The notes below the pieces were generated by a model that searched no databases, had not been told where the DNA came from, and saw only the letters and a program-made list of their open reading frames with translations. This document shows, piece after piece, positions 1 to 48,104 of a DNA stretch of 48,104 nucleotides (the first letter of the stretch is position 1; every line of letters begins with the position of its first letter). The DNA is from Candidatus Edwardsiibacteriota bacterium (GTDB taxonomy: Bacteria > Edwardsbacteria > AC1 > EtOH8): positions 1-48,104 of the forward strand of contig JAGVNJ010000047.1 of NCBI GenBank assembly GCA_020053305.1. The letters are read 5' to 3'. The position numbers were made by a program, and so were the translations under genes.

Positions 1-160
1 TCCCGCATCAAGTGCCCGTGGCCCCGCTAAAAGCGGAGCACGCCTTTGGCGTGGCGTGGCGGGATAAATTCCAAATGGCATCCAGGCCTGGATTCCCGCT
101 CCCCGTCTTCACGAGGACAAGCTTCGCGGGAATGACACATTGCGCTATTTATCCGCCGAA
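1..160. repeat. Palindromic intergenic repeats
   Basis: The stretch before the first gene is made of inverted repeats. Positions 1-65 have outer arms TCCCGC and GCGGGA with smaller hairpins inside (CCCCGCT/AGCGG, CGCC/GGCG). Positions 92-136 have ATTCCCGC paired with GCGGGAAT, followed by GAC. The second type (ATTCCC..GGGAAT, usually next to a GTCA/TGAC) recurs near 43156-43201 and 46632-46656, so it is a family scattered through the genome. No gene is seen here. Confidence 0.6.
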
Positions 161-182
161 GTAATATTCCATCTCTTGATCA

Positions 183-1145
183 ATGAACAAACCTTCAAAA
201 GTCATACTGATCCAGACGCTGGGCGTCCCCCGGGAATTAGTGCAGCAGCGCTTTGCCGAGTTGCTTCCGGGTCATACGCTGGTTTGGAAAGGCTCCGAGC
301 TGGCCGAGGGCAAGCCTCTGGCCGATCTGGTGGGCGGCGCCAAGTATCTGGTCACCGGCAGCCTGCCGATAGACGGCCGGACCATCCGCAACTGCGCGCT
401 GTCCATGATCTCCATCTCCTTCACCGGGTACGACCACGTGGACCTGGCGGCCTGCCGGGAAAAGGGGATCGCGGTCTACAACACGCCGGGGTATTCCACC
501 GACTCGGTGGCCGAGCTGGCGCTGGGTTTGGCTTTGTCGCTTCTCCGCAATATACCAAAGGGCGATGCCCACGTTCGCCAGCCGGAGGCAACATTCTTCG
601 CCTTTCCCGATGGGGTCGAGCTCAAAGGCAAGACCGTGGGGATAGTCGGCACCGGAGCCACCGGGCTGGCCGCGGCCAGGCTGTTCGCCGCTTTCGGATG
701 CAAGGTGCTCGGTTACAACCGGGCAACGAGTGATGAGTTTATAAATCTTGGCGGGATATACTGCAGCCTTGACGATCTTTTAAAAGACTCGGACATTGTT
801 TCCCTGCATCTGGCGCTTAACGCCGAGACCAGGCATATAATGAACCCGGAGCGGATATCCAAAATGAAGCCCTCGGCTTATCTGATCAACACCGCCCGGG
901 GCGGGCTGGTGGATGAGGCGGCTTTGGCCCAGGCCCTCAACGATGGTAAACTGGCCGGCGCCGGGCTGGACGTGTTCGGAAGCGAGCCGCCGGATAAGGA
1001 TAACCCCCTGCTGACCGCGCAGAACACAGTGCTGACGCCGCATTTGGGCTATAAGACGCATGAGGCGCTGTTGAGGAAGCTGGAAGTGACTTTTAGGAAT
1101 ATTTCGGATTTTGAAAAGGGGATAGAAACCAACCGGGTGGTTTAA
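183..1145 (+). CDS. D-isomer-specific 2-hydroxyacid dehydrogenase, NAD-binding
   Basis: A 320-residue protein of the D-2-hydroxyacid dehydrogenase family, which reversibly reduces 2-oxoacids to D-2-hydroxyacids with NAD(P)H. The Rossmann motif GxGxxG lies at residues 156-161. The family's active-site Arg, Glu and His are visible as R239 (in NTARGG), E268 (in GSEPP) and H287 (in TPHLG). Length is normal for the family. The actual substrate (glycerate, lactate, phosphoglycerate or another oxoacid) cannot be read from the motifs. There is no ACT domain, which argues against a regulated SerA. It stands alone: the next gene is AT-rich and unrelated. Confidence 0.88.
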   Translation: MNKPSKVILIQTLGVPRELVQQRFAELLPGHTLVWKGSELAEGKPLADLVGGAKYLVTGSLPIDGRTIRNCALSMISISFTGYDHVDLAACREKGIAVYNTPGYSTDSVAELALGLALSLLRNIPKGDAHVRQPEATFFAFPDGVELKGKTVGIVGTGATGLAAARLFAAFGCKVLGYNRATSDEFINLGGIYCSLDDLLKDSDIVSLHLALNAETRHIMNPERISKMKPSAYLINTARGGLVDEAALAQALNDGKLAGAGLDVFGSEPPDKDNPLLTAQNTVLTPHLGYKTHEALLRKLEVTFRNISDFEKGIETNRVV

Positions 1146-1197
1146 GAGAGAATATAAATATTCGATTTCGTAGTACAACCCACAATTAAGGTATTAT

Positions 1198-2016
1198 ATG
1201 GAAGAAATATTTATTAGGCATAAGTTAGGCAAAGAAAGAAAATATATTTTACGTGATCTATGGTCTAAAAAACGTATTGCCGTTCATTTTAAAAATATAA
1301 GCAGCACCAACCCAAAGGATTATGAATTTGCTGGGCGACTTGCACTAACACGTCTCCAAAACTGTTGTAACACCGGTTCAATAGTTGCTGCCGCATACAG
1401 AGATTTAGATAAAGCAAGAATGTTAATTGGCATAATTAAGAAAGGTGCTAAAATTGAAACAGTAAAATATGGCAACCTGAAATTAAAAACCGTACAATTA
1501 CATAAAGTAAAAATTATTTCATACAACAAATTTCCGTTATTGGCTGCGATTCAACCTCGCCAAGGGACAATTACCGGCTGGCCTTCAGCTAAGACTCATT
1601 TAGAATCAATTCTTAAACATAACAAGTTATCATTTAGTGTTGATTCAATAGCTCCGGAATATTTAGAAATATTATGCTATGAATATTTGCGTTACAAACA
1701 TTATATTGATTTACTTTTATTACCAATCGGCAGAACATTGCAAGACATTGATATTCGTGGTATAAGTAAGAAAAAAGAAAATGTTATTGCACAGGTAACA
1801 TACAGAAGGACAGATATAAATGCTATAAATAATAAAATTAAACATTTAAAGAAGTATAAATCAACCAATACAAAGTTGTTTTATTTTGGACCAAAAGACA
1901 ATCAAATAAAAGAAAAGGAAGTAATATTTATTCCCATAGAGACAGTTTTTGCTGAGCTAATAAAAAAAAGTAAATATAAATATTTAATTCGTAAAATGCT
2001 ATACAGTGCTGACTGA
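1198..2016 (+). CDS. AT-rich hypothetical protein, possibly nuclease-fold
   Basis: A 272-residue Lys/Ile-rich protein that I do not recognise. Its codons are strongly AT-rich compared with the flanking GC-rich genes, which suggests recent acquisition. No signal peptide or membrane segment is visible. Around residues 155-203 the order of an acidic helix (YLEILCYEYL), then LQDIDIRG, then a strand IAQVTYR faintly resembles the layout of PD-(D/E)xK restriction-fold proteins. The expected Lys after the last acidic or Gln residue is absent, so this is only a suggestion. It ends in TGA at 2014-2016, and the dinD-like fragment that follows is in the same reading frame. Confidence 0.55.
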   Translation: MEEIFIRHKLGKERKYILRDLWSKKRIAVHFKNISSTNPKDYEFAGRLALTRLQNCCNTGSIVAAAYRDLDKARMLIGIIKKGAKIETVKYGNLKLKTVQLHKVKIISYNKFPLLAAIQPRQGTITGWPSAKTHLESILKHNKLSFSVDSIAPEYLEILCYEYLRYKHYIDLLLLPIGRTLQDIDIRGISKKKENVIAQVTYRRTDINAINNKIKHLKKYKSTNTKLFYFGPKDNQIKEKEVIFIPIETVFAELIKKSKYKYLIRKMLYSAD

Positions 2017-2196
2017 TCGTATTTTAGGAATGAATTCTGGTATGCCCGAGAGCTTGCTCCGGTACTTGAGTATGTCCAATGGAGGAACTTTGCCAAGGTA
2101 TTAGAACGGGTGATACTGGCCTGCAAGAACAGCGGGTATCCAGTTTCCGATCATTTTGCTGAGGTCAGCAAAACGATAAAACCAATTAAGCAATGA
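2017..2196 (+). pseudogene. dinD-like (Bro-N/antirepressor) gene fragment
   Basis: Directly after the stop of the preceding gene, and in the same frame, about 55 codons encode a segment containing NEFWYARELAPVLEY and CKNSGYPVSDHFAEV, ending at TGA 2194-2196. These blocks match the N-terminal region of DNA-damage-inducible protein D and related Bro-N proteins. The full family is roughly 280 residues. Here there is no start codon of its own and no C-terminal part, so it is a remnant. Its last codon overlaps the ATG of the next remnant. Confidence 0.6.
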
Positions 2197-2351
2197 ACAT
2201 TCACGAATACCAAGCCCGCCAGTTGCTGCGCGACCAAGGGATCCCGGTCAAGCCGGAGAGCCTTTCTTGTCCGGCAACAGAAGGTCCAAGGGCAGCAGGT
2301 AAAAAAGTCCTGGCAATATGTGAATCTAACAAACCACTTCACCATCGCTGA
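2193..2351 (+). pseudogene. sucC 5'-end remnant
   Basis: A 52-codon open frame that starts MNIHEYQARQLLRDQGIPV, the signature N-terminus of succinyl-CoA synthetase beta subunit. After about 22 residues the similarity is lost and the frame stops at 2349-2351. The intact sucC of this window is at 6062 and starts with the similar but not identical [12 protein letters not shown]. This is therefore a truncated relic of a second sucC-like gene, not a functional subunit; the ATP-grasp and CoA-ligase parts are missing. Confidence 0.6.
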
Positions 2352-2368
2352 CGGAGAGGTTTTTTTTC

Positions 2369-2398
2369 TTTACAAAAGCGCCCTGTTTGTGTTTTAAT
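2369..2398 (+). promoter_or_regulatory. Putative promoter of the malic enzyme gene
   Basis: TTTACA at 2369-2374 and TTTAAT at 2393-2398 are separated by 18 bases, about 50 bases before the chosen start codon. A closer TATAAT at 2398-2403 has a poorly spaced -35 partner. This is a sequence match only. Confidence 0.35.
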
Positions 2399-2447
2399 AT
2401 AATATAACCAAATACCGAAGCTACTAAATATGAAAGGAAGTCAGGCT

Positions 2448-3902
2448 ATGGCGAATTTCGATTTGACCCTGAAAAATCTGGAAGAATTGTTTCCGGAGGG
2501 TTTTACCCAGGAACAGTTGGCCAAGGGGAAAACGGTTCTGCTTAAAGAGCTGGCCCTTGACCTTCATAAATATTACGGCGGCAAGATGATCACCGTGCCC
2601 AAGGCCGGGGTCTACGGTTTCAACTGGTTCAACATCTGGTATACGCCCGGCGTATCCAAGATCTCCACCACCATCAGGGACAATAACGACGCCTCCTTCG
2701 AACTCACCAACCGCGGCAACACGGTGGCGGTGGTCTCCGACTCCACCCGGGTGCTGGGCGACGGCGACTGCACCCCTCCCGGCGGATTGGGCGTGATGGA
2801 GGGCAAGGCCTTTCTGATGAAATATCTGGGCGGCTGCGACGGGGTGGCCCTGTGCATGGACAGTCGCAACAGCAAGGGCGAACACGATGCTCAGAAGATA
2901 ATAGATTTTGTAAAGATGGCCGAGCCCAGTTTCGGGGCCATCAACCTGGAGGACATCTCACAGCCCAACTGCTACAAAGTGCTGGACACCCTGCGCGAGG
3001 AATGCAACATTCCGGTGTGGCACGACGACGCCCAGGGAACCGGCTGCGTTACTTTGGCCGGACTGATCAACGCCCTGAAGATAGTGGGAAAGAAGATGTC
3101 CGAGGTCAAGATCGTATTCTACGGCGCCGGGGCCTCCAACACCACCATCTTCCGCCTGATCGAGACCGACGGCGGCGACGCCAAGAATATGATCATGTTC
3201 GACACCAAGGGCACCCTGGGCTCATTCCGCGAGGACATCAAGAACGCCCCGGCCCATTACCGCAAGTGGGAGATCTGCCAGAAGACCAATCCCAAGAACA
3301 TCAAGACCATGGAGGAGGCCATGAAGGGGGCCGACGTGCTGATATCCCTGTCCACCCCGGGGCCCAACGTCATCAAACCGGAATGGATCAAGTCGATGGC
3401 TCCCAAATCCATCGTCTTCGTCTGCGCCAATCCGGTGCCGGAGATATACCCCTACGCCGCCAAAGAGGCCGGGGCTTACATCGTGGCCACCGGCCGGGGC
3501 GACTTCCCCAACCAGGTCAACAATTCCCTGGGCTTTCCCGGCATCCTGAAGGGAGCGCTGATGGTGCGGGCCAAGAAGATCACCGACAACATGGCCATCG
3601 CCGCCGCCCACTCGCTGGCCGACTACGCCGAGAAGAAAGTGCTGTCGCCGGACAACATCATCCCCAAGATGAGCGACGCCGAGGTGTTTCCCACCGAGGC
3701 CCGCGACGTGGCCATGCAGGCCATCAAGGATGGGGTGGCCCGGGTGAAGCTGACAGCCGAAGAGGCCTTCGCCAAGGCCGAAACTGATATCAAAGAGGCC
3801 CGGGAGATAACCGACAAGATGATGGAGCTGGGCCTGATCAAAAAACCGCCGGTGGAATTACTGGAGGCGGCGGTCAAGCGGGCTATCGCCCAGATAAAAT
3901 AA
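2448..3902 (+). CDS. NAD(P)-dependent malic enzyme
   Basis: A 484-residue malate dehydrogenase (oxaloacetate-decarboxylating), which converts malate to pyruvate and CO2 with reduction of NAD(P), or the reverse. It has the N-terminal malic domain, then the NAD-binding domain. Visible catalytic features are YTPGV (Tyr at about 65), the Lys of EGKAF (about 120), the metal-binding acids in NLED and HDDAQGT (about 168-194) and the nucleotide loop GAGAS (about 226-230). The upstream in-frame ATG at 2430 has no ribosome site. The ATG at 2448 has GGAAG at 2436-2440, seven bases upstream, and is preferred. With the fumarase genes downstream it links pyruvate to the C4 dicarboxylates. Confidence 0.93.
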   Translation: MANFDLTLKNLEELFPEGFTQEQLAKGKTVLLKELALDLHKYYGGKMITVPKAGVYGFNWFNIWYTPGVSKISTTIRDNNDASFELTNRGNTVAVVSDSTRVLGDGDCTPPGGLGVMEGKAFLMKYLGGCDGVALCMDSRNSKGEHDAQKIIDFVKMAEPSFGAINLEDISQPNCYKVLDTLREECNIPVWHDDAQGTGCVTLAGLINALKIVGKKMSEVKIVFYGAGASNTTIFRLIETDGGDAKNMIMFDTKGTLGSFREDIKNAPAHYRKWEICQKTNPKNIKTMEEAMKGADVLISLSTPGPNVIKPEWIKSMAPKSIVFVCANPVPEIYPYAAKEAGAYIVATGRGDFPNQVNNSLGFPGILKGALMVRAKKITDNMAIAAAHSLADYAEKKVLSPDNIIPKMSDAEVFPTEARDVAMQAIKDGVARVKLTAEEAFAKAETDIKEAREITDKMMELGLIKKPPVELLEAAVKRAIAQIK

Positions 3903-3907
3903 CCTTT

Positions 3908-4072
3908 ACCACAGAGACACCGAGGCGCAGAGAAAATTCGAATGCCTATTCGAATGCCCGGCGGCCCAATAAATGGGGATCATAAAAAACTCAGTGTCTT
4001 TGCGCCTCGCCCGACGCCATAGCAGGCCTTTATATCTGCCGGTTTTGGCCAACGGCGTCTGTGGCAAGGATA
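3908..4072. repeat. Palindromic element of the CACAGAGACAC type
   Basis: The left part, 3909-3932, begins CCACAGAGACACCGAGGCGC. The right part contains CTCAGTGTCTTTGCGCCTCG (3990-4009) and TCTGTGGCAAGG, an imperfect inverted copy. It fills the malic enzyme/fumarase spacer. It resembles, but is not identical to, the CCACGGAAACACGGAA family around 8.1-10.5 kb. An open frame running through it into the fumarase gene is an artefact. Confidence 0.5.
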
Positions 4073-4095
4073 AATTAACCATAAGGAGACGCATA

Positions 4096-4941
4096 ATGCG
4101 GACCATCGAATACAAAAAGATAGTGGACGCGGTCAAGGAGATGTGCCTGGAGGCCAATTACGACCTGCCTCAGGATGTGGTCGACGGGTTCAAGAAGGGC
4201 ATAGCCCAGGAGGAATCGCCCCTGGGGAAATCCATTCTGGAGCAATGCCTGGAGAATGCCCAGATCGCCAAGGACGAAAGGGTGCCCATCTGCCAGGACA
4301 CCGGCCTGTCGGTGTTCTTCATAAACATCGGCCAGGATGTAAAGGTTGATGGAGGATTGCTCAAGGATGCCGTCAACGAAGGAGTGCGGCAGGGGTACAA
4401 GGATGGATACCTCAGGAAATCATCCCTGGACGACCCCCTGTTCGCCCGAAAGAACACCGGGGACAACACCCCGGCCATCATCCATCTGGACATCGTGGCC
4501 GGGGACAAGCTGGACATCACCCTGGCCCCCAAGGGCGGCGGCGCCGAGAACATGAGCCGGCTGGCCATGCTGCCGCCGTCGGCCGGGGAGAAGGGGGTGA
4601 TCGATTTCGTGGTGGACACCATCGTCAAGGCCGGGGGAAACCCCTGCCCGCCCACGGTGGTGGGGGTGGGCATCGGAGGCACCTTCGAGAAGGTGGCTTA
4701 TCTGGCCAAGAAAGCCCTGCTGTGGCCGCTGAATGCTCCCAACCCGGACGAGCGGTATGATCAGCTGGAACAGAGGATCCTTCACCGGATCAACAATTCC
4801 GGGGTCGGCCCCCAGGGCCTGGGGGGGAATATCACCTCCTTTGCCATCCATATCGAGCATCACCCCTGCCATCTGGCCTCGCTGCCGGTGGCGGTAAATG
4901 TCAACTGTCATGCCCATCGGCATGCCCATCGGGTATTATAG
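4096..4941 (+). CDS. Class I fumarate hydratase, alpha (N-terminal) subunit
   Basis: A 281-residue protein of the fumarase/tartrate dehydratase alpha family, an oxygen-sensitive [4Fe-4S] hydro-lyase that interconverts fumarate and malate together with the beta subunit at 5113. The cluster cysteines are visible in VPICQDTG, NPCPPTVVG and HHPCHLASLP. The C-terminus CHAHRHAHRVL is typical of the subunit. AAGGAG at 4083-4088 lies seven bases before ATG 4096, which decides the start over an upstream frame that runs through the preceding repeat. Related tartrate dehydratases share the fold, but the malic enzyme and sucCD neighbours favour fumarase. Confidence 0.9.
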   Translation: MRTIEYKKIVDAVKEMCLEANYDLPQDVVDGFKKGIAQEESPLGKSILEQCLENAQIAKDERVPICQDTGLSVFFINIGQDVKVDGGLLKDAVNEGVRQGYKDGYLRKSSLDDPLFARKNTGDNTPAIIHLDIVAGDKLDITLAPKGGGAENMSRLAMLPPSAGEKGVIDFVVDTIVKAGGNPCPPTVVGVGIGGTFEKVAYLAKKALLWPLNAPNPDERYDQLEQRILHRINNSGVGPQGLGGNITSFAIHIEHHPCHLASLPVAVNVNCHAHRHAHRVL

Positions 4942-4955
4942 TAACCTGCAAAATT

Positions 4956-5083
4956 AATTTTGGACGCAGATGAACGCCGAGAATAATACTTATATCGCCA
5001 CTTGATGCAATTACCCGGCCCCCAGTAACGGGTATTGCATTGTAAAGAATCTGCGTTAATCCGCGAAAATCAGCGTCCAATTT
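4956..5083. repeat. Palindromic element of the GGACGCAGAT type
   Basis: Outer arms AATTTTGGACGC (4956-4966) and GCGTCCAATTT (5073-5083) are inverted copies. Inner segments ACGCAGATGAACGC and ATCTGCGTTAATCCGCG continue the symmetry. It lies between the two fumarase subunit genes, separating a pair that is usually contiguous. It belongs to a different family from its neighbours at 3908 and 8093. Confidence 0.6.
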
Positions 5084-5112
5084 CGGATTATCCGAGATAG
5101 GAGAAATGCATT

Positions 5113-5673
5113 ATGGCAAACCCCAAAAAAATAACCACCCCCCTGACCGAGGAGACCGCCCGGTCGCTCAAGATGGGCGACGAGGTACTGATCACAGGCA
5201 CCATCTATACCGGAAGGGATGCCGCCCATAAAAGACTGTGCGAGGCCCTGGAGAAGGACGGCAAGCTGCCGGTGGAGCTGAAGGGCGAGATCATCTACTA
5301 CGTGGGACCATCTCCGGCCAAGCCGGGGAAGGCCATCGGCAGCGCCGGCCCCACCACCAGTTATAGAATGGACGCCTATTCCCCGGTCATGATCCAGAAA
5401 GCCGGATTGCGGGGCATGATCGGCAAGGGCGAGCGCAGCGAAGAGGTCATCAAGGCCATGAAAGAAAAAGGAGCGGTGTATTTCGCCGCCATCGGCGGGG
5501 CCGCCGCCCTGATCTCCAAGGCCATCAAGAAATCCACCCCCATCCTTTACGAGGAGCTGGGACCCGAGGCGGTATGCAAATACGAGGTGGAAGACTTTCC
5601 GGCCATCGTGGCCACCGATTCGGAGGGGAATGACCTGTATAAGGAAGGCCCCAAGAAATTTAAAAAAGCCTGA
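5113..5673 (+). CDS. Class I fumarate hydratase, beta (C-terminal) subunit
   Basis: A 186-residue subunit that completes the class I fumarase with the product of 4096-4941. Family features seen are ITGTIYTGRDAAH near residue 30, YYVGPSPAKPG, the substrate-site GPTTSYRMD, the loop GMIGKG and the stretch YFAAIGGAAAL. The length is standard for the separate beta subunit. AGGAGA at 5099-5104 is eight bases before the ATG. Alpha and beta genes are divided by a 171-base spacer holding a palindromic element, so they may rely on readthrough of that structure for balanced expression. Confidence 0.92.
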   Translation: MANPKKITTPLTEETARSLKMGDEVLITGTIYTGRDAAHKRLCEALEKDGKLPVELKGEIIYYVGPSPAKPGKAIGSAGPTTSYRMDAYSPVMIQKAGLRGMIGKGERSEEVIKAMKEKGAVYFAAIGGAAALISKAIKKSTPILYEELGPEAVCKYEVEDFPAIVATDSEGNDLYKEGPKKFKKA

Positions 5674-5678
5674 GGTGC

Positions 5679-5862
5679 TGAGATCTCTGAGAAACTAACT
5701 ACTGCGTGCCTTCGCTTTAGCGAAGGCTCCGTGCCTGCCTGGCCTCGATACTGCCGGTTGTCGAGTAGCATTAAAGCGTATCGAGACAACGGCCACTCGG
5801 CCAACGGCAGGCGCGCAAGCGGTAAAACTTGTCCTGCCTGTGCGCCCCTTCGCTAGTCTCAG
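5679..5862. repeat. MITE-like repeat copy 1 with nested hairpins
   Basis: The fumarase/sucC gap (5674-6061) holds no gene. At 5679 it starts TGAGATCTCTGAGAAACTAAC, related to TGAGACCTCTGCCAAACTAAC at 8093 and TGAGACCTCTGTAAAACTAAC at 8457. A weak inverted end (TAGTCTCAGGG, 5854-5864) closes it. Inside are a perfect hairpin GCCTTCGCT/AGCGAAGGC (5708-5727) and an 83-base segment (5739-5821) that recurs at 8210-8292. The rest of the gap, 5863-6061, contains a TCCGCC/GGCGGA hairpin and the sucC ribosome site. Confidence 0.5.
5739..5821. repeat. 83-base perfect direct repeat, copy A
   Basis: This segment is identical, base for base, to 8210-8292. It contains inverted parts: CTCGATAC/GTATCGAG and CTGCCGGTTG/CAACGGCAG. 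Both copies are intergenic, one before and one after sucCD. Confidence 0.85.
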
Positions 5863-6061
5863 GGTAATCCGCCTCTGGCGGACCGGCGTGAGCAATACAG
5901 CATTGGTTTACTTGCGAATGGAAACACTTTCGCCGAAGTAATAATATAATAGAAAACATGCTGAGCTGGGCGAAGCCTGATCCGGCTCGGCATGAATTTT
6001 CCCAGATTAGGCATGGCTTAAAATGACAAAAATTATCCGTATAACATTGGGAGCAGGTTAG

Positions 6062-7240
6062 ATGAACGTCCACGAATATCAAGCCAAGGAATTGCTGAAA
6101 AGCTACGGCGTTCCGGTGGACCGGGGGTTCATGGTGCAGTCGCTCGAAGAGATCGCCGGGGTGCTGGACCAGCTTCCGGGCCCCGGCTATGTGGTCAAGG
6201 CCCAGATACACTCCGGGGGCCGGGGAAAGGGCGGCGGGGTAAAGCTGGCCCAGGGCAAGGATCAGGCCCTGCAGCAGGCCAAAAATATCCTGGGGATGAA
6301 CCTGGTCACCAACCAGACCGGCCCCGGCGGGAGGCTGGTCAGCCGGCTGCTGATCACCGAGGCGGTGAACATAGACCAGGAGTATTATCTCAGCCTGCTG
6401 ATCGACCGGGCGGTCTGCAAATACGTCTTTGTGGCTTCAACCGAGGGAGGGATGGAGATAGAGAAGGTGGCCGAGGAAAAGCCCGACAGCATCATCAAGA
6501 TCCACGTCGATCCCTTCAGCGGGTTCAAGAATTTCCATGGCCTGGAGATGGCCGGGAAACTGGGGTTCTCCGGGGACCAAACCAAGCAGCTGACCGGCAT
6601 CATGAGGGGACTATACAATCTCTTCATCGAGAAGGACGCCTCGCTGGTGGAGATCAACCCGCTGGTGAAGACCAAGGACGGAAGGCTTCTGGCCATAGAC
6701 GCCAAGGTCAACTTTGACGACAACGGCCTGGGCCGCCACCCCGAGATCATGGAACTGCGCGATGTAGACCAGGAGGATCCCAACGAGGTCCAGGCCTCGA
6801 AATACGACCTGAGCTACATCAAGCTGGACGGCACCATCGGCTGCTTAGTCAACGGGGCCGGCCTGGCCATGGCCACCATGGATATCGTCAAATTACACGG
6901 CGGCAGCCCGGCCAATTTCCTGGATGTGGGCGGCAGCGCCACCGCCGAAAAGGTGACCGAGGCCTTTAAGATCATTTTAAGCGATCCCAATGTAAAGGGG
7001 ATCCTGGTGAATATCTTCGGCGGGATCATGAAATGCGACGTGATCGCCGAGGGGATCGTGTCGGCCTCCAGAAGTTTGGGGGTAAAGGTGCCGATAGTGG
7101 CCCGGCTGGACGGCACCAATGTGGAACAGGGAAGGAAGATACTGGCCGGATCCGGATTGAAAATAATTCCGGCCGGATCATTGAACGAAGCGGCTAAAAG
7201 AATCGTAGCGGAGGCTGAGAGCTATGGCCATTCTAATTGA
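6062..7240 (+). CDS. sucC: Succinyl-CoA synthetase (ADP/GDP-forming) beta subunit
   Basis: A 392-residue subunit of the ligase that interconverts succinyl-CoA and succinate with formation of ATP or GTP. It shows the N-terminal HEYQAKELL, an ATP-grasp domain with [14 protein letters not shown] (about 46-59), the metal-site segment VEINPLV (about residue 200), and the C-terminal ligase domain with FLDVGGSA and [10 protein letters not shown]. Length is typical. GGGAG at 6049-6053 stands eight bases before the ATG. The gene overlaps sucD by 17 bases, so the subunits are translationally linked. With the methylmalonyl-CoA genes at 37-42 kb it would serve succinate activation, or ATP formation from succinyl-CoA. 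Confidence 0.95.
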
Positions 7241-8090
7241 TCAAAACACCCGTTTGATTTGTCAGGGTTTTACCGGAAAGCACGGTACGTTTCACACCCT
7301 TAAATCAGCCGAATACGGAACCAAGGTGGTGGGCGGAGTAGTTCCCGGCAAGGGCGGAACCGTTCATGAGGGCTTCCCGGTGTTCGACACCGTAGCCCAG
7401 GCCAGGGAGAAAGGCGGAGCCAACGCCTCCATGATCTTCGTTCCGGCCAATTTCTGCAAGGATGCCCTGATCGAAGCCATAGATGCCGAGCTGGAGCTGG
7501 TGATCTGCATCACCGAGGGGGTCCCGGTGGGCGACATGCTGTTCGTCAAGCGCTATCTGGCGGGCAAAAAGACCCGGCTGGTAGGTCCCAACTGCCCCGG
7601 GGTCATCTCCCCCGGCCTGGCCAAGGCCGGGATCATGCCGGCCTCCATCCACAAGAAGGGCGGGGTGGGAGTGATCTCCCGAAGCGGAACCCTGACCTAT
7701 GAGGCCGTAAACCAGCTGACCCAGATGGGGATCGGGCAATCGACCTGCATAGGAATAGGCGGGGACCCGGTGATAGGCACCACCTTCATCGACGCCTTTG
7801 AACTGTTCAAGAAGGACCGCCAGACCAAGGCGGTGCTGATGATCGGCGAGATCGGCGGGTCCATGGAGGAGGAGACCGCCCGGTGGATAAAGAAGAATTT
7901 CGACAAGCCGGTGGCGGCTTTTATCGCCGGGGCCACCGCCCCCGCAGGGAAGCGGATGGGGCATGCCGGAGCCATCATCTCCGGGGGAAAGGGAACCTAC
8001 CAGGAGAAGCTCAAGGTCCTTAAATCCTGCGGGATCAAGGTGGCCAAAAGCCCGGCCGAGATGGGCAAGACGTTGAAGAGCGTTTTATGA
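7224..8090 (+). CDS. sucD: Succinyl-CoA synthetase alpha subunit
   Basis: A 288-residue subunit carrying the CoA-binding domain and the phosphohistidine. It shows [12 protein letters not shown] near residue 13, VGPNCPGVI (about 120-128), [10 protein letters not shown] (about 152-161) and GHAGAI, whose His (about 247) is the phosphorylated catalytic residue. GGAGG at 7210-7214, inside the end of sucC, is nine bases upstream of ATG 7224. No terminator follows directly; instead a 571-base repeat-rich gap separates it from hdrC. Confidence 0.95.
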
Positions 8091-8092
8091 TC

Positions 8093-8318
8093 TGAGACCT
8101 CTGCCAAACTAACCACTGAAACACGGAACTACTGAAAATACTAAAAAAGAGCTTGAGACCTGTTTCCCCCATGATTATTATTCCGAAAATTCAGTGTTTC
8201 CGTGCTTGTCTGGCCTCGATACTGCCGGTTGTCGAGTAGCATTAAAGCGTATCGAGACAACGGCCACTCGGCCAACGGCAGGCGCGCAAGCGTGTCAAAA
8301 CACTTTTACAGAAGTCTC
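8093..8318. repeat. MITE-like repeat copy 2
   Basis: It begins three bases after the sucD stop with TGAGACCTCTGCCAAACTAAC and ends in CACTTTTACAGAAGTCTCC (8301-8319), which is an imperfect inverted copy of that start. Inside is a second palindrome, CCACTGAAACACGGAACTAC ... AATTCAGTGTTTCCGTG, shared with the copy at 8457. The 83-base repeat (8210-8292) is nested next to the right end. An open frame of 77 codons through this region (8202-8435) has no coding character. Confidence 0.55.
8210..8292. repeat. 83-base perfect direct repeat, copy B
   Basis: Identical to 5739-5821. Here it interrupts the symmetry of the MITE-like repeat at 8093-8318, lying between its inner palindrome and its right end, as if inserted or carried as a module. 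Confidence 0.85.
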
Positions 8319-8321
8319 CTA

Positions 8322-8349
8322 TTGACTTTTTATAATTATGTGGTAAACT
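8322..8349 (+). promoter_or_regulatory. Putative sigma70-type promoter of a small RNA
   Basis: TTGACT (8322-8327) and TAAACT (8344-8349) are 16 bases apart in an AT-rich stretch between two repeat elements. A terminator hairpin follows about 50 bases downstream (8397-8445), with no gene between. Confidence 0.45.
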
Positions 8350-8355
8350 TAAAAA

Positions 8356-8445
8356 ACGGAGATTTTGCACGGAAGGTGCTCCCGGATAATAGAAGGGGAT
8401 TCAATATCACCTTTGACGGCCAACATTTTCATTGAATCCTTTTTT
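8356..8445 (+). ncRNA. Candidate small RNA of about 90 nucleotides
   Basis: The segment starts about seven bases after the -10 box at 8344 and ends with a stem GGATTCAAT (8397-8405) / ATTGAATCC (8431-8439) followed by TTTTTT (8440-8445). A second possible pairing, AAGGTG (8373-8378) with CACCTT (8408-8413), would use the loop of the terminator. There is no open frame of note. I do not recognise a known RNA family. It could be a free small RNA, or an attenuated leader of the hdr operon whose first gene starts 217 bases downstream. Confidence 0.4.
8397..8445 (+). terminator. Rho-independent terminator of the candidate RNA
   Basis: Nine-base perfect stem (8397-8405 with 8431-8439), a 25-base loop, then six T. 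The long loop makes it weaker than a classical terminator. Confidence 0.45.
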
Positions 8446-8456
8446 GTTTAGCGGGA

Positions 8457-8636
8457 TGAGACCTCTGTAAAACTAACCACCGCCACTGGCCCCGCTGAAC
8501 GGGTAAACTGGGGTAAACCACGGAAACACGGAACTACTGAAAATACCAAGAAAAGGACCTTAAACCCGATATTTTCCATGATTATTATTCCGGGAATTCA
8601 GTGTTTCTGTGGCAAAGGGTACTTTTGCAGAAGACT
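8457..8636. repeat. MITE-like repeat copy 3
   Basis: Left end TGAGACCTCTGTAAAACTAAC (8457-8477). Right end TACTTTTGCAGAAGACTAA (8618-8636), an imperfect inverted copy. Inside is CCACGGAAACACGGAACTAC (8518-8537) ... GATTATTATTCCGGGAATTC and AGTGTTTCTGTGG, closely matching the inner palindrome of copy 2. It ends 25 bases before the hdrC start codon. Confidence 0.55.
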
Positions 8637-8661
8637 AAAGATATAAATTGGGAGAACGATT

Positions 8662-9111
8662 ATGGCCAATGCACCTCTGAATTATACCCCGGTCGAGACC
8701 AACGACACCCTTCAGCTCAGCGGTGATAGGATCGGCGACAGGATTTTTTTGAAGATCGAGGAGCTCAGCGGCGAAAAAGTCTTCCGCTGCATGCAGTGCG
8801 GATCCTGTTCGGCCGGCTGCCCCATGCACGACCGGATGGACATCGCCCCGAACCAGATCTGGAAACTGCTGCAGATGGGCGAGCACGAAAAGGTGAAGAA
8901 TTCCGAATCGATCTGGGCCTGCCTGTCGTGTTTTACCTGCGGGGTCAGATGCCCCAAGGGCATCGATCTGGCCAAGGTGATGGAGGCGGTGCGCCAGCTG
9001 CTGGTCAGAAAAAGGCTGGACCGGGTGGATGGCAATAAAATACCGAAAGAGATATTGGAGGAGGTCCCCCAAATTGCATTAATCAGTTGTCTGCGCAAGC
9101 AGTCGGGGTAG
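8662..9111 (+). CDS. hdrC: Heterodisulfide reductase subunit C (HdrC-like)
   Basis: A 149-residue soluble Fe-S protein. Two complete CxxCxxCxxxCP motifs (Cys 43/46/49/53 and 87/90/93/97) bind two [4Fe-4S] clusters that pass electrons between HdrA and HdrB. It is close to the usual HdrC size and has no membrane segment. GGGAG at 8650-8654 lies seven bases before the ATG. It opens the operon hdrC-hdrB-frd-like-hdrA-mvhDGA. In organisms without coenzyme M/B the substrate of such Hdr complexes is usually unknown, so the name reflects family and not substrate. Confidence 0.9.
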   Translation: MANAPLNYTPVETNDTLQLSGDRIGDRIFLKIEELSGEKVFRCMQCGSCSAGCPMHDRMDIAPNQIWKLLQMGEHEKVKNSESIWACLSCFTCGVRCPKGIDLAKVMEAVRQLLVRKRLDRVDGNKIPKEILEEVPQIALISCLRKQSG

Positions 9112-9116
9112 TTATT

Positions 9117-9575
9117 ACCACGGAATCACGGAAAAACCAAATAAATCCCAGAGGATTGCCAAATGAGGGAACCCCCGAACGGTAATCTAATCGATAAAGA
9201 TCTAACGGATCAGATTCTGAATGCGGCGGTGGAAGTGCATACGGTTCTTGGTCCAGGATATCTTGAGTCGATATATCAGAACGCCCTGACAGCCGAACTG
9301 AAACGACGCGGATTATCCATCGAAGAACAAAAAGAAATTACGGTAACTTTCAAAGGGGCCGAAGTTGGCAAGCATCGCCTTGACATAGTGGTCGAGAGCA
9401 AGGTGGTTCTTGAATTGAAAGCTGTTACCGCATTTGATGATATTCATACCGCCCAAATCATTTCATATTTGAAAGCGACAGGTTTTCGGGTCGGTTTGTT
9501 ACTTAACTTCGCAAAAGAGACACTGAAAATCAAGCGGGTTGTCCTATGAATTCCGTTCTTCAGTGTTTCCGTGGT
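9117..9575 (+). mobile_element. Palindromic element carrying a GxxExxY gene
   Basis: The left end ACCACGGAATCACGGAA (9117-9133) and right end TTCAGTGTTTCCGTGGT (9559-9575) are inverted copies at 14 of 17 positions. Between them lies the GxxExxY gene 9163-9549. A 52-base element with the same ends but no gene sits in the next spacer (10471-10522). Its right arm matches this one at 25 of 27 positions. This looks like a filled and an empty version of one small mobile element, inserted between hdrC and hdrB. Confidence 0.55.
9163..9549 (+). CDS. GxxExxY family protein (PD-(D/E)xK-like)
   Basis: A 128-residue protein of the GxxExxY family, named for its motif GYLESIY, here at residues 32-38. The family is related to PD-(D/E)xK nucleases. 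The matching residues appear as D74 (HRLDIVV), then E84 and K86 in LELKAV. The C-terminal half (AQIISYLKATG, GLLLNFA) is characteristic. The biological role of the family is not established. It lies in the hdrC-hdrB spacer in operon orientation, inside a palindromic element, and is unrelated to electron transfer. Its codon use is a little more AT-rich than that of its neighbours. Confidence 0.85.
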   Translation: MREPPNGNLIDKDLTDQILNAAVEVHTVLGPGYLESIYQNALTAELKRRGLSIEEQKEITVTFKGAEVGKHRLDIVVESKVVLELKAVTAFDDIHTAQIISYLKATGFRVGLLLNFAKETLKIKRVVL

Positions 9576-9589
9576 TTAAAGGAGCTTAC

Positions 9590-10471
9590 ATGAACAAGAT
9601 TTCCTATTATCCCGGCTGTACCCTTTCCAACACCGCCAAGAATTTCGACCTTTCGGCCAGGGAGTCGATGAAAGCCCTGGGCTGGGAGCTGGATGAGCTG
9701 CCCCGATGGAACTGCTGCGGCACGGTCTATTCCTTGGCCTCCGATAATCTGATCAACCACGTGGCTCCGATCAGGCTGCTGGTCCATACCCAGGAGCTGG
9801 GTCGGGATAAACTGACCACCCTGTGCAGCATGTGTTACCATACCCTGAAGATGTCCAACCTGATGGTGCAGAAGGACAGGGATAAGCTGGAGAAGATCAA
9901 CTTCTTCACCAAGGACAAGGATGCCGAGTATAAGGGCCGGGTGGAGGTGCTGCACCTGTTGGAGATATTGAAAAACGACATCGGCTTCGCCAATATCAAG
10001 GAAAAGATATCCCGGCCGCTGAAAGGGCTTAAGCTGGCATCGTATTACGGCTGCCTGCTGACCCGCCCCAAGGCCGCGGCCATAGACGATGTGGAGATGC
10101 CGACCATCATGGGCGATCTGATAAACTCCCTGGGAGCCCAGGCGGTGTACGATCCCTGTCTCACCGAGTGCTGCGGTTCCTATCACACCGTGATGGACCA
10201 GGAGGTGGTGGCCGACAAGGCCGAGCGGATAATATCGTCGGCCATAAAGAACGGCGCCGAGGCCATTGTCACCAGCTGTCCGCTGTGCTTCTTCAACCTG
10301 GATGAACGCCAGAAGAACATCCTGGAAAAGACCGGCAAGGCTTACGATCTCCCCATATTATACTTTACCCAACTGTTGGCCCTGGGGTTGGGATTGGGGC
10401 CGGAGGTTTGTAAATTCGACCTGCATCACATCGACCCCCGGCCGCTGCTGAAAGCGAAATCAATTATCTAA
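9590..10471 (+). CDS. hdrB: Heterodisulfide reductase subunit B (HdrB-like)
   Basis: A 293-residue protein with two CCG domains. The first is C10-x31-CC(42,43)-x35-C79-xx-C82. The second is C155-x38-CC(194,195)-x34-C230-xx-C233. In characterised HdrB these motifs hold two noncubane [4Fe-4S] clusters at the disulfide-reducing site, and all cysteines are kept here. The ATG at 9590 has AAAGGAG directly upstream (9578-9584); an earlier in-frame start would lie inside the preceding repeat and is rejected. The full motif set argues for real catalysis on a disulfide or a comparable acceptor. Confidence 0.92.
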   Translation: MNKISYYPGCTLSNTAKNFDLSARESMKALGWELDELPRWNCCGTVYSLASDNLINHVAPIRLLVHTQELGRDKLTTLCSMCYHTLKMSNLMVQKDRDKLEKINFFTKDKDAEYKGRVEVLHLLEILKNDIGFANIKEKISRPLKGLKLASYYGCLLTRPKAAAIDDVEMPTIMGDLINSLGAQAVYDPCLTECCGSYHTVMDQEVVADKAERIISSAIKNGAEAIVTSCPLCFFNLDERQKNILEKTGKAYDLPILYFTQLLALGLGLGPEVCKFDLHHIDPRPLLKAKSII

Positions 10472-10522
10472 CCACTGAAGCACGGAATAAAAAAACATTC
10501 CGTCCTTCTGTGTTTCCGTGGT
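10471..10522. repeat. Empty palindromic element (52 bases)
   Basis: ACCACTGAAGCACGGAA (10471-10487) pairs imperfectly with TTCTGTGTTTCCGTGGT (10506-10522). It overlaps the last base of hdrB and fills the spacer to the Fe-S gene. Its right arm, ATTCCGTCCTTCTGTG and onward, matches the right end of the gene-carrying element at 9117-9575 at 25 of 27 positions. Confidence 0.6.
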
Positions 10523-10548
10523 TAAAAAATCTATTTGGGAGTGTATAA

Positions 10549-11277
10549 ATGGAAACCAAAGTAAACCTGATCCCCATCCACGTGATGGGCAAACAGTACA
10601 TGGTGCCGGACACCCTAACTGTCATGAAGGCCATGGAGTATGCCGGCTATCAGCTGACCCGGGGCTGCGGCTGCCGGGGCGGCATCTGCGGGGCCTGCGG
10701 CATAGCCTTCCGCCTGCCCGACAGCTACAAGATCGAGGTGGGTCTGGCCTGCCAGGCCATGGCCCAGCCCGGCATGTACCTGGCCGTCCTGCCTTTCTTC
10801 CCCAACAAGCGCGGCATCCACGACCTGAACAAGGTCAAGGCCGCTGTCGACACCTTCAAGGCCCTGTACCCGGAGGTGTTCAAGTGCGTGTCCTGCAACA
10901 CCTGCACCAAGTCCTGCCCGATGTCCATCGAAGTGATGGACTATATCAACGCTGTCATCCGGGGGGATATCGTGCAGGCGGCCGAGCTTTCCTTCGACTG
11001 CGTGATGTGCGGGCTGTGCACCTCCCGCTGTCCGGCCGAGATATCCCACGCCAACGTGGCCATACTGGCCCGGCGGCTGTACGGCTCGCAGATCACACCG
11101 CGGGCCGAGCATCTGGCCAAACAGGTTGAGCAAGTGAAGGCTGGGAAGTTCAATGAGGGGCTGGACCAGCTGAAGAAGGCTGACGTCAACAAGCTGAAGG
11201 AGCTGTATAAGGCCCGGGAAGCCGAGCCGGACAACACGCCCGACGAATGGGCCCCGAAATCTAATGACTATTTGTGA
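10549..11277 (+). CDS. Fumarate-reductase-like iron-sulfur protein (FrdB/TfrB-like)
   Basis: A 242-residue Fe-S protein. An N-terminal plant-type [2Fe-2S] domain shows GCGCRGGICGACG (Cys 40-50) and a distal C68. It is followed by two complete CxxCxxCxxxCP motifs (Cys 113/116/119/123 and 151/154/157/161). This is the layout of succinate dehydrogenase/fumarate reductase Fe-S subunits, except that the last cluster also has four cysteines where SdhB/FrdB usually holds a 3Fe-4S. TfrB of thiol:fumarate reductase fuses such a part to an HdrB-like part; here hdrB is a separate upstream gene. The partner flavoprotein is at 11743. The tail after residue 190 is charged and without motifs. Confidence 0.78.
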   Translation: METKVNLIPIHVMGKQYMVPDTLTVMKAMEYAGYQLTRGCGCRGGICGACGIAFRLPDSYKIEVGLACQAMAQPGMYLAVLPFFPNKRGIHDLNKVKAAVDTFKALYPEVFKCVSCNTCTKSCPMSIEVMDYINAVIRGDIVQAAELSFDCVMCGLCTSRCPAEISHANVAILARRLYGSQITPRAEHLAKQVEQVKAGKFNEGLDQLKKADVNKLKELYKAREAEPDNTPDEWAPKSNDYL

Positions 11278-11325
11278 TTCCGTTGATTACGTCGTGATTA
11301 CACCGATAAATCAAGGATTATTAGG

Positions 11326-11703
11326 ATGCCAGAGAACGACCCGTTGACAGAAAGAATCATATCCTGTTGTTTCAAGGTTCATTCCGAGTTGGGACCGGGG
11401 TTCAATGAAAAAGTATATCACAATTCTTTGATCATCATGCTTGGGAATGAAGGGTTACAGCATGAAACAGAAAAACGCTTCCCAGTCATGTTTCAAAATA
11501 AAAAGGTCGGGCAACTAATCGTCGATCTGTTGGTAGAGAATACTGTGGTCTTGGAGGTTAAAGCAGTGACCGGTTATCTGCCGGAAGTATTCAAGCATCA
11601 AACCATATCTTACCTAAAAGCAACCAAGCTAAAAGTCGGGTTGTTAGTGAACTTCGGGAATAAAAGCTGCAAAGTTAAGCGATTTGTCAATACATCAGCG
11701 TAA
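11326..11703 (+). CDS. Second GxxExxY family protein
   Basis: A 125-residue GxxExxY protein with GFNEKVY at residues 25-31, and D67, E77 and K79 (VIDLLV-type strand and LEVKAV) in the positions of a PD-(D/E)xK site. The tail HQTISYLKATKLKVGLLVNFG is the family signature. It is only moderately similar to the copy at 9163, so the two are not a recent duplication. It lies between the Fe-S gene and the flavoprotein gene. Its flanks (11281-11325 and 11704-11742, with GATTACACCGATAAATC and AAATCTGCGAAATC) look like another palindrome family, but the symmetry is weak. Function unknown. Confidence 0.82.
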   Translation: MPENDPLTERIISCCFKVHSELGPGFNEKVYHNSLIIMLGNEGLQHETEKRFPVMFQNKKVGQLIVDLLVENTVVLEVKAVTGYLPEVFKHQTISYLKATKLKVGLLVNFGNKSCKVKRFVNTSA

Positions 11704-11742
11704 TCAATAGTAAATCTGCGAAATCTTTCAAGGAGGTTATAA

Positions 11743-13413
11743 ATGCCATATACCCCTGAACTGAAACAGTTGATCAAAAAGGTCGAGGCCACCAGGCCGG
11801 AGCGGGTCCGCCGGAAGAAAGAGGGCAAGGAAATGCCGGCCATGTCGCTGGAGGAACGCCAAGCGGTGCTGGACGCCTTCCACCCGGACTGCAAAAAAAC
11901 CTCCAAGCGTTCCATCGGGGTCGGAGTCAACAAGGGCTACGCCATCTCCCCGGAGATAGTGGATCAGCTGGAGTCCAAGAGCCGGGTAAACCCCGACCAG
12001 GTCGACCTGAACCCGCGCTTTACCACCGACGTGCTGGTGGTGGGCGGGGGCGGGGCCGGCGTGGCCGCGGCCATCATGGCCAAGGAACACGGGGCCAAGG
12101 TGCTGATTCTGACCAAGCTGCGGGTGGGCGACGCCAACACCATGATGGCCGAGGGCGGGATCCAGTCCTCTTCCAAATTGCACAAGGACTCTCCCTACTA
12201 TCACTATCTGGACGTGCTGGGCGGCGGCCATTTCAAGAACGTGCCGGAGCTGGCCGAGGCCCTGGTGGGCGACGCGCCCGAAACCCTGGCCTGGCTGGAG
12301 TCCCTGGGCTGCATGTTCACCAAGGACCCGGACGGCCGGCTGTTGACCATCCACGGCGGCGGCACCTGCCGCAAGCGAATGCATTACGCGGCCGACATTA
12401 CCGGGGCCGAGATCATGCGGACCCTGCGGGACGAGGCCCTCAACTTCCCCGAAGACATCAAAGTCATCGACTTCACCTCGGCGGTGGAGCTGGTGCTTAA
12501 CGACCAGGGCCAGTGCGCCGGGGTGGTGGCCTATAACCACGAGACCGAGGAATACTTCACCATCAAAGCCAAGGCGGTGATCATGGCCACCGGCGGCTCG
12601 GGCCGGCTCCACATCCAGAATTTCATGACCACCAACCATTACGGGGCCACCGGCGACGGGCTGGTGATGGGCTACCGGGCCGGGGTGGAGTTGAATTTTC
12701 TACATACCGTCCAGTTTCATCCCACCGGGGTATCCTATCCCGATCAGATCGAGGGACTGCTGCTGACCGAGAAATTCCGGGGCATGGGCGCCAATATCCT
12801 GAACATCGACGCCGAGCAGTTCGTGTTCGAGCGCGAGCCCCGCGACGTAGAAGCCGCAGCCTTCATCCGCGAATGCGAGGAGCGCAAGAAGGGCATCGCC
12901 ACGCCCTCGGGAAAGGTCGGGGTCTGGCTGGATTCGCCCATGATCGACGACCTGAAGGGCAAGGGCACGGTGGAGAAGGAATTCGTGGGCAAGTGGAAAC
13001 TCTACATGCGGCACGACATCGACATCTCCAAGGAGCCGATGCTGACCTACCCCACCCTGCATTACCAGAACGGCGGGCTGAAGATCAACGCCCGCTCGGA
13101 GACCTCGTTGCCCGGGCTGTATGCCGCCGGAGAGGTGGCCGGGGGGATCCACGGTGAGAACCGGTTGATGGGTAACTCTCTGCTGGATGTTTGCGTGTTC
13201 GGCCGGCGGGCCGGACGGTCGGCCGCGGAATTTGTCAAGAGCGGGGCCAAGGACGGGAAGCTGGGTTTGGAGCATGTCAAAAAATATCATCAGGAGCTGG
13301 AGGCTGCCGGCATCGGAGGGGGAAGGGTCTCCCCGATGCTGCTGCCGGATTACGGCAATCCCGATGTCAGGAAGAACCAGATAACCACCTGCTACCTGGG
13401 CACGATAAGATAA
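11743..13413 (+). CDS. Fumarate reductase/succinate dehydrogenase-like flavoprotein
   Basis: A 556-residue FAD protein of the FrdA/SdhA/NadB family. After an unusual 90-residue N-terminal extension, the FAD loop GGGGAG is at 101-106. The substrate-site residues of fumarate reductases are conserved: H326 (QFHPTG), R346 (TEKFRG), H440 (HYQNGG) and R474 (GENRLMGNS). The His that binds FAD covalently in FrdA/SdhA is replaced by N132, so FAD should be non-covalent. L-aspartate oxidase shares the fold, but the Fe-S neighbour and hdr context favour fumarate reduction or a related reaction. AAGGAGG about nine bases upstream supports the start. Confidence 0.82.
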   Translation: MPYTPELKQLIKKVEATRPERVRRKKEGKEMPAMSLEERQAVLDAFHPDCKKTSKRSIGVGVNKGYAISPEIVDQLESKSRVNPDQVDLNPRFTTDVLVVGGGGAGVAAAIMAKEHGAKVLILTKLRVGDANTMMAEGGIQSSSKLHKDSPYYHYLDVLGGGHFKNVPELAEALVGDAPETLAWLESLGCMFTKDPDGRLLTIHGGGTCRKRMHYAADITGAEIMRTLRDEALNFPEDIKVIDFTSAVELVLNDQGQCAGVVAYNHETEEYFTIKAKAVIMATGGSGRLHIQNFMTTNHYGATGDGLVMGYRAGVELNFLHTVQFHPTGVSYPDQIEGLLLTEKFRGMGANILNIDAEQFVFEREPRDVEAAAFIRECEERKKGIATPSGKVGVWLDSPMIDDLKGKGTVEKEFVGKWKLYMRHDIDISKEPMLTYPTLHYQNGGLKINARSETSLPGLYAAGEVAGGIHGENRLMGNSLLDVCVFGRRAGRSAAEFVKSGAKDGKLGLEHVKKYHQELEAAGIGGGRVSPMLLPDYGNPDVRKNQITTCYLGTIR

Positions 13414-13527
13414 ATACGAATTACGAAATACAAAACAAATGCTAAATTCGGTTTGTGATGGCAGAATTAGGGCATTGTTTCGGGTTTCGATATTAGAAAT
13501 CCGAGTTTACTATCAAGGAGTAATTTA

Positions 13528-15492
13528 ATGGAAAAAATCGGAGTCTTTGTCTGTCACTGCGGCCTCAACATCGCCGGGACGGTGGATGTCAAGAAGGTGG
13601 CTGAGGCCATCTCCGGCTACCGCGATGTGGCCCATGCCGAAGAGTATAAATACATGTGCTCGGATCCCGGGCAGAACCTGGTGATCAAGGCCATCAAGGA
13701 GAAGGGGCTGACCGGGTTGGTGGTGGCCGCCTGCTCCCCCACCCTTCATGAGACCACCTTCAGGAAGGCGGCCCAGCGGGCCGGCCTCAACCCCTACAAG
13801 GTGGAGATCGCCAACATCCGCGAGCAGTGCAGCTGGGTCCACGATGACAAGGCCCTGGCCACCAGCAAAGCCATCAAGATAGTCCGGACCATGGTGGAGA
13901 AGGTCCGGGGCGACAGCCCCCTAGAGACCATCAAGGTGGATGTCACCAAAAAAGCCCTGGTAATCGGCGGCGGAATCTCCGGCATCCAGGCCGCCCTGGA
14001 CATCGCCAACAGCGGATACCCGGTGATTCTGGTGGAACGCCAGCCCTCGATCGGCGGTCACATGGCCCAGCTGTCGGAGACCTTTCCCACCCTGGACTGC
14101 TCCCAGTGCATCCTGACCCCCAAGATGGTCGACGTCAGCAAGCATCCCAACATCACCCTTCATACCTATTCCGAGGTGGAGGATGTTTCGGGCTACGTCG
14201 GCAATTTCAAGGTCCGGATCAAAAAGAAGGCCGCCTATGTGGACCGGGATAAATGCACCGGCTGCGGGCTGTGTTCAGAAAAATGCCCCAGCAAGAACAA
14301 TTCCAGCGAGTTCGAGAGGGGGATGGCCTTCAGGAAAGCCATCTACACCCCCTTTCCCCAGGCGGTCCCCAACAAACCGGTGATCGATCGGGAGAACTGC
14401 ACCTATTTCCAAACCGGCAAATGCGGGGTGTGCGCCAAGGTCTGTACGGTAGGAGCCATCAATTACGAGCAGCAGGATGAGATGATCGAGGAGCAAGTGG
14501 GTTCGATAGTCATTGCCACCGGATACGAGGTCCATCCGGTCAGCAAATTCGCCGAGTACGGTTACGGCACCATTCCCGATGTGATAGATGGTTTGCAGTT
14601 CGAAAGGATGCTGTCGGCCTCCGGGCCCACCGAGGGGGAGGTTAAAAGGCCCTCGGACGGCAAGACTCCCAAGGAGGTGGTCTTCATCCAGTGCGCCGGC
14701 TCGCGGGATCCGGAGAAATACTTTCCTTATTGCTCCAAGATCTGCTGCATGTACACCGCCAAACACGCCAAGCTCTACAAGCACAAGGTGCATGACGGCC
14801 AGCCCTATGTCTTTTACATAGACATCCGGGCGGGAGGCAAGAAGTACGAAGAGTTCGTCCAGCAGGCCATCGAGGAGGAGAAGGTGGTCTATCTGCGGGG
14901 CAAGGTCTCCCGGATCTACCGGGACGGCGACAAGGTGATGGTCTGCGGCGAGGATACCCTGCTGGGCAAAAAAGTGGAGATAGCCGCCGACCTGGTGGTG
15001 CTGGCCTCGGCCATCACCGCCCAGACCGACTCCCGGGAACTGGCCCAGAAGCTGAAGGCGGCGGTGGACGAATTTGGATTCTTCAGCGAGGCCCATCCCA
15101 AACTGCGGCCGGTGGAAAGCAATACCGGAGGATTCTTCCTGGCCGGCGCCGCCCAGGCCCCCAAGGATATTCCGGAGGCCGTGGCCCAGGCCAGCGCCAC
15201 CGCAGCCAAGGTGACGGCCCTGTTCAGCGGAAAGTATCTGGAGCACGAGCCGATCGTGGCTACGGTGGTCGAGGACCTCTGCTCGGGATGCCGGATCTGC
15301 GTCCCGGCCTGCCCCTATGGCGCCCGGGAGTACGATAAAGAGAAAAAAGTGGCCAGGGTCAACGAGGTGCTTTGCGAGGGATGCGGTGCCTGCGTGTCGG
15401 CCTGCGCCTCGGGGGCCACCCAGCAGAATAATTTTTCCGACCAGCAATTTTATGAGATGATATCCACCGCATTGGAGGAGAGCAATGTTTGA
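13528..15492 (+). CDS. hdrA: Heterodisulfide reductase subunit A (HdrA, FAD and multiple Fe-S)
   Basis: A 654-residue core subunit that in characterised complexes carries the bifurcating FAD. Visible parts are an N-terminal cysteine region (C9, C11, C44, C69), the FAD-binding loop GGGISG (about 147-152) with ERQPSIGGH, the LDCSQCILTPKM segment, a CxxCxxCxxxCP motif (243-253), a further Cys cluster (291-306), and two C-terminal ferredoxin motifs (CSGCRICVPACP and CEGCGACVSACA). Length is standard for HdrA. It overlaps mvhD by eight bases. The 114-base spacer before it holds only degenerate inverted repeats. In Mvh-Hdr enzymes the FAD sends one electron to ferredoxin and one to the HdrB site. 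Confidence 0.93.
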   Translation: MEKIGVFVCHCGLNIAGTVDVKKVAEAISGYRDVAHAEEYKYMCSDPGQNLVIKAIKEKGLTGLVVAACSPTLHETTFRKAAQRAGLNPYKVEIANIREQCSWVHDDKALATSKAIKIVRTMVEKVRGDSPLETIKVDVTKKALVIGGGISGIQAALDIANSGYPVILVERQPSIGGHMAQLSETFPTLDCSQCILTPKMVDVSKHPNITLHTYSEVEDVSGYVGNFKVRIKKKAAYVDRDKCTGCGLCSEKCPSKNNSSEFERGMAFRKAIYTPFPQAVPNKPVIDRENCTYFQTGKCGVCAKVCTVGAINYEQQDEMIEEQVGSIVIATGYEVHPVSKFAEYGYGTIPDVIDGLQFERMLSASGPTEGEVKRPSDGKTPKEVVFIQCAGSRDPEKYFPYCSKICCMYTAKHAKLYKHKVHDGQPYVFYIDIRAGGKKYEEFVQQAIEEEKVVYLRGKVSRIYRDGDKVMVCGEDTLLGKKVEIAADLVVLASAITAQTDSRELAQKLKAAVDEFGFFSEAHPKLRPVESNTGGFFLAGAAQAPKDIPEAVAQASATAAKVTALFSGKYLEHEPIVATVVEDLCSGCRICVPACPYGAREYDKEKKVARVNEVLCEGCGACVSACASGATQQNNFSDQQFYEMISTALEESNV

Positions 15493-15886
15493 ACCGAAGA
15501 TGATTTGCTTCTATTGTAAGTGGTGCACTTACACCGGGGCCGACCTGGCCGGGACCAGCCGGATGAAATACCTGCCCAACGGAGTGGTTTTAAAGTCGAT
15601 GTGTTCCAGCCGGATAGATCCCCAGCATATTCTGGAGGCCTTCAAAAAAGGGGCCGACGGGGTGCTGATCGGCGGCTGCCATTACGGCGACTGTCATTAC
15701 GTCACCGGAAACCAGCTGACCCACAACCGGGTGGCCATGCTGCAAAAAATACTGCCCGATTTCGGCATCGATCCCCACCGGCTCCGGATAGAATGGATCT
15801 CGGCGGCCGAGGGCGCCAAGTTAGTGAAGGTGATCAACACCTTTACCGAAGACCTGAGAGCGATGGGACCAAGGAGGAGTAAATAA
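15485..15886 (+). CDS. mvhD: Methyl-viologen-reducing hydrogenase delta subunit (MvhD)
   Basis: A 133-residue [2Fe-2S] protein that links the NiFe hydrogenase (MvhGA) to HdrA. The cysteines C8, C11, C14, C40, C65 and C70 (in CFYCKWC, KSMCSSR and GCHYGDCHY) follow the MvhD pattern. Its start lies inside the end of hdrA and its stop is one base before the mvhG start codon, so the three genes are tightly coupled. The standalone form indicates that it is not fused to HdrA, as it is in some lineages. Confidence 0.92.
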   Translation: MFEPKMICFYCKWCTYTGADLAGTSRMKYLPNGVVLKSMCSSRIDPQHILEAFKKGADGVLIGGCHYGDCHYVTGNQLTHNRVAMLQKILPDFGIDPHRLRIEWISAAEGAKLVKVINTFTEDLRAMGPRRSK

Positions 15887-15887
15887 T

Positions 15888-16859
15888 ATGGCAAAATTAA
15901 AACTGGGCATGTACTGGGCGGCTACCTGCGGGGGCTGCGACGTCTCGGTGCTGGACACCCACGAGCGGCTACTCAAGATTGTGGAAGCGGCGGACATCTA
16001 TTTCTGGCCCATCGCCATGGATTTCAAGTATAAGGACGTCGAGGCCATGGAGGACGGCTTTCTGGATGTCTGCCTGTTCAACGGCGCCATCCGGAATTCG
16101 GAGAACGAGCACCTGGCCAAGCTGCTGAGGAAAAAATCAAAGGTGATGGTGGCCTACGGGGCCTGCGCCGCCTTTGGCGGCATTCCGGCCCTGGCCAATT
16201 TCACCACCCGGGAGAAGATATTAGAGAAGGCCTATAAAACCACGGTCTCCACCGACAACCCGCAGGGGGTGTATCCCCAGCCCTCCACCAAAATGCCGGA
16301 AGGGGAGATCACCATCCCCGAGTTCTACAATCACGTCTACAAGCTGAGCGATATCGTTCCGGTGGAATATACCATTCCCGGCTGTCCTCCTCCAGCTGAT
16401 CTGCTGATGACCGCGGTGGAGGCCATCGTCACCGGCAAGCTGCCACCGGCGGGAAGCACCATCGCCGGAGAGAAGACCCTGTGCGACGAGTGCCCCCTGG
16501 AGAAATCCGAGAAACCGGTGATCAACGATATCAAGCGGCCCTTCCAGGTGATCCCCGACGGCAAGAAATGCCTGCTGGAGCAGGGGCTGATCTGCATGGG
16601 CCCGGCCACCCGCAGCGGTTGCGGGGCGGCCTGCATCAAGGTCAACATGCCCTGTCGGGGCTGCTTCGGGCCGGCCAAGGACATCAAGGACCAGGGGGCC
16701 AAGATGCTGTCGGCCCTGGCCAGCATCGTCAAGTTCGATGACGAGCAAAAGGCCGACCAGATAATCAACTCCATGGTAGACGCAACCGGGACGCTCTATC
16801 GCTTTGGAGGCGCCAATGCCATCTTAAGTCCCAGAAGAACAGAGGGGGAAAAGCCATGA
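15888..16859 (+). CDS. mvhG: NiFe hydrogenase small subunit (MvhG type, group 3c)
   Basis: A 323-residue small subunit that carries the proximal and further [4Fe-4S] clusters. The N-terminal CGGCD (C14, C17), YGACAAFGG, IPGCPPP and later Cys groups (CDECP, SGCGAAC, CRGCFGP) are typical of group 3 hydrogenase small subunits. There is no twin-arginine signal, so the enzyme is cytoplasmic. It overlaps mvhA by four bases (ATGA). With hdrA and mvhD in the same operon, an Mvh-type, Hdr-linked role is more likely than F420- or NAD-dependent forms. Confidence 0.93.
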   Translation: MAKLKLGMYWAATCGGCDVSVLDTHERLLKIVEAADIYFWPIAMDFKYKDVEAMEDGFLDVCLFNGAIRNSENEHLAKLLRKKSKVMVAYGACAAFGGIPALANFTTREKILEKAYKTTVSTDNPQGVYPQPSTKMPEGEITIPEFYNHVYKLSDIVPVEYTIPGCPPPADLLMTAVEAIVTGKLPPAGSTIAGEKTLCDECPLEKSEKPVINDIKRPFQVIPDGKKCLLEQGLICMGPATRSGCGAACIKVNMPCRGCFGPAKDIKDQGAKMLSALASIVKFDDEQKADQIINSMVDATGTLYRFGGANAILSPRRTEGEKP

Positions 16860-18316
16860 AGAGGATAACCATAGATCCCATCACCCGCCTGGAGGGCCAC
16901 GGGAAGATAGATATTTTTCTTGACGACCAGGGAAATGTGGAAAATGCCTATTTTCAAATCCCCGAGCTCCGGGGATTCGAGCAGTTCTGCATCGGCCGCC
17001 CGGTGGAGGAGATGCCCCGGATAACCACCCGGCTGTGCGGGGTCTGCCCCGGGGCCCATCATATGGCTTCGGCCAAGGCGGTGGACAACGTCTACAAGGC
17101 CGATCCCACCCCGGCCGCCAAGAAGCTGAGGGAGTTGTTCTACAACGCCCATTTTGTGCATTCCCACATCGCCCATTTTTACGCCTTGGGCGCGCCGGAT
17201 TTCATCGTGGGCCCGGAGGCCGACCCGGCCAAGCGGAATATTTTGGGGGTCATCGAAAAAGTGGGCCTGGAGGCGGGGACCGAGGTGATCAAGCACCGGG
17301 CCTATGCCCAGAAGATACAGGAGATCTTGGGCGGCAAGGCCACCCATCCGGTGTGCGCCCTGCCGGGGGGCATGAGCAAGGCCCTGAAGAAAGAGGAACG
17401 GGACGAGATGGAGAAATGGATAATCTCCACCATCGAATTCGCCAAGTTCACCCTGAAGGCCTTTGAGGACATCGTACTCAAGAACCAAGAATACGTCGAC
17501 CTGATCCTGAGCGACGTCTATAAGCTGAAGACCTATTACATCGGCATGGTGGATGAGAACAACCGTCCCAATTTCTATCACGGCCAGATCCGGATCGTGG
17601 ATCCCGATGGCAAGGAATTCGCCAAGTTCGACCAGCAGGATTATCTGGACCATGTCCGGGAGCATGTGGAGAGCTGGACCTACCTCAAATTCCCCTTCCT
17701 TAAAAAGGTGGGCTGGAAGGGTCTGGTCGACGGGAAGGAAAGCGGAGTGGTCCGGGCCGCCCCCCTGGCCCGGCTCAACGTGTCCGAGGGAATGGCCACC
17801 CCGCTGGCCGATGCCGAATATAAGAAGATGTTCCAGACCCTGGGTGGGAAGCCGGTGCACCATACCCTGGCCATGCACTGGGCCCGGATCATCGAGCTGA
17901 TGTATTCGGCCGAGAGACAGTTGGAGCTGATCCGGGATCCCGAGATAACCTCGCCGGACATCAGGACCATCCCCACCGAGACCCCCAGCGAGGGGGTGGG
18001 GATACTGGAGGCTCCCCGGGGCACCCTGATCCACCATTACAAGACCGACTCCAACGGGATCCTGACCGACGTCAACCTGATAGTGGCCACCGTCTTCAAC
18101 AACGCCGCCATGTGCCTGGACATCAAGAGCGCCGCCCAGAAGCTGATCAAGGACGGCCACGTCACCCAGGGGATCCTGAACAAGGTGGAGATGGCCTTCC
18201 GGGCCTACGACCCCTGTTTTGCCTGCTCCACCAACACTCTGCCGGGCGAGATGCCGCTGATAGTCAAGCTTCATAATGCCGACGGCAGCCTGGCCAACGA
18301 GTGGCGGCGCGATTAG
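16856..18316 (+). CDS. mvhA: NiFe hydrogenase large subunit (MvhA type)
   Basis: A 486-residue catalytic subunit that binds the Ni-Fe centre and splits or makes H2. The two paired motifs are present: RLCGVCPGAHH (C61, C64) and DPCFAC (C454, C457). In the usual DPCxxCxxH/R motif the cleavage residue is His or Arg; here position 460 is Asn, followed by a 26-residue tail. A maturation protease gene follows directly, so cleavage after Asn is expected. It starts inside mvhG. Length and features fit group 3 cytoplasmic hydrogenases. Confidence 0.94.
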   Translation: MKRITIDPITRLEGHGKIDIFLDDQGNVENAYFQIPELRGFEQFCIGRPVEEMPRITTRLCGVCPGAHHMASAKAVDNVYKADPTPAAKKLRELFYNAHFVHSHIAHFYALGAPDFIVGPEADPAKRNILGVIEKVGLEAGTEVIKHRAYAQKIQEILGGKATHPVCALPGGMSKALKKEERDEMEKWIISTIEFAKFTLKAFEDIVLKNQEYVDLILSDVYKLKTYYIGMVDENNRPNFYHGQIRIVDPDGKEFAKFDQQDYLDHVREHVESWTYLKFPFLKKVGWKGLVDGKESGVVRAAPLARLNVSEGMATPLADAEYKKMFQTLGGKPVHHTLAMHWARIIELMYSAERQLELIRDPEITSPDIRTIPTETPSEGVGILEAPRGTLIHHYKTDSNGILTDVNLIVATVFNNAAMCLDIKSAAQKLIKDGHVTQGILNKVEMAFRAYDPCFACSTNTLPGEMPLIVKLHNADGSLANEWRRD

Positions 18317-18319
18317 CAA

Positions 18320-18781
18320 TTGAGCGAAAAGGGTAAAACCCTGATCCTGGGGATGGGGAACGCCATCGCCTCGGATGATGCCATCGGCCTGATCATCGCC
18401 GAAAGGATCAAACAGGACCAAATATTTACGGGCGTAGATGTTGAGACGATCGAGAGCGGCGGGCTGGCCATCCTGGAGATGCTGCAGGGTTACCAATCGG
18501 CCATAATTATCGATTCCATCAAGACCGGGCTGCATCAGCCCGGAGAGATCATCCGGTTCCGGCCGGAGGATTTCGACTGCACCCAGCGCAGCGCCGGGGT
18601 TCATGATGTCGGTTTCTTTACCTCCCTGAAGCTGGGACGGAAGCTGAACATGAAGATCCCGGAGCGGATAGAGATCATAGCGGTGGAGATATTGGAAAAC
18701 CGCCGGGTAAGCGAGGATATCACTCCGGAGGTGAGAGCGGCCATAGATCCGGTCATTAAAATGATAAAAGGAATGCTGTGA
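18320..18781 (+). CDS. Hydrogenase maturation endopeptidase (HyaD/HybD family)
   Basis: A 153-residue protease that removes the C-terminal tail of the large subunit once nickel is inserted. Motifs are LGMGN..SDDAIG near the N-terminus (D20), IIIDSI (D65) and SAGVHDVGF (H95), corresponding to the nickel-sensing acids and His of HybD. The start is TTG at 18320, three bases after the mvhA stop, with no strong ribosome site, so its translation may depend on mvhA. The first ATG (residue 12) would cut into the conserved LGMGN motif and is unlikely. It is the last gene of the operon. Confidence 0.88.
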   Translation: MSEKGKTLILGMGNAIASDDAIGLIIAERIKQDQIFTGVDVETIESGGLAILEMLQGYQSAIIIDSIKTGLHQPGEIIRFRPEDFDCTQRSAGVHDVGFFTSLKLGRKLNMKIPERIEIIAVEILENRRVSEDITPEVRAAIDPVIKMIKGML

Positions 18782-18794
18782 TGAAATCCCAGTA

Positions 18795-18833
18795 AAACAG
18801 AACCTCCTGTTGATTCAGGAGGTTCTGTTTTTT
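18795..18833 (+). terminator. Strong rho-independent terminator of the hdr-mvh operon
   Basis: AAACAGAACCTCCTG (18795-18809) and CAGGAGGTTCTGTTT (18816-18830) form a perfect 15-base stem with loop TTGATT, then a T run to 18833. Confidence 0.92.
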
Positions 18834-18880
18834 AAACAGCACGGGAAGTTGGTTTCCGGGAAAAGACCGGCAATTAATGC

Positions 18881-18910
18881 TTGACTTTATCTCCGGTTTG
18901 AAAATATACT
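18881..18910 (+). promoter_or_regulatory. Promoter of the AT-rich HEAT-like gene, with structured leader
   Basis: TTGACT (18881-18886) and TATACT (18905-18910) are 18 bases apart. The predicted leader to the start codon is about 130 bases and includes inverted pairs AACCTGC/GCAGGTT and AGCCC/GGGCT, so it could fold. No known riboswitch is recognised. Confidence 0.5.
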
Positions 18911-19048
18911 ATTACCATTAACCTGCCTTGATAAACCGTATCTTTTACCACATAGCAGGTTCAGCCCTACTTGATGTTCCAACCACTAACATAAGTAACA
19001 AAATACACAGCGTTACTTGATGGGCTTTGTAACCAAAGGAGAATGAAA

Positions 19049-19942
19049 ATGCAATTCATACATCTGTTGTTGATACCTACATTGATGACAGCATCGATTC
19101 AGGATTCATTGTTGAATAACTATAAGAGAGATTATGAGATACTGTATCACACTTCTATAAATGAGGTTAAAAAAATTACCACAGGTGAGCAGATTGATTT
19201 AGATTCCACGCAAAACGCCTTTCATGTTCTGTTTAAGATGCAGAGACGGAGTTGTGTTAATATGATGATGAATATATTGAAATATCCGAGTGATGTTAGA
19301 TACAAGACACCAGAGACATATCAAATTGGAGTTGGCCCGATAATTGGCATAAAAATTATGGCGGCTTTGGTACTATCAAATTGCATTGAAAAAAGAGATA
19401 TATGTGAAATTATTTCTTTCAGAAATGGTTTAAGCAAAAGTGATTTTGATGATAAATATAATATTTCGATAAGCACACTGGATAATATAATAGCTAGTTG
19501 TAATAATGAAAAGAAAAAGGAAAGTGCGATAGCGATAATAAGTGCTTTAAAAAATAAGAAAGATAAAGAGGAAGCAATAATTAATTTGTTGGATAGTATC
19601 TTAATTAAACCTAAGATGGAATACGATCTTACCCCTCGGTCAGATGTTTTATTGCCGTATTTAAACAATTATATAAAATCAGGTTTTAATAATGAAATAA
19701 GAATAAAAGCAATAGAAGTTATGGCTAGGTTAGACCCAGCTGGGTCTGTAGAGTACATTTATAAATATCTTTGGGATAAAGATAAAGTGATCAGGATAAA
19801 CGCATTGGAATGTTTGGGGCATAGCACTAACAGCACATTATTGCCAATTTTTAAATATATTAGTGAAAACGATGTTGATGGAGAAATCAGGCGTTTATCT
19901 GAAGATATGTATCGGTATAATTCCACAGGAATCAAAAGATGA
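19049..19942 (+). CDS. Hypothetical protein with HEAT-like C-terminal repeats
   Basis: A 297-residue, AT-rich gene product that I do not recognise. The N-terminus (MQFIHLLLIPTLMTAS) is hydrophobic and could be a short signal or anchor. From about residue 205 to the end, paired helices (IRIKAIEVMARL, VIRINALECLGH, EIRRLSEDMY) look like HEAT repeats, usually protein-binding. ATG 19049 lies seven bases after AAAGGAG (19035-19041); the alternative ATG 19043 is too close. It has its own promoter and follows the hdr-mvh terminator, so it is not part of that operon. The 269 bases behind it, to the next gene, show no feature I can name. Confidence 0.6.
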   Translation: MQFIHLLLIPTLMTASIQDSLLNNYKRDYEILYHTSINEVKKITTGEQIDLDSTQNAFHVLFKMQRRSCVNMMMNILKYPSDVRYKTPETYQIGVGPIIGIKIMAALVLSNCIEKRDICEIISFRNGLSKSDFDDKYNISISTLDNIIASCNNEKKKESAIAIISALKNKKDKEEAIINLLDSILIKPKMEYDLTPRSDVLLPYLNNYIKSGFNNEIRIKAIEVMARLDPAGSVEYIYKYLWDKDKVIRINALECLGHSTNSTLLPIFKYISENDVDGEIRRLSEDMYRYNSTGIKR

Positions 19943-20211
19943 GGAGTTTCCTGCAGTAAGTCTGTCTGTTTAAGGAGTGACCCAAAACCTATTGTAAATG
20001 AAAATATATTAGATAATGGCGTTTGTAACATTACTGATTATGGTATTACTTCCAAACAAAGTTTTAGCAAATATATGCTAATTGCTTGCCAGGTGTAAGC
20101 AAATTGTTGGGTTCAGACAAGGAAGGTGATATTGATAAATAACGGTTAAGTTGATATTTATACAGTTAGCTTAGTGCTCAATCTATTATTAACCGAAAAG
20201 GGAAGCATCCT

Positions 20212-20901
20212 ATGGATCTGCTTATCTCGGTGATCTGGCTGGGCCTGCTGGCCGGGGTGGCCGGCATCCTGTCCTTTCCCGGCAGCCGGGAAGCCTTCGT
20301 GATCATCACCAAAGCCCATCCCCTCATTATGGGAATGGTCAAATTCGCCCTGCTGGGGACCATGGGGGAACTGCTGGGTACCAAGGTGGTCACCGGACGC
20401 TGGCGGCTGAAGGGGATCCGGCTCCATCAGCGGATCATTATCTGGGCCTTTCTGGGTCTGGTCTTCGCCGTCATCCTGCCGCTTTTTTCCTACGGCATAG
20501 ACGGGCTGCTGGGAAACGGCCTGCTGCCAGGCCGGAACATCAGGCTGCTGGAGGCCTTCTGGAAATCATTTTTCATGCAGCTGATATTTGCCTTCCCCTT
20601 CATGGTCTTTCACCGGATCACCGACACCCTGATCGAAAGGAACAGGCTGATCTCCCGCTGGCCGCTGATCGAGACCTTTGTGAACATCGACTGGAAGAAC
20701 ATGTTCACCGTGGTGGGCTGGTCTATCATCTGGTTCTGGCTGCCGGTGCAGACCATAAATTACCTGCTGCCTCCGGAGTTCCGGGTGGTGGTGGCCGCCC
20801 TGCTGGCAGTGGCCCTGGGCTTCATCCTTGGCCTGGCAAAAAAGCTCTCGGTAAAGCAGGCCGTTTCAGTTGATTCGGCAGCTGCTACTTCAGCAGCCTG
20901 A
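20212..20901 (+). CDS. Integral membrane protein, Mpv17/PMP22-like
   Basis: A 229-residue hydrophobic protein with about four to five membrane segments. The segment around residues 160-200 (IDWKNMFTVVGWSIIWFWLPVQTINYLLPPEFR) keeps the pattern of the Mpv17/PMP22 C-terminal signature, in which W..WP.Q..NF..VP...R is typical, so I read it as a bacterial relative of that family. The function of the family is unsettled; channel activity has been proposed for eukaryotic members. The C-terminus ends in a Ser/Ala-rich tail. The aldehyde dehydrogenase gene follows 41 bases later on the same strand. Confidence 0.55.
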   Translation: MDLLISVIWLGLLAGVAGILSFPGSREAFVIITKAHPLIMGMVKFALLGTMGELLGTKVVTGRWRLKGIRLHQRIIIWAFLGLVFAVILPLFSYGIDGLLGNGLLPGRNIRLLEAFWKSFFMQLIFAFPFMVFHRITDTLIERNRLISRWPLIETFVNIDWKNMFTVVGWSIIWFWLPVQTINYLLPPEFRVVVAALLAVALGFILGLAKKLSVKQAVSVDSAAATSAA

Positions 20902-20942
20902 AAATCTTTGGGATCGAACGGCAATCAAGGAAGGATCAATGA

Positions 20943-22376
20943 ATGAAGGATAGTTATAAGCTGATCATTGGGGGCCGGGAGACCGAATCCTCCAAAACCC
21001 AGAAGGTATTCGACAAATACACCAACCAAGCGATAGCGGAAGTATTCATCGCCGGGCCGGCTGAAACCGACCGGGCTCTGAAATGCGCCGCCAATGCCCG
21101 AAGGATCATGGCCGACCTGCCGGCCCATCGCCGGGCGGCGATCATCAGGAAGGCCGCCGGCATTCTGGAGGATAAAAAGGAGGAGCTGGCGGTCACAATC
21201 GCCCGGGAGGCCGGCAAGCCCTTAAGATACTCCCGGGCCGAGGTGGAGCGGTGCGTCGAGAATATCGAATACATATCCGAGGAGGCTAAAAGGATACACG
21301 GCGAGACCATGCCCATCGACGCCGGGAAATCGGGCGAAGGCCGGGTGGGCCACTACGAACGGCACCCCATCGGGGTGGTGGCGGCCGTCACCCCCTTCAA
21401 CTTCCCCCTGAACCTGGCGGCTCACAAGGTGGCCCCGGCCATCGCCGCCGGCTGTCCGGTGATACTTAAACCGGCCACCGCCACGCCGCTGTCGGGCATA
21501 GAGCTGGCCAGGGCTTTCATTGAGGCCGGCCTGCCCCCTGAAGCCATAAGCGTACTGCCGGGGCCGGGAAGTGAGGTCGGGGAGATGCTGATAAAAGACA
21601 GCCGGGTATCCAAGATCAGCTTCACCGGAAGCCGGGAGGTGGGCGAGCATATCATCAGGAACGCCGGGTTGAAGCGGGTCACCCTGGAACTGGGGTCCAA
21701 CAGCGCGGTGGTGATCGACCGGGATGTCGAGGACCTGGATTACGCGGTCAAACGCTGCATACTGGGGGCCTTCTACAATCAGGGACAGGTCTGCATCTCG
21801 GTGCAGCGGATATACGTGCATCAGGACCGGCATGCGGAATTCATGGACAAATTCATCAAGGGGACCAAAAAACTGAAGATCGGCAATCCGGTCGATGCCG
21901 ATACCGACATCGGCCCGATGATAGCATCCTCGGAGGCCGACCGGGTCCAGGGCTGGGTGGAAGAGGCTGTTGCCCAAGGCGCCCGGGTGTTATGCGGCGG
22001 TAAAAAAGAAGGAAGTATCTATTATCCTGCCATTCTGGCCAATACCACCCCGGAAATGAAAGTGGTCAAGGAGGAGATCTTCGGCCCGGTGGCGGTGGTG
22101 GAAAAAGTATCCAGTTTTGAAGAGGGCATAAACAGCTGCGATCAGAGCCAGTACGGCCTGCAGGCCGGCATATTCACCTCCAATATCAACCGGGCCTTGA
22201 CGGCCGTCAAAAGGATCAATGTGGGCGGCATCCTGATCAACGATTTTCCATCCTATCGGATCGACCACATGCCCTATGGAGGCAATAAAAACAGCGGTTT
22301 GGGCCGGGAGGGGGCCAAATTCGCCATCGAGGAGATGACCACCCTGAGGATGGTCATATTCAACCTTAATAAATAA
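20943..22376 (+). CDS. NAD(P)-dependent aldehyde dehydrogenase
   Basis: A 477-residue enzyme of the aldehyde dehydrogenase superfamily, which oxidises an aldehyde to the acid through a thioester on Cys. The active-site Cys is in GQVCISVQR, the general-base Glu in LELGSNSAV, and the oxyanion Asn in TPFNFPLN. NAD-binding residues lie in PATATPLS and FTGSREVG. The sequence style is close to lactaldehyde/phosphonoacetaldehyde/GapN-like dehydrogenases, but the substrate cannot be assigned. AAGGAAGGA (20927-20935) precedes ATG 20943 by seven bases; an earlier ATG at 20939 stops after four codons. Confidence 0.9.
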   Translation: MKDSYKLIIGGRETESSKTQKVFDKYTNQAIAEVFIAGPAETDRALKCAANARRIMADLPAHRRAAIIRKAAGILEDKKEELAVTIAREAGKPLRYSRAEVERCVENIEYISEEAKRIHGETMPIDAGKSGEGRVGHYERHPIGVVAAVTPFNFPLNLAAHKVAPAIAAGCPVILKPATATPLSGIELARAFIEAGLPPEAISVLPGPGSEVGEMLIKDSRVSKISFTGSREVGEHIIRNAGLKRVTLELGSNSAVVIDRDVEDLDYAVKRCILGAFYNQGQVCISVQRIYVHQDRHAEFMDKFIKGTKKLKIGNPVDADTDIGPMIASSEADRVQGWVEEAVAQGARVLCGGKKEGSIYYPAILANTTPEMKVVKEEIFGPVAVVEKVSSFEEGINSCDQSQYGLQAGIFTSNINRALTAVKRINVGGILINDFPSYRIDHMPYGGNKNSGLGREGAKFAIEEMTTLRMVIFNLNK

Positions 22377-22438
22377 GACCGCGGTTTGTGGTCCGGCGGA
22401 TATTCAACCGGACAATAATCTATCAAACGAGAAGGAAT

Positions 22439-24412
22439 ATGTTTCCCAAAGCACTGTCATTAAAGACCAAACTTATACTGAGCTTTTCCAGCATCATAGT
22501 GGTGGGGGTTTCCCTGTCGGCTTTAGTGGGCATCATCCTCATCGGCAACACCGTCATCGGGCAGGCTCAGGACAAGGTGAGGCTGGACCTCAATACCGCC
22601 AGGGAGATCTACCAGCAGGAAGGAAAAATGGTGAATAACACCATGTACCTGTTGGCCCAAAGATACGACCTGATAGATGCGGTCAAGCGGTCAAGCCGGA
22701 AAGATCTTTTACGGGAGTTCCGGAAAATAAAGGAAAGCGAACAGCTGGATGTGCTTTCGGTCACCGATTCAAGGGGACGGGTAATAATCCGGTCGCGGAA
22801 CCCGGACTCATTCGGCGACAGGCCTTATAATGAACTGATCGACTGGGTCCTGCGCAACAAACTGCCGGCCGCCGCTACCGAAAGCATTCCGGCCCATGAG
22901 CTGGAGAAAGAAGGGGCCGACCTGGCCCGGGCCGCCCGGGTTGATATGATCCCCACCCCCAAGGCCCGCAAGATAATGGACACCGTCGAAACATCAGGCC
23001 TGATGATCATGGGCGCCTCCCCGCTGTTTGATGCCCGGGGTCAGTTCATAGGGACACTGTACGGCGGAAAATTGCTGAACAACAACCACCAGATCGTCGA
23101 CAAGGTCAAGGACATAGTATACAAAGGGGAAAAATATAAGGGCAAGGATATCGGCACCACCACCATTTTTCTGAACGACCTCAGGATAGCGACCAATGTC
23201 CGTGGTACCTCCGGGGCCCGGGCGGTGGGGACCAGGGTTTCCCGGGAAGTATATGATCAGGTGATGTCTCGGGGGCTTTCCTGGATAGGCCGGGCCTTCG
23301 TGGTCAACGACTGGTACCGGACGGCCTATGAGCCGATCCGCAATATCAACGGGAAGATCGTGGGCATCCTGTATGTGGGCATGCTGGAAGCGCCCTATAT
23401 CGACCTCAGGAACAGGACCCTGGCCCTTTTCCTGGTGATAGCCGGCCTGACGGTGGTGCTGTTATGGTTCTCCGCCAATTACCTGGCCGGACGGATCGTG
23501 GGGCCGATCAGGGACCTGGTGGCAGCCAACAGCCAGGTGGCCGGGGGAGATCTTTCGGTCAGGGTTCAAATATCATCCCGGGATGAAATCGGACAGCTTT
23601 CGGAGTCATTCAACCAGATGACAGCCGAGCTGCAGCGGGCCACCGAAGAATACAAGTTATTGAACCTGACCCTGGAGCAGAGGATCCGCGAAAAGACCGA
23701 GGAGCTGAAGGCCGCCCAGGATCAGCTTATCCAGACCGAGAAGCTGTCCTCCTTGGGAAAGATGGCGGCCGGGATCGCCCATGAGATCAACAACCCCCTG
23801 ACCTCGATACTGATAAACAGCCACTTGATGTCGGAAAGGATAAAGGGGCGCTCCAAGACCAAGGAAAGCCTTCAGCTGATAATAGACGAGACATCCCGCT
23901 GCAGCTCCATCGTCAAAAGGCTGCTGGAGTTCTCCCGGCAGAGCCCGCCGGAAAAAAAGCCGGAGGATATCAACAGCCTGATATTGATGCTGCTAAAGCT
24001 TTTCAAGAACCAGCTGCTGTTTAGCCGGATCGATCTGAAGACCAGCCTGGATAAGCGGCTGCCCCGGGCGGTGATTGATGCCAACAAGATCAAACAGGTC
24101 TTTACCAACATCATAGTCAACGCCATAGATGCCATGCCCCAGGGCGGAACCCTTAAGGTGACAACCGAACTTTCCAGCAATCACCGTCAGGCCGAAATAT
24201 CATTTCAGGACAACGGCTCCGGGATCCCAAAGGAGATCGTCAACAAGGTGTTTGATCCGTTCTTCACCACCAAGGGCATCAAAGGCAGCGGGCTGGGGCT
24301 GGCCATCAGCTACGGCATCATCCAGCAGCACGACGGAGCTATTGAGATCATCAACCAAAAAACCAAGGGCGTCAGGGTGCTGGTACGGCTGCCGATAAGT
24401 GATAATCAGTAA
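22439..24412 (+). CDS. Membrane sensor histidine kinase (Cache-HAMP-HisKA-HATPase)
   Basis: A 657-residue two-component sensor. A first membrane helix (about 10-36) leads to a roughly 270-residue extracytoplasmic part with features of a single Cache domain (VLSVTDSRGRVIIR, IGTLYGGKLL, DWYRTAYEPIRN). A second membrane helix lies near 325-345, followed by HAMP, a short coiled coil, HisKA with AAGIAHEINNPLTS (phospho-His at 448), and the ATPase with NIIVNAID, DNGSGIP and GSGLGLAI. The ATG at 22439 has GAGAAGGAA just upstream; a GTG at 22388 lacks a site. Its partner regulator starts 15 bases after its stop. The ligand is unknown; Cache domains commonly sense small organic acids. Confidence 0.9.
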   Translation: MFPKALSLKTKLILSFSSIIVVGVSLSALVGIILIGNTVIGQAQDKVRLDLNTAREIYQQEGKMVNNTMYLLAQRYDLIDAVKRSSRKDLLREFRKIKESEQLDVLSVTDSRGRVIIRSRNPDSFGDRPYNELIDWVLRNKLPAAATESIPAHELEKEGADLARAARVDMIPTPKARKIMDTVETSGLMIMGASPLFDARGQFIGTLYGGKLLNNNHQIVDKVKDIVYKGEKYKGKDIGTTTIFLNDLRIATNVRGTSGARAVGTRVSREVYDQVMSRGLSWIGRAFVVNDWYRTAYEPIRNINGKIVGILYVGMLEAPYIDLRNRTLALFLVIAGLTVVLLWFSANYLAGRIVGPIRDLVAANSQVAGGDLSVRVQISSRDEIGQLSESFNQMTAELQRATEEYKLLNLTLEQRIREKTEELKAAQDQLIQTEKLSSLGKMAAGIAHEINNPLTSILINSHLMSERIKGRSKTKESLQLIIDETSRCSSIVKRLLEFSRQSPPEKKPEDINSLILMLLKLFKNQLLFSRIDLKTSLDKRLPRAVIDANKIKQVFTNIIVNAIDAMPQGGTLKVTTELSSNHRQAEISFQDNGSGIPKEIVNKVFDPFFTTKGIKGSGLGLAISYGIIQQHDGAIEIINQKTKGVRVLVRLPISDNQ

Positions 24413-24427
24413 ATAGAGGATAGAACG

Positions 24428-25201
24428 ATGTCCGCAAAATTAAAGATACTTGTGGTGGACGACGAGCTGCCGGTCTGTAAAAGCATCGCCAGCGTCCTGG
24501 AGAACAAGAACAGCCTGGTGGAGACCGCTTTGAGCGGCGAGGAAGCCCTGAAAAAGGATAGGAAGCAACGCTACGATCTGGTGATAACCGATCTGATGAT
24601 GCCCGGCATAACCGGACTGGAGGTGCTGGAGACCATAAAAAAGAGGCGTCCCCGGACAGCCGTCATCATGATCACCGGGTTTCCGTCGATAAAAACGGCC
24701 GTGGAGTCGATAAAATCGGGGGCTTTTGACTATCTTCCCAAGCCCTTCACCCCCCAGGACCTGCGCAATATGGTCCAGCGGGTAAAAGCCAGCCGAAAAA
24801 CAGCCCGGAGCGCCGAAACCGACCCGAAGATAAAGGCGCATCAGCCGCACCTGTACTGCATTCCGGACAATTCCTGGGCCCAGGTGGGCCGGGACGGCCT
24901 GGTGACGGCGGGCGCCCATCATATGTTTTTAAAAGGGCTGGACCAGGTCTCCGGCATCGAACTGCCGGAGGTGGGGGACAAGATTATCCAGGGGGAGGCC
25001 TATGCCGCCATCAGCGACGGCAAGAAACGTTCCCACCGTCTGTGGATGCCGGTATCGGGACAGATCACCAAGATAAACAAAGGGATTATGAACGACCTGT
25101 CGTTATTGGAACGGGATCCCTACGGCCGGGGCTGGCTGATCAAATTGAGTCCGTCCCAGCTGGAGGAGAACCTTAACAGCCTGCTGGTCATGAATCTGTG
25201 A
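24428..25201 (+). CDS. Response regulator fused to a GcvH-like lipoyl domain
   Basis: A 257-residue protein. Residues 1-122 form a receiver domain with D11/D12, phospho-acceptor D55 (VITDLMMPG), T83 and K105 (LPKPF). In place of a DNA-binding domain, residues 140-245 resemble glycine cleavage H protein: IPDNSWAQVGRDG, SGIELPEVGD, then MPVSGQITKIN and ERDPYGRGWLIKLSP. In GcvH the lipoylated Lys lies eight residues before the Pro of PVSG; K200 holds that spacing here, although the surrounding ESVK motif is lost. It follows the kinase by 15 bases, and its stop overlaps the GTG start of the next gene. The output is probably through protein contact. Confidence 0.85.
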   Translation: MSAKLKILVVDDELPVCKSIASVLENKNSLVETALSGEEALKKDRKQRYDLVITDLMMPGITGLEVLETIKKRRPRTAVIMITGFPSIKTAVESIKSGAFDYLPKPFTPQDLRNMVQRVKASRKTARSAETDPKIKAHQPHLYCIPDNSWAQVGRDGLVTAGAHHMFLKGLDQVSGIELPEVGDKIIQGEAYAAISDGKKRSHRLWMPVSGQITKINKGIMNDLSLLERDPYGRGWLIKLSPSQLEENLNSLLVMNL

Positions 25202-28200
25202 AGCGGGATAAGGTGCCGGCGCCCCGCATAAAAAAAATCGTGGGTGCTCTCAACCGACTTTTGGCCGATTATGTACCGGGCAGGATGTCCTTTCTGGACG
25301 AGCAGGGGCGTTGGCAGAAAGACCCCGGTGAAGTATGGGAAAAGGCCTCCGCTGAACTGTGGTACCGGCTATGGGAGAGGGCCGGCGCCGGGCAACAGGC
25401 CGAGCTTGAAAATCTGGCAACAGCCCTGACAGCCAGGGAGTCCGATTGGAAGGTCATAAAAGATATCTTCGTCCAGGGCCCGGCAACCTCCAGCCCTGAG
25501 GCAGTCTTGGCAACCTTCCTGAACGCCTTATGCCAGTTGATAGAATTCGCCTGTTATAAAAATAACGCCGGCCGGCCGGTGGCCGAATGGGACCAGCAGG
25601 GCAGAAGATTGTCCGAAGAATACGTCTTAAAAATCAAGGAAGCTTATGGCCGGTGGGGGATGGCTGCCAGGACGGATCCACCGCCCGGGCATCCCGACCT
25701 TCTGCTCGGTAATCTGCTGCAGGGTTCTGAGATATTCGTCAAAATATCCCGGCTGTTAGCCGAAGAAGACAGGCTCAATCGTAGGATCAAAGGATTGCTG
25801 GCCGGGCCATCCGACCCGAAGCTCAGGAGCGAGGCCTACGAACTGATCCTGGAACAGCTGGACGGTGCCGTGACATGGCCGGTCGACCGGCTGCAGCACA
25901 TGGTAAGGCCCTGCCTGGGGCTGTTGCGCCATCCCGATATCCCGATATCCAGCGGCATCCAGTATGAGGCAGCCTGTATCCTGGGAAAGGCCCGTGACCG
26001 AAGGTGCGCCGAGACGGCGGCCGATCTCCTGAAACGGCTGGACCAAAGACATGACAATCTCAGCGCCAGCCTGCTGTATCTTCTGGGACGCCTGGACGAA
26101 CCCCTGGCGGCCGAAACCCTGCTAGAAAAGCTGAAGGCCGGATCGCCCGGGGACGTTCTAGAATCCGATGGACAGTTGAGATCATCGGCCCTGGAAATAC
26201 GGGAGGCTATCTGGGCTTTGGGCAAACAGGAGAGAACCTCGTCCTCGGCCATCCCGGTCCTTACCGGCCAGGCAAGCAATAAGGATCGGGACGTAAAGGC
26301 CACCCTGGCCTGGGCCCTGGGAAAAATCGGCCGGGCCCGTTTGAAGGATGCCGGAGATATCGAGCCGGAGATCATTGCGGTCTTGCTGGAACTGACAAAG
26401 GACAGGCTGGTCCGGGTATCGGAAGAGGCCCAGGCGGGCTTGAAAAACCTGGAGCTGCCGGGACTGTTTGCCCGGCTGCAGCTGCATGACACCGCCGGGA
26501 AGGAGCTATTGTCGCTGCAGCCAAGCCGGCAGGGGCTGTATGAACTTTCGGAGACCTTGTGGCATTTGATGGAAAAACAGCCGCCGGTCATAATGGCCGT
26601 CACCGGTGATTCCGGGACCGGCAAGACCTATTTCTGCCAGTGCCTGAGCGAAGGGTTCGGCCGTTGGTCTTCCAAGGATATTCTGTATCTGGCCCGGGAC
26701 AATGCGGACCATAATGATATCTTTAACCGGATGCTGGGTTTGAAATTCCTGAAAAAACGCGTCCTGCCGCAATTCTACCAGAACTATCCCCTGTCGGAGG
26801 AGGACGACCGTCCGGAAGAATATTTTGAACAATTCATGAATGAACAGCGGGATAAAAAATTGATCATCCTGGACGGCTGGAGGGACGACGCTTATTTCCA
26901 CCACTTGGTCAGCCTGTTCAACGAACAGGAGCGCCTGGATGTGCTGTTGAAATTCCGGGCCACCTATTCTACCCGGCGGATGAACCTCGAGGAGCGCGAG
27001 GGTCTGCTGGAGAACGTAACCACCTGCCTGTCATATGTCGAGGAACCCAACCTTCGGGAAACAAGATTCCACCGGGACGGCAGGGTGCTGATATACCAGC
27101 TGGAGAACTCCCTTCCCGCCCGCCCGGACCGGGAAGAGATCCGGGAACTTTTTCAGCGCCGGAAGATCGAGAACTGGGGGAGATTCATCAGGCTGGGACG
27201 GTTCGGCAGGGTGACCGGAAGATTGACGATTAGCGGAATGAAGGTCCGGCGGCGGGAAGAAGCCGTGGATATCATGTTCCCGGAGACAGCTGTCGGGGAA
27301 CGGCAGGTCATTGAGATTCGCGAAAAACATTTCGTCAGAAGGGATAACAGCAATTCGACGGCCAACCGGCATCTTCTGGAAACAATTGAAACCGCCGGTA
27401 TCTCAGTAAATTATCTTGCCCTGATGGGCCCCGGGCAGGTGGCCTTCGGTGGAAAGGAAGGCCAGGTGGGGGCTTTCCATGGAACTGGCGATCGCCTAAA
27501 ATATCACAGCCTGCCCGGGGGAGATATCAGGTGTATTGCCGTGCTGGGAGACGAAATATGGTCCATTGACGGCACCGGTAGATTGGCAACCACATCTTTA
27601 AGTAAAGGGACCGTGGTCAATTGGGAAAATGATCATCCGATGATTACGGCCATCGCCTCAAATAGCGCCCAGCTGATCGCCACCGGGCATTCGGATGGCA
27701 GCATCCGCCTGTGGAGCCAAGAGGAAGGGCTGATCGGCGGGGCCAAACTATCAGCCCGAAACATTACGGCGATTGAAATGGGTCCGGGCAAAAGGGCCTT
27801 TTGCCTGGATCAGGACGGCAGGTTGATCGTCTGGAAAGTCGGGAGAAATTCGGCCCGGTCATATGATACCGGCCTGGCCGGCGGAACGTGCCTTTGCAGA
27901 GATCCCGGCGGAAGGGTGGCTGTCGGCCGGTCCGGTCCAGGAGGAACAGTGGAGATCGCCATCATTGATCACCGGACGGGCCAGGCGGAGACTGTTACGA
28001 CTGATGGTATCGGCACGGTCTCCAGCCTCAGCGCCTGTTTTGACGGCCGCCTGCTGGTGGGCCTTAAGTCAAAAACCGGAAAGAAAAATGACGGCACGCT
28101 GATGATAATAAATCCCAAGGGGAAAGCCCCAGACTATTGGCTGCTGCCCGGTCATAAGATCGAGACCTGTGGCTGCCTGAGCCTGGGACCGCAGATCCTT

Positions 28201-28338
28201 ACCTGCGGCAGCGATACTCGTTCAGATGATTCGTTAAAAATCTGGGGATCGGCCGATTACGTTAAACAGGAAAGAAAACGGTCAAGCTTGTTGGACGGCA
28301 GCATGATAAAATCCAGCCATTTCCAAAATATTTTATGA
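25198..28338 (+). CDS. Large HEAT-repeat / P-loop NTPase / WD40 protein
   Basis: A 1046-residue protein of an architecture I do not recognise. Residues about 1-200 are helical. About 200-430 contain HEAT-like helix pairs (EAACILGKARDRRCAETAADLL, ATLAWALGKIG). About 450-700 hold a P-loop domain with Walker A GDSGTGKTY (about 470-478) and LIILDGW (about 555), a pattern like uridine kinase/phosphoribulokinase-type ATPases. About 730-1030 form a WD40-like propeller (TGHSDGSIRLW, LDQDGRLIVWK, SDDSLKIWG). The start is GTG 25198, overlapping the stop of the response regulator (GTGA), so translation is coupled. It is probably the signalling output or scaffold of the two-component pair. No secretion signal is seen. 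Confidence 0.7.
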   Translation: MKRDKVPAPRIKKIVGALNRLLADYVPGRMSFLDEQGRWQKDPGEVWEKASAELWYRLWERAGAGQQAELENLATALTARESDWKVIKDIFVQGPATSSPEAVLATFLNALCQLIEFACYKNNAGRPVAEWDQQGRRLSEEYVLKIKEAYGRWGMAARTDPPPGHPDLLLGNLLQGSEIFVKISRLLAEEDRLNRRIKGLLAGPSDPKLRSEAYELILEQLDGAVTWPVDRLQHMVRPCLGLLRHPDIPISSGIQYEAACILGKARDRRCAETAADLLKRLDQRHDNLSASLLYLLGRLDEPLAAETLLEKLKAGSPGDVLESDGQLRSSALEIREAIWALGKQERTSSSAIPVLTGQASNKDRDVKATLAWALGKIGRARLKDAGDIEPEIIAVLLELTKDRLVRVSEEAQAGLKNLELPGLFARLQLHDTAGKELLSLQPSRQGLYELSETLWHLMEKQPPVIMAVTGDSGTGKTYFCQCLSEGFGRWSSKDILYLARDNADHNDIFNRMLGLKFLKKRVLPQFYQNYPLSEEDDRPEEYFEQFMNEQRDKKLIILDGWRDDAYFHHLVSLFNEQERLDVLLKFRATYSTRRMNLEEREGLLENVTTCLSYVEEPNLRETRFHRDGRVLIYQLENSLPARPDREEIRELFQRRKIENWGRFIRLGRFGRVTGRLTISGMKVRRREEAVDIMFPETAVGERQVIEIREKHFVRRDNSNSTANRHLLETIETAGISVNYLALMGPGQVAFGGKEGQVGAFHGTGDRLKYHSLPGGDIRCIAVLGDEIWSIDGTGRLATTSLSKGTVVNWENDHPMITAIASNSAQLIATGHSDGSIRLWSQEEGLIGGAKLSARNITAIEMGPGKRAFCLDQDGRLIVWKVGRNSARSYDTGLAGGTCLCRDPGGRVAVGRSGPGGTVEIAIIDHRTGQAETVTTDGIGTVSSLSACFDGRLLVGLKSKTGKKNDGTLMIINPKGKAPDYWLLPGHKIETCGCLSLGPQILTCGSDTRSDDSLKIWGSADYVKQERKRSSLLDGSMIKSSHFQNIL

Positions 28339-28404
28339 CCTGTTTTTGGGACCAGATACCGCCCCCACCCGTGATGCCCCATAATTTACAGGTCAAGAGG
28401 AAAA

Positions 28405-28878
28405 ATGAGTGAATATTCAAGAATAATTATAACAACTTTGGCGTTTGTATTGTTTGCCGGGTGCCGTCAAAATGCCGAAAAAACCTACAGACCTGATAAA
28501 ACAAGCCAGGCCCAGACGGAGCGCCCCGGAAGAATCAAGCTTGCCGTGGGGCAGAGTGTCCTGTGGGTGGAAGTGGCCGATAACCCACGATCCCGGGAGC
28601 AGGGACTGATGTTTAGGAAAACTATGCCGGGGGATGAAGGGATGCTTTTCATCTTCGAGCATCCCCAGATGCAGTCATTCTGGATGAAGAACACCTATCT
28701 GCCTCTGGATATAGCCTTTATCTCCGAACAGGGGGTGATCATCAATATCCGGACCATGAAACCGCTGGACGAGGGACCGCGCTACCGGTCGCTGGCCCCG
28801 GCCCTTTACGTGATCGAGACCAATGCCGGATGGTTTGAACAGAACGGGATCAAGGCCGGCGATAAGGTAAAATTTTAA
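28405..28878 (+). CDS. DUF192 lipoprotein
   Basis: A 157-residue protein with a lipoprotein signal peptide (lipobox LFAGC, Cys about 20) and a DUF192 domain from about residue 45. Family signatures are SREQGLMFRK, GMLFIFEHPQ, SFWMKNTYLPLDIAFI and VIETNAGWFEQNGIKAGD. The molecular function of DUF192 is not established. It should sit on a membrane surface outside the cytoplasm. It is 66 bases after the large HEAT/WD40 gene and may close that operon; a terminator follows. Confidence 0.85.
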   Translation: MSEYSRIIITTLAFVLFAGCRQNAEKTYRPDKTSQAQTERPGRIKLAVGQSVLWVEVADNPRSREQGLMFRKTMPGDEGMLFIFEHPQMQSFWMKNTYLPLDIAFISEQGVIINIRTMKPLDEGPRYRSLAPALYVIETNAGWFEQNGIKAGDKVKF

Positions 28879-28943
28879 TTGCTTATAACGGCGACAATCC
28901 TGGCTGGTATCTTTGCCCAGGCTGGGCCTACAAAAGGCGAAAT

Positions 28944-28980
28944 AAATGAAACGGGGCGATAATATCGCCCCGTTTCATTT
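28944..28980. terminator. Bidirectional terminator between convergent genes
   Basis: A perfect 17-base stem, AAATGAAACGGGGCGAT (28944-28960) with ATCGCCCCGTTTCATTT (28964-28980), flanked by A and T runs. It can stop transcription from the DUF192 gene and from the opposing pilZ gene. Confidence 0.88.
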
Positions 28981-28993
28981 TAAATAGAATATA

Positions 28994-29371
28994 TTAGTTA
29001 TCGGCTTTCGTTGCCTTCTTCTCAATATATCCTTTCAGCAAAATTAGGTCGTCGGAATATATCTCCAAAAACCGCACCCCGATGGTATATTGCCCGTTTT
29101 TCAATGCGCTGCAACGCACCACCTGTCCGATTGCCGCCAAATCATATTTGCTTTTGCCCCTGGCAAAATCAAGTTTTAACTGCAGGGTATCGTTCTTGCT
29201 TAGTTTTTTGCCGGAATGAAAAAGCACCCCCCCGGAACTCAGGTTTTTAACCTTGGCCGGTTTTAACCCGCTGGTGTCAATGATCTCCTTAAGGGCTTTA
29301 TATTTTACCCTTATTTCCACCGGCAGCCTTATAAACTTCCTTCTTTCTTTCGACTTGGCTGATTTTTTCAT
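28994..29371 (-). CDS. PilZ domain protein
   Basis: A 125-residue single-domain PilZ protein, a family that binds cyclic di-GMP. The binding signature is present: the Arg-rich ERRKFIRLPV near residues 9-18, and NLSSGGVLF (about 43-51) as the D/NxSxxG motif. No other domain is attached, so it probably acts by contacting a partner protein. Its start overlaps the end of the ogt gene by four bases, with AAGGGA inside ogt as ribosome site. The pairing with a DNA repair gene has no obvious functional meaning. Confidence 0.88.
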   Translation of the reverse strand: MKKSAKSKERRKFIRLPVEIRVKYKALKEIIDTSGLKPAKVKNLSSGGVLFHSGKKLSKNDTLQLKLDFARGKSKYDLAAIGQVVRCSALKNGQYTIGVRFLEIYSDDLILLKGYIEKKATKADN

Positions 29372-29880
29372 AAGCGTATCCCTTCAATGGATAACAGTTT
29401 TTTCTTTACAGTTGTTCCCCAAGCAAAGCCGCCCAGCGAGCCGTCGGAGGCGATCACCCGGTGACAGGGGATGATTATCGGCAGGGGGTTGGCCCCCACC
29501 GCCTGGCCCACTGCCCGGGAGGCCTCGGGGCGGCCGATCTCCCGGGCCAGCATGCCGTAAGTGACCAATTGGCCGGGCAGCAGGGCGGACAATTTCTTCC
29601 AGACCATTATTTGAAATGCTGTGCCGTGGCTCAGGTCGGCCCGGAATTTGAAAATTACCGGTTGCCCACGGAAATACTTGTTCAATTGTTTCTTGATCGG
29701 CCCGAACTGTTTTTCACTGCGTGCCAGATTGTAATGCCTTATCGGCAGGTCTACCAGGAAGGACAGTTCGGAACCCTTTGCTGGAGCAATGTTAAGCAGA
29801 CCCTTGTCAGTGGCGGCCAGATATAGCTTGCCTAAAGGTGAAAGATATTGGGTAAAATAGATATTGACGTATTGGTTCAT
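29368..29880 (-). CDS. ogt: Methylated-DNA--protein-cysteine methyltransferase
   Basis: A 170-residue suicide repair protein that takes alkyl groups from O6-alkylguanine onto a cysteine. The acceptor C139 is in the signature IPCHRV. The helix-turn-helix (VTYGMLAREIGRPEASRAVGQAVGANP) and the N-terminal domain are complete. Length is normal for Ogt/MGMT. It starts the two-gene minus-strand unit with pilZ and is divergent from the large regulator at 30018. Confidence 0.93.
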   Translation of the reverse strand: MNQYVNIYFTQYLSPLGKLYLAATDKGLLNIAPAKGSELSFLVDLPIRHYNLARSEKQFGPIKKQLNKYFRGQPVIFKFRADLSHGTAFQIMVWKKLSALLPGQLVTYGMLAREIGRPEASRAVGQAVGANPLPIIIPCHRVIASDGSLGGFAWGTTVKKKLLSIEGIRL

Positions 29881-29949
29881 CGTTCCAATTGCTTTTTCTT
29901 AAGAATAATTGATTAGGGCTATTTTGTCAATAAAATTAATTAAATATTT

Positions 29950-29978
29950 TTGCTTTTTGATCGTGGTATTGATATAAT
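29950..29978 (+). promoter_or_regulatory. Promoter of the MalT/SARP-type regulator gene
   Basis: TTGCTT (29950-29955) and TATAAT (29973-29978) are 17 bases apart, about 40 bases before the start codon. The block AAATATTTTTGCTTTTT (29942-29958) is repeated exactly at 37334-37350 before the mutase gene. Confidence 0.6.
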
Positions 29979-30017
29979 CAAAAATTGTCATATATATAAA
30001 TAACATTTAAATGTATT

Positions 30018-33000
30018 ATGAAAACAGTATCGCCGGGCTACAAAACAACCGAGCCACTGTTTGCAAAAATGCAGATGCCCGGCATCAAACCGGGCACGCT
30101 TTTTCGGGAACATATGGTGGATAACATCGCCAATGACCTGGACCGCCGACTGCTGGTAATAACCGGCGGCGCGGGGTACGGAAAGACCACCCTGCTGGCC
30201 CAGCTCAGCGAAAAGGCCCGCCTGCCCGGGGTGTTCCTTTCCCTGGAGCCGGAAGACAGCGATCTGGTGACATTTTACTCCAGCCTGATCTTAGGCCTGG
30301 AACGGTTGCAACCGGGGCTGGCCAAGCGGTGCCAGGGACTGGTGGACCGGGGCACCGATATCGGCAAGAACCACCGGCTGGCCATGGGGACGCTGTTGAA
30401 CGAGCTGGTGGAAAAACGCAATGAAGAGTTGTTCATCTTCTTAGACGATTACCACTCCCTGTCCGACGACAGCGAGGTGCACCAGGCCCTGGATTATTTC
30501 ATCGACCATCTGCCGCCGGACGTCCACCTGGTGGTAGCCTCCCGCAAGGAACCGCCGCTGCCCTCCCTTCCCAAATGGCGGGCCAAACGCGACCTGGCCG
30601 AACTGAGCCGGGAATCGCTGAAATTCACCGAGGAAGAGATCAGATCCCTACTGGAGCAGTTCTATAAGATCAGTCTTTCGGAAACCGAGATCAAAGGCCT
30701 GGCCCAGAAGACCGAAGGCTGGATCACCGGGGTCCAGCTGATACTGCAGGCCGCGGGCCGGGACGGGCGTTCGGTGCGGGAAATGCTGAACACATATTTT
30801 GAAGAGCACGGCGATCTGTTCCGTTATTTTGCTGGGGAGATATTCAACCGGGAGAAAGAGGACTTAAGGGATTTTTTAAAACGGAGTTCGGTACTGGACG
30901 GCATGACCGCCGAGTCCTGCCGCTATGTCCTAAAGGTCAATAAACCCGAAGTACAGCTGGAGGAACTGGTCAACAGCAACCTGTTCGTCACTAGGACCGG
31001 CTCCGGGGAATATAAGTATCACCGGCTTTTCCGGGAATTCCTTTACGACCAGCTGGGCGACCCGGCCGAGAGGTGCGGGCTTCATGCCCGGGCGGCAGAG
31101 CACCACGAAAAGAACGGCGAATCCGCCAAGGCCATCGGGCATTATCTTTCCGCTGACAAGCACCGGGAAGCGGTGCGGCTGATAGACCGGGACCGGGAGC
31201 GGTTGATCAACCGGGCCCAGTTCGCCCTGCTCCGCTCCTGGCTGGAGCGCCTGGCCCCGAAGGTCTATGACGAGTTTCCCTGGCTTTACGCGGTACAGGC
31301 GGTGCTGTGCAAGGAGCAGGGCAAGCTGGAACAGGCCGAAAACCTTTACCGGCAGGCGGAAAAACAACTGCAGGGGAAAACGGCCCAAAGTTCTTCCCGG
31401 GCCTATGTGCTTTACGAAAAAAGCATAGTACTGCACCGCAAGGGGGAATCTAAGGAAGCCCTGACAGTTCTTAAGCTGGCCCTTAAATGCTGCTCGCCGG
31501 AGAACAGCGACCTGAAGACCTCCATTCTTGGTTTTACCGCTCAGGTATGGCTGGAGGGACTGGGAGATGCCAACAAGGCCAAAGCCTGCCTGAACCAGGC
31601 CCGGAAACTGCTGAAAGGAACCTCCAACAAAATGCAGGCGGTTTACATTGAGCAGAAACAGTCGGTCCTGTGGGAAAGCATCGGGGAGAAGCGCAAGGCT
31701 TTCAATATTTACAAGGGCCTCATCGAAATAATCGGGGATGATTACTCGCACCTGGTTGGCTCGTACTTTCACAACGCCGCCAAGGTGGCCCTGGATTACG
31801 GCCGGTACGACTGGGCCGGGGAATGCCTGAACAAGGGCCGGGCGGTGTGCCGGGGTTATGAGGACATTTTCTCCGAATCCATGCTGGAGTTCGGCTATGG
31901 GTACCTGTATCTTTTTAAGGGACAATGGGACCAGGCCCAAAAACACCTGGAAAGGGCCCACGATATTTTCAAGGAGATGAACTGGACCCGGTCGGTCTGC
32001 ATTGCCCTCCGCCAGCTGAGCCGCCTTTCCCGCTACCGGGGGGACCCGGAACAAGCCCTGCATTACTTGGAACTGATGAAACAGCAGCCGCTGGGGCCTT
32101 TGGACCGGATCGCGGTCTTAATGGAGCAGGCGCTGATAGGGATATTCAAAGAACAGTACGGCCCGGCCCGGGAGGCCCTGGATTCCTGTAGAGAGCAGGC
32201 CGTAAAGTATTTCGGCAAGATGGGTGAGATAGTCTGTTATCTGGCCGAGGTCGGCATACAGGCCGGTTTGAAAAAGCCGAAGGAGGCCGAGCGCTGGTTC
32301 CAAAAGGCGGTCACCCTGTCCCGGGACTACGGCTTTGACGGACTGCTGGCCTGCGAGCTGAGGGCCAGTCCGGTTCTGGGCCAATTGGCCCAGAAATGCA
32401 CGATAGAGAAAACCTATCTGCTGACCATTCCCTCCTTCATGTCCGCAGAGGTCAAAGGTCCGGCCAAAGAGGAATCCGGTCTGCGGGTAGAACTGCTGGG
32501 AACGCCCAAGATATTCAAGAGCGAAAAGGAGATCACCAGCGGCTTACGGCGCCAGGCCCTACAATTGTTGTGTCTTCTGGCCTATCATGGGGAGCGGGGC
32601 CTGAGCCGGGACGAGATCCTGCAGGCCATGTGGCCCAGGGTCAAGCCCAAGCCGGCGGTGGACAATTTTCACCTGGTGCTGTTCGAGGTGCGGCAGGGCC
32701 TGCAGAAAAGCATCGGGCGATCTTATGGCAAGGCAATAGTAAAGGAGGGGGGAAGATACCGGCTCGGCCCCGGCCTGCCGGTGAAGACCGATGTCCTGGC
32801 CTTTGAGGAGCTTTTGGCCGGGTCGCGGGAATCGGAAAAGGCCGGTGACCATGCTGCCGCCAAAAAGATCATGGCCCAGGCGTTGTCCCTTAAGCGGGGA
32901 GAGTTCTGCCAGGATTGGACGGAGGACTGGGTCCAGGGGATATCCCGCCGGCTGGAGGATCTGCACCAAAAGGCGTTGTTAAAACTGGGGGCCCTGCATC

Positions 33001-33236
33001 TCCGGGACGGAGAGCTGGAGACCAGCCGGGAGTGTTATGAACTGGCCATCAGGCGCGATGAATTGTGCGAAGAGGCCTGCCGGGGGTTGCTCAAGATCTA
33101 CGGGGAGAAGGGCGATCTTAACCAAGCCAAGGCCCTGTTCGCCAAACTTGAAAAAGCACTGCGTAAGGAGTTGAAGGCGGAGCCTGCTCCCGAGACCGTG
33201 GAAATTTATAAGACGGTGATGGCGCCAAAGAAATAG
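30018..33236 (+). CDS. MalT-like ATPase / TPR / SARP (BTAD) transcriptional regulator
   Basis: A 1072-residue regulator. The N-terminal STAND-type NTPase shows Walker A GGAGYGKTT (50-58) and LFIFLDDYHS (about 138-147), and the segment around LVVASRKEPPLP is typical of MalT-like proteins. Residues about 370-810 are TPR-like helices (LYRQAEKQLQ, AKACLNQARKLL). From about 820, a winged-helix DNA-binding domain (LRVELLGTPKIF, SRDEILQAMWP) and a bacterial transcriptional activator domain follow, as in SARP proteins. No ribosome site precedes the ATG, and the leader is short and A/T-rich. The target genes are not known; the helical hypothetical and surface protein downstream are on the same strand but behind a terminator. 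Confidence 0.85.
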   Translation: MKTVSPGYKTTEPLFAKMQMPGIKPGTLFREHMVDNIANDLDRRLLVITGGAGYGKTTLLAQLSEKARLPGVFLSLEPEDSDLVTFYSSLILGLERLQPGLAKRCQGLVDRGTDIGKNHRLAMGTLLNELVEKRNEELFIFLDDYHSLSDDSEVHQALDYFIDHLPPDVHLVVASRKEPPLPSLPKWRAKRDLAELSRESLKFTEEEIRSLLEQFYKISLSETEIKGLAQKTEGWITGVQLILQAAGRDGRSVREMLNTYFEEHGDLFRYFAGEIFNREKEDLRDFLKRSSVLDGMTAESCRYVLKVNKPEVQLEELVNSNLFVTRTGSGEYKYHRLFREFLYDQLGDPAERCGLHARAAEHHEKNGESAKAIGHYLSADKHREAVRLIDRDRERLINRAQFALLRSWLERLAPKVYDEFPWLYAVQAVLCKEQGKLEQAENLYRQAEKQLQGKTAQSSSRAYVLYEKSIVLHRKGESKEALTVLKLALKCCSPENSDLKTSILGFTAQVWLEGLGDANKAKACLNQARKLLKGTSNKMQAVYIEQKQSVLWESIGEKRKAFNIYKGLIEIIGDDYSHLVGSYFHNAAKVALDYGRYDWAGECLNKGRAVCRGYEDIFSESMLEFGYGYLYLFKGQWDQAQKHLERAHDIFKEMNWTRSVCIALRQLSRLSRYRGDPEQALHYLELMKQQPLGPLDRIAVLMEQALIGIFKEQYGPAREALDSCREQAVKYFGKMGEIVCYLAEVGIQAGLKKPKEAERWFQKAVTLSRDYGFDGLLACELRASPVLGQLAQKCTIEKTYLLTIPSFMSAEVKGPAKEESGLRVELLGTPKIFKSEKEITSGLRRQALQLLCLLAYHGERGLSRDEILQAMWPRVKPKPAVDNFHLVLFEVRQGLQKSIGRSYGKAIVKEGGRYRLGPGLPVKTDVLAFEELLAGSRESEKAGDHAAAKKIMAQALSLKRGEFCQDWTEDWVQGISRRLEDLHQKALLKLGALHLRDGELETSRECYELAIRRDELCEEACRGLLKIYGEKGDLNQAKALFAKLEKALRKELKAEPAPETVEIYKTVMAPKK

Positions 33237-33590
33237 GCCGTAATAATTAAATATGACTATCTAACTTGCTCAGGAAAAGTAGAGATAAAATAATGGGGCT
33301 GTCAAAACCGTAGATTTAACCCAATTATGTTCTTTTTCTTTTTTGTGTCGCCAACCAAGAAAAAGAACCAAAAAGAAAAAAGCTCGTCGCAAAATACTAT
33401 CCGTGCCATGCTTTCGCAAAAGCTACAGCAGGCCCGCGCTGCGCTTCTCGTTGCTGGCGGGCTTGCCTGAACTCGGGCTTTTGTCAAGCCCTCAAACATG
33501 CAGACAAGCTTTTAACCGCCATCAACTGCGATGCTCACTGATAGTATAGTTTCCTGAGCTGATTGGATAAGCATTTAATTAAATCTGGTC
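33237..33590. repeat. Non-coding gap with an AT-rich palindrome
   Basis: No gene is seen in this gap. TTCTTTTTCTT (33330-33340) and AAGAAAAAGAA (33357-33367) form an 11-base inverted repeat. The segment continues to about 33500 with short GC-rich inverted words. It looks like a dispersed non-coding repeat. Open frames through it on both strands (for example 33343-33549) have no coding character. Confidence 0.45.
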
Positions 33591-33593
33591 TTC

Positions 33594-33620
33594 AAAGAGC
33601 CCGACAGAGGGCTCTTTTTT
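33594..33620 (+). terminator. Rho-independent terminator
   Basis: AAAGAGCCC (33594-33602), loop GACAGA, GGGCTCTTT (33609-33617) and a T run to 33620. It lies about 360 bases after the large regulator gene and would end its transcript after the repeat. Confidence 0.85.
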
Positions 33621-33750
33621 GTCCCCCAAAAACTAAGAAAAAACTAAGAATCGGTGTTATATACTGAACCCTGGTTCAGGAGAATAAAAAGAACGGAACA
33701 AGGAACAGGTTTATCGTTCCCGAATAACCGATCAGCTGGGAGAACAAAGA

Positions 33751-34140
33751 ATGCCGGATTATCTTCCCCGCCCGGACAGCGTGTTTGACCGCTGGGTGGC
33801 CGATTTCATAGAATACAGCGCCAAGCACCGGTCGGAACTTGGCCTGACCGACCGGGAAGCCGCCGAACTGCAGAAAGCCAGAAACGCCTGGAGCCAGGCC
33901 TTTACCAGGCACCAGTCGGCCCAGGAGGCGGCCAGGCTGGCCACCGAGGACAAGGAACAGAAACGGGCGGCAGTGGAGCAGGCCATCCGCAAGTACGTCA
34001 GGGTTATCCAGGCCCGTCCGGCCACCACCAACCAACAGCGGCGGGGTCTGGGGATCAGCCTGAAGCCGGACGAGTCGCAGGAATCCGGGGTGTCCGGCCC
34101 AGCTATGTCCATAAGCGAGATAAGCCTGGCAGGATACTGA
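33751..34140 (+). CDS. Helical hypothetical protein
   Basis: A 129-residue protein, mostly alpha-helical and rich in Ala, Gln, Arg and Glu, starting MPDYLPRPDSVFDRWVADF. The middle (residues about 35-90) is probably an antiparallel helix pair. The last 35 residues are low-complexity. No signal peptide, metal site or enzyme motif is visible. Similar N-termini occur in hypothetical proteins that continue into a fibronectin-like domain; if that comparison holds, this one is a short form. GGGAG nine bases before the ATG supports the start. It lies 53 bases upstream of the surface protein gene and may share its transcript. Confidence 0.6.
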   Translation: MPDYLPRPDSVFDRWVADFIEYSAKHRSELGLTDREAAELQKARNAWSQAFTRHQSAQEAARLATEDKEQKRAAVEQAIRKYVRVIQARPATTNQQRRGLGISLKPDESQESGVSGPAMSISEISLAGY

Positions 34141-34193
34141 AAGTATTTTTCCGGTAAAATAACAACAAACCACAATTATCAAGGAGGTCACCC

Positions 34194-37100
34194 ATGAGAA
34201 TTTGGAGTAAACTGGCAATGCTGGCGCTGGCCGTGGGTCTTTTGGCCCTGCCGGCCCTGGCCGACTGGCAGACCGCCACGGTGGGAGCAGGCAATACCAT
34301 CTGGAACGTGGCCATAGATCCGGCCCGTAATAGAACCTTTACCACCAATTACAGCAGCGGTACGGTTACGGTTGTTGACGGGCGGGCTAATGCTGTCCAA
34401 ACCTGGACGGTCGGAATAGAACCCCAGTACCTGGCGGTTAATCCCATAACCGGCAAACTGTATGTGTCCATCAATGGTTCGGCTACAAATGACACGGTGG
34501 TGGTGTTAGACACCCTGGGAGCCACAATAAATAAATTACCGGTAAAGCGCAATCCAGTCTCCCTCGTAATAGATGCTAATAATGACCGGTTATACGTGGC
34601 CAATTACGACAGCGACACCATAAGCATTTATCAGGGCGATATTTTTCTCCGGGATGTAGCCGTCAAAGACCGTCCCCGGATCATGGTATTCAATCCGGTG
34701 ATGGACTTTGTTTATGTGGCATACGAAGTATCCGATTCGATCACGGCGCTGACCCTGGCCGGAACCTCCAACGCCCAGATCTATACCGGGCACAGAGCCT
34801 ACGATGTGGCGGTCTGCGCCTCAGTCAATGCGGCATATGTGGTCAATACCGAGGAAGACAGCGTGGCGGTGATAGACTGCAACTATAATTCCGTAAGCAA
34901 AAAAATCCTGGTGGGCGATTATCCGGTGGTAATAGTAGCCGATCCGGCGGCCAAACAGGCTTATGTGACCAACTTTTACGGTGGCACTGTTACGGCCATC
35001 AATTGCGAAAACAATACCGTATACAGCGAGGTGCTGGTAAAAACCAATCCCTGGCGAATGGCCATCAATCCCATTACCCGCAAACTGTATGTGGGCAACA
35101 ACAGCGCCATCCCTGTCTTAATGATACTTGACTGGCGGAACGGGGTTGTGCGCGATTCCGTGGTTTTAGCCCATAGCGCCGGGCCCTTTGCGGTAAACCC
35201 AGTCACCAATAAGATATATGTTTCCATGGAGGCCGGCAATCCCGACAGCCTGGCGGTGATAGACGGCTCGGATTTCGACACCACCATTACGGTAGCCAAG
35301 AGCGGAACCCAGTTCACCGCTGTCAACCCCATCAGCGGGGACGCATTTTTCAGCAACAGCAACAGCGATAACGTGACCGTGATCAAGGCAAACGGCGATA
35401 CTCTGACCATCGCAGTGGGCGACGACCCCCGGATGATCGCTGTCAATCCCCTGACCAACAAGGCCTTTGTCTGCAATACCGGCAGCAAATCGGTGTCGGT
35501 GATAAGCGGCTCCAGTTACTCGGTGGAGAGGACCATAATCGTGGACACCCTGCCGACCATAGTGGCGGTCAATCCGCTCACCAACTTCATTTATGTGAAC
35601 AGCTTCCTGGCCTCGGCCAACCGGGTCAAGGTAATAGACGGCAAGGACTGGGACACCACCTCGGTGCCGGTGGGATCCAAGCCCTTCTCCATCGCGGTCA
35701 ACCCGGCCACCAACCGGATCTATGTGGGCAACGATGTCAGCAATACGGTGACAGTGATCGACGGGGCGCACCATACGGTGATAACGTCCATTCCTTCCAA
35801 CCGGCCGTACAAGATGGATGTTAATCCGGTGACCAACAAAATATACGTTGCCAGCCTTCAGACATCCGGCATAGTAAAGGTCATCGACGGGGCCACCAAC
35901 GGCACCACCAATGTGACCATAGGCAACTGGCCGTCCGGGGTGGCGGTCAACCGGGCCAACAACAAGATATACGTTACCAACTACAATGACAGCACGGTGA
36001 CCGAGATCGACGGCGTAACCAATGGCACCAGCACTATAAAAGTGGGGGTCCACCCAGAATGGATCGCGGCCGATCCGGTGACCGGCAAGGTTTTTGTTTC
36101 CAATAGCGACGGCAGCAGCCTGAGCATCATCGACTGCGCCAGCCGCAGCGTCAAGACCATGGCGGTACCCGCCGGGCCCAGGCAGGTGGCGGTGAACCCC
36201 GTCACCGGCAAGGTGTACCTGGCCTGCTATACCGCCGGCCGGGCGGTGGTTGTAGACCAGACGGTGGAGCAGAACACAAACGTGGTCTGCACGGAGCCTA
36301 ATCCCGTGCCTTGGGATAAAATGATACCCGCTGGCACCCAGAACAGGGGTGGCTACACATACAATAGGTGGTCAGGCACTAAGACAAAACCCCTGAATGC
36401 CTATTTCTCGCTGGCAACCTCTCAATCTTTTTGGAAATGTGCTGCAAATATGTCGACCACCGATTCTTCAATACTCTGGGCCACCCAGAATTATTTATGG
36501 GAAGCAGACAGCGCTTTTTACGGGGAAAATATCTACCGTCGGTTCGGTTTGGAAACCCAAGGTGCGGCAACCAATAATCTTGGTGTGGGTACGCCTTTTA
36601 CCGGCAACATCCTGAATAGCGTTCTTTACCGTATAGACTATGCTGCCCCGACGGTTGCTTGGTGGGACAGTCTGGCCGACGATAACGATTCGCTGGATGG
36701 CTACGGGCCCTATACGGTCAAAGCGGTGATCACCGACTTTTCGGGATTGGACACGGTCTACCTTCACTACAACCCGGCGAAGGCCTACACCGGCATGACC
36801 AGGGCCTTGGCCGACACCTTTGTGGGGGTGATCCCGGCCCAGGCGGTGGCTTTCGGCGATACGGCAGCCCTGTCCTATTTTATAGAAGCGCAGGACCATG
36901 CGTATAATCCGAACGGTACCTTCAATTACTCCGCCACCAGCCAGCGGGTGATCCATCTCCGCAACCTTACCGGCGTAGCGGGCAATCCCAGTGATCCGGC
37001 CCTGCCCAAAACCTTCGCCCTGCAGGCGGCTTATCCCAATCCTTCCCGCGGTCAGACTGTCATCAAATACCAGCTGCCCAAAGCCTCAAACGTCCAGCTT

Positions 37101-37271
37101 CAGGTATACAACGTGGCCGGGCAATTGGTGAAGACAGTCAACGAAGGACAGAAACCGGCCGGGTACCACCAGATAGGGTTAAAGGGCAATGCCATGGCCA
37201 ACGGCATCTACTTCTACCAGCTTAAGGCCGGGGAGTTCATCGCTACCAGAAAGTTAATTATGATCAAATAA
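34194..37271 (+). CDS. YVTN beta-propeller surface protein with C-terminal sorting domain
   Basis: A 1025-residue exported protein. A signal peptide (about 1-24, ending ALPALA) is followed by some 14-16 repeats of about 40 residues with the YVTN pattern (for example VAVNPVTNKIYV, NTVTVIDG), which fold into beta-propellers. Residues about 700-930 form a further beta-rich part. The last 80 residues (PNPSRGQTVIKYQLP, GQLVKTVNEG, NGIYFYQLKAGEF, KLIMI) match the type IX secretion sorting domain, so it should be exported and anchored at the cell surface. AAGGAGG eight bases before the ATG is a strong site. No secretion machinery genes are in the window. The ligand or role is unknown. Confidence 0.85.
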   Translation: MRIWSKLAMLALAVGLLALPALADWQTATVGAGNTIWNVAIDPARNRTFTTNYSSGTVTVVDGRANAVQTWTVGIEPQYLAVNPITGKLYVSINGSATNDTVVVLDTLGATINKLPVKRNPVSLVIDANNDRLYVANYDSDTISIYQGDIFLRDVAVKDRPRIMVFNPVMDFVYVAYEVSDSITALTLAGTSNAQIYTGHRAYDVAVCASVNAAYVVNTEEDSVAVIDCNYNSVSKKILVGDYPVVIVADPAAKQAYVTNFYGGTVTAINCENNTVYSEVLVKTNPWRMAINPITRKLYVGNNSAIPVLMILDWRNGVVRDSVVLAHSAGPFAVNPVTNKIYVSMEAGNPDSLAVIDGSDFDTTITVAKSGTQFTAVNPISGDAFFSNSNSDNVTVIKANGDTLTIAVGDDPRMIAVNPLTNKAFVCNTGSKSVSVISGSSYSVERTIIVDTLPTIVAVNPLTNFIYVNSFLASANRVKVIDGKDWDTTSVPVGSKPFSIAVNPATNRIYVGNDVSNTVTVIDGAHHTVITSIPSNRPYKMDVNPVTNKIYVASLQTSGIVKVIDGATNGTTNVTIGNWPSGVAVNRANNKIYVTNYNDSTVTEIDGVTNGTSTIKVGVHPEWIAADPVTGKVFVSNSDGSSLSIIDCASRSVKTMAVPAGPRQVAVNPVTGKVYLACYTAGRAVVVDQTVEQNTNVVCTEPNPVPWDKMIPAGTQNRGGYTYNRWSGTKTKPLNAYFSLATSQSFWKCAANMSTTDSSILWATQNYLWEADSAFYGENIYRRFGLETQGAATNNLGVGTPFTGNILNSVLYRIDYAAPTVAWWDSLADDNDSLDGYGPYTVKAVITDFSGLDTVYLHYNPAKAYTGMTRALADTFVGVIPAQAVAFGDTAALSYFIEAQDHAYNPNGTFNYSATSQRVIHLRNLTGVAGNPSDPALPKTFALQAAYPNPSRGQTVIKYQLPKASNVQLQVYNVAGQLVKTVNEGQKPAGYHQIGLKGNAMANGIYFYQLKAGEFIATRKLIMIK

Positions 37272-37298
37272 TCATTTCCAATTTCCGGCAAAACCTTT

Positions 37299-37326
37299 GG
37301 GCTGCAGTTATCTGCAGCCCGTTTTT
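37299..37326 (+). terminator. Rho-independent terminator of the surface protein gene
   Basis: GGGCTGCAG (37299-37307), loop TTAT, CTGCAGCCC (37312-37320), then GTTTTT. Confidence 0.88.
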
Positions 37327-37341
37327 ATTTTTAAAATATTT

Positions 37342-37370
37342 TTGCTTTTTTATATCCATAGTGTTATAAT
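37342..37370 (+). promoter_or_regulatory. Promoter of the methylmalonyl-CoA mutase operon
   Basis: TTGCTT (37342-37347) and TATAAT (37365-37370), 17 bases apart. The surrounding 17-base block is identical to that of the promoter at 29950. The distance to the mutase start is about 50 bases. Confidence 0.6.
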
Positions 37371-37420
37371 AATCACTTATAAGTTATGAAACATATCAGT
37401 TAATATATTGCAGGGAAGAT

Positions 37421-39202
37421 ATGAAACCCGTTAAAACTGCCGCTAAAAAGAAGGGACAAAAAAAGCCCGCGCCAGCCATAAAAAGAGCCGGCAAAAAGAT
37501 CCAAGCTCCCCAACCGTCTATGGTTAATAAAGCCCTCGTCACTGACGATCTGAAAAAGCAGATAGCCGAATGGCAGTCTAACAGCGTTGGACCGCTGCTG
37601 GCCAAATATCCCGAGAGAAAAGAGAAATTTTTGCTTACTTCGGGGGCCGAGATCAACCGGCTTTATACCCCGGAAGATGTCGGGGAGGTGGATTATCCAA
37701 AAGAACTGGGCTTTCCCGGGCAATACCCCTACACCCGCGGCGTTCAGCCGACCATGTACCGGGGCAAGTTCTGGACCATGCGCCAGTATGCCGGTTTCGG
37801 GGACGCCGCCGAGTCCAACAAGCGTTACAAGTATCTTCTGGCCCAGGGGCAGACCGGTCTGTCGATAGCCTTCGACCTGCCCACCCAGATCGGTTACGAC
37901 TCCGACCATCCGATGTCAACCGGGGAGGTGGGAAAGGTGGGGGTGGCGATAGATTCGCTGGCCGATATGGAGATCCTGTTCGATGGCATCCCCCTGGACA
38001 AGGTCTCCACCTCCATGACCATCAATGCCCCGGCCTCGGTATTGCTGGCCATGTATATCGCGGTGGCCGAAAAGCAGGGGGTGAGCTCCTCCCAGATCCA
38101 CGGCACCATCCAGAACGATATCTTAAAGGAATACATTGCCCGGGGGACATATATTTTCCCCCCCAAGCCCTCCATGCGGCTGATCACTGACATCTTTGAA
38201 TACTGCGCCAAGGAAGTGCCCAAGTGGAACACCATCTCCATATCGGGTTATCATATCCGGGAGGCCGGTGCCAGCGCCACCCAGGAAGTGGCATTCACCC
38301 TGGCCGACGGTATCGCCTATGTTCAGGCCGCCCTGGATACCGGGTTGAACGTGGACGATTTCGCCAGCCGGCTGTCGTTCTTCTTCAATGCCAACAACAA
38401 CCTGTTCGAAGAGGTGGCCAAGTTTCGGGCGGCTCGGAGAATGTGGGCCAGGATCATGAAGGAACGGTTCAATGCCCAAAAGCCCAGCTCGCTGATGCTT
38501 CGCTTTCATTCGCAAACCGCCGGGTCCACCATGACCGCCCAGCAGCCGGACAATAATATAGTCCGGGTGACTATTCAAACCCTGGCGGCGGTCATGGGCG
38601 GCGCCCAGAGCCTGCACACCAACTCCAAGGACGAGGCCCTGGCCCTGCCCACCGAGGATTCGGTCAGGGTGGCCCTGCGCACCCAGCAGATCGTAGCCTA
38701 TGAATCGGGGGTGGCCGACACCATAGATCCCCTGGCTGGTTCGTATTATATCGAGGCCAAAACCAACGAGATCGAAAAGACTGCCATGGAATACATAAAT
38801 AAGATAGACAAGATGGGCGGCATGGTCAGAGCGGTGGAGAAAGGCTATATTCAGAGCGAAATCCAGGAGTCGGCTTACCGCTATCAACTGGATGTTGAGA
38901 GTAAAGAACGGGTAGTGGTGGGAGTCAATAAATTTACCATTCAGGAAGAACCGATGAAAAACCTGCTTAAGGTGTCTCAGGCGGTGGCCGAGGCTCAGAT
39001 AAAAAAAATAAACGAGATAAAGGCCAAGCGCGACAATATAGCTGTTCAAAGTTCGTTGGAAAAGATACGCCAGGCCGCTCAAGGCAAAGACAATCTGATG
39101 CCGATCATTTTAACTGCTGTCAAGCAGTATGCCACCCTGGGGGAGATCTGCCAGGTGCTGCGGGAGGAATTCGGCGAATACCGGGAATCGGTGGTGCTGT
39201 AA
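37421..39202 (+). CDS. mcmA1: Methylmalonyl-CoA mutase, catalytic (large) subunit
   Basis: A 593-residue catalytic subunit. With the B12-binding subunit at 39275 it interconverts succinyl-CoA and methylmalonyl-CoA by an adenosylcobalamin radical mechanism. Family blocks are [73 protein letters not shown] and [10 protein letters not shown]. The B12 domain is absent, so this is the split form. The first 35 residues are an unusual Lys/Ala/Pro-rich tail. AGGGA just before ATG 37421 supports the long form; the ATG at residue 34 has no ribosome site. It is the first gene of the mutase-meaB-epimerase cluster. Confidence 0.94.
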
Positions 39203-39274
39203 AAAGGTCAATCCTCTCGCCGGGCAAAATCGGAACGAGAGGGGCGGATAAATCATCATGGAGAAATGGCATAT

Positions 39275-39664
39275 ATGTCAAATAAAAAGACCAGAATATT
39301 GATCGCCAAGCCGGGCCTGGACGGGCACGATCGGGGGGCTAAGTTCATCGCCCGGGCACTACGGGACGCCGGGTTCGAAGTGATATATACCGGTTTGAGG
39401 CAGACTCCGGAGGCCATCGCCAGTGCGGCCATACAGGAGGACGTACAATGGGTGGGGCTGTCCTGTCTTTCGGGGGCCCACAACTCCCTGTTTCCCAAAG
39501 TGGTGGAAATTTTGAAACAGAAGCAGGCGGAGGATATCAAGGTGTTCGGCGGAGGGGTCATCCCGTCCGACGATATCCCGGGGTTGAAGGAGGCGGGGAT
39601 AAAGGAGATATTCACCCCCGGCGCAACCTCCAAATCGGTGATAGACTACATCAATTCAAACTGA
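39275..39664 (+). CDS. mcmA2: Methylmalonyl-CoA mutase, B12-binding (small) subunit
   Basis: A 129-residue cobalamin-binding subunit with the DxHxxG motif ([10 protein letters not shown]), whose His ligates cobalt, followed by the SxL (GLSCLSG) and GG (FGGGVIP) motifs of the family. GGAG at 39260-39263 fits ATG 39275 (11 bases) better than the in-frame ATG 39266 (2 bases). The 72-base gap from the large subunit is compatible with one transcript. The two polypeptides together form one mutase. Confidence 0.93.
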
Positions 39665-39729
39665 CCTGCGCCCTTGATAAATATCGCCAAGAGAGTTATA
39701 CTTTTCAAGATAATATATTTATAAAATCC

Positions 39730-40719
39730 GTGAAGCAGTTGGTTCAAAAGATTTTGGCCGGGGACATCCGCTCGATTGCCAGAGCCATAACCCTGGCTGA
39801 AAACGAGGATTACCAGGCCGTCGAGCTGATGCGGTCCCTGTATTCCCATACCGGAAAGGCCTATCTGGTGGGAATTACCGGCCCTCCCGGCGGGGGAAAA
39901 TCAACCCTGGTGGACCGGATGATAGCCTATTACCGCAAATTGGATTTAAAAGTGGCCGTTATCGGGATCGATCCCTCCAGCACCTTCACCGGCGGCGCCC
40001 TGTTGGGCGACCGGGTGAGGATGCAGGCCCACGCCACCGACAGCGGGGTGTTCATCCGTTCCATGGGCAGCCGGGGGCATCTGGGGGGCCTGGCTGTGGC
40101 CACGGCCGATTCCGCCAAGATACTGGATGCGGCCGGATACGATATCATAATCTTCGAGACGGTGGGGATAGGCCAATCCGAGATCGAAGTGGCCAGCCAA
40201 GTGGACACCACGGTCCTGGTAACCGTGCCGGGCCTGGGGGACGATATCCAGGTGCTGAAGGCCGGCACCATGGAGATCGCCGACATCTTTGTGGTGAACA
40301 AGGCCGACCGCGACGGGGTGGAAAAAAGCGTCATGGCCATCGAACAGCTGCTCTCAACCTGGGACATGACCGAGGACGATTTCGTGCCGCCGATCCTCAA
40401 GGTCACCGCTAAGGATAATATCGGCATCGGGGAGCTGGCCCAGGCCATAGAACAGCACAAGAAGTATCTTCACGACAGCGGCAAGTTCGAGGTCCGCCGA
40501 AGAAACCGGGCCGTCACCGAGGTCCATACCCTGATCCTGAACCAGCTGGACAAGTGGGCCCACGACAAGATGACCAAGGACATCACCACCAGGGACAATA
40601 TAGAGGAGGTCTATTTGAAATTCATAGACCCTCATACCGTGGCCCGGGAGGCATTAAGGGAACTGGAACTGGAGACCATGTGGGATAAATGGGGGCAGGG
40701 GGCCGACGGAGGCGGATAG
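39730..40719 (+). CDS. meaB: MeaB/ArgK-type GTPase, mutase chaperone
   Basis: A 329-residue G3E-type GTPase that loads and protects the cobalamin of methylmalonyl-CoA mutase. Walker A GPPGGGKST is at about 51-59. Further motifs are GIDPSS, GDRVRMQ, FIRSMGSRGHLGG, ETVGIGQSE and NKAD. An open frame runs far upstream through the small subunit gene, but the family N-terminus (KQLVQKILAGDIRSIARAIT) begins at GTG 39730, which is chosen; the site has no strong ribosome sequence. Position directly after the mutase genes confirms the role. Confidence 0.92.
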   Translation: MKQLVQKILAGDIRSIARAITLAENEDYQAVELMRSLYSHTGKAYLVGITGPPGGGKSTLVDRMIAYYRKLDLKVAVIGIDPSSTFTGGALLGDRVRMQAHATDSGVFIRSMGSRGHLGGLAVATADSAKILDAAGYDIIIFETVGIGQSEIEVASQVDTTVLVTVPGLGDDIQVLKAGTMEIADIFVVNKADRDGVEKSVMAIEQLLSTWDMTEDDFVPPILKVTAKDNIGIGELAQAIEQHKKYLHDSGKFEVRRRNRAVTEVHTLILNQLDKWAHDKMTKDITTRDNIEEVYLKFIDPHTVAREALRELELETMWDKWGQGADGGG

Positions 40720-40834
40720 AACGAAGCACAGTTGTTTTCAGGGCACTTCTTGGTGATGATTTGGTATACGATATGAATGTGCGGGGGATCAGGATAAATT
40801 CCAGAAAAATGCCCGGCAATAGAAAAGGGAGACG

Positions 40835-41890
40835 ATGATCAGAGAGCTTATAGAACTGAGTTATTTCAACAACCAGGTTTCGGATTATTTGATCAGCCTG
40901 GCTATTTTAGCCGGCTTAGTTATTGTAATTAAAATCGCCGACCTCATAGTGGTTCACCGGCTGAAAAGGGTGGCCGCCCGAACCGAGGGTCAATTCGACG
41001 ATCGCCTGGTTGAAGCCATCGATAAAAAGATAGTTCCCCTGCTTTATTTGGGAGCAGTCTATCTCAGCACCAAGAACCTGACGGTCTCCCCGCTGGTCCA
41101 GAAGATCATCAACATATCCGGGTCCGTGATCCTGACCTATCTGGCGGCCAAGTTCATTCTATCCCTGGCGGTTTATTCCGTTGAGACCTATTGGAAGAAA
41201 CGGGGTGGGGATGAAGCTTCCCAGAAAGCGGCCTATCGGGGGATATTGACCGTACTGAAGCTGGTGGTCTGGAGTCTGGCCTTGATAATCCTGCTGGACA
41301 ATTTCGGGGTCAAGATCTCGGCCCTGATGGCCGGGCTGGGCATCGGCGGCCTGGCAATAGCCTTTGCTGCCCAGAAGGTGCTGGGCGACCTGTTCAGCTA
41401 CTTCTCCATCTTCTTCGACCGCCCGTTCGAGATCGGCGATTTCGTGGTGGTGGGCGAATTCATGGGGACGGTGGAGCACATCGGAATCAAGAGCACCCGG
41501 ATCCGCAGTTTGAGCGGGGAACAGCTGATATTTGCCAATACCGACCTGACCAATTCCCGTCTGCGCAATTACAAGCGGATGATCAACCGCCGGGTGTTGT
41601 TCAAAATCGGGGTCACCTATAACACCTCCGCCAAGAAGGTGAAGGAGATCCCGGGCATGATCCAGGAGATCATCAGAAATATTCCCGGAGCCATCTTCGA
41701 CCGGGCGCATTTTGCCTCCTACGGGGATTTCAGCCTGAACTTCGAGATCGTCTACTACGTGGAGGGCGGGGATTATCTCAAATACATGGATACTCAGCAA
41801 CAAATTAACCTGACCATTATGGAGGCCTTTGCCAAAAAGAAAATTGAATTTGCCTATCCCACCCAGACGGTTTACGTGAATAAAACATAA
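40835..41890 (+). CDS. MscS-family mechanosensitive ion channel
   Basis: A 351-residue inner-membrane channel that opens under membrane tension. Four membrane segments precede the pore helix, which shows the Gly/Ala-packed motif [19 protein letters not shown] (about 169-187) and then [15 protein letters not shown], the MscS beta-domain signature. The cytoplasmic C-terminal part is complete. GGGAG stands seven bases before the ATG. It sits between meaB and the epimerase, with which it has no obvious metabolic link. Confidence 0.9.
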
Positions 41891-41912
41891 AATATATATT
41901 CGGAGATTTTCC

Positions 41913-42317
41913 ATGCATGTCAAAGGGATCGATCATATCGGCATCGCCGTCAAGAACATCGACGAGGCTTTGAAGTTATATACCGAGGGGTTGGGCCTGG
42001 CAATGGAAGGCACCGAAGCGGTGGAGAGCCAAAAAGTGAAGGTGGCCTTCATCCCGGTGGGGGACAGCCGGTTGGAACTGCTGGAATCCACCGCGCCGGA
42101 CGGCAACATCGCCAAGTTCATCGAGGCCAAGGGAGAGGGCATCCACCACCTGGCGCTGAAGGTGGACAATATCGAAAAGGCATTGGAAGAGCTTACCGCC
42201 AAGGGCTATCAGTTGATAGACAAGGTTCCCCGGGTGGGGGCCGGAGGCCACAAGATCGCTTTCGTGCATCCCAAGTCCACCAAAGGCGTTTTGCTGGAGC
42301 TTTCCGAGAGCCATTGA
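41913..42317 (+). CDS. mce: Methylmalonyl-CoA epimerase
   Basis: A 134-residue metalloenzyme of the glyoxalase/VOC fold, which interconverts (R)- and (S)-methylmalonyl-CoA. Metal ligands are visible as H8 (GIDHIGIAV), a His of GIHHLAL (78/79) and E129 (GVLLEL). [16 protein letters not shown] is the family C-terminal signature. CGGAG upstream of ATG 41913 supports the start. Together with the mutase it bridges succinyl-CoA and propionyl-CoA metabolism; no carboxylase or decarboxylase for the last step is in the window. Confidence 0.92.
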
Positions 42318-42600
42318 AATAATACCTTGGTCATCCTTCATCCGGTGTTGCGTTGAAGTGCCCTCAGGATGACAATAGTTATCATCCCGAGGTTGCCTTC
42401 GTGCTTGACAGGTTGAATGGGTGAGTAAAACAAGTGTTTCGGTTATGACCTAGGCTTTTAAGCCACCCAGACCGCATCTGCGGCCTGGGCTTTTTATTTG
42501 GTTTTGTCATTGCGAGTTTTTCTGCTTGCTTCGCTGATGAAGCAATCCAAATAAAATAGATTGCTCCGTTTGGGGTGAACCGGTAATTTCTCAATGACCC
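42318..42600. repeat. Gap of palindromes and a terminator
   Basis: No gene is seen here. The first part carries GTCATCCT and AGGATGAC as inverted arms (about 42329-42373). At 42460-42495 an imperfect stem, AAGCCACCCAGACCGC with GCGGCCTGGGCTTT, is followed by T residues and probably ends the epimerase transcript. From 42507, GTCATTGCGAG ... GAAGCAATCC ... GATTGCT ... CTCAATGAC is a third dispersed palindrome. Three repeat families stand side by side in 280 bases. Confidence 0.55.
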
Positions 42601-42620
42601 GGCAAAACAGAAAGGAAATC

Positions 42621-43217
42621 ATGAGAAAACATGCTTTATTAGTGATAGATGTCCAGAATTATTTTTTCGATAAGGATTCGCCGGCCTATCTGCCGGACAG
42701 CAAAAAGATCCTTCCGAAGATCAACATGCTGATAGAACAAGCCTGGAAGAAAAAATGGCCGGTCATTTATACCAGCCATACCGCACCCACAAAGCCCGGC
42801 AATATCATGGCTGAACGCTGGGAGCATCTGCCGGCAGGATGGGAAAGCGAATTGTATAATAAATTGGATATTGCACCGGGCACCCATAAACTGAAAAAAG
42901 AATATTTCTCGGCGTTTTATAAAACCAGACTCGATAGTCTGCTTAAAAAAGAGAAGATCAACCATCTGATCATTTGCGGGGTGATGACCCATTTGTGCGT
43001 GGACACCACCGTACGCCATGGTTTCATGCTGGGCTACCGGTCGACCATAGTGACAGATGCCTGCTGTTCCAAGAGCAAAGAGTACCACAACGCTGCGCTT
43101 CTTGCCTTAAAGCACGGTTTCAGTCAGACAGTTGAGCTGTCAAAACTTCTGCATAGTCATTCCCGCCCTTCGGCCTCGCTCAGGATAAACTCCAGCGGGA
43201 GTCCAAAGAAGATATGA
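42621..43217 (+). CDS. Isochorismatase-family cysteine hydrolase
   Basis: A 198-residue hydrolase of the isochorismatase/nicotinamidase superfamily. The catalytic triad is visible: D10 (LVIDVQNYF), K93 (LKKEYFSAF) and C126 (CGVMTHLCVDTTVR). The substrate (a nicotinamide-, carbamoyl- or isochorismate-like amide or ester) cannot be named. AAAGGA before ATG 42621 decides the start; an ATG at 42594 lies in the preceding palindrome. The last 20 or so codons are read from a dispersed repeat (43156-43203). Its stop overlaps the start of the flavoprotein gene (ATGA). Confidence 0.85.
   Translation: MRKHALLVIDVQNYFFDKDSPAYLPDSKKILPKINMLIEQAWKKKWPVIYTSHTAPTKPGNIMAERWEHLPAGWESELYNKLDIAPGTHKLKKEYFSAFYKTRLDSLLKKEKINHLIICGVMTHLCVDTTVRHGFMLGYRSTIVTDACCSKSKEYHNAALLALKHGFSQTVELSKLLHSHSRPSASLRINSSGSPKKI
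43156..43203. repeat. Dispersed palindrome inside a coding sequence
   Basis: GTCATTCCCGC (43156-43166) and GCGGGAG (43195-43201) form the arms of the same repeat family as 92-136. Here the repeat is translated as the Ser/Arg-rich C-terminus of the isochorismatase-like protein. Confidence 0.6.
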
Positions 43218-44083
43218 AAACATACGACCTCCTCATCATCGGGGCCGGGCCGGCCGGGCTGGGGGCCGGGATCCAGGCGGCGCACATGGGCTTGAGCCAT
43301 GCCGTCATCGAAAAGAAAGAGCCGCAAAGCCGATTACTGCTGGCCCGAAAAGTGGAAAATTTCCCTCTGATTGGTGACGGCGGACGTTCAGGACAAGAAC
43401 TGTATCGTTCCCTTATCGCTCAATCCCGGGAAAGCGGTGTAAATATAATCACCGGCTCCGTTTCTTCCATTTTAAATGATAAAGGCATATTCGTCATTGC
43501 TGCCGAACAAAATCCATATAAAGCCAAGGCGGTAATATTAGCCACCGGTCTTTTGCCCAAAAAACTCATCAGATCTATTGTTCCGCAGGAATTGGAAGGC
43601 AAAAAGCTGTTTTACCGGTGGACGGATATCCCTTGGGGAAAGCGAAAGGGGAAAATTTTGGTGGTCGGCGGCGGCGAGGCGGCCTTCGATCAGGCCTGCA
43701 GCCTGGCAGAAAACGGCTTTGAGGTGACCATTGCCATCAGGGGGAAAAACGACAGGGCTTTCGATTCGCTTCGCCGGGAAGCCAGGGCTTTGGGAGCATC
43801 CGTGCAATACAATGTCATGGTCAGAAAGATCACCGAGGCTGATAACGGCATCGAAGTCTTGTTGAAGACCGGGGAAAAAATTCTCGAAAGACAATACGAT
43901 CACTGCCTGGCTGCCATCGGCAGCTGCCCGGGAGCATCGTTGATGTCCGGCAAAACGTCCCCGGGAATATTCTGGGCCGGAGATGCGGCCCACCCGCGGC
44001 AAAAGCAGGCGGCCATTGCCTTTGGCGACGGCATCGGAAGAACCATGGAAGCATATGAATTTATAAGGAATAACAGCAAATGA
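43214..44083 (+). CDS. Thioredoxin-reductase-like FAD/NAD(P) oxidoreductase without CxxC
   Basis: A 289-residue flavoprotein with FAD loop GAGPAGLGAG (about 10-19), ATGLLPK, an NAD(P) loop VVGGGEAAFDQA (about 150-161) and the FAD-closing WAGDAAHP. The fold is that of thioredoxin reductase, but the redox-active CxxC normally found between the two loops is absent. It therefore cannot reduce thioredoxin in the usual way and may reduce another partner, as ferredoxin-NADP reductase-like members do. It overlaps both neighbours by four bases, so the isochorismatase-like, flavoprotein and radical SAM genes form a coupled operon. Confidence 0.82.
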   Translation: MKTYDLLIIGAGPAGLGAGIQAAHMGLSHAVIEKKEPQSRLLLARKVENFPLIGDGGRSGQELYRSLIAQSRESGVNIITGSVSSILNDKGIFVIAAEQNPYKAKAVILATGLLPKKLIRSIVPQELEGKKLFYRWTDIPWGKRKGKILVVGGGEAAFDQACSLAENGFEVTIAIRGKNDRAFDSLRREARALGASVQYNVMVRKITEADNGIEVLLKTGEKILERQYDHCLAAIGSCPGASLMSGKTSPGIFWAGDAAHPRQKQAAIAFGDGIGRTMEAYEFIRNNSK

Positions 44084-44997
44084 GGATGATCGGAAAGAAC
44101 GGAAGGAAGGACCTGGCCAACGTATATCTGGCCGAGATAAAAAACGGCCTGATGGTGGAGTTCGTCGATTCCTGCGATCCGCTGGTCGGCGGCAGGGACA
44201 AAAAGTGGGTGATCGTGGTCTCCAGCCAGTTCGGCTGCCCGGTGGGATGTCTGATGTGCGATGCCGGAGGAAATTTCAAAGGCAATCTGGACAGGGGCCA
44301 GATCATAGGCCAGATTAAGAGGGTATTTGAGGAGAGCCCGGAGCTGGATCCCCGGAAATGCGGCAAGCTCAAGATCCAGTTCGCCCGGATGGGCGAGCCG
44401 GCCCTCAATGATGCGGTGATTGATGCCATTCATTGGCTGGCCGAGGAATATCCCGGGGCCATGCCCTGCATCGCCACCATGGCCCCGGCCGGGCGGGGGC
44501 AGTGGTTCGAATCGTTGTTGAATGCCTCGCAGAGGTTCTCCGATATCCAGCTGCAGTTCTCCATGAACACCACCGATCCGGAAATGCGGGAACAACTGAT
44601 TCCGTACCCCAAAATGAGCTGGCCGCAAGTGGCCGACTTGGGAAAAAGGTTTTACCGTCCCGGCCGCCGCAAGCCGTCCCTGAATTTCGCCCTGTCGCCG
44701 GGGATCCCGGTGGAAGCAGATCGGATAACGGATTATTTTGATCCGGAATATTTTGCCATAAAACTCACCCCGTTAAATCCCACCGCCACGGCAGGGGAGA
44801 ATCTGCTGGAATGTGTCAATAGTTTTGAAAGAGCCAAGCTGCTGGTGGCGGAAAAGGCGAAAGAGTTTTCTGTTTTGGGATATCAGGTTATAGAATCGAT
44901 AGGGAATATGGAGGAGAATGAGATAGGCAGCAATTGCGGGCAGATGGTGAGGAAATACAAGGCAGATATGCCTGAATATGAGAAAGCCCCCGCTTAG
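44080..44997 (+). CDS. RlmN/Cfr-like radical SAM protein
   Basis: A 305-residue radical SAM enzyme. The cluster motif CxxxCxxC is C53-C57-C60 in GCPVGCLMCDAGG. Further blocks are ARMGEPALN and LQFSMNTTDP, and near the end GSNCGQMV with C286. That cysteine matches the methyl-carrying cysteine of RlmN/Cfr in position and context. The N-terminal accessory domain of RlmN is missing and the protein is about 60-80 residues shorter, so the substrate may not be rRNA A2503. It overlaps the flavoprotein gene (ATGA), a possible reductant. A copy of its last codons is found at 45710-45823. Confidence 0.78.
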   Translation: MRMIGKNGRKDLANVYLAEIKNGLMVEFVDSCDPLVGGRDKKWVIVVSSQFGCPVGCLMCDAGGNFKGNLDRGQIIGQIKRVFEESPELDPRKCGKLKIQFARMGEPALNDAVIDAIHWLAEEYPGAMPCIATMAPAGRGQWFESLLNASQRFSDIQLQFSMNTTDPEMREQLIPYPKMSWPQVADLGKRFYRPGRRKPSLNFALSPGIPVEADRITDYFDPEYFAIKLTPLNPTATAGENLLECVNSFERAKLLVAEKAKEFSVLGYQVIESIGNMEENEIGSNCGQMVRKYKADMPEYEKAPA

Positions 44998-45008
44998 GCG
45001 GGGGCTTT
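44983..45008 (+). terminator. Hairpin at the end of the radical SAM operon
   Basis: AAAGCCCCCGC (44983-44993) and GCGGGGGCTTT (44998-45008) form an 11-base stem whose loop holds the stop codon TAG. No T run follows, so termination may be weak. A similar hairpin ends the remnant at 45823. Confidence 0.6.
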
Positions 45009-45068
45009 CCGAACATCGTTTCTGACTTTACCGGGAATCCAGAATAACAATATGCAAAAACGAATCAC

Positions 45069-45350
45069 TTAATGGGTTTTCGACAGCAGTTTTTCCCGGA
45101 CCTTTTCGGCTAAAAGAATTTTAAGCATTGATTGGTATGGCACATCCTGCTTATTGGCCAGGAGTTTTACCGATTCTATCAGCGATTCCGGAAGCCGGAT
45201 GGAAATGGTCTTGTTGGATGATTTGAGTTCCGGAAAAAAGGCTATCTCAGCCTTACTGTAATCTATATATTCAGCAGAGTCGTGAGTGGCCCAGAATTTA
45301 TCCTCTTGGGCGGCATTTTTAAATTTTGGTATCGGTTTCAGATTTTTCAT
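45069..45350 (-). CDS. brnA: CopG/BrnA-type antitoxin
   Basis: A 93-residue antitoxin. The C-terminal half (KTISIRLPESLIESVKLLANKQDVPYQSML) is a ribbon-helix-helix DNA-binding domain. The N-terminal half (FWATHDSAEYIDY) is the toxin-binding part typical of CopG-type antitoxins. It lies downstream of, and overlaps by 32 bases, the BrnT-like toxin gene, the usual BrnT-BrnA order. It probably represses the promoter at 45663-45691 together with the toxin. Confidence 0.88.
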   Translation of the reverse strand: MKNLKPIPKFKNAAQEDKFWATHDSAEYIDYSKAEIAFFPELKSSNKTISIRLPESLIESVKLLANKQDVPYQSMLKILLAEKVREKLLSKTH

Positions 45351-45633
45351 GGTATAACAACCTTTCTTTTTTATGCATATCGCGAGCCGATATTATTCGA
45401 ATTTTAGTCCCGCGGCGGGTAAATACTGCGAAAAGCAGTCGTCCTTTGCCGGTCTGGCCAAGGGCGTAATACCGCTCTTCCTTATGTGAATGAAACTGGT
45501 CGTGATAGATATACAGCGGCTGATTGAAAAAAACTTCTTCGCATTCCCACCAGGCCACCTTGTGCTTATGCCAATTCTTGTCTTGGTTGGCCTTGTCCCA
45601 ATCAAAAGAGCTAAATTGAGAAAAAAGAGACAT
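45319..45633 (-). CDS. brnT: BrnT-like toxin
   Basis: A 104-residue toxin of the BrnT family, a RelE-fold ribonuclease. Family features are FDWDKANQDKNWHKHKVAWWE, the EERYYALGQT strand, GRLLFAVFTRR and RIISARDMHKKER near the end. It lies on the minus strand, first of the pair with BrnA. The module stands between the intact radical SAM gene and a remnant copy of its 3' end, as if inserted there. Confidence 0.88.
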   Translation of the reverse strand: MSLFSQFSSFDWDKANQDKNWHKHKVAWWECEEVFFNQPLYIYHDQFHSHKEERYYALGQTGKGRLLFAVFTRRGTKIRIISARDMHKKERLLYHEKSETDTKI

Positions 45634-45652
45634 TGATTCACTCGCTTATCAT

Positions 45653-45691
45653 GTATATGTACATTATATACATATACTAATAATAAGTCAA
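45653..45691 (-). promoter_or_regulatory. Promoter with palindromic operator for brnTA
   Basis: Read on the minus strand, TTGACT (45686-45691) and TATAAT (45663-45668) are 17 bases apart, close to consensus. A perfect inverted repeat GTATATGTA (45653-45661) / TACATATAC (45669-45677) overlaps the -10 box and spacer, as expected for a ribbon-helix-helix operator that shuts the promoter. Confidence 0.75.
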
Positions 45692-45709
45692 GAGGGTGTT
45701 TTAAATATT

Positions 45710-45823
45710 ATGTGGCTTAGGGATGAGAATGAGATAGGCAGCAATTGCGGGCAGATGGTGAGGAAATTCAGTGCCGGAACGCCGGAGTATGCCAAAGCCC
45801 CCACCAAAGCGGGGGCTTGGTAA
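45710..45823 (+). pseudogene. Remnant of the 3' end of an RlmN-like gene
   Basis: A 37-codon frame from ATG 45710 whose codons 6-37 read ENEIGSNCGQMVRK and end in PEYAKAP-type sequence, like the C-terminus of the protein encoded at 44080-44997. Bases 45725-45767 are identical to 44914-44956 (43 bases). After that the copies diverge, but both reach a GCCCCC hairpin at the stop. The radical SAM core is missing, so this is a fragment of a duplicate or paralogue. Confidence 0.75.
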
Positions 45824-45885
45824 TGTCATTCCCTGACCGCAGCGGAGAGGGCGGTTCAAAAACTGCTGCGCAGCACTTCTCAATC

Positions 45886-46000
45886 AGCGATAGCCTTAAG
45901 GCTATCGCTAGGTATCAGCAAGGTTTCTAACGAAACCTACCATATGACCCCGATTTATCGGGGTTGATGATTATTAGCGATGTCATTTATGGCATCGCTA
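45886..46000. repeat. Cluster of four hairpins
   Basis: Four perfect inverted repeats follow one another: AGCGATAGCC/GGCTATCGCT (45886-45909), AGGTTTC/GAAACCT (45921-45938), ACCCCGAT/ATCGGGGT (45947-45964) and TAGCGATG/CATCGCTA (45975-46000). The first and last share the AGCGAT..ATCGCT ends. It lies at the 3' end of the minus-strand gene 46009-46578. It is not a CRISPR: the units differ and there are no spacers. Confidence 0.75.
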
Positions 46001-46008
46001 GAAGATAA

Positions 46009-46578
46009 TCAAAACCCTCCTCTTAGCGCTTCTTCCAACAATCCCTTCTTGCCCACCCCGTATATGGCGCAGCCTGTGGCCCGGCCCTCGCTGACATCCA
46101 GCGGCACATACACTATTTGTCCTGGCTTAAAGGATTTCCAGTCCGGGGGCTCGAACTCGGACTCGCCCACCGCCGGTTCCCTTTGGTCAAACGGGTTGCG
46201 CAGCTGCCGGGCTACTGCGGCAATGAACTCAAGTCCCGGGTCTTCCTCCCCGGCATTGCCTGGTTCCAGGCTTAACGGGTAATAGCCGGATTCCACCGCC
46301 ATCTGGTCCAGGGCCACCCGCAGCTGCCGCATGTTGTTCTTGACGACGGATTCCTTGGCCAGGTTGACCTGCATGTTGTACAGCCGGTATTGGGGAATGA
46401 TGATGAACAGGCTGCCGATGGCCAGGGCTGCGATGATCAGCAGGCAGCCCAAGCCCTGCCCCGGCCGGTAGAGCTGCTGCCAGAGGCTCTTTTTGTTAAG
46501 CTCGGGCAAAAGGCCGGTGCACTGGGTGCAGCGTTTGGCAGCGGGGTCGTTTAATGTGCCGCAGTGTGGACAGTACAT
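46009..46578 (-). CDS. Zinc-ribbon, membrane-anchored pseudopilin-like protein
   Basis: A 189-residue protein. Residues 1-22 form a zinc ribbon (C3, C6, C17, C20). A membrane helix follows at about 42-64 (GCLLIIAALAIGSLFIII). The part after it (LAKESVVKNNMRQLRVALDQMAVESGYYPLSL) resembles the region of type II secretion GspG/type IV pilin proteins that follows their N-terminal helix. There is no prepilin cleavage motif; the zinc ribbon stands in its place, so it would be a membrane-bound relative and not a pilin. The C-terminal half, with FKPGQIVYVPLD and CAIYGVGKKG, also fits pseudopilin-like domains. It has no operon partner. Confidence 0.65.
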   Translation of the reverse strand: MYCPHCGTLNDPAAKRCTQCTGLLPELNKKSLWQQLYRPGQGLGCLLIIAALAIGSLFIIIPQYRLYNMQVNLAKESVVKNNMRQLRVALDQMAVESGYYPLSLEPGNAGEEDPGLEFIAAVARQLRNPFDQREPAVGESEFEPPDWKSFKPGQIVYVPLDVSEGRATGCAIYGVGKKGLLEEALRGGF

Positions 46579-46680
46579 AGTTTATTCTTGGGTTAATAGC
46601 AGGCCTCCGCTTAAGGCGGAGGCTTCTTTTATGTCATTCCCGATTTGATCGGGAATCCAGGCCAAAATGAGCGTAATTGG
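46579..46680. repeat. Hairpin and dispersed palindrome
   Basis: GCCTCCGC (46603-46610) pairs with GCGGAGGC (46616-46623). Next, GTCATTCCCGAT (46633-46644) pairs with ATCGGGAAT (46648-46656), a copy of the family seen at 92-136. No gene is seen. Confidence 0.55.
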
Positions 46681-46738
46681 TTATTATTTGGGGTTGGCTA
46701 TAAAACATATATTCCCGTTAAAAGAGGGTATGGCATGT

Positions 46739-46927
46739 AACGTTTGCGGGTTTGCGCATGTGGGCGTCCGCCGCGGCGGATGGCATGAGTTCTTGCTACA
46801 GCAAGAACCATGACATAGCCCATGTGGTCGAGGGCTTGGGCTTACGTGCCGGACCCTGTCCTGAGTAACGCACCGTGCTTGGCATTCGAAGGATTTGCCC
46901 GAGACGCAAACCCGTTTGTTGGACGCC
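46739..46927 (-). repeat. attC-like element after the surface-protein gene
   Basis: On the minus strand the element starts GGCGTCCAACAAACGGGTTTG, 21 bases after the stop of the gene at 46948, and ends CGCAAACCCGCAAACGTT (46739-46756). The 5' box GTCCAAC fits the integron consensus RYYYAAC. GGGTTTGCG/CGCAAACCC form the stem. Inside are further hairpins (GTTCTTGCT/AGCAAGAAC, CCGCC/GGCGG). A related element begins at 48000. An 86-codon minus-strand frame here is considered spurious. Confidence 0.5.
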
Positions 46928-46947
46928 GTTTTATACAAATACATATT

Positions 46948-47949
46948 TTACCGAACTAGTACAATTCTCTTTGTATTGTTATAGTCACCAATATTTAATT
47001 TATAAAAATAAATACCTGAAGGCAAAAATGAACAGTTTTTATCTTTACCGTCCCAAGAAATAGCGTATTTACCCGATCCTTGATAATCATTAATTAATGT
47101 TTTTACAAGTTGGCCCAATGAATTATAAATATTTAAAGTAACGAAAGAACTTTTCTCAACTTGATAATTAATAAGCGTTTTATTGTGCATTGGGTTGGGT
47201 ATATTCTGGCAAATAGAATTGTGTAAAATTCGTTCGGTTTCTTCTCTGGATGTTACCCCATCGGGTGTATATACAATATAAAGATATGGCTTCAGTGTAT
47301 CTTTATCACCAGACCAAAACATAATATCATCTTCACGTGAATCCCAATCTGTATTTATAGGAAATCTTATTCTAAATTGACTTTTATTTCTATTATTAGA
47401 AATATCAGCTATAACATTATCTGTAACATAGAGGCTTTTATAGCCTGAAAGAGTGTCTGAAGAAATAACTCCGATGCGAGAATTTAATGTTTGTGGGTCA
47501 CCTATGTCGCCAGCTGTCCAGTCTAAAGTGTCTAAAGTGTCACCATACATAATATGATCTATTATACACAAAAGTGTATCACCACCAGGAATACCCGTCC
47601 ATTTGGGATAATAACCTGTTGTATCGTTACCGTGGATAGAGAATTGATAAACATATAATATGGCTGTGTCTATGATTGTTACTTTGCGTAATGGAATGGG
47701 GATACTATCTATCGGAAAACTTAAATATGCCCTTGTATATGATTCACGAAATGCAATCCAATTCCAAAAATCACCAACAGTAAAATGGGGAAAGTTAGTA
47801 AATGCTTCTTTTGTATTGTTTGGCACCTCTTGAACACCGACCCATATTTCGCCATCTAAATTTGATGAGCTGTTTATACAGATAGTGTCTGTATAAGCAA
47901 TAGAAAACAGCGCCAGGAATAAGCCTATAAGTAAAAACATTTTCTTCAT
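46948..47949 (-). CDS. Secreted protein with C-terminal sorting domain
   Basis: A 333-residue exported protein, AT-rich compared with the rest of the window. The signal peptide is MKKMFLLIGLFLALFSIAYT. The middle is beta-rich with many Asp/Thr (TAILYVYQF, LDTLDWTAGD) and no enzyme motif. The last 80 residues (NIPNPMHNKTLINYQVEKSS, GQLVKTLIND, SGIYFYKLNIGDYNNTKRI) form a type IX secretion-like sorting domain. ATG 47949 has AGAGGAG about seven bases upstream on the minus strand; an ATG 16 codons earlier lacks a site. It lies exactly between two attC-like elements, as one gene cassette. Confidence 0.78.
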   Translation of the reverse strand: MKKMFLLIGLFLALFSIAYTDTICINSSSNLDGEIWVGVQEVPNNTKEAFTNFPHFTVGDFWNWIAFRESYTRAYLSFPIDSIPIPLRKVTIIDTAILYVYQFSIHGNDTTGYYPKWTGIPGGDTLLCIIDHIMYGDTLDTLDWTAGDIGDPQTLNSRIGVISSDTLSGYKSLYVTDNVIADISNNRNKSQFRIRFPINTDWDSREDDIMFWSGDKDTLKPYLYIVYTPDGVTSREETERILHNSICQNIPNPMHNKTLINYQVEKSSFVTLNIYNSLGQLVKTLINDYQGSGKYAISWDGKDKNCSFLPSGIYFYKLNIGDYNNTKRIVLVR

Positions 47950-47999
47950 TTCCGTTCTCCTCTTTAGCGTAAAATATTTATTTGCTAAAGGAATCAAAT

Positions 48000-48104
48000 G
48001 GCGGCCAACGTTTGCGGCTTTGCGATGTGGCCGTTAAGTGGCGCGGGTTTTGCAGTCAAGTGGGCTTGCTTGTTTGTGCAAAGCCCGTGACACAGGCCAT
48101 GTAA
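48000..48104 (-). repeat. Second attC-like element, cut by the window edge
   Basis: On the minus strand its end reads CACATCGCAAAGCCGCAAACGTTGGCCGCC (last part 48000-48016), matching the end of the element at 46739 (CGCAAACCCGCAAACGTT). GGGCTTTGC and GCAAAGCC can pair. The other end lies at or beyond 48104. Confidence 0.45.

Follow-up and report, generated by a model that had tools for sequence, protein, structure and literature searches.

GxxExxY nuclease genes between inverted arms of iterated words, candidate minimal mobile elements in a bacterial hdr operon

Two small genes of the GxxExxY family, each enclosed by inverted arms, were located in operon spacers of the window (the whole stretch of DNA analyzed, 48,104 nucleotides), and the corresponding spacers of related genomes were found empty, decayed or differently filled. 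We consider it moderately likely that such a unit is a minimal autonomous mobile element, the nuclease of which would recognize the words of its own arms, and that gene-less copies derive from it.

Elements of the hdr operon and their turnover among relatives

Gene order on the + strand of the window was hdrC, GxxExxY gene 1, hdrB, Fe-S, GxxExxY gene 2 and an sdhA-like gene. The following features were mapped.

8094 to 8318, unstranded: gene-less insert 1 of a high-copy family, ends GAGACCTCTG.../...CAGAAGTCTC, core words CACTGAAACACGGAACTACTGAAA; in G003 the site is occupied by 26 bp of unrelated sequence
8458 to 8632, unstranded: gene-less insert 2 of the same high-copy family, missing in G003 and G001
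9117 to 9142, + strand: left arm of element 1, ACCACGGAATCACGGAAAAACCAAAT
9163 to 9549, + strand: GxxExxY gene 1, 128 aa, predicted RecB/Cas4-type PD-(D/E)xK nuclease (from sequence and model), GAA-type arm words
9550 to 9575, + strand: right arm of element 1, reverse complement ACCACGGAAACACTGAAGAACGGAAT
10469 to 10524, unstranded: gene-less copy of about 52 bases in the hdrB/Fe-S spacer, missing from the 40-bp spacer of G003
11278 to 11307, + strand: left arm of element 2, GATTAC-type words
11326 to 11703, + strand: GxxExxY gene 2, 125 aa; G001, G003 and G005 lack the entire element
11694 to 11723, + strand: right arm of element 2, overlapping the 3' end of GxxExxY gene 2

The initial annotation had described a GxxExxY gene between inverted ends in the hdrC-hdrB spacer and an empty copy in the hdrB/Fe-S spacer. 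Both were recovered, and the right arms of element 1 and of the gene-less copy were indeed identical at 25 of 27 positions (chance expectation, 0 such pairs). The gene-less copy formed a hairpin with a folding energy of -22.7 kcal/mol (z = -6.2), which 0 of 200 shuffles equalled. A second GxxExxY element, overlooked at that stage, lies 1.8 kb downstream of element 1 and spans 11278-11723; its arm words (GATTAC/GTGATTACACCGAT) differ from those of element 1. The palindromes at 8106-8205 and 8512-8612 had been regarded as relatives of element 1. They have the words ACNGAA/CACGGAA in common with it, but their outermost boundary differs: they are the cores of the inserts at about 8094-8318 and about 8458-8632, with outer ends GAGACCTCTGYMAAAC / TTTTRCAGAAG. 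This gene-less family has about 20 copies in the window's genome and makes up most of 27 matches there (L001-L027); its copies have outer ends GAGACCTCTGCGAAACTAACCAC with the word palindrome inside, and some contain an added GC-rich segment (CCTGCACGCTGTAGCGTGGAG...GGTGGCGCGCAAGCGTGG).

Orthologous operons were compared in four relatives (G001, G003, G005 and G009). The Fe-S and sdhA proteins of G001, G003 and G005 shared 87-97% identity with their window counterparts, and flanking genes in two relatives of the same genus were 92-97% identical. The Fe-S/sdhA spacer, which holds element 2, measured 465 bp in the window and 11, 11 and 10 bp in G001, G003 and G005, respectively. No two species had the same hdrC-hdrB spacer, and three species carried three distinct GxxExxY elements in it: besides element 1, a different element in G003 (protein 46.6% identical to the window's, arms ACCACAGAGACACAGAG) and a third, frameshifted one in G009. 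At the same site, G001 contained a gene-less remnant that is a visible internal deletion of the G003-type element, and no GxxExxY gene was found in the spacer of G005. The hdrB/Fe-S spacer of G009 held an S23 four-helix gene inside AATATCGAAA-type inverted ends, and both gene-less inserts upstream of hdrC were missing in G001 and G003. Further filled/empty pairs were obtained from 0.78 Mb of G003, in one of which a gene-less insert of 140 bp faces 0 bp, and at one site (L057) the window's genome carried an S23 element where G003 has a GxxExxY element.

Conservation of gene and spacer among relatives had been named as the outcome that would speak against mobility; instead, the element was missing, replaced by a different GxxExxY element, or decayed. 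Comparison of the hdr operons for clean insertion, as had been proposed, gave clean presence and absence, but no target-site duplication was recognizable at the filled/empty pairs, where the divergence of the relatives (about 10%) hides short ones. Judged by these orthologous sites, the window elements are recent insertions.

The nuclease, its arms and their words

Both window proteins were plain members of TIGR04256 and PF13366 (GxxExxY, PDDEXK_3), scoring 144.9 bits (gene 1) and 129.1 bits (gene 2) against a TIGR04256 cut-off of 35, and 139.6 and 121.2 against a PF13366 cut-off of 22. Residues D74, K86 and Y102 were invariant, E84 was conserved in at least 90% of sequences, and Q98 was common, not universal. 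The AlphaFold2 model (pLDDT 92) had lambda exonuclease, LHK-Exo and the Cas4 protein SSO0001 as its best PDB neighbors, with TM-scores of about 0.5, so that the nearest subfamily is not certain. The resemblance to PD-(D/E)xK nucleases that the initial annotation had ascribed to the family was borne out by the conserved D, the ExK motif and the lambda-exonuclease/Cas4 fold of the model, and on conserved residues and modeled fold the protein is a predicted nuclease of the RecB/Cas4 type. Searches by sequence gave no meaningful solved relatives, no relative turned up when viral contigs were searched for the conserved peptide pattern, and defence-family profiles gave marginal Cas4 and AbiEi matches, none of them convincing. 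Across six pairs with usable dS, dN/dS was 0.03-0.16, indicating purifying selection on GxxExxY genes. Relative to co-directional neighbors (called by an ORF heuristic), the gene was in the same versus the opposite orientation in 43:0 cases in the broad set, 30:1 in the family and 33:0 for S23. This bias is compatible with expression by operon read-through or with transcription-linked insertion.

GxxExxY genes were found in 23 of 61 genomes, frequently in several copies; the window's genome had 17 S23 genes and 11 GxxExxY genes, of which two are interrupted by frameshifts. All inspected GxxExxY genes of that genome had inverted ends, and the end sequences were unlike one another. For a general test, 80 loci from at least 15 phyla (as judged from record titles) were collected by a scan of genome contigs, and the 77 with adequate flanks were scored by local alignment of the upstream 200 bp against the reverse-complemented downstream 200 bp. 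Arm scores had a median of 20.5; the medians for mismatched pairs and for slid segments of the same loci were 8 and 8.5. The 99th percentile was exceeded by 59 of 77 loci for the slid controls and by 40 of 77 for the mismatched pairs, the latter control being conservative because words are common to different elements. Repetition of the arm test gave Mann-Whitney P values of 1e-37 and 3e-32 for GxxExxY, and of 2e-23 and 1e-18 for S23. The earlier expectation that GxxExxY genes elsewhere would be associated with palindromic ends was therefore strongly supported; detectable arms were missing in about a quarter of the 77 loci. An ORF-by-ORF test in G003 (score of at least 13) selected 3 of 3 GxxExxY genes; of 199 small controls it selected 8, and some of these are elements or terminators themselves. 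With three genes the sample is small, and the enrichment is supportive of the arm association. At one locus (L270, G056:C1:730419), both arms of a GxxExxY element were extended by GGGGAGAGG repeats for more than 60 nt.

Each arm consisted of 2-4 copies of a 7-nt word, often CRCNRAK, at a spacing of about 9 nt. Self-matches of GxxExxY arms peaked at lag 9 (range 8-10, z = 13.6), and those of S23 arms at lags 7, 14 and 21 (z = 14, 13 and 7). In 38 CRCNRAK elements, arm-to-arm mismatch was near zero at the positions C, C, R, A and K, and amounted to 10% at the first R, 28% at N and 17-32% in the linkers. Mismatches affected 39 of 679 word-core positions (5.7%) and 42 of 192 linker positions (21.9%; P = 5e-10); either arm could serve to locate a word, which keeps the search pattern from forcing the contrast, although the pattern does select that word form. 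Since the mismatches sit in the linkers and at the free position, it is the word that is conserved and not base pairing; stem pairing by itself would not protect the word while leaving the linkers free. Per-genome word counts showed G006 to be rich in CACNGAA copies without a clear cognate gene, in a comparison for which the reversed-pattern control was itself an AG-type word and so not neutral. On inspection of the listed arms, neither a GTAG nor a CGTC foot tetranucleotide was seen.

S23 four-helix genes (L041-L057 in the window's genome, L196-L225 in relatives) had imperfect inverted arms with a 7-nt word period, for example AGCGTAAAGCGAATAGCG and TTGACATTGGTTGACATT. About six of them occupied spacers of one operon on contig C44, and two S23 elements (L052 and L053) directly adjoined tRNA genes. 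In G003, a DUF559/VSR-like ORF (assigned by eye; L250, G003:C4:489054-489506) was flanked by inverted ends CCCCTCCTTGATCAAGGAGGGGA...GGGGTGGTC and is perhaps a third nuclease family carried in a palindrome.

Arm word and protein clade

Arm similarity followed protein similarity. Mantel correlations were 0.30 in the broad set and 0.38 within one family (0 of 2000 permutations as high), the partial correlation on GC was 0.20 (0 of 1000), and distant pairs alone gave 0.16 (1 of 1000). A maximum-likelihood tree was built from 74 proteins and is weakly resolved owing to their shortness; on this tree, a three-way word label required 14 changes, compared with 32.3 for shuffled labels (0 of 200); this label is crude, locus L273 being AG-like by eye. 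The word of the nearest neighbor was correct for 51 of 74 proteins, with neighbors below 0.55 similarity and a chance value of 0.37. Among 13 held-out loci, arms were present in 11, and the word label was predicted correctly from the nearest protein in 10 of these 11. The clade with GFLEKVYEN corresponded to GAT-type words, the LLES clade to AG-type words and the GPGFLESIYEEAL group to CAGGAA-type words, and by inspection both window genes matched this pattern. Co-variation of protein clade and arm word supports the earlier proposal that the protein belongs with its own palindrome; taken as a whole, the interpretation in the initial annotation is supported in part.

Candidate mechanism, alternatives and known systems

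In the reading we favor, the element comprises about 0.4-0.5 kb, namely two inverted word arms and one small gene for a RecB/Cas4-type nuclease. The protein would be expressed by read-through from the host operon and would bind the repeated words of both arms; because word spacing varies between 8 and 10 nt, the DNA bound is probably single-stranded or unwound. Nicking or trimming at the words would then allow the element to be copied into intergenic spacers. Internal deletion would yield gene-less copies, which a nuclease knowing the same word could move in trans, and S23 four-helix proteins, whose arm words have a 7-nt period, may play a comparable part. Counting against this reading are the outer ends of the abundant gene-less family, which the GxxExxY element lacks, the loci with no detectable arms (about a quarter) and the want of a recognizable target-site duplication. 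Causation is its weakest step, and the S23 parallel leaves room for a gene that travels along as a passenger.

It is unlikely, to our mind, that the palindromes are moved by other host machinery (e.g., a Y1/HUH transposase or hairpin replication) with GxxExxY and S23 as cargo, even though many copies are gene-less and the same architecture surrounds two unrelated protein families; similarly built elements around unrelated S23 genes do mean that movement may depend on something other than the encoded protein. Y1_Tnp proteins occurred in 8 of 10 genomes, but the element carriers G002 and G005 had no match, which weakens HUH/RAYT mobility as a general cause. Cargo status also does not predict an arm word that follows the protein clade across phyla, and the gene is under purifying selection. 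Rather less probable again is an RNA-level element resembling the intervening sequences of 23S rRNA, in which the arms fold, RNase III or the nuclease excises the element, spread proceeds through an RNA or reverse-transcribed intermediate, and the protein binds RNA words. Strict co-orientation with transcription and the very good folding of the gene-less copy would fit it, as would the occurrence in parallel elements of S23, the protein of classical intervening sequences (PMC4990558). Against it, 8 of the 10 genomes of the family yielded no reverse transcriptase, among them the near-complete G003, which has 11 GxxExxY matches, so that mobility by reverse transcriptase is unlikely, and the concentration of arm mismatches in linkers indicates that pairing is not what is kept. 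Immobile regulatory or addiction-like host modules, such as operon mRNA processing sites with a dedicated nuclease, would account for operon spacers, sense orientation and purifying selection; we regard them as the least probable explanation, in view of the fast turnover at orthologous sites, the patchy (23 of 61 genomes) and multicopy distribution, frequent decay, and the lack of a convincing match among the defence-family profiles.

GxxExxY (PDDEXK_3) and S23 are, to our knowledge, common annotated families without a role. In the open-licence literature searched, nothing was found that links GxxExxY (TIGR04256/PF13366) to palindromic or iterated ends; GxxExxY is named there in two papers, neither of which, to judge by the matching passages, concerns this question, and searches there for the arm words as text or for DUF559 with palindromes returned nothing relevant. 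If GxxExxY and S23 proteins are mobility or maintenance factors of iterated-word palindromes, both families gain a testable function, a large stock of short intergenic repeats in many phyla (CACAGAG, CGCCAAG, CAGATTA and ACAGGATTA types) is explained, and the old question of the mobility of S23 intervening sequences becomes directly testable. Through the coupling of word to clade, the protein sequence would predict the DNA word expected to be bound.

Terminal inverted repeats together with insertion polymorphism, as in an autonomous DNA transposon or insertion sequence, were found for the GxxExxY elements. Internally deleted derivatives are a further likeness to MITEs and insertion sequences; unlike these, the GxxExxY element encodes no DDE, HUH or serine/tyrosine recombinase and leaves no recognizable target-site duplication. 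REP/REPIN sequences with TnpA-REP (RAYT) are multicopy short intergenic palindromes with a gene product thought to recognize them, and gene-less copies are far commoner (PMC3116915, PMC8266576). The palindromes and the recognizing gene are the point of likeness, and the comparison with RAYT made in the initial annotation holds in its logic. It fails for the enzyme, an HUH (Y1) transposase in RAYT and a predicted PD-(D/E)xK nuclease of the lambda-exonuclease/Cas4 type here; GxxExxY arms, moreover, are built from 7-nt words recurring at intervals of about 9 nt, with the gene inside the palindrome. Mobility, with the ORF as the factor responsible, has long been suspected for S23 intervening sequences (PMC4990558, citing Ralph and McClelland 1993), and they share inverted ends around one small gene and a sporadic distribution. 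They lie in a helix of 23S rRNA with an S23 ORF, whereas GxxExxY elements lie in spacers of protein-coding operons (hdrC-hdrB, Fe-S/sdhA) with an unrelated nuclease, and the word period is 9 compared with 7 in the S23 elements found here. More tentatively than for the single element, we suggest a phylum-spanning class in which a single RecB/Cas4-type nuclease may read iterated 7-nt end words, with a protein-word code in GAT, AG and GAA classes and a parallel S23 class of 7-nt period; the two classes together would add to REP/RAYT and classical MITEs a third route by which short intergenic palindromes arise.
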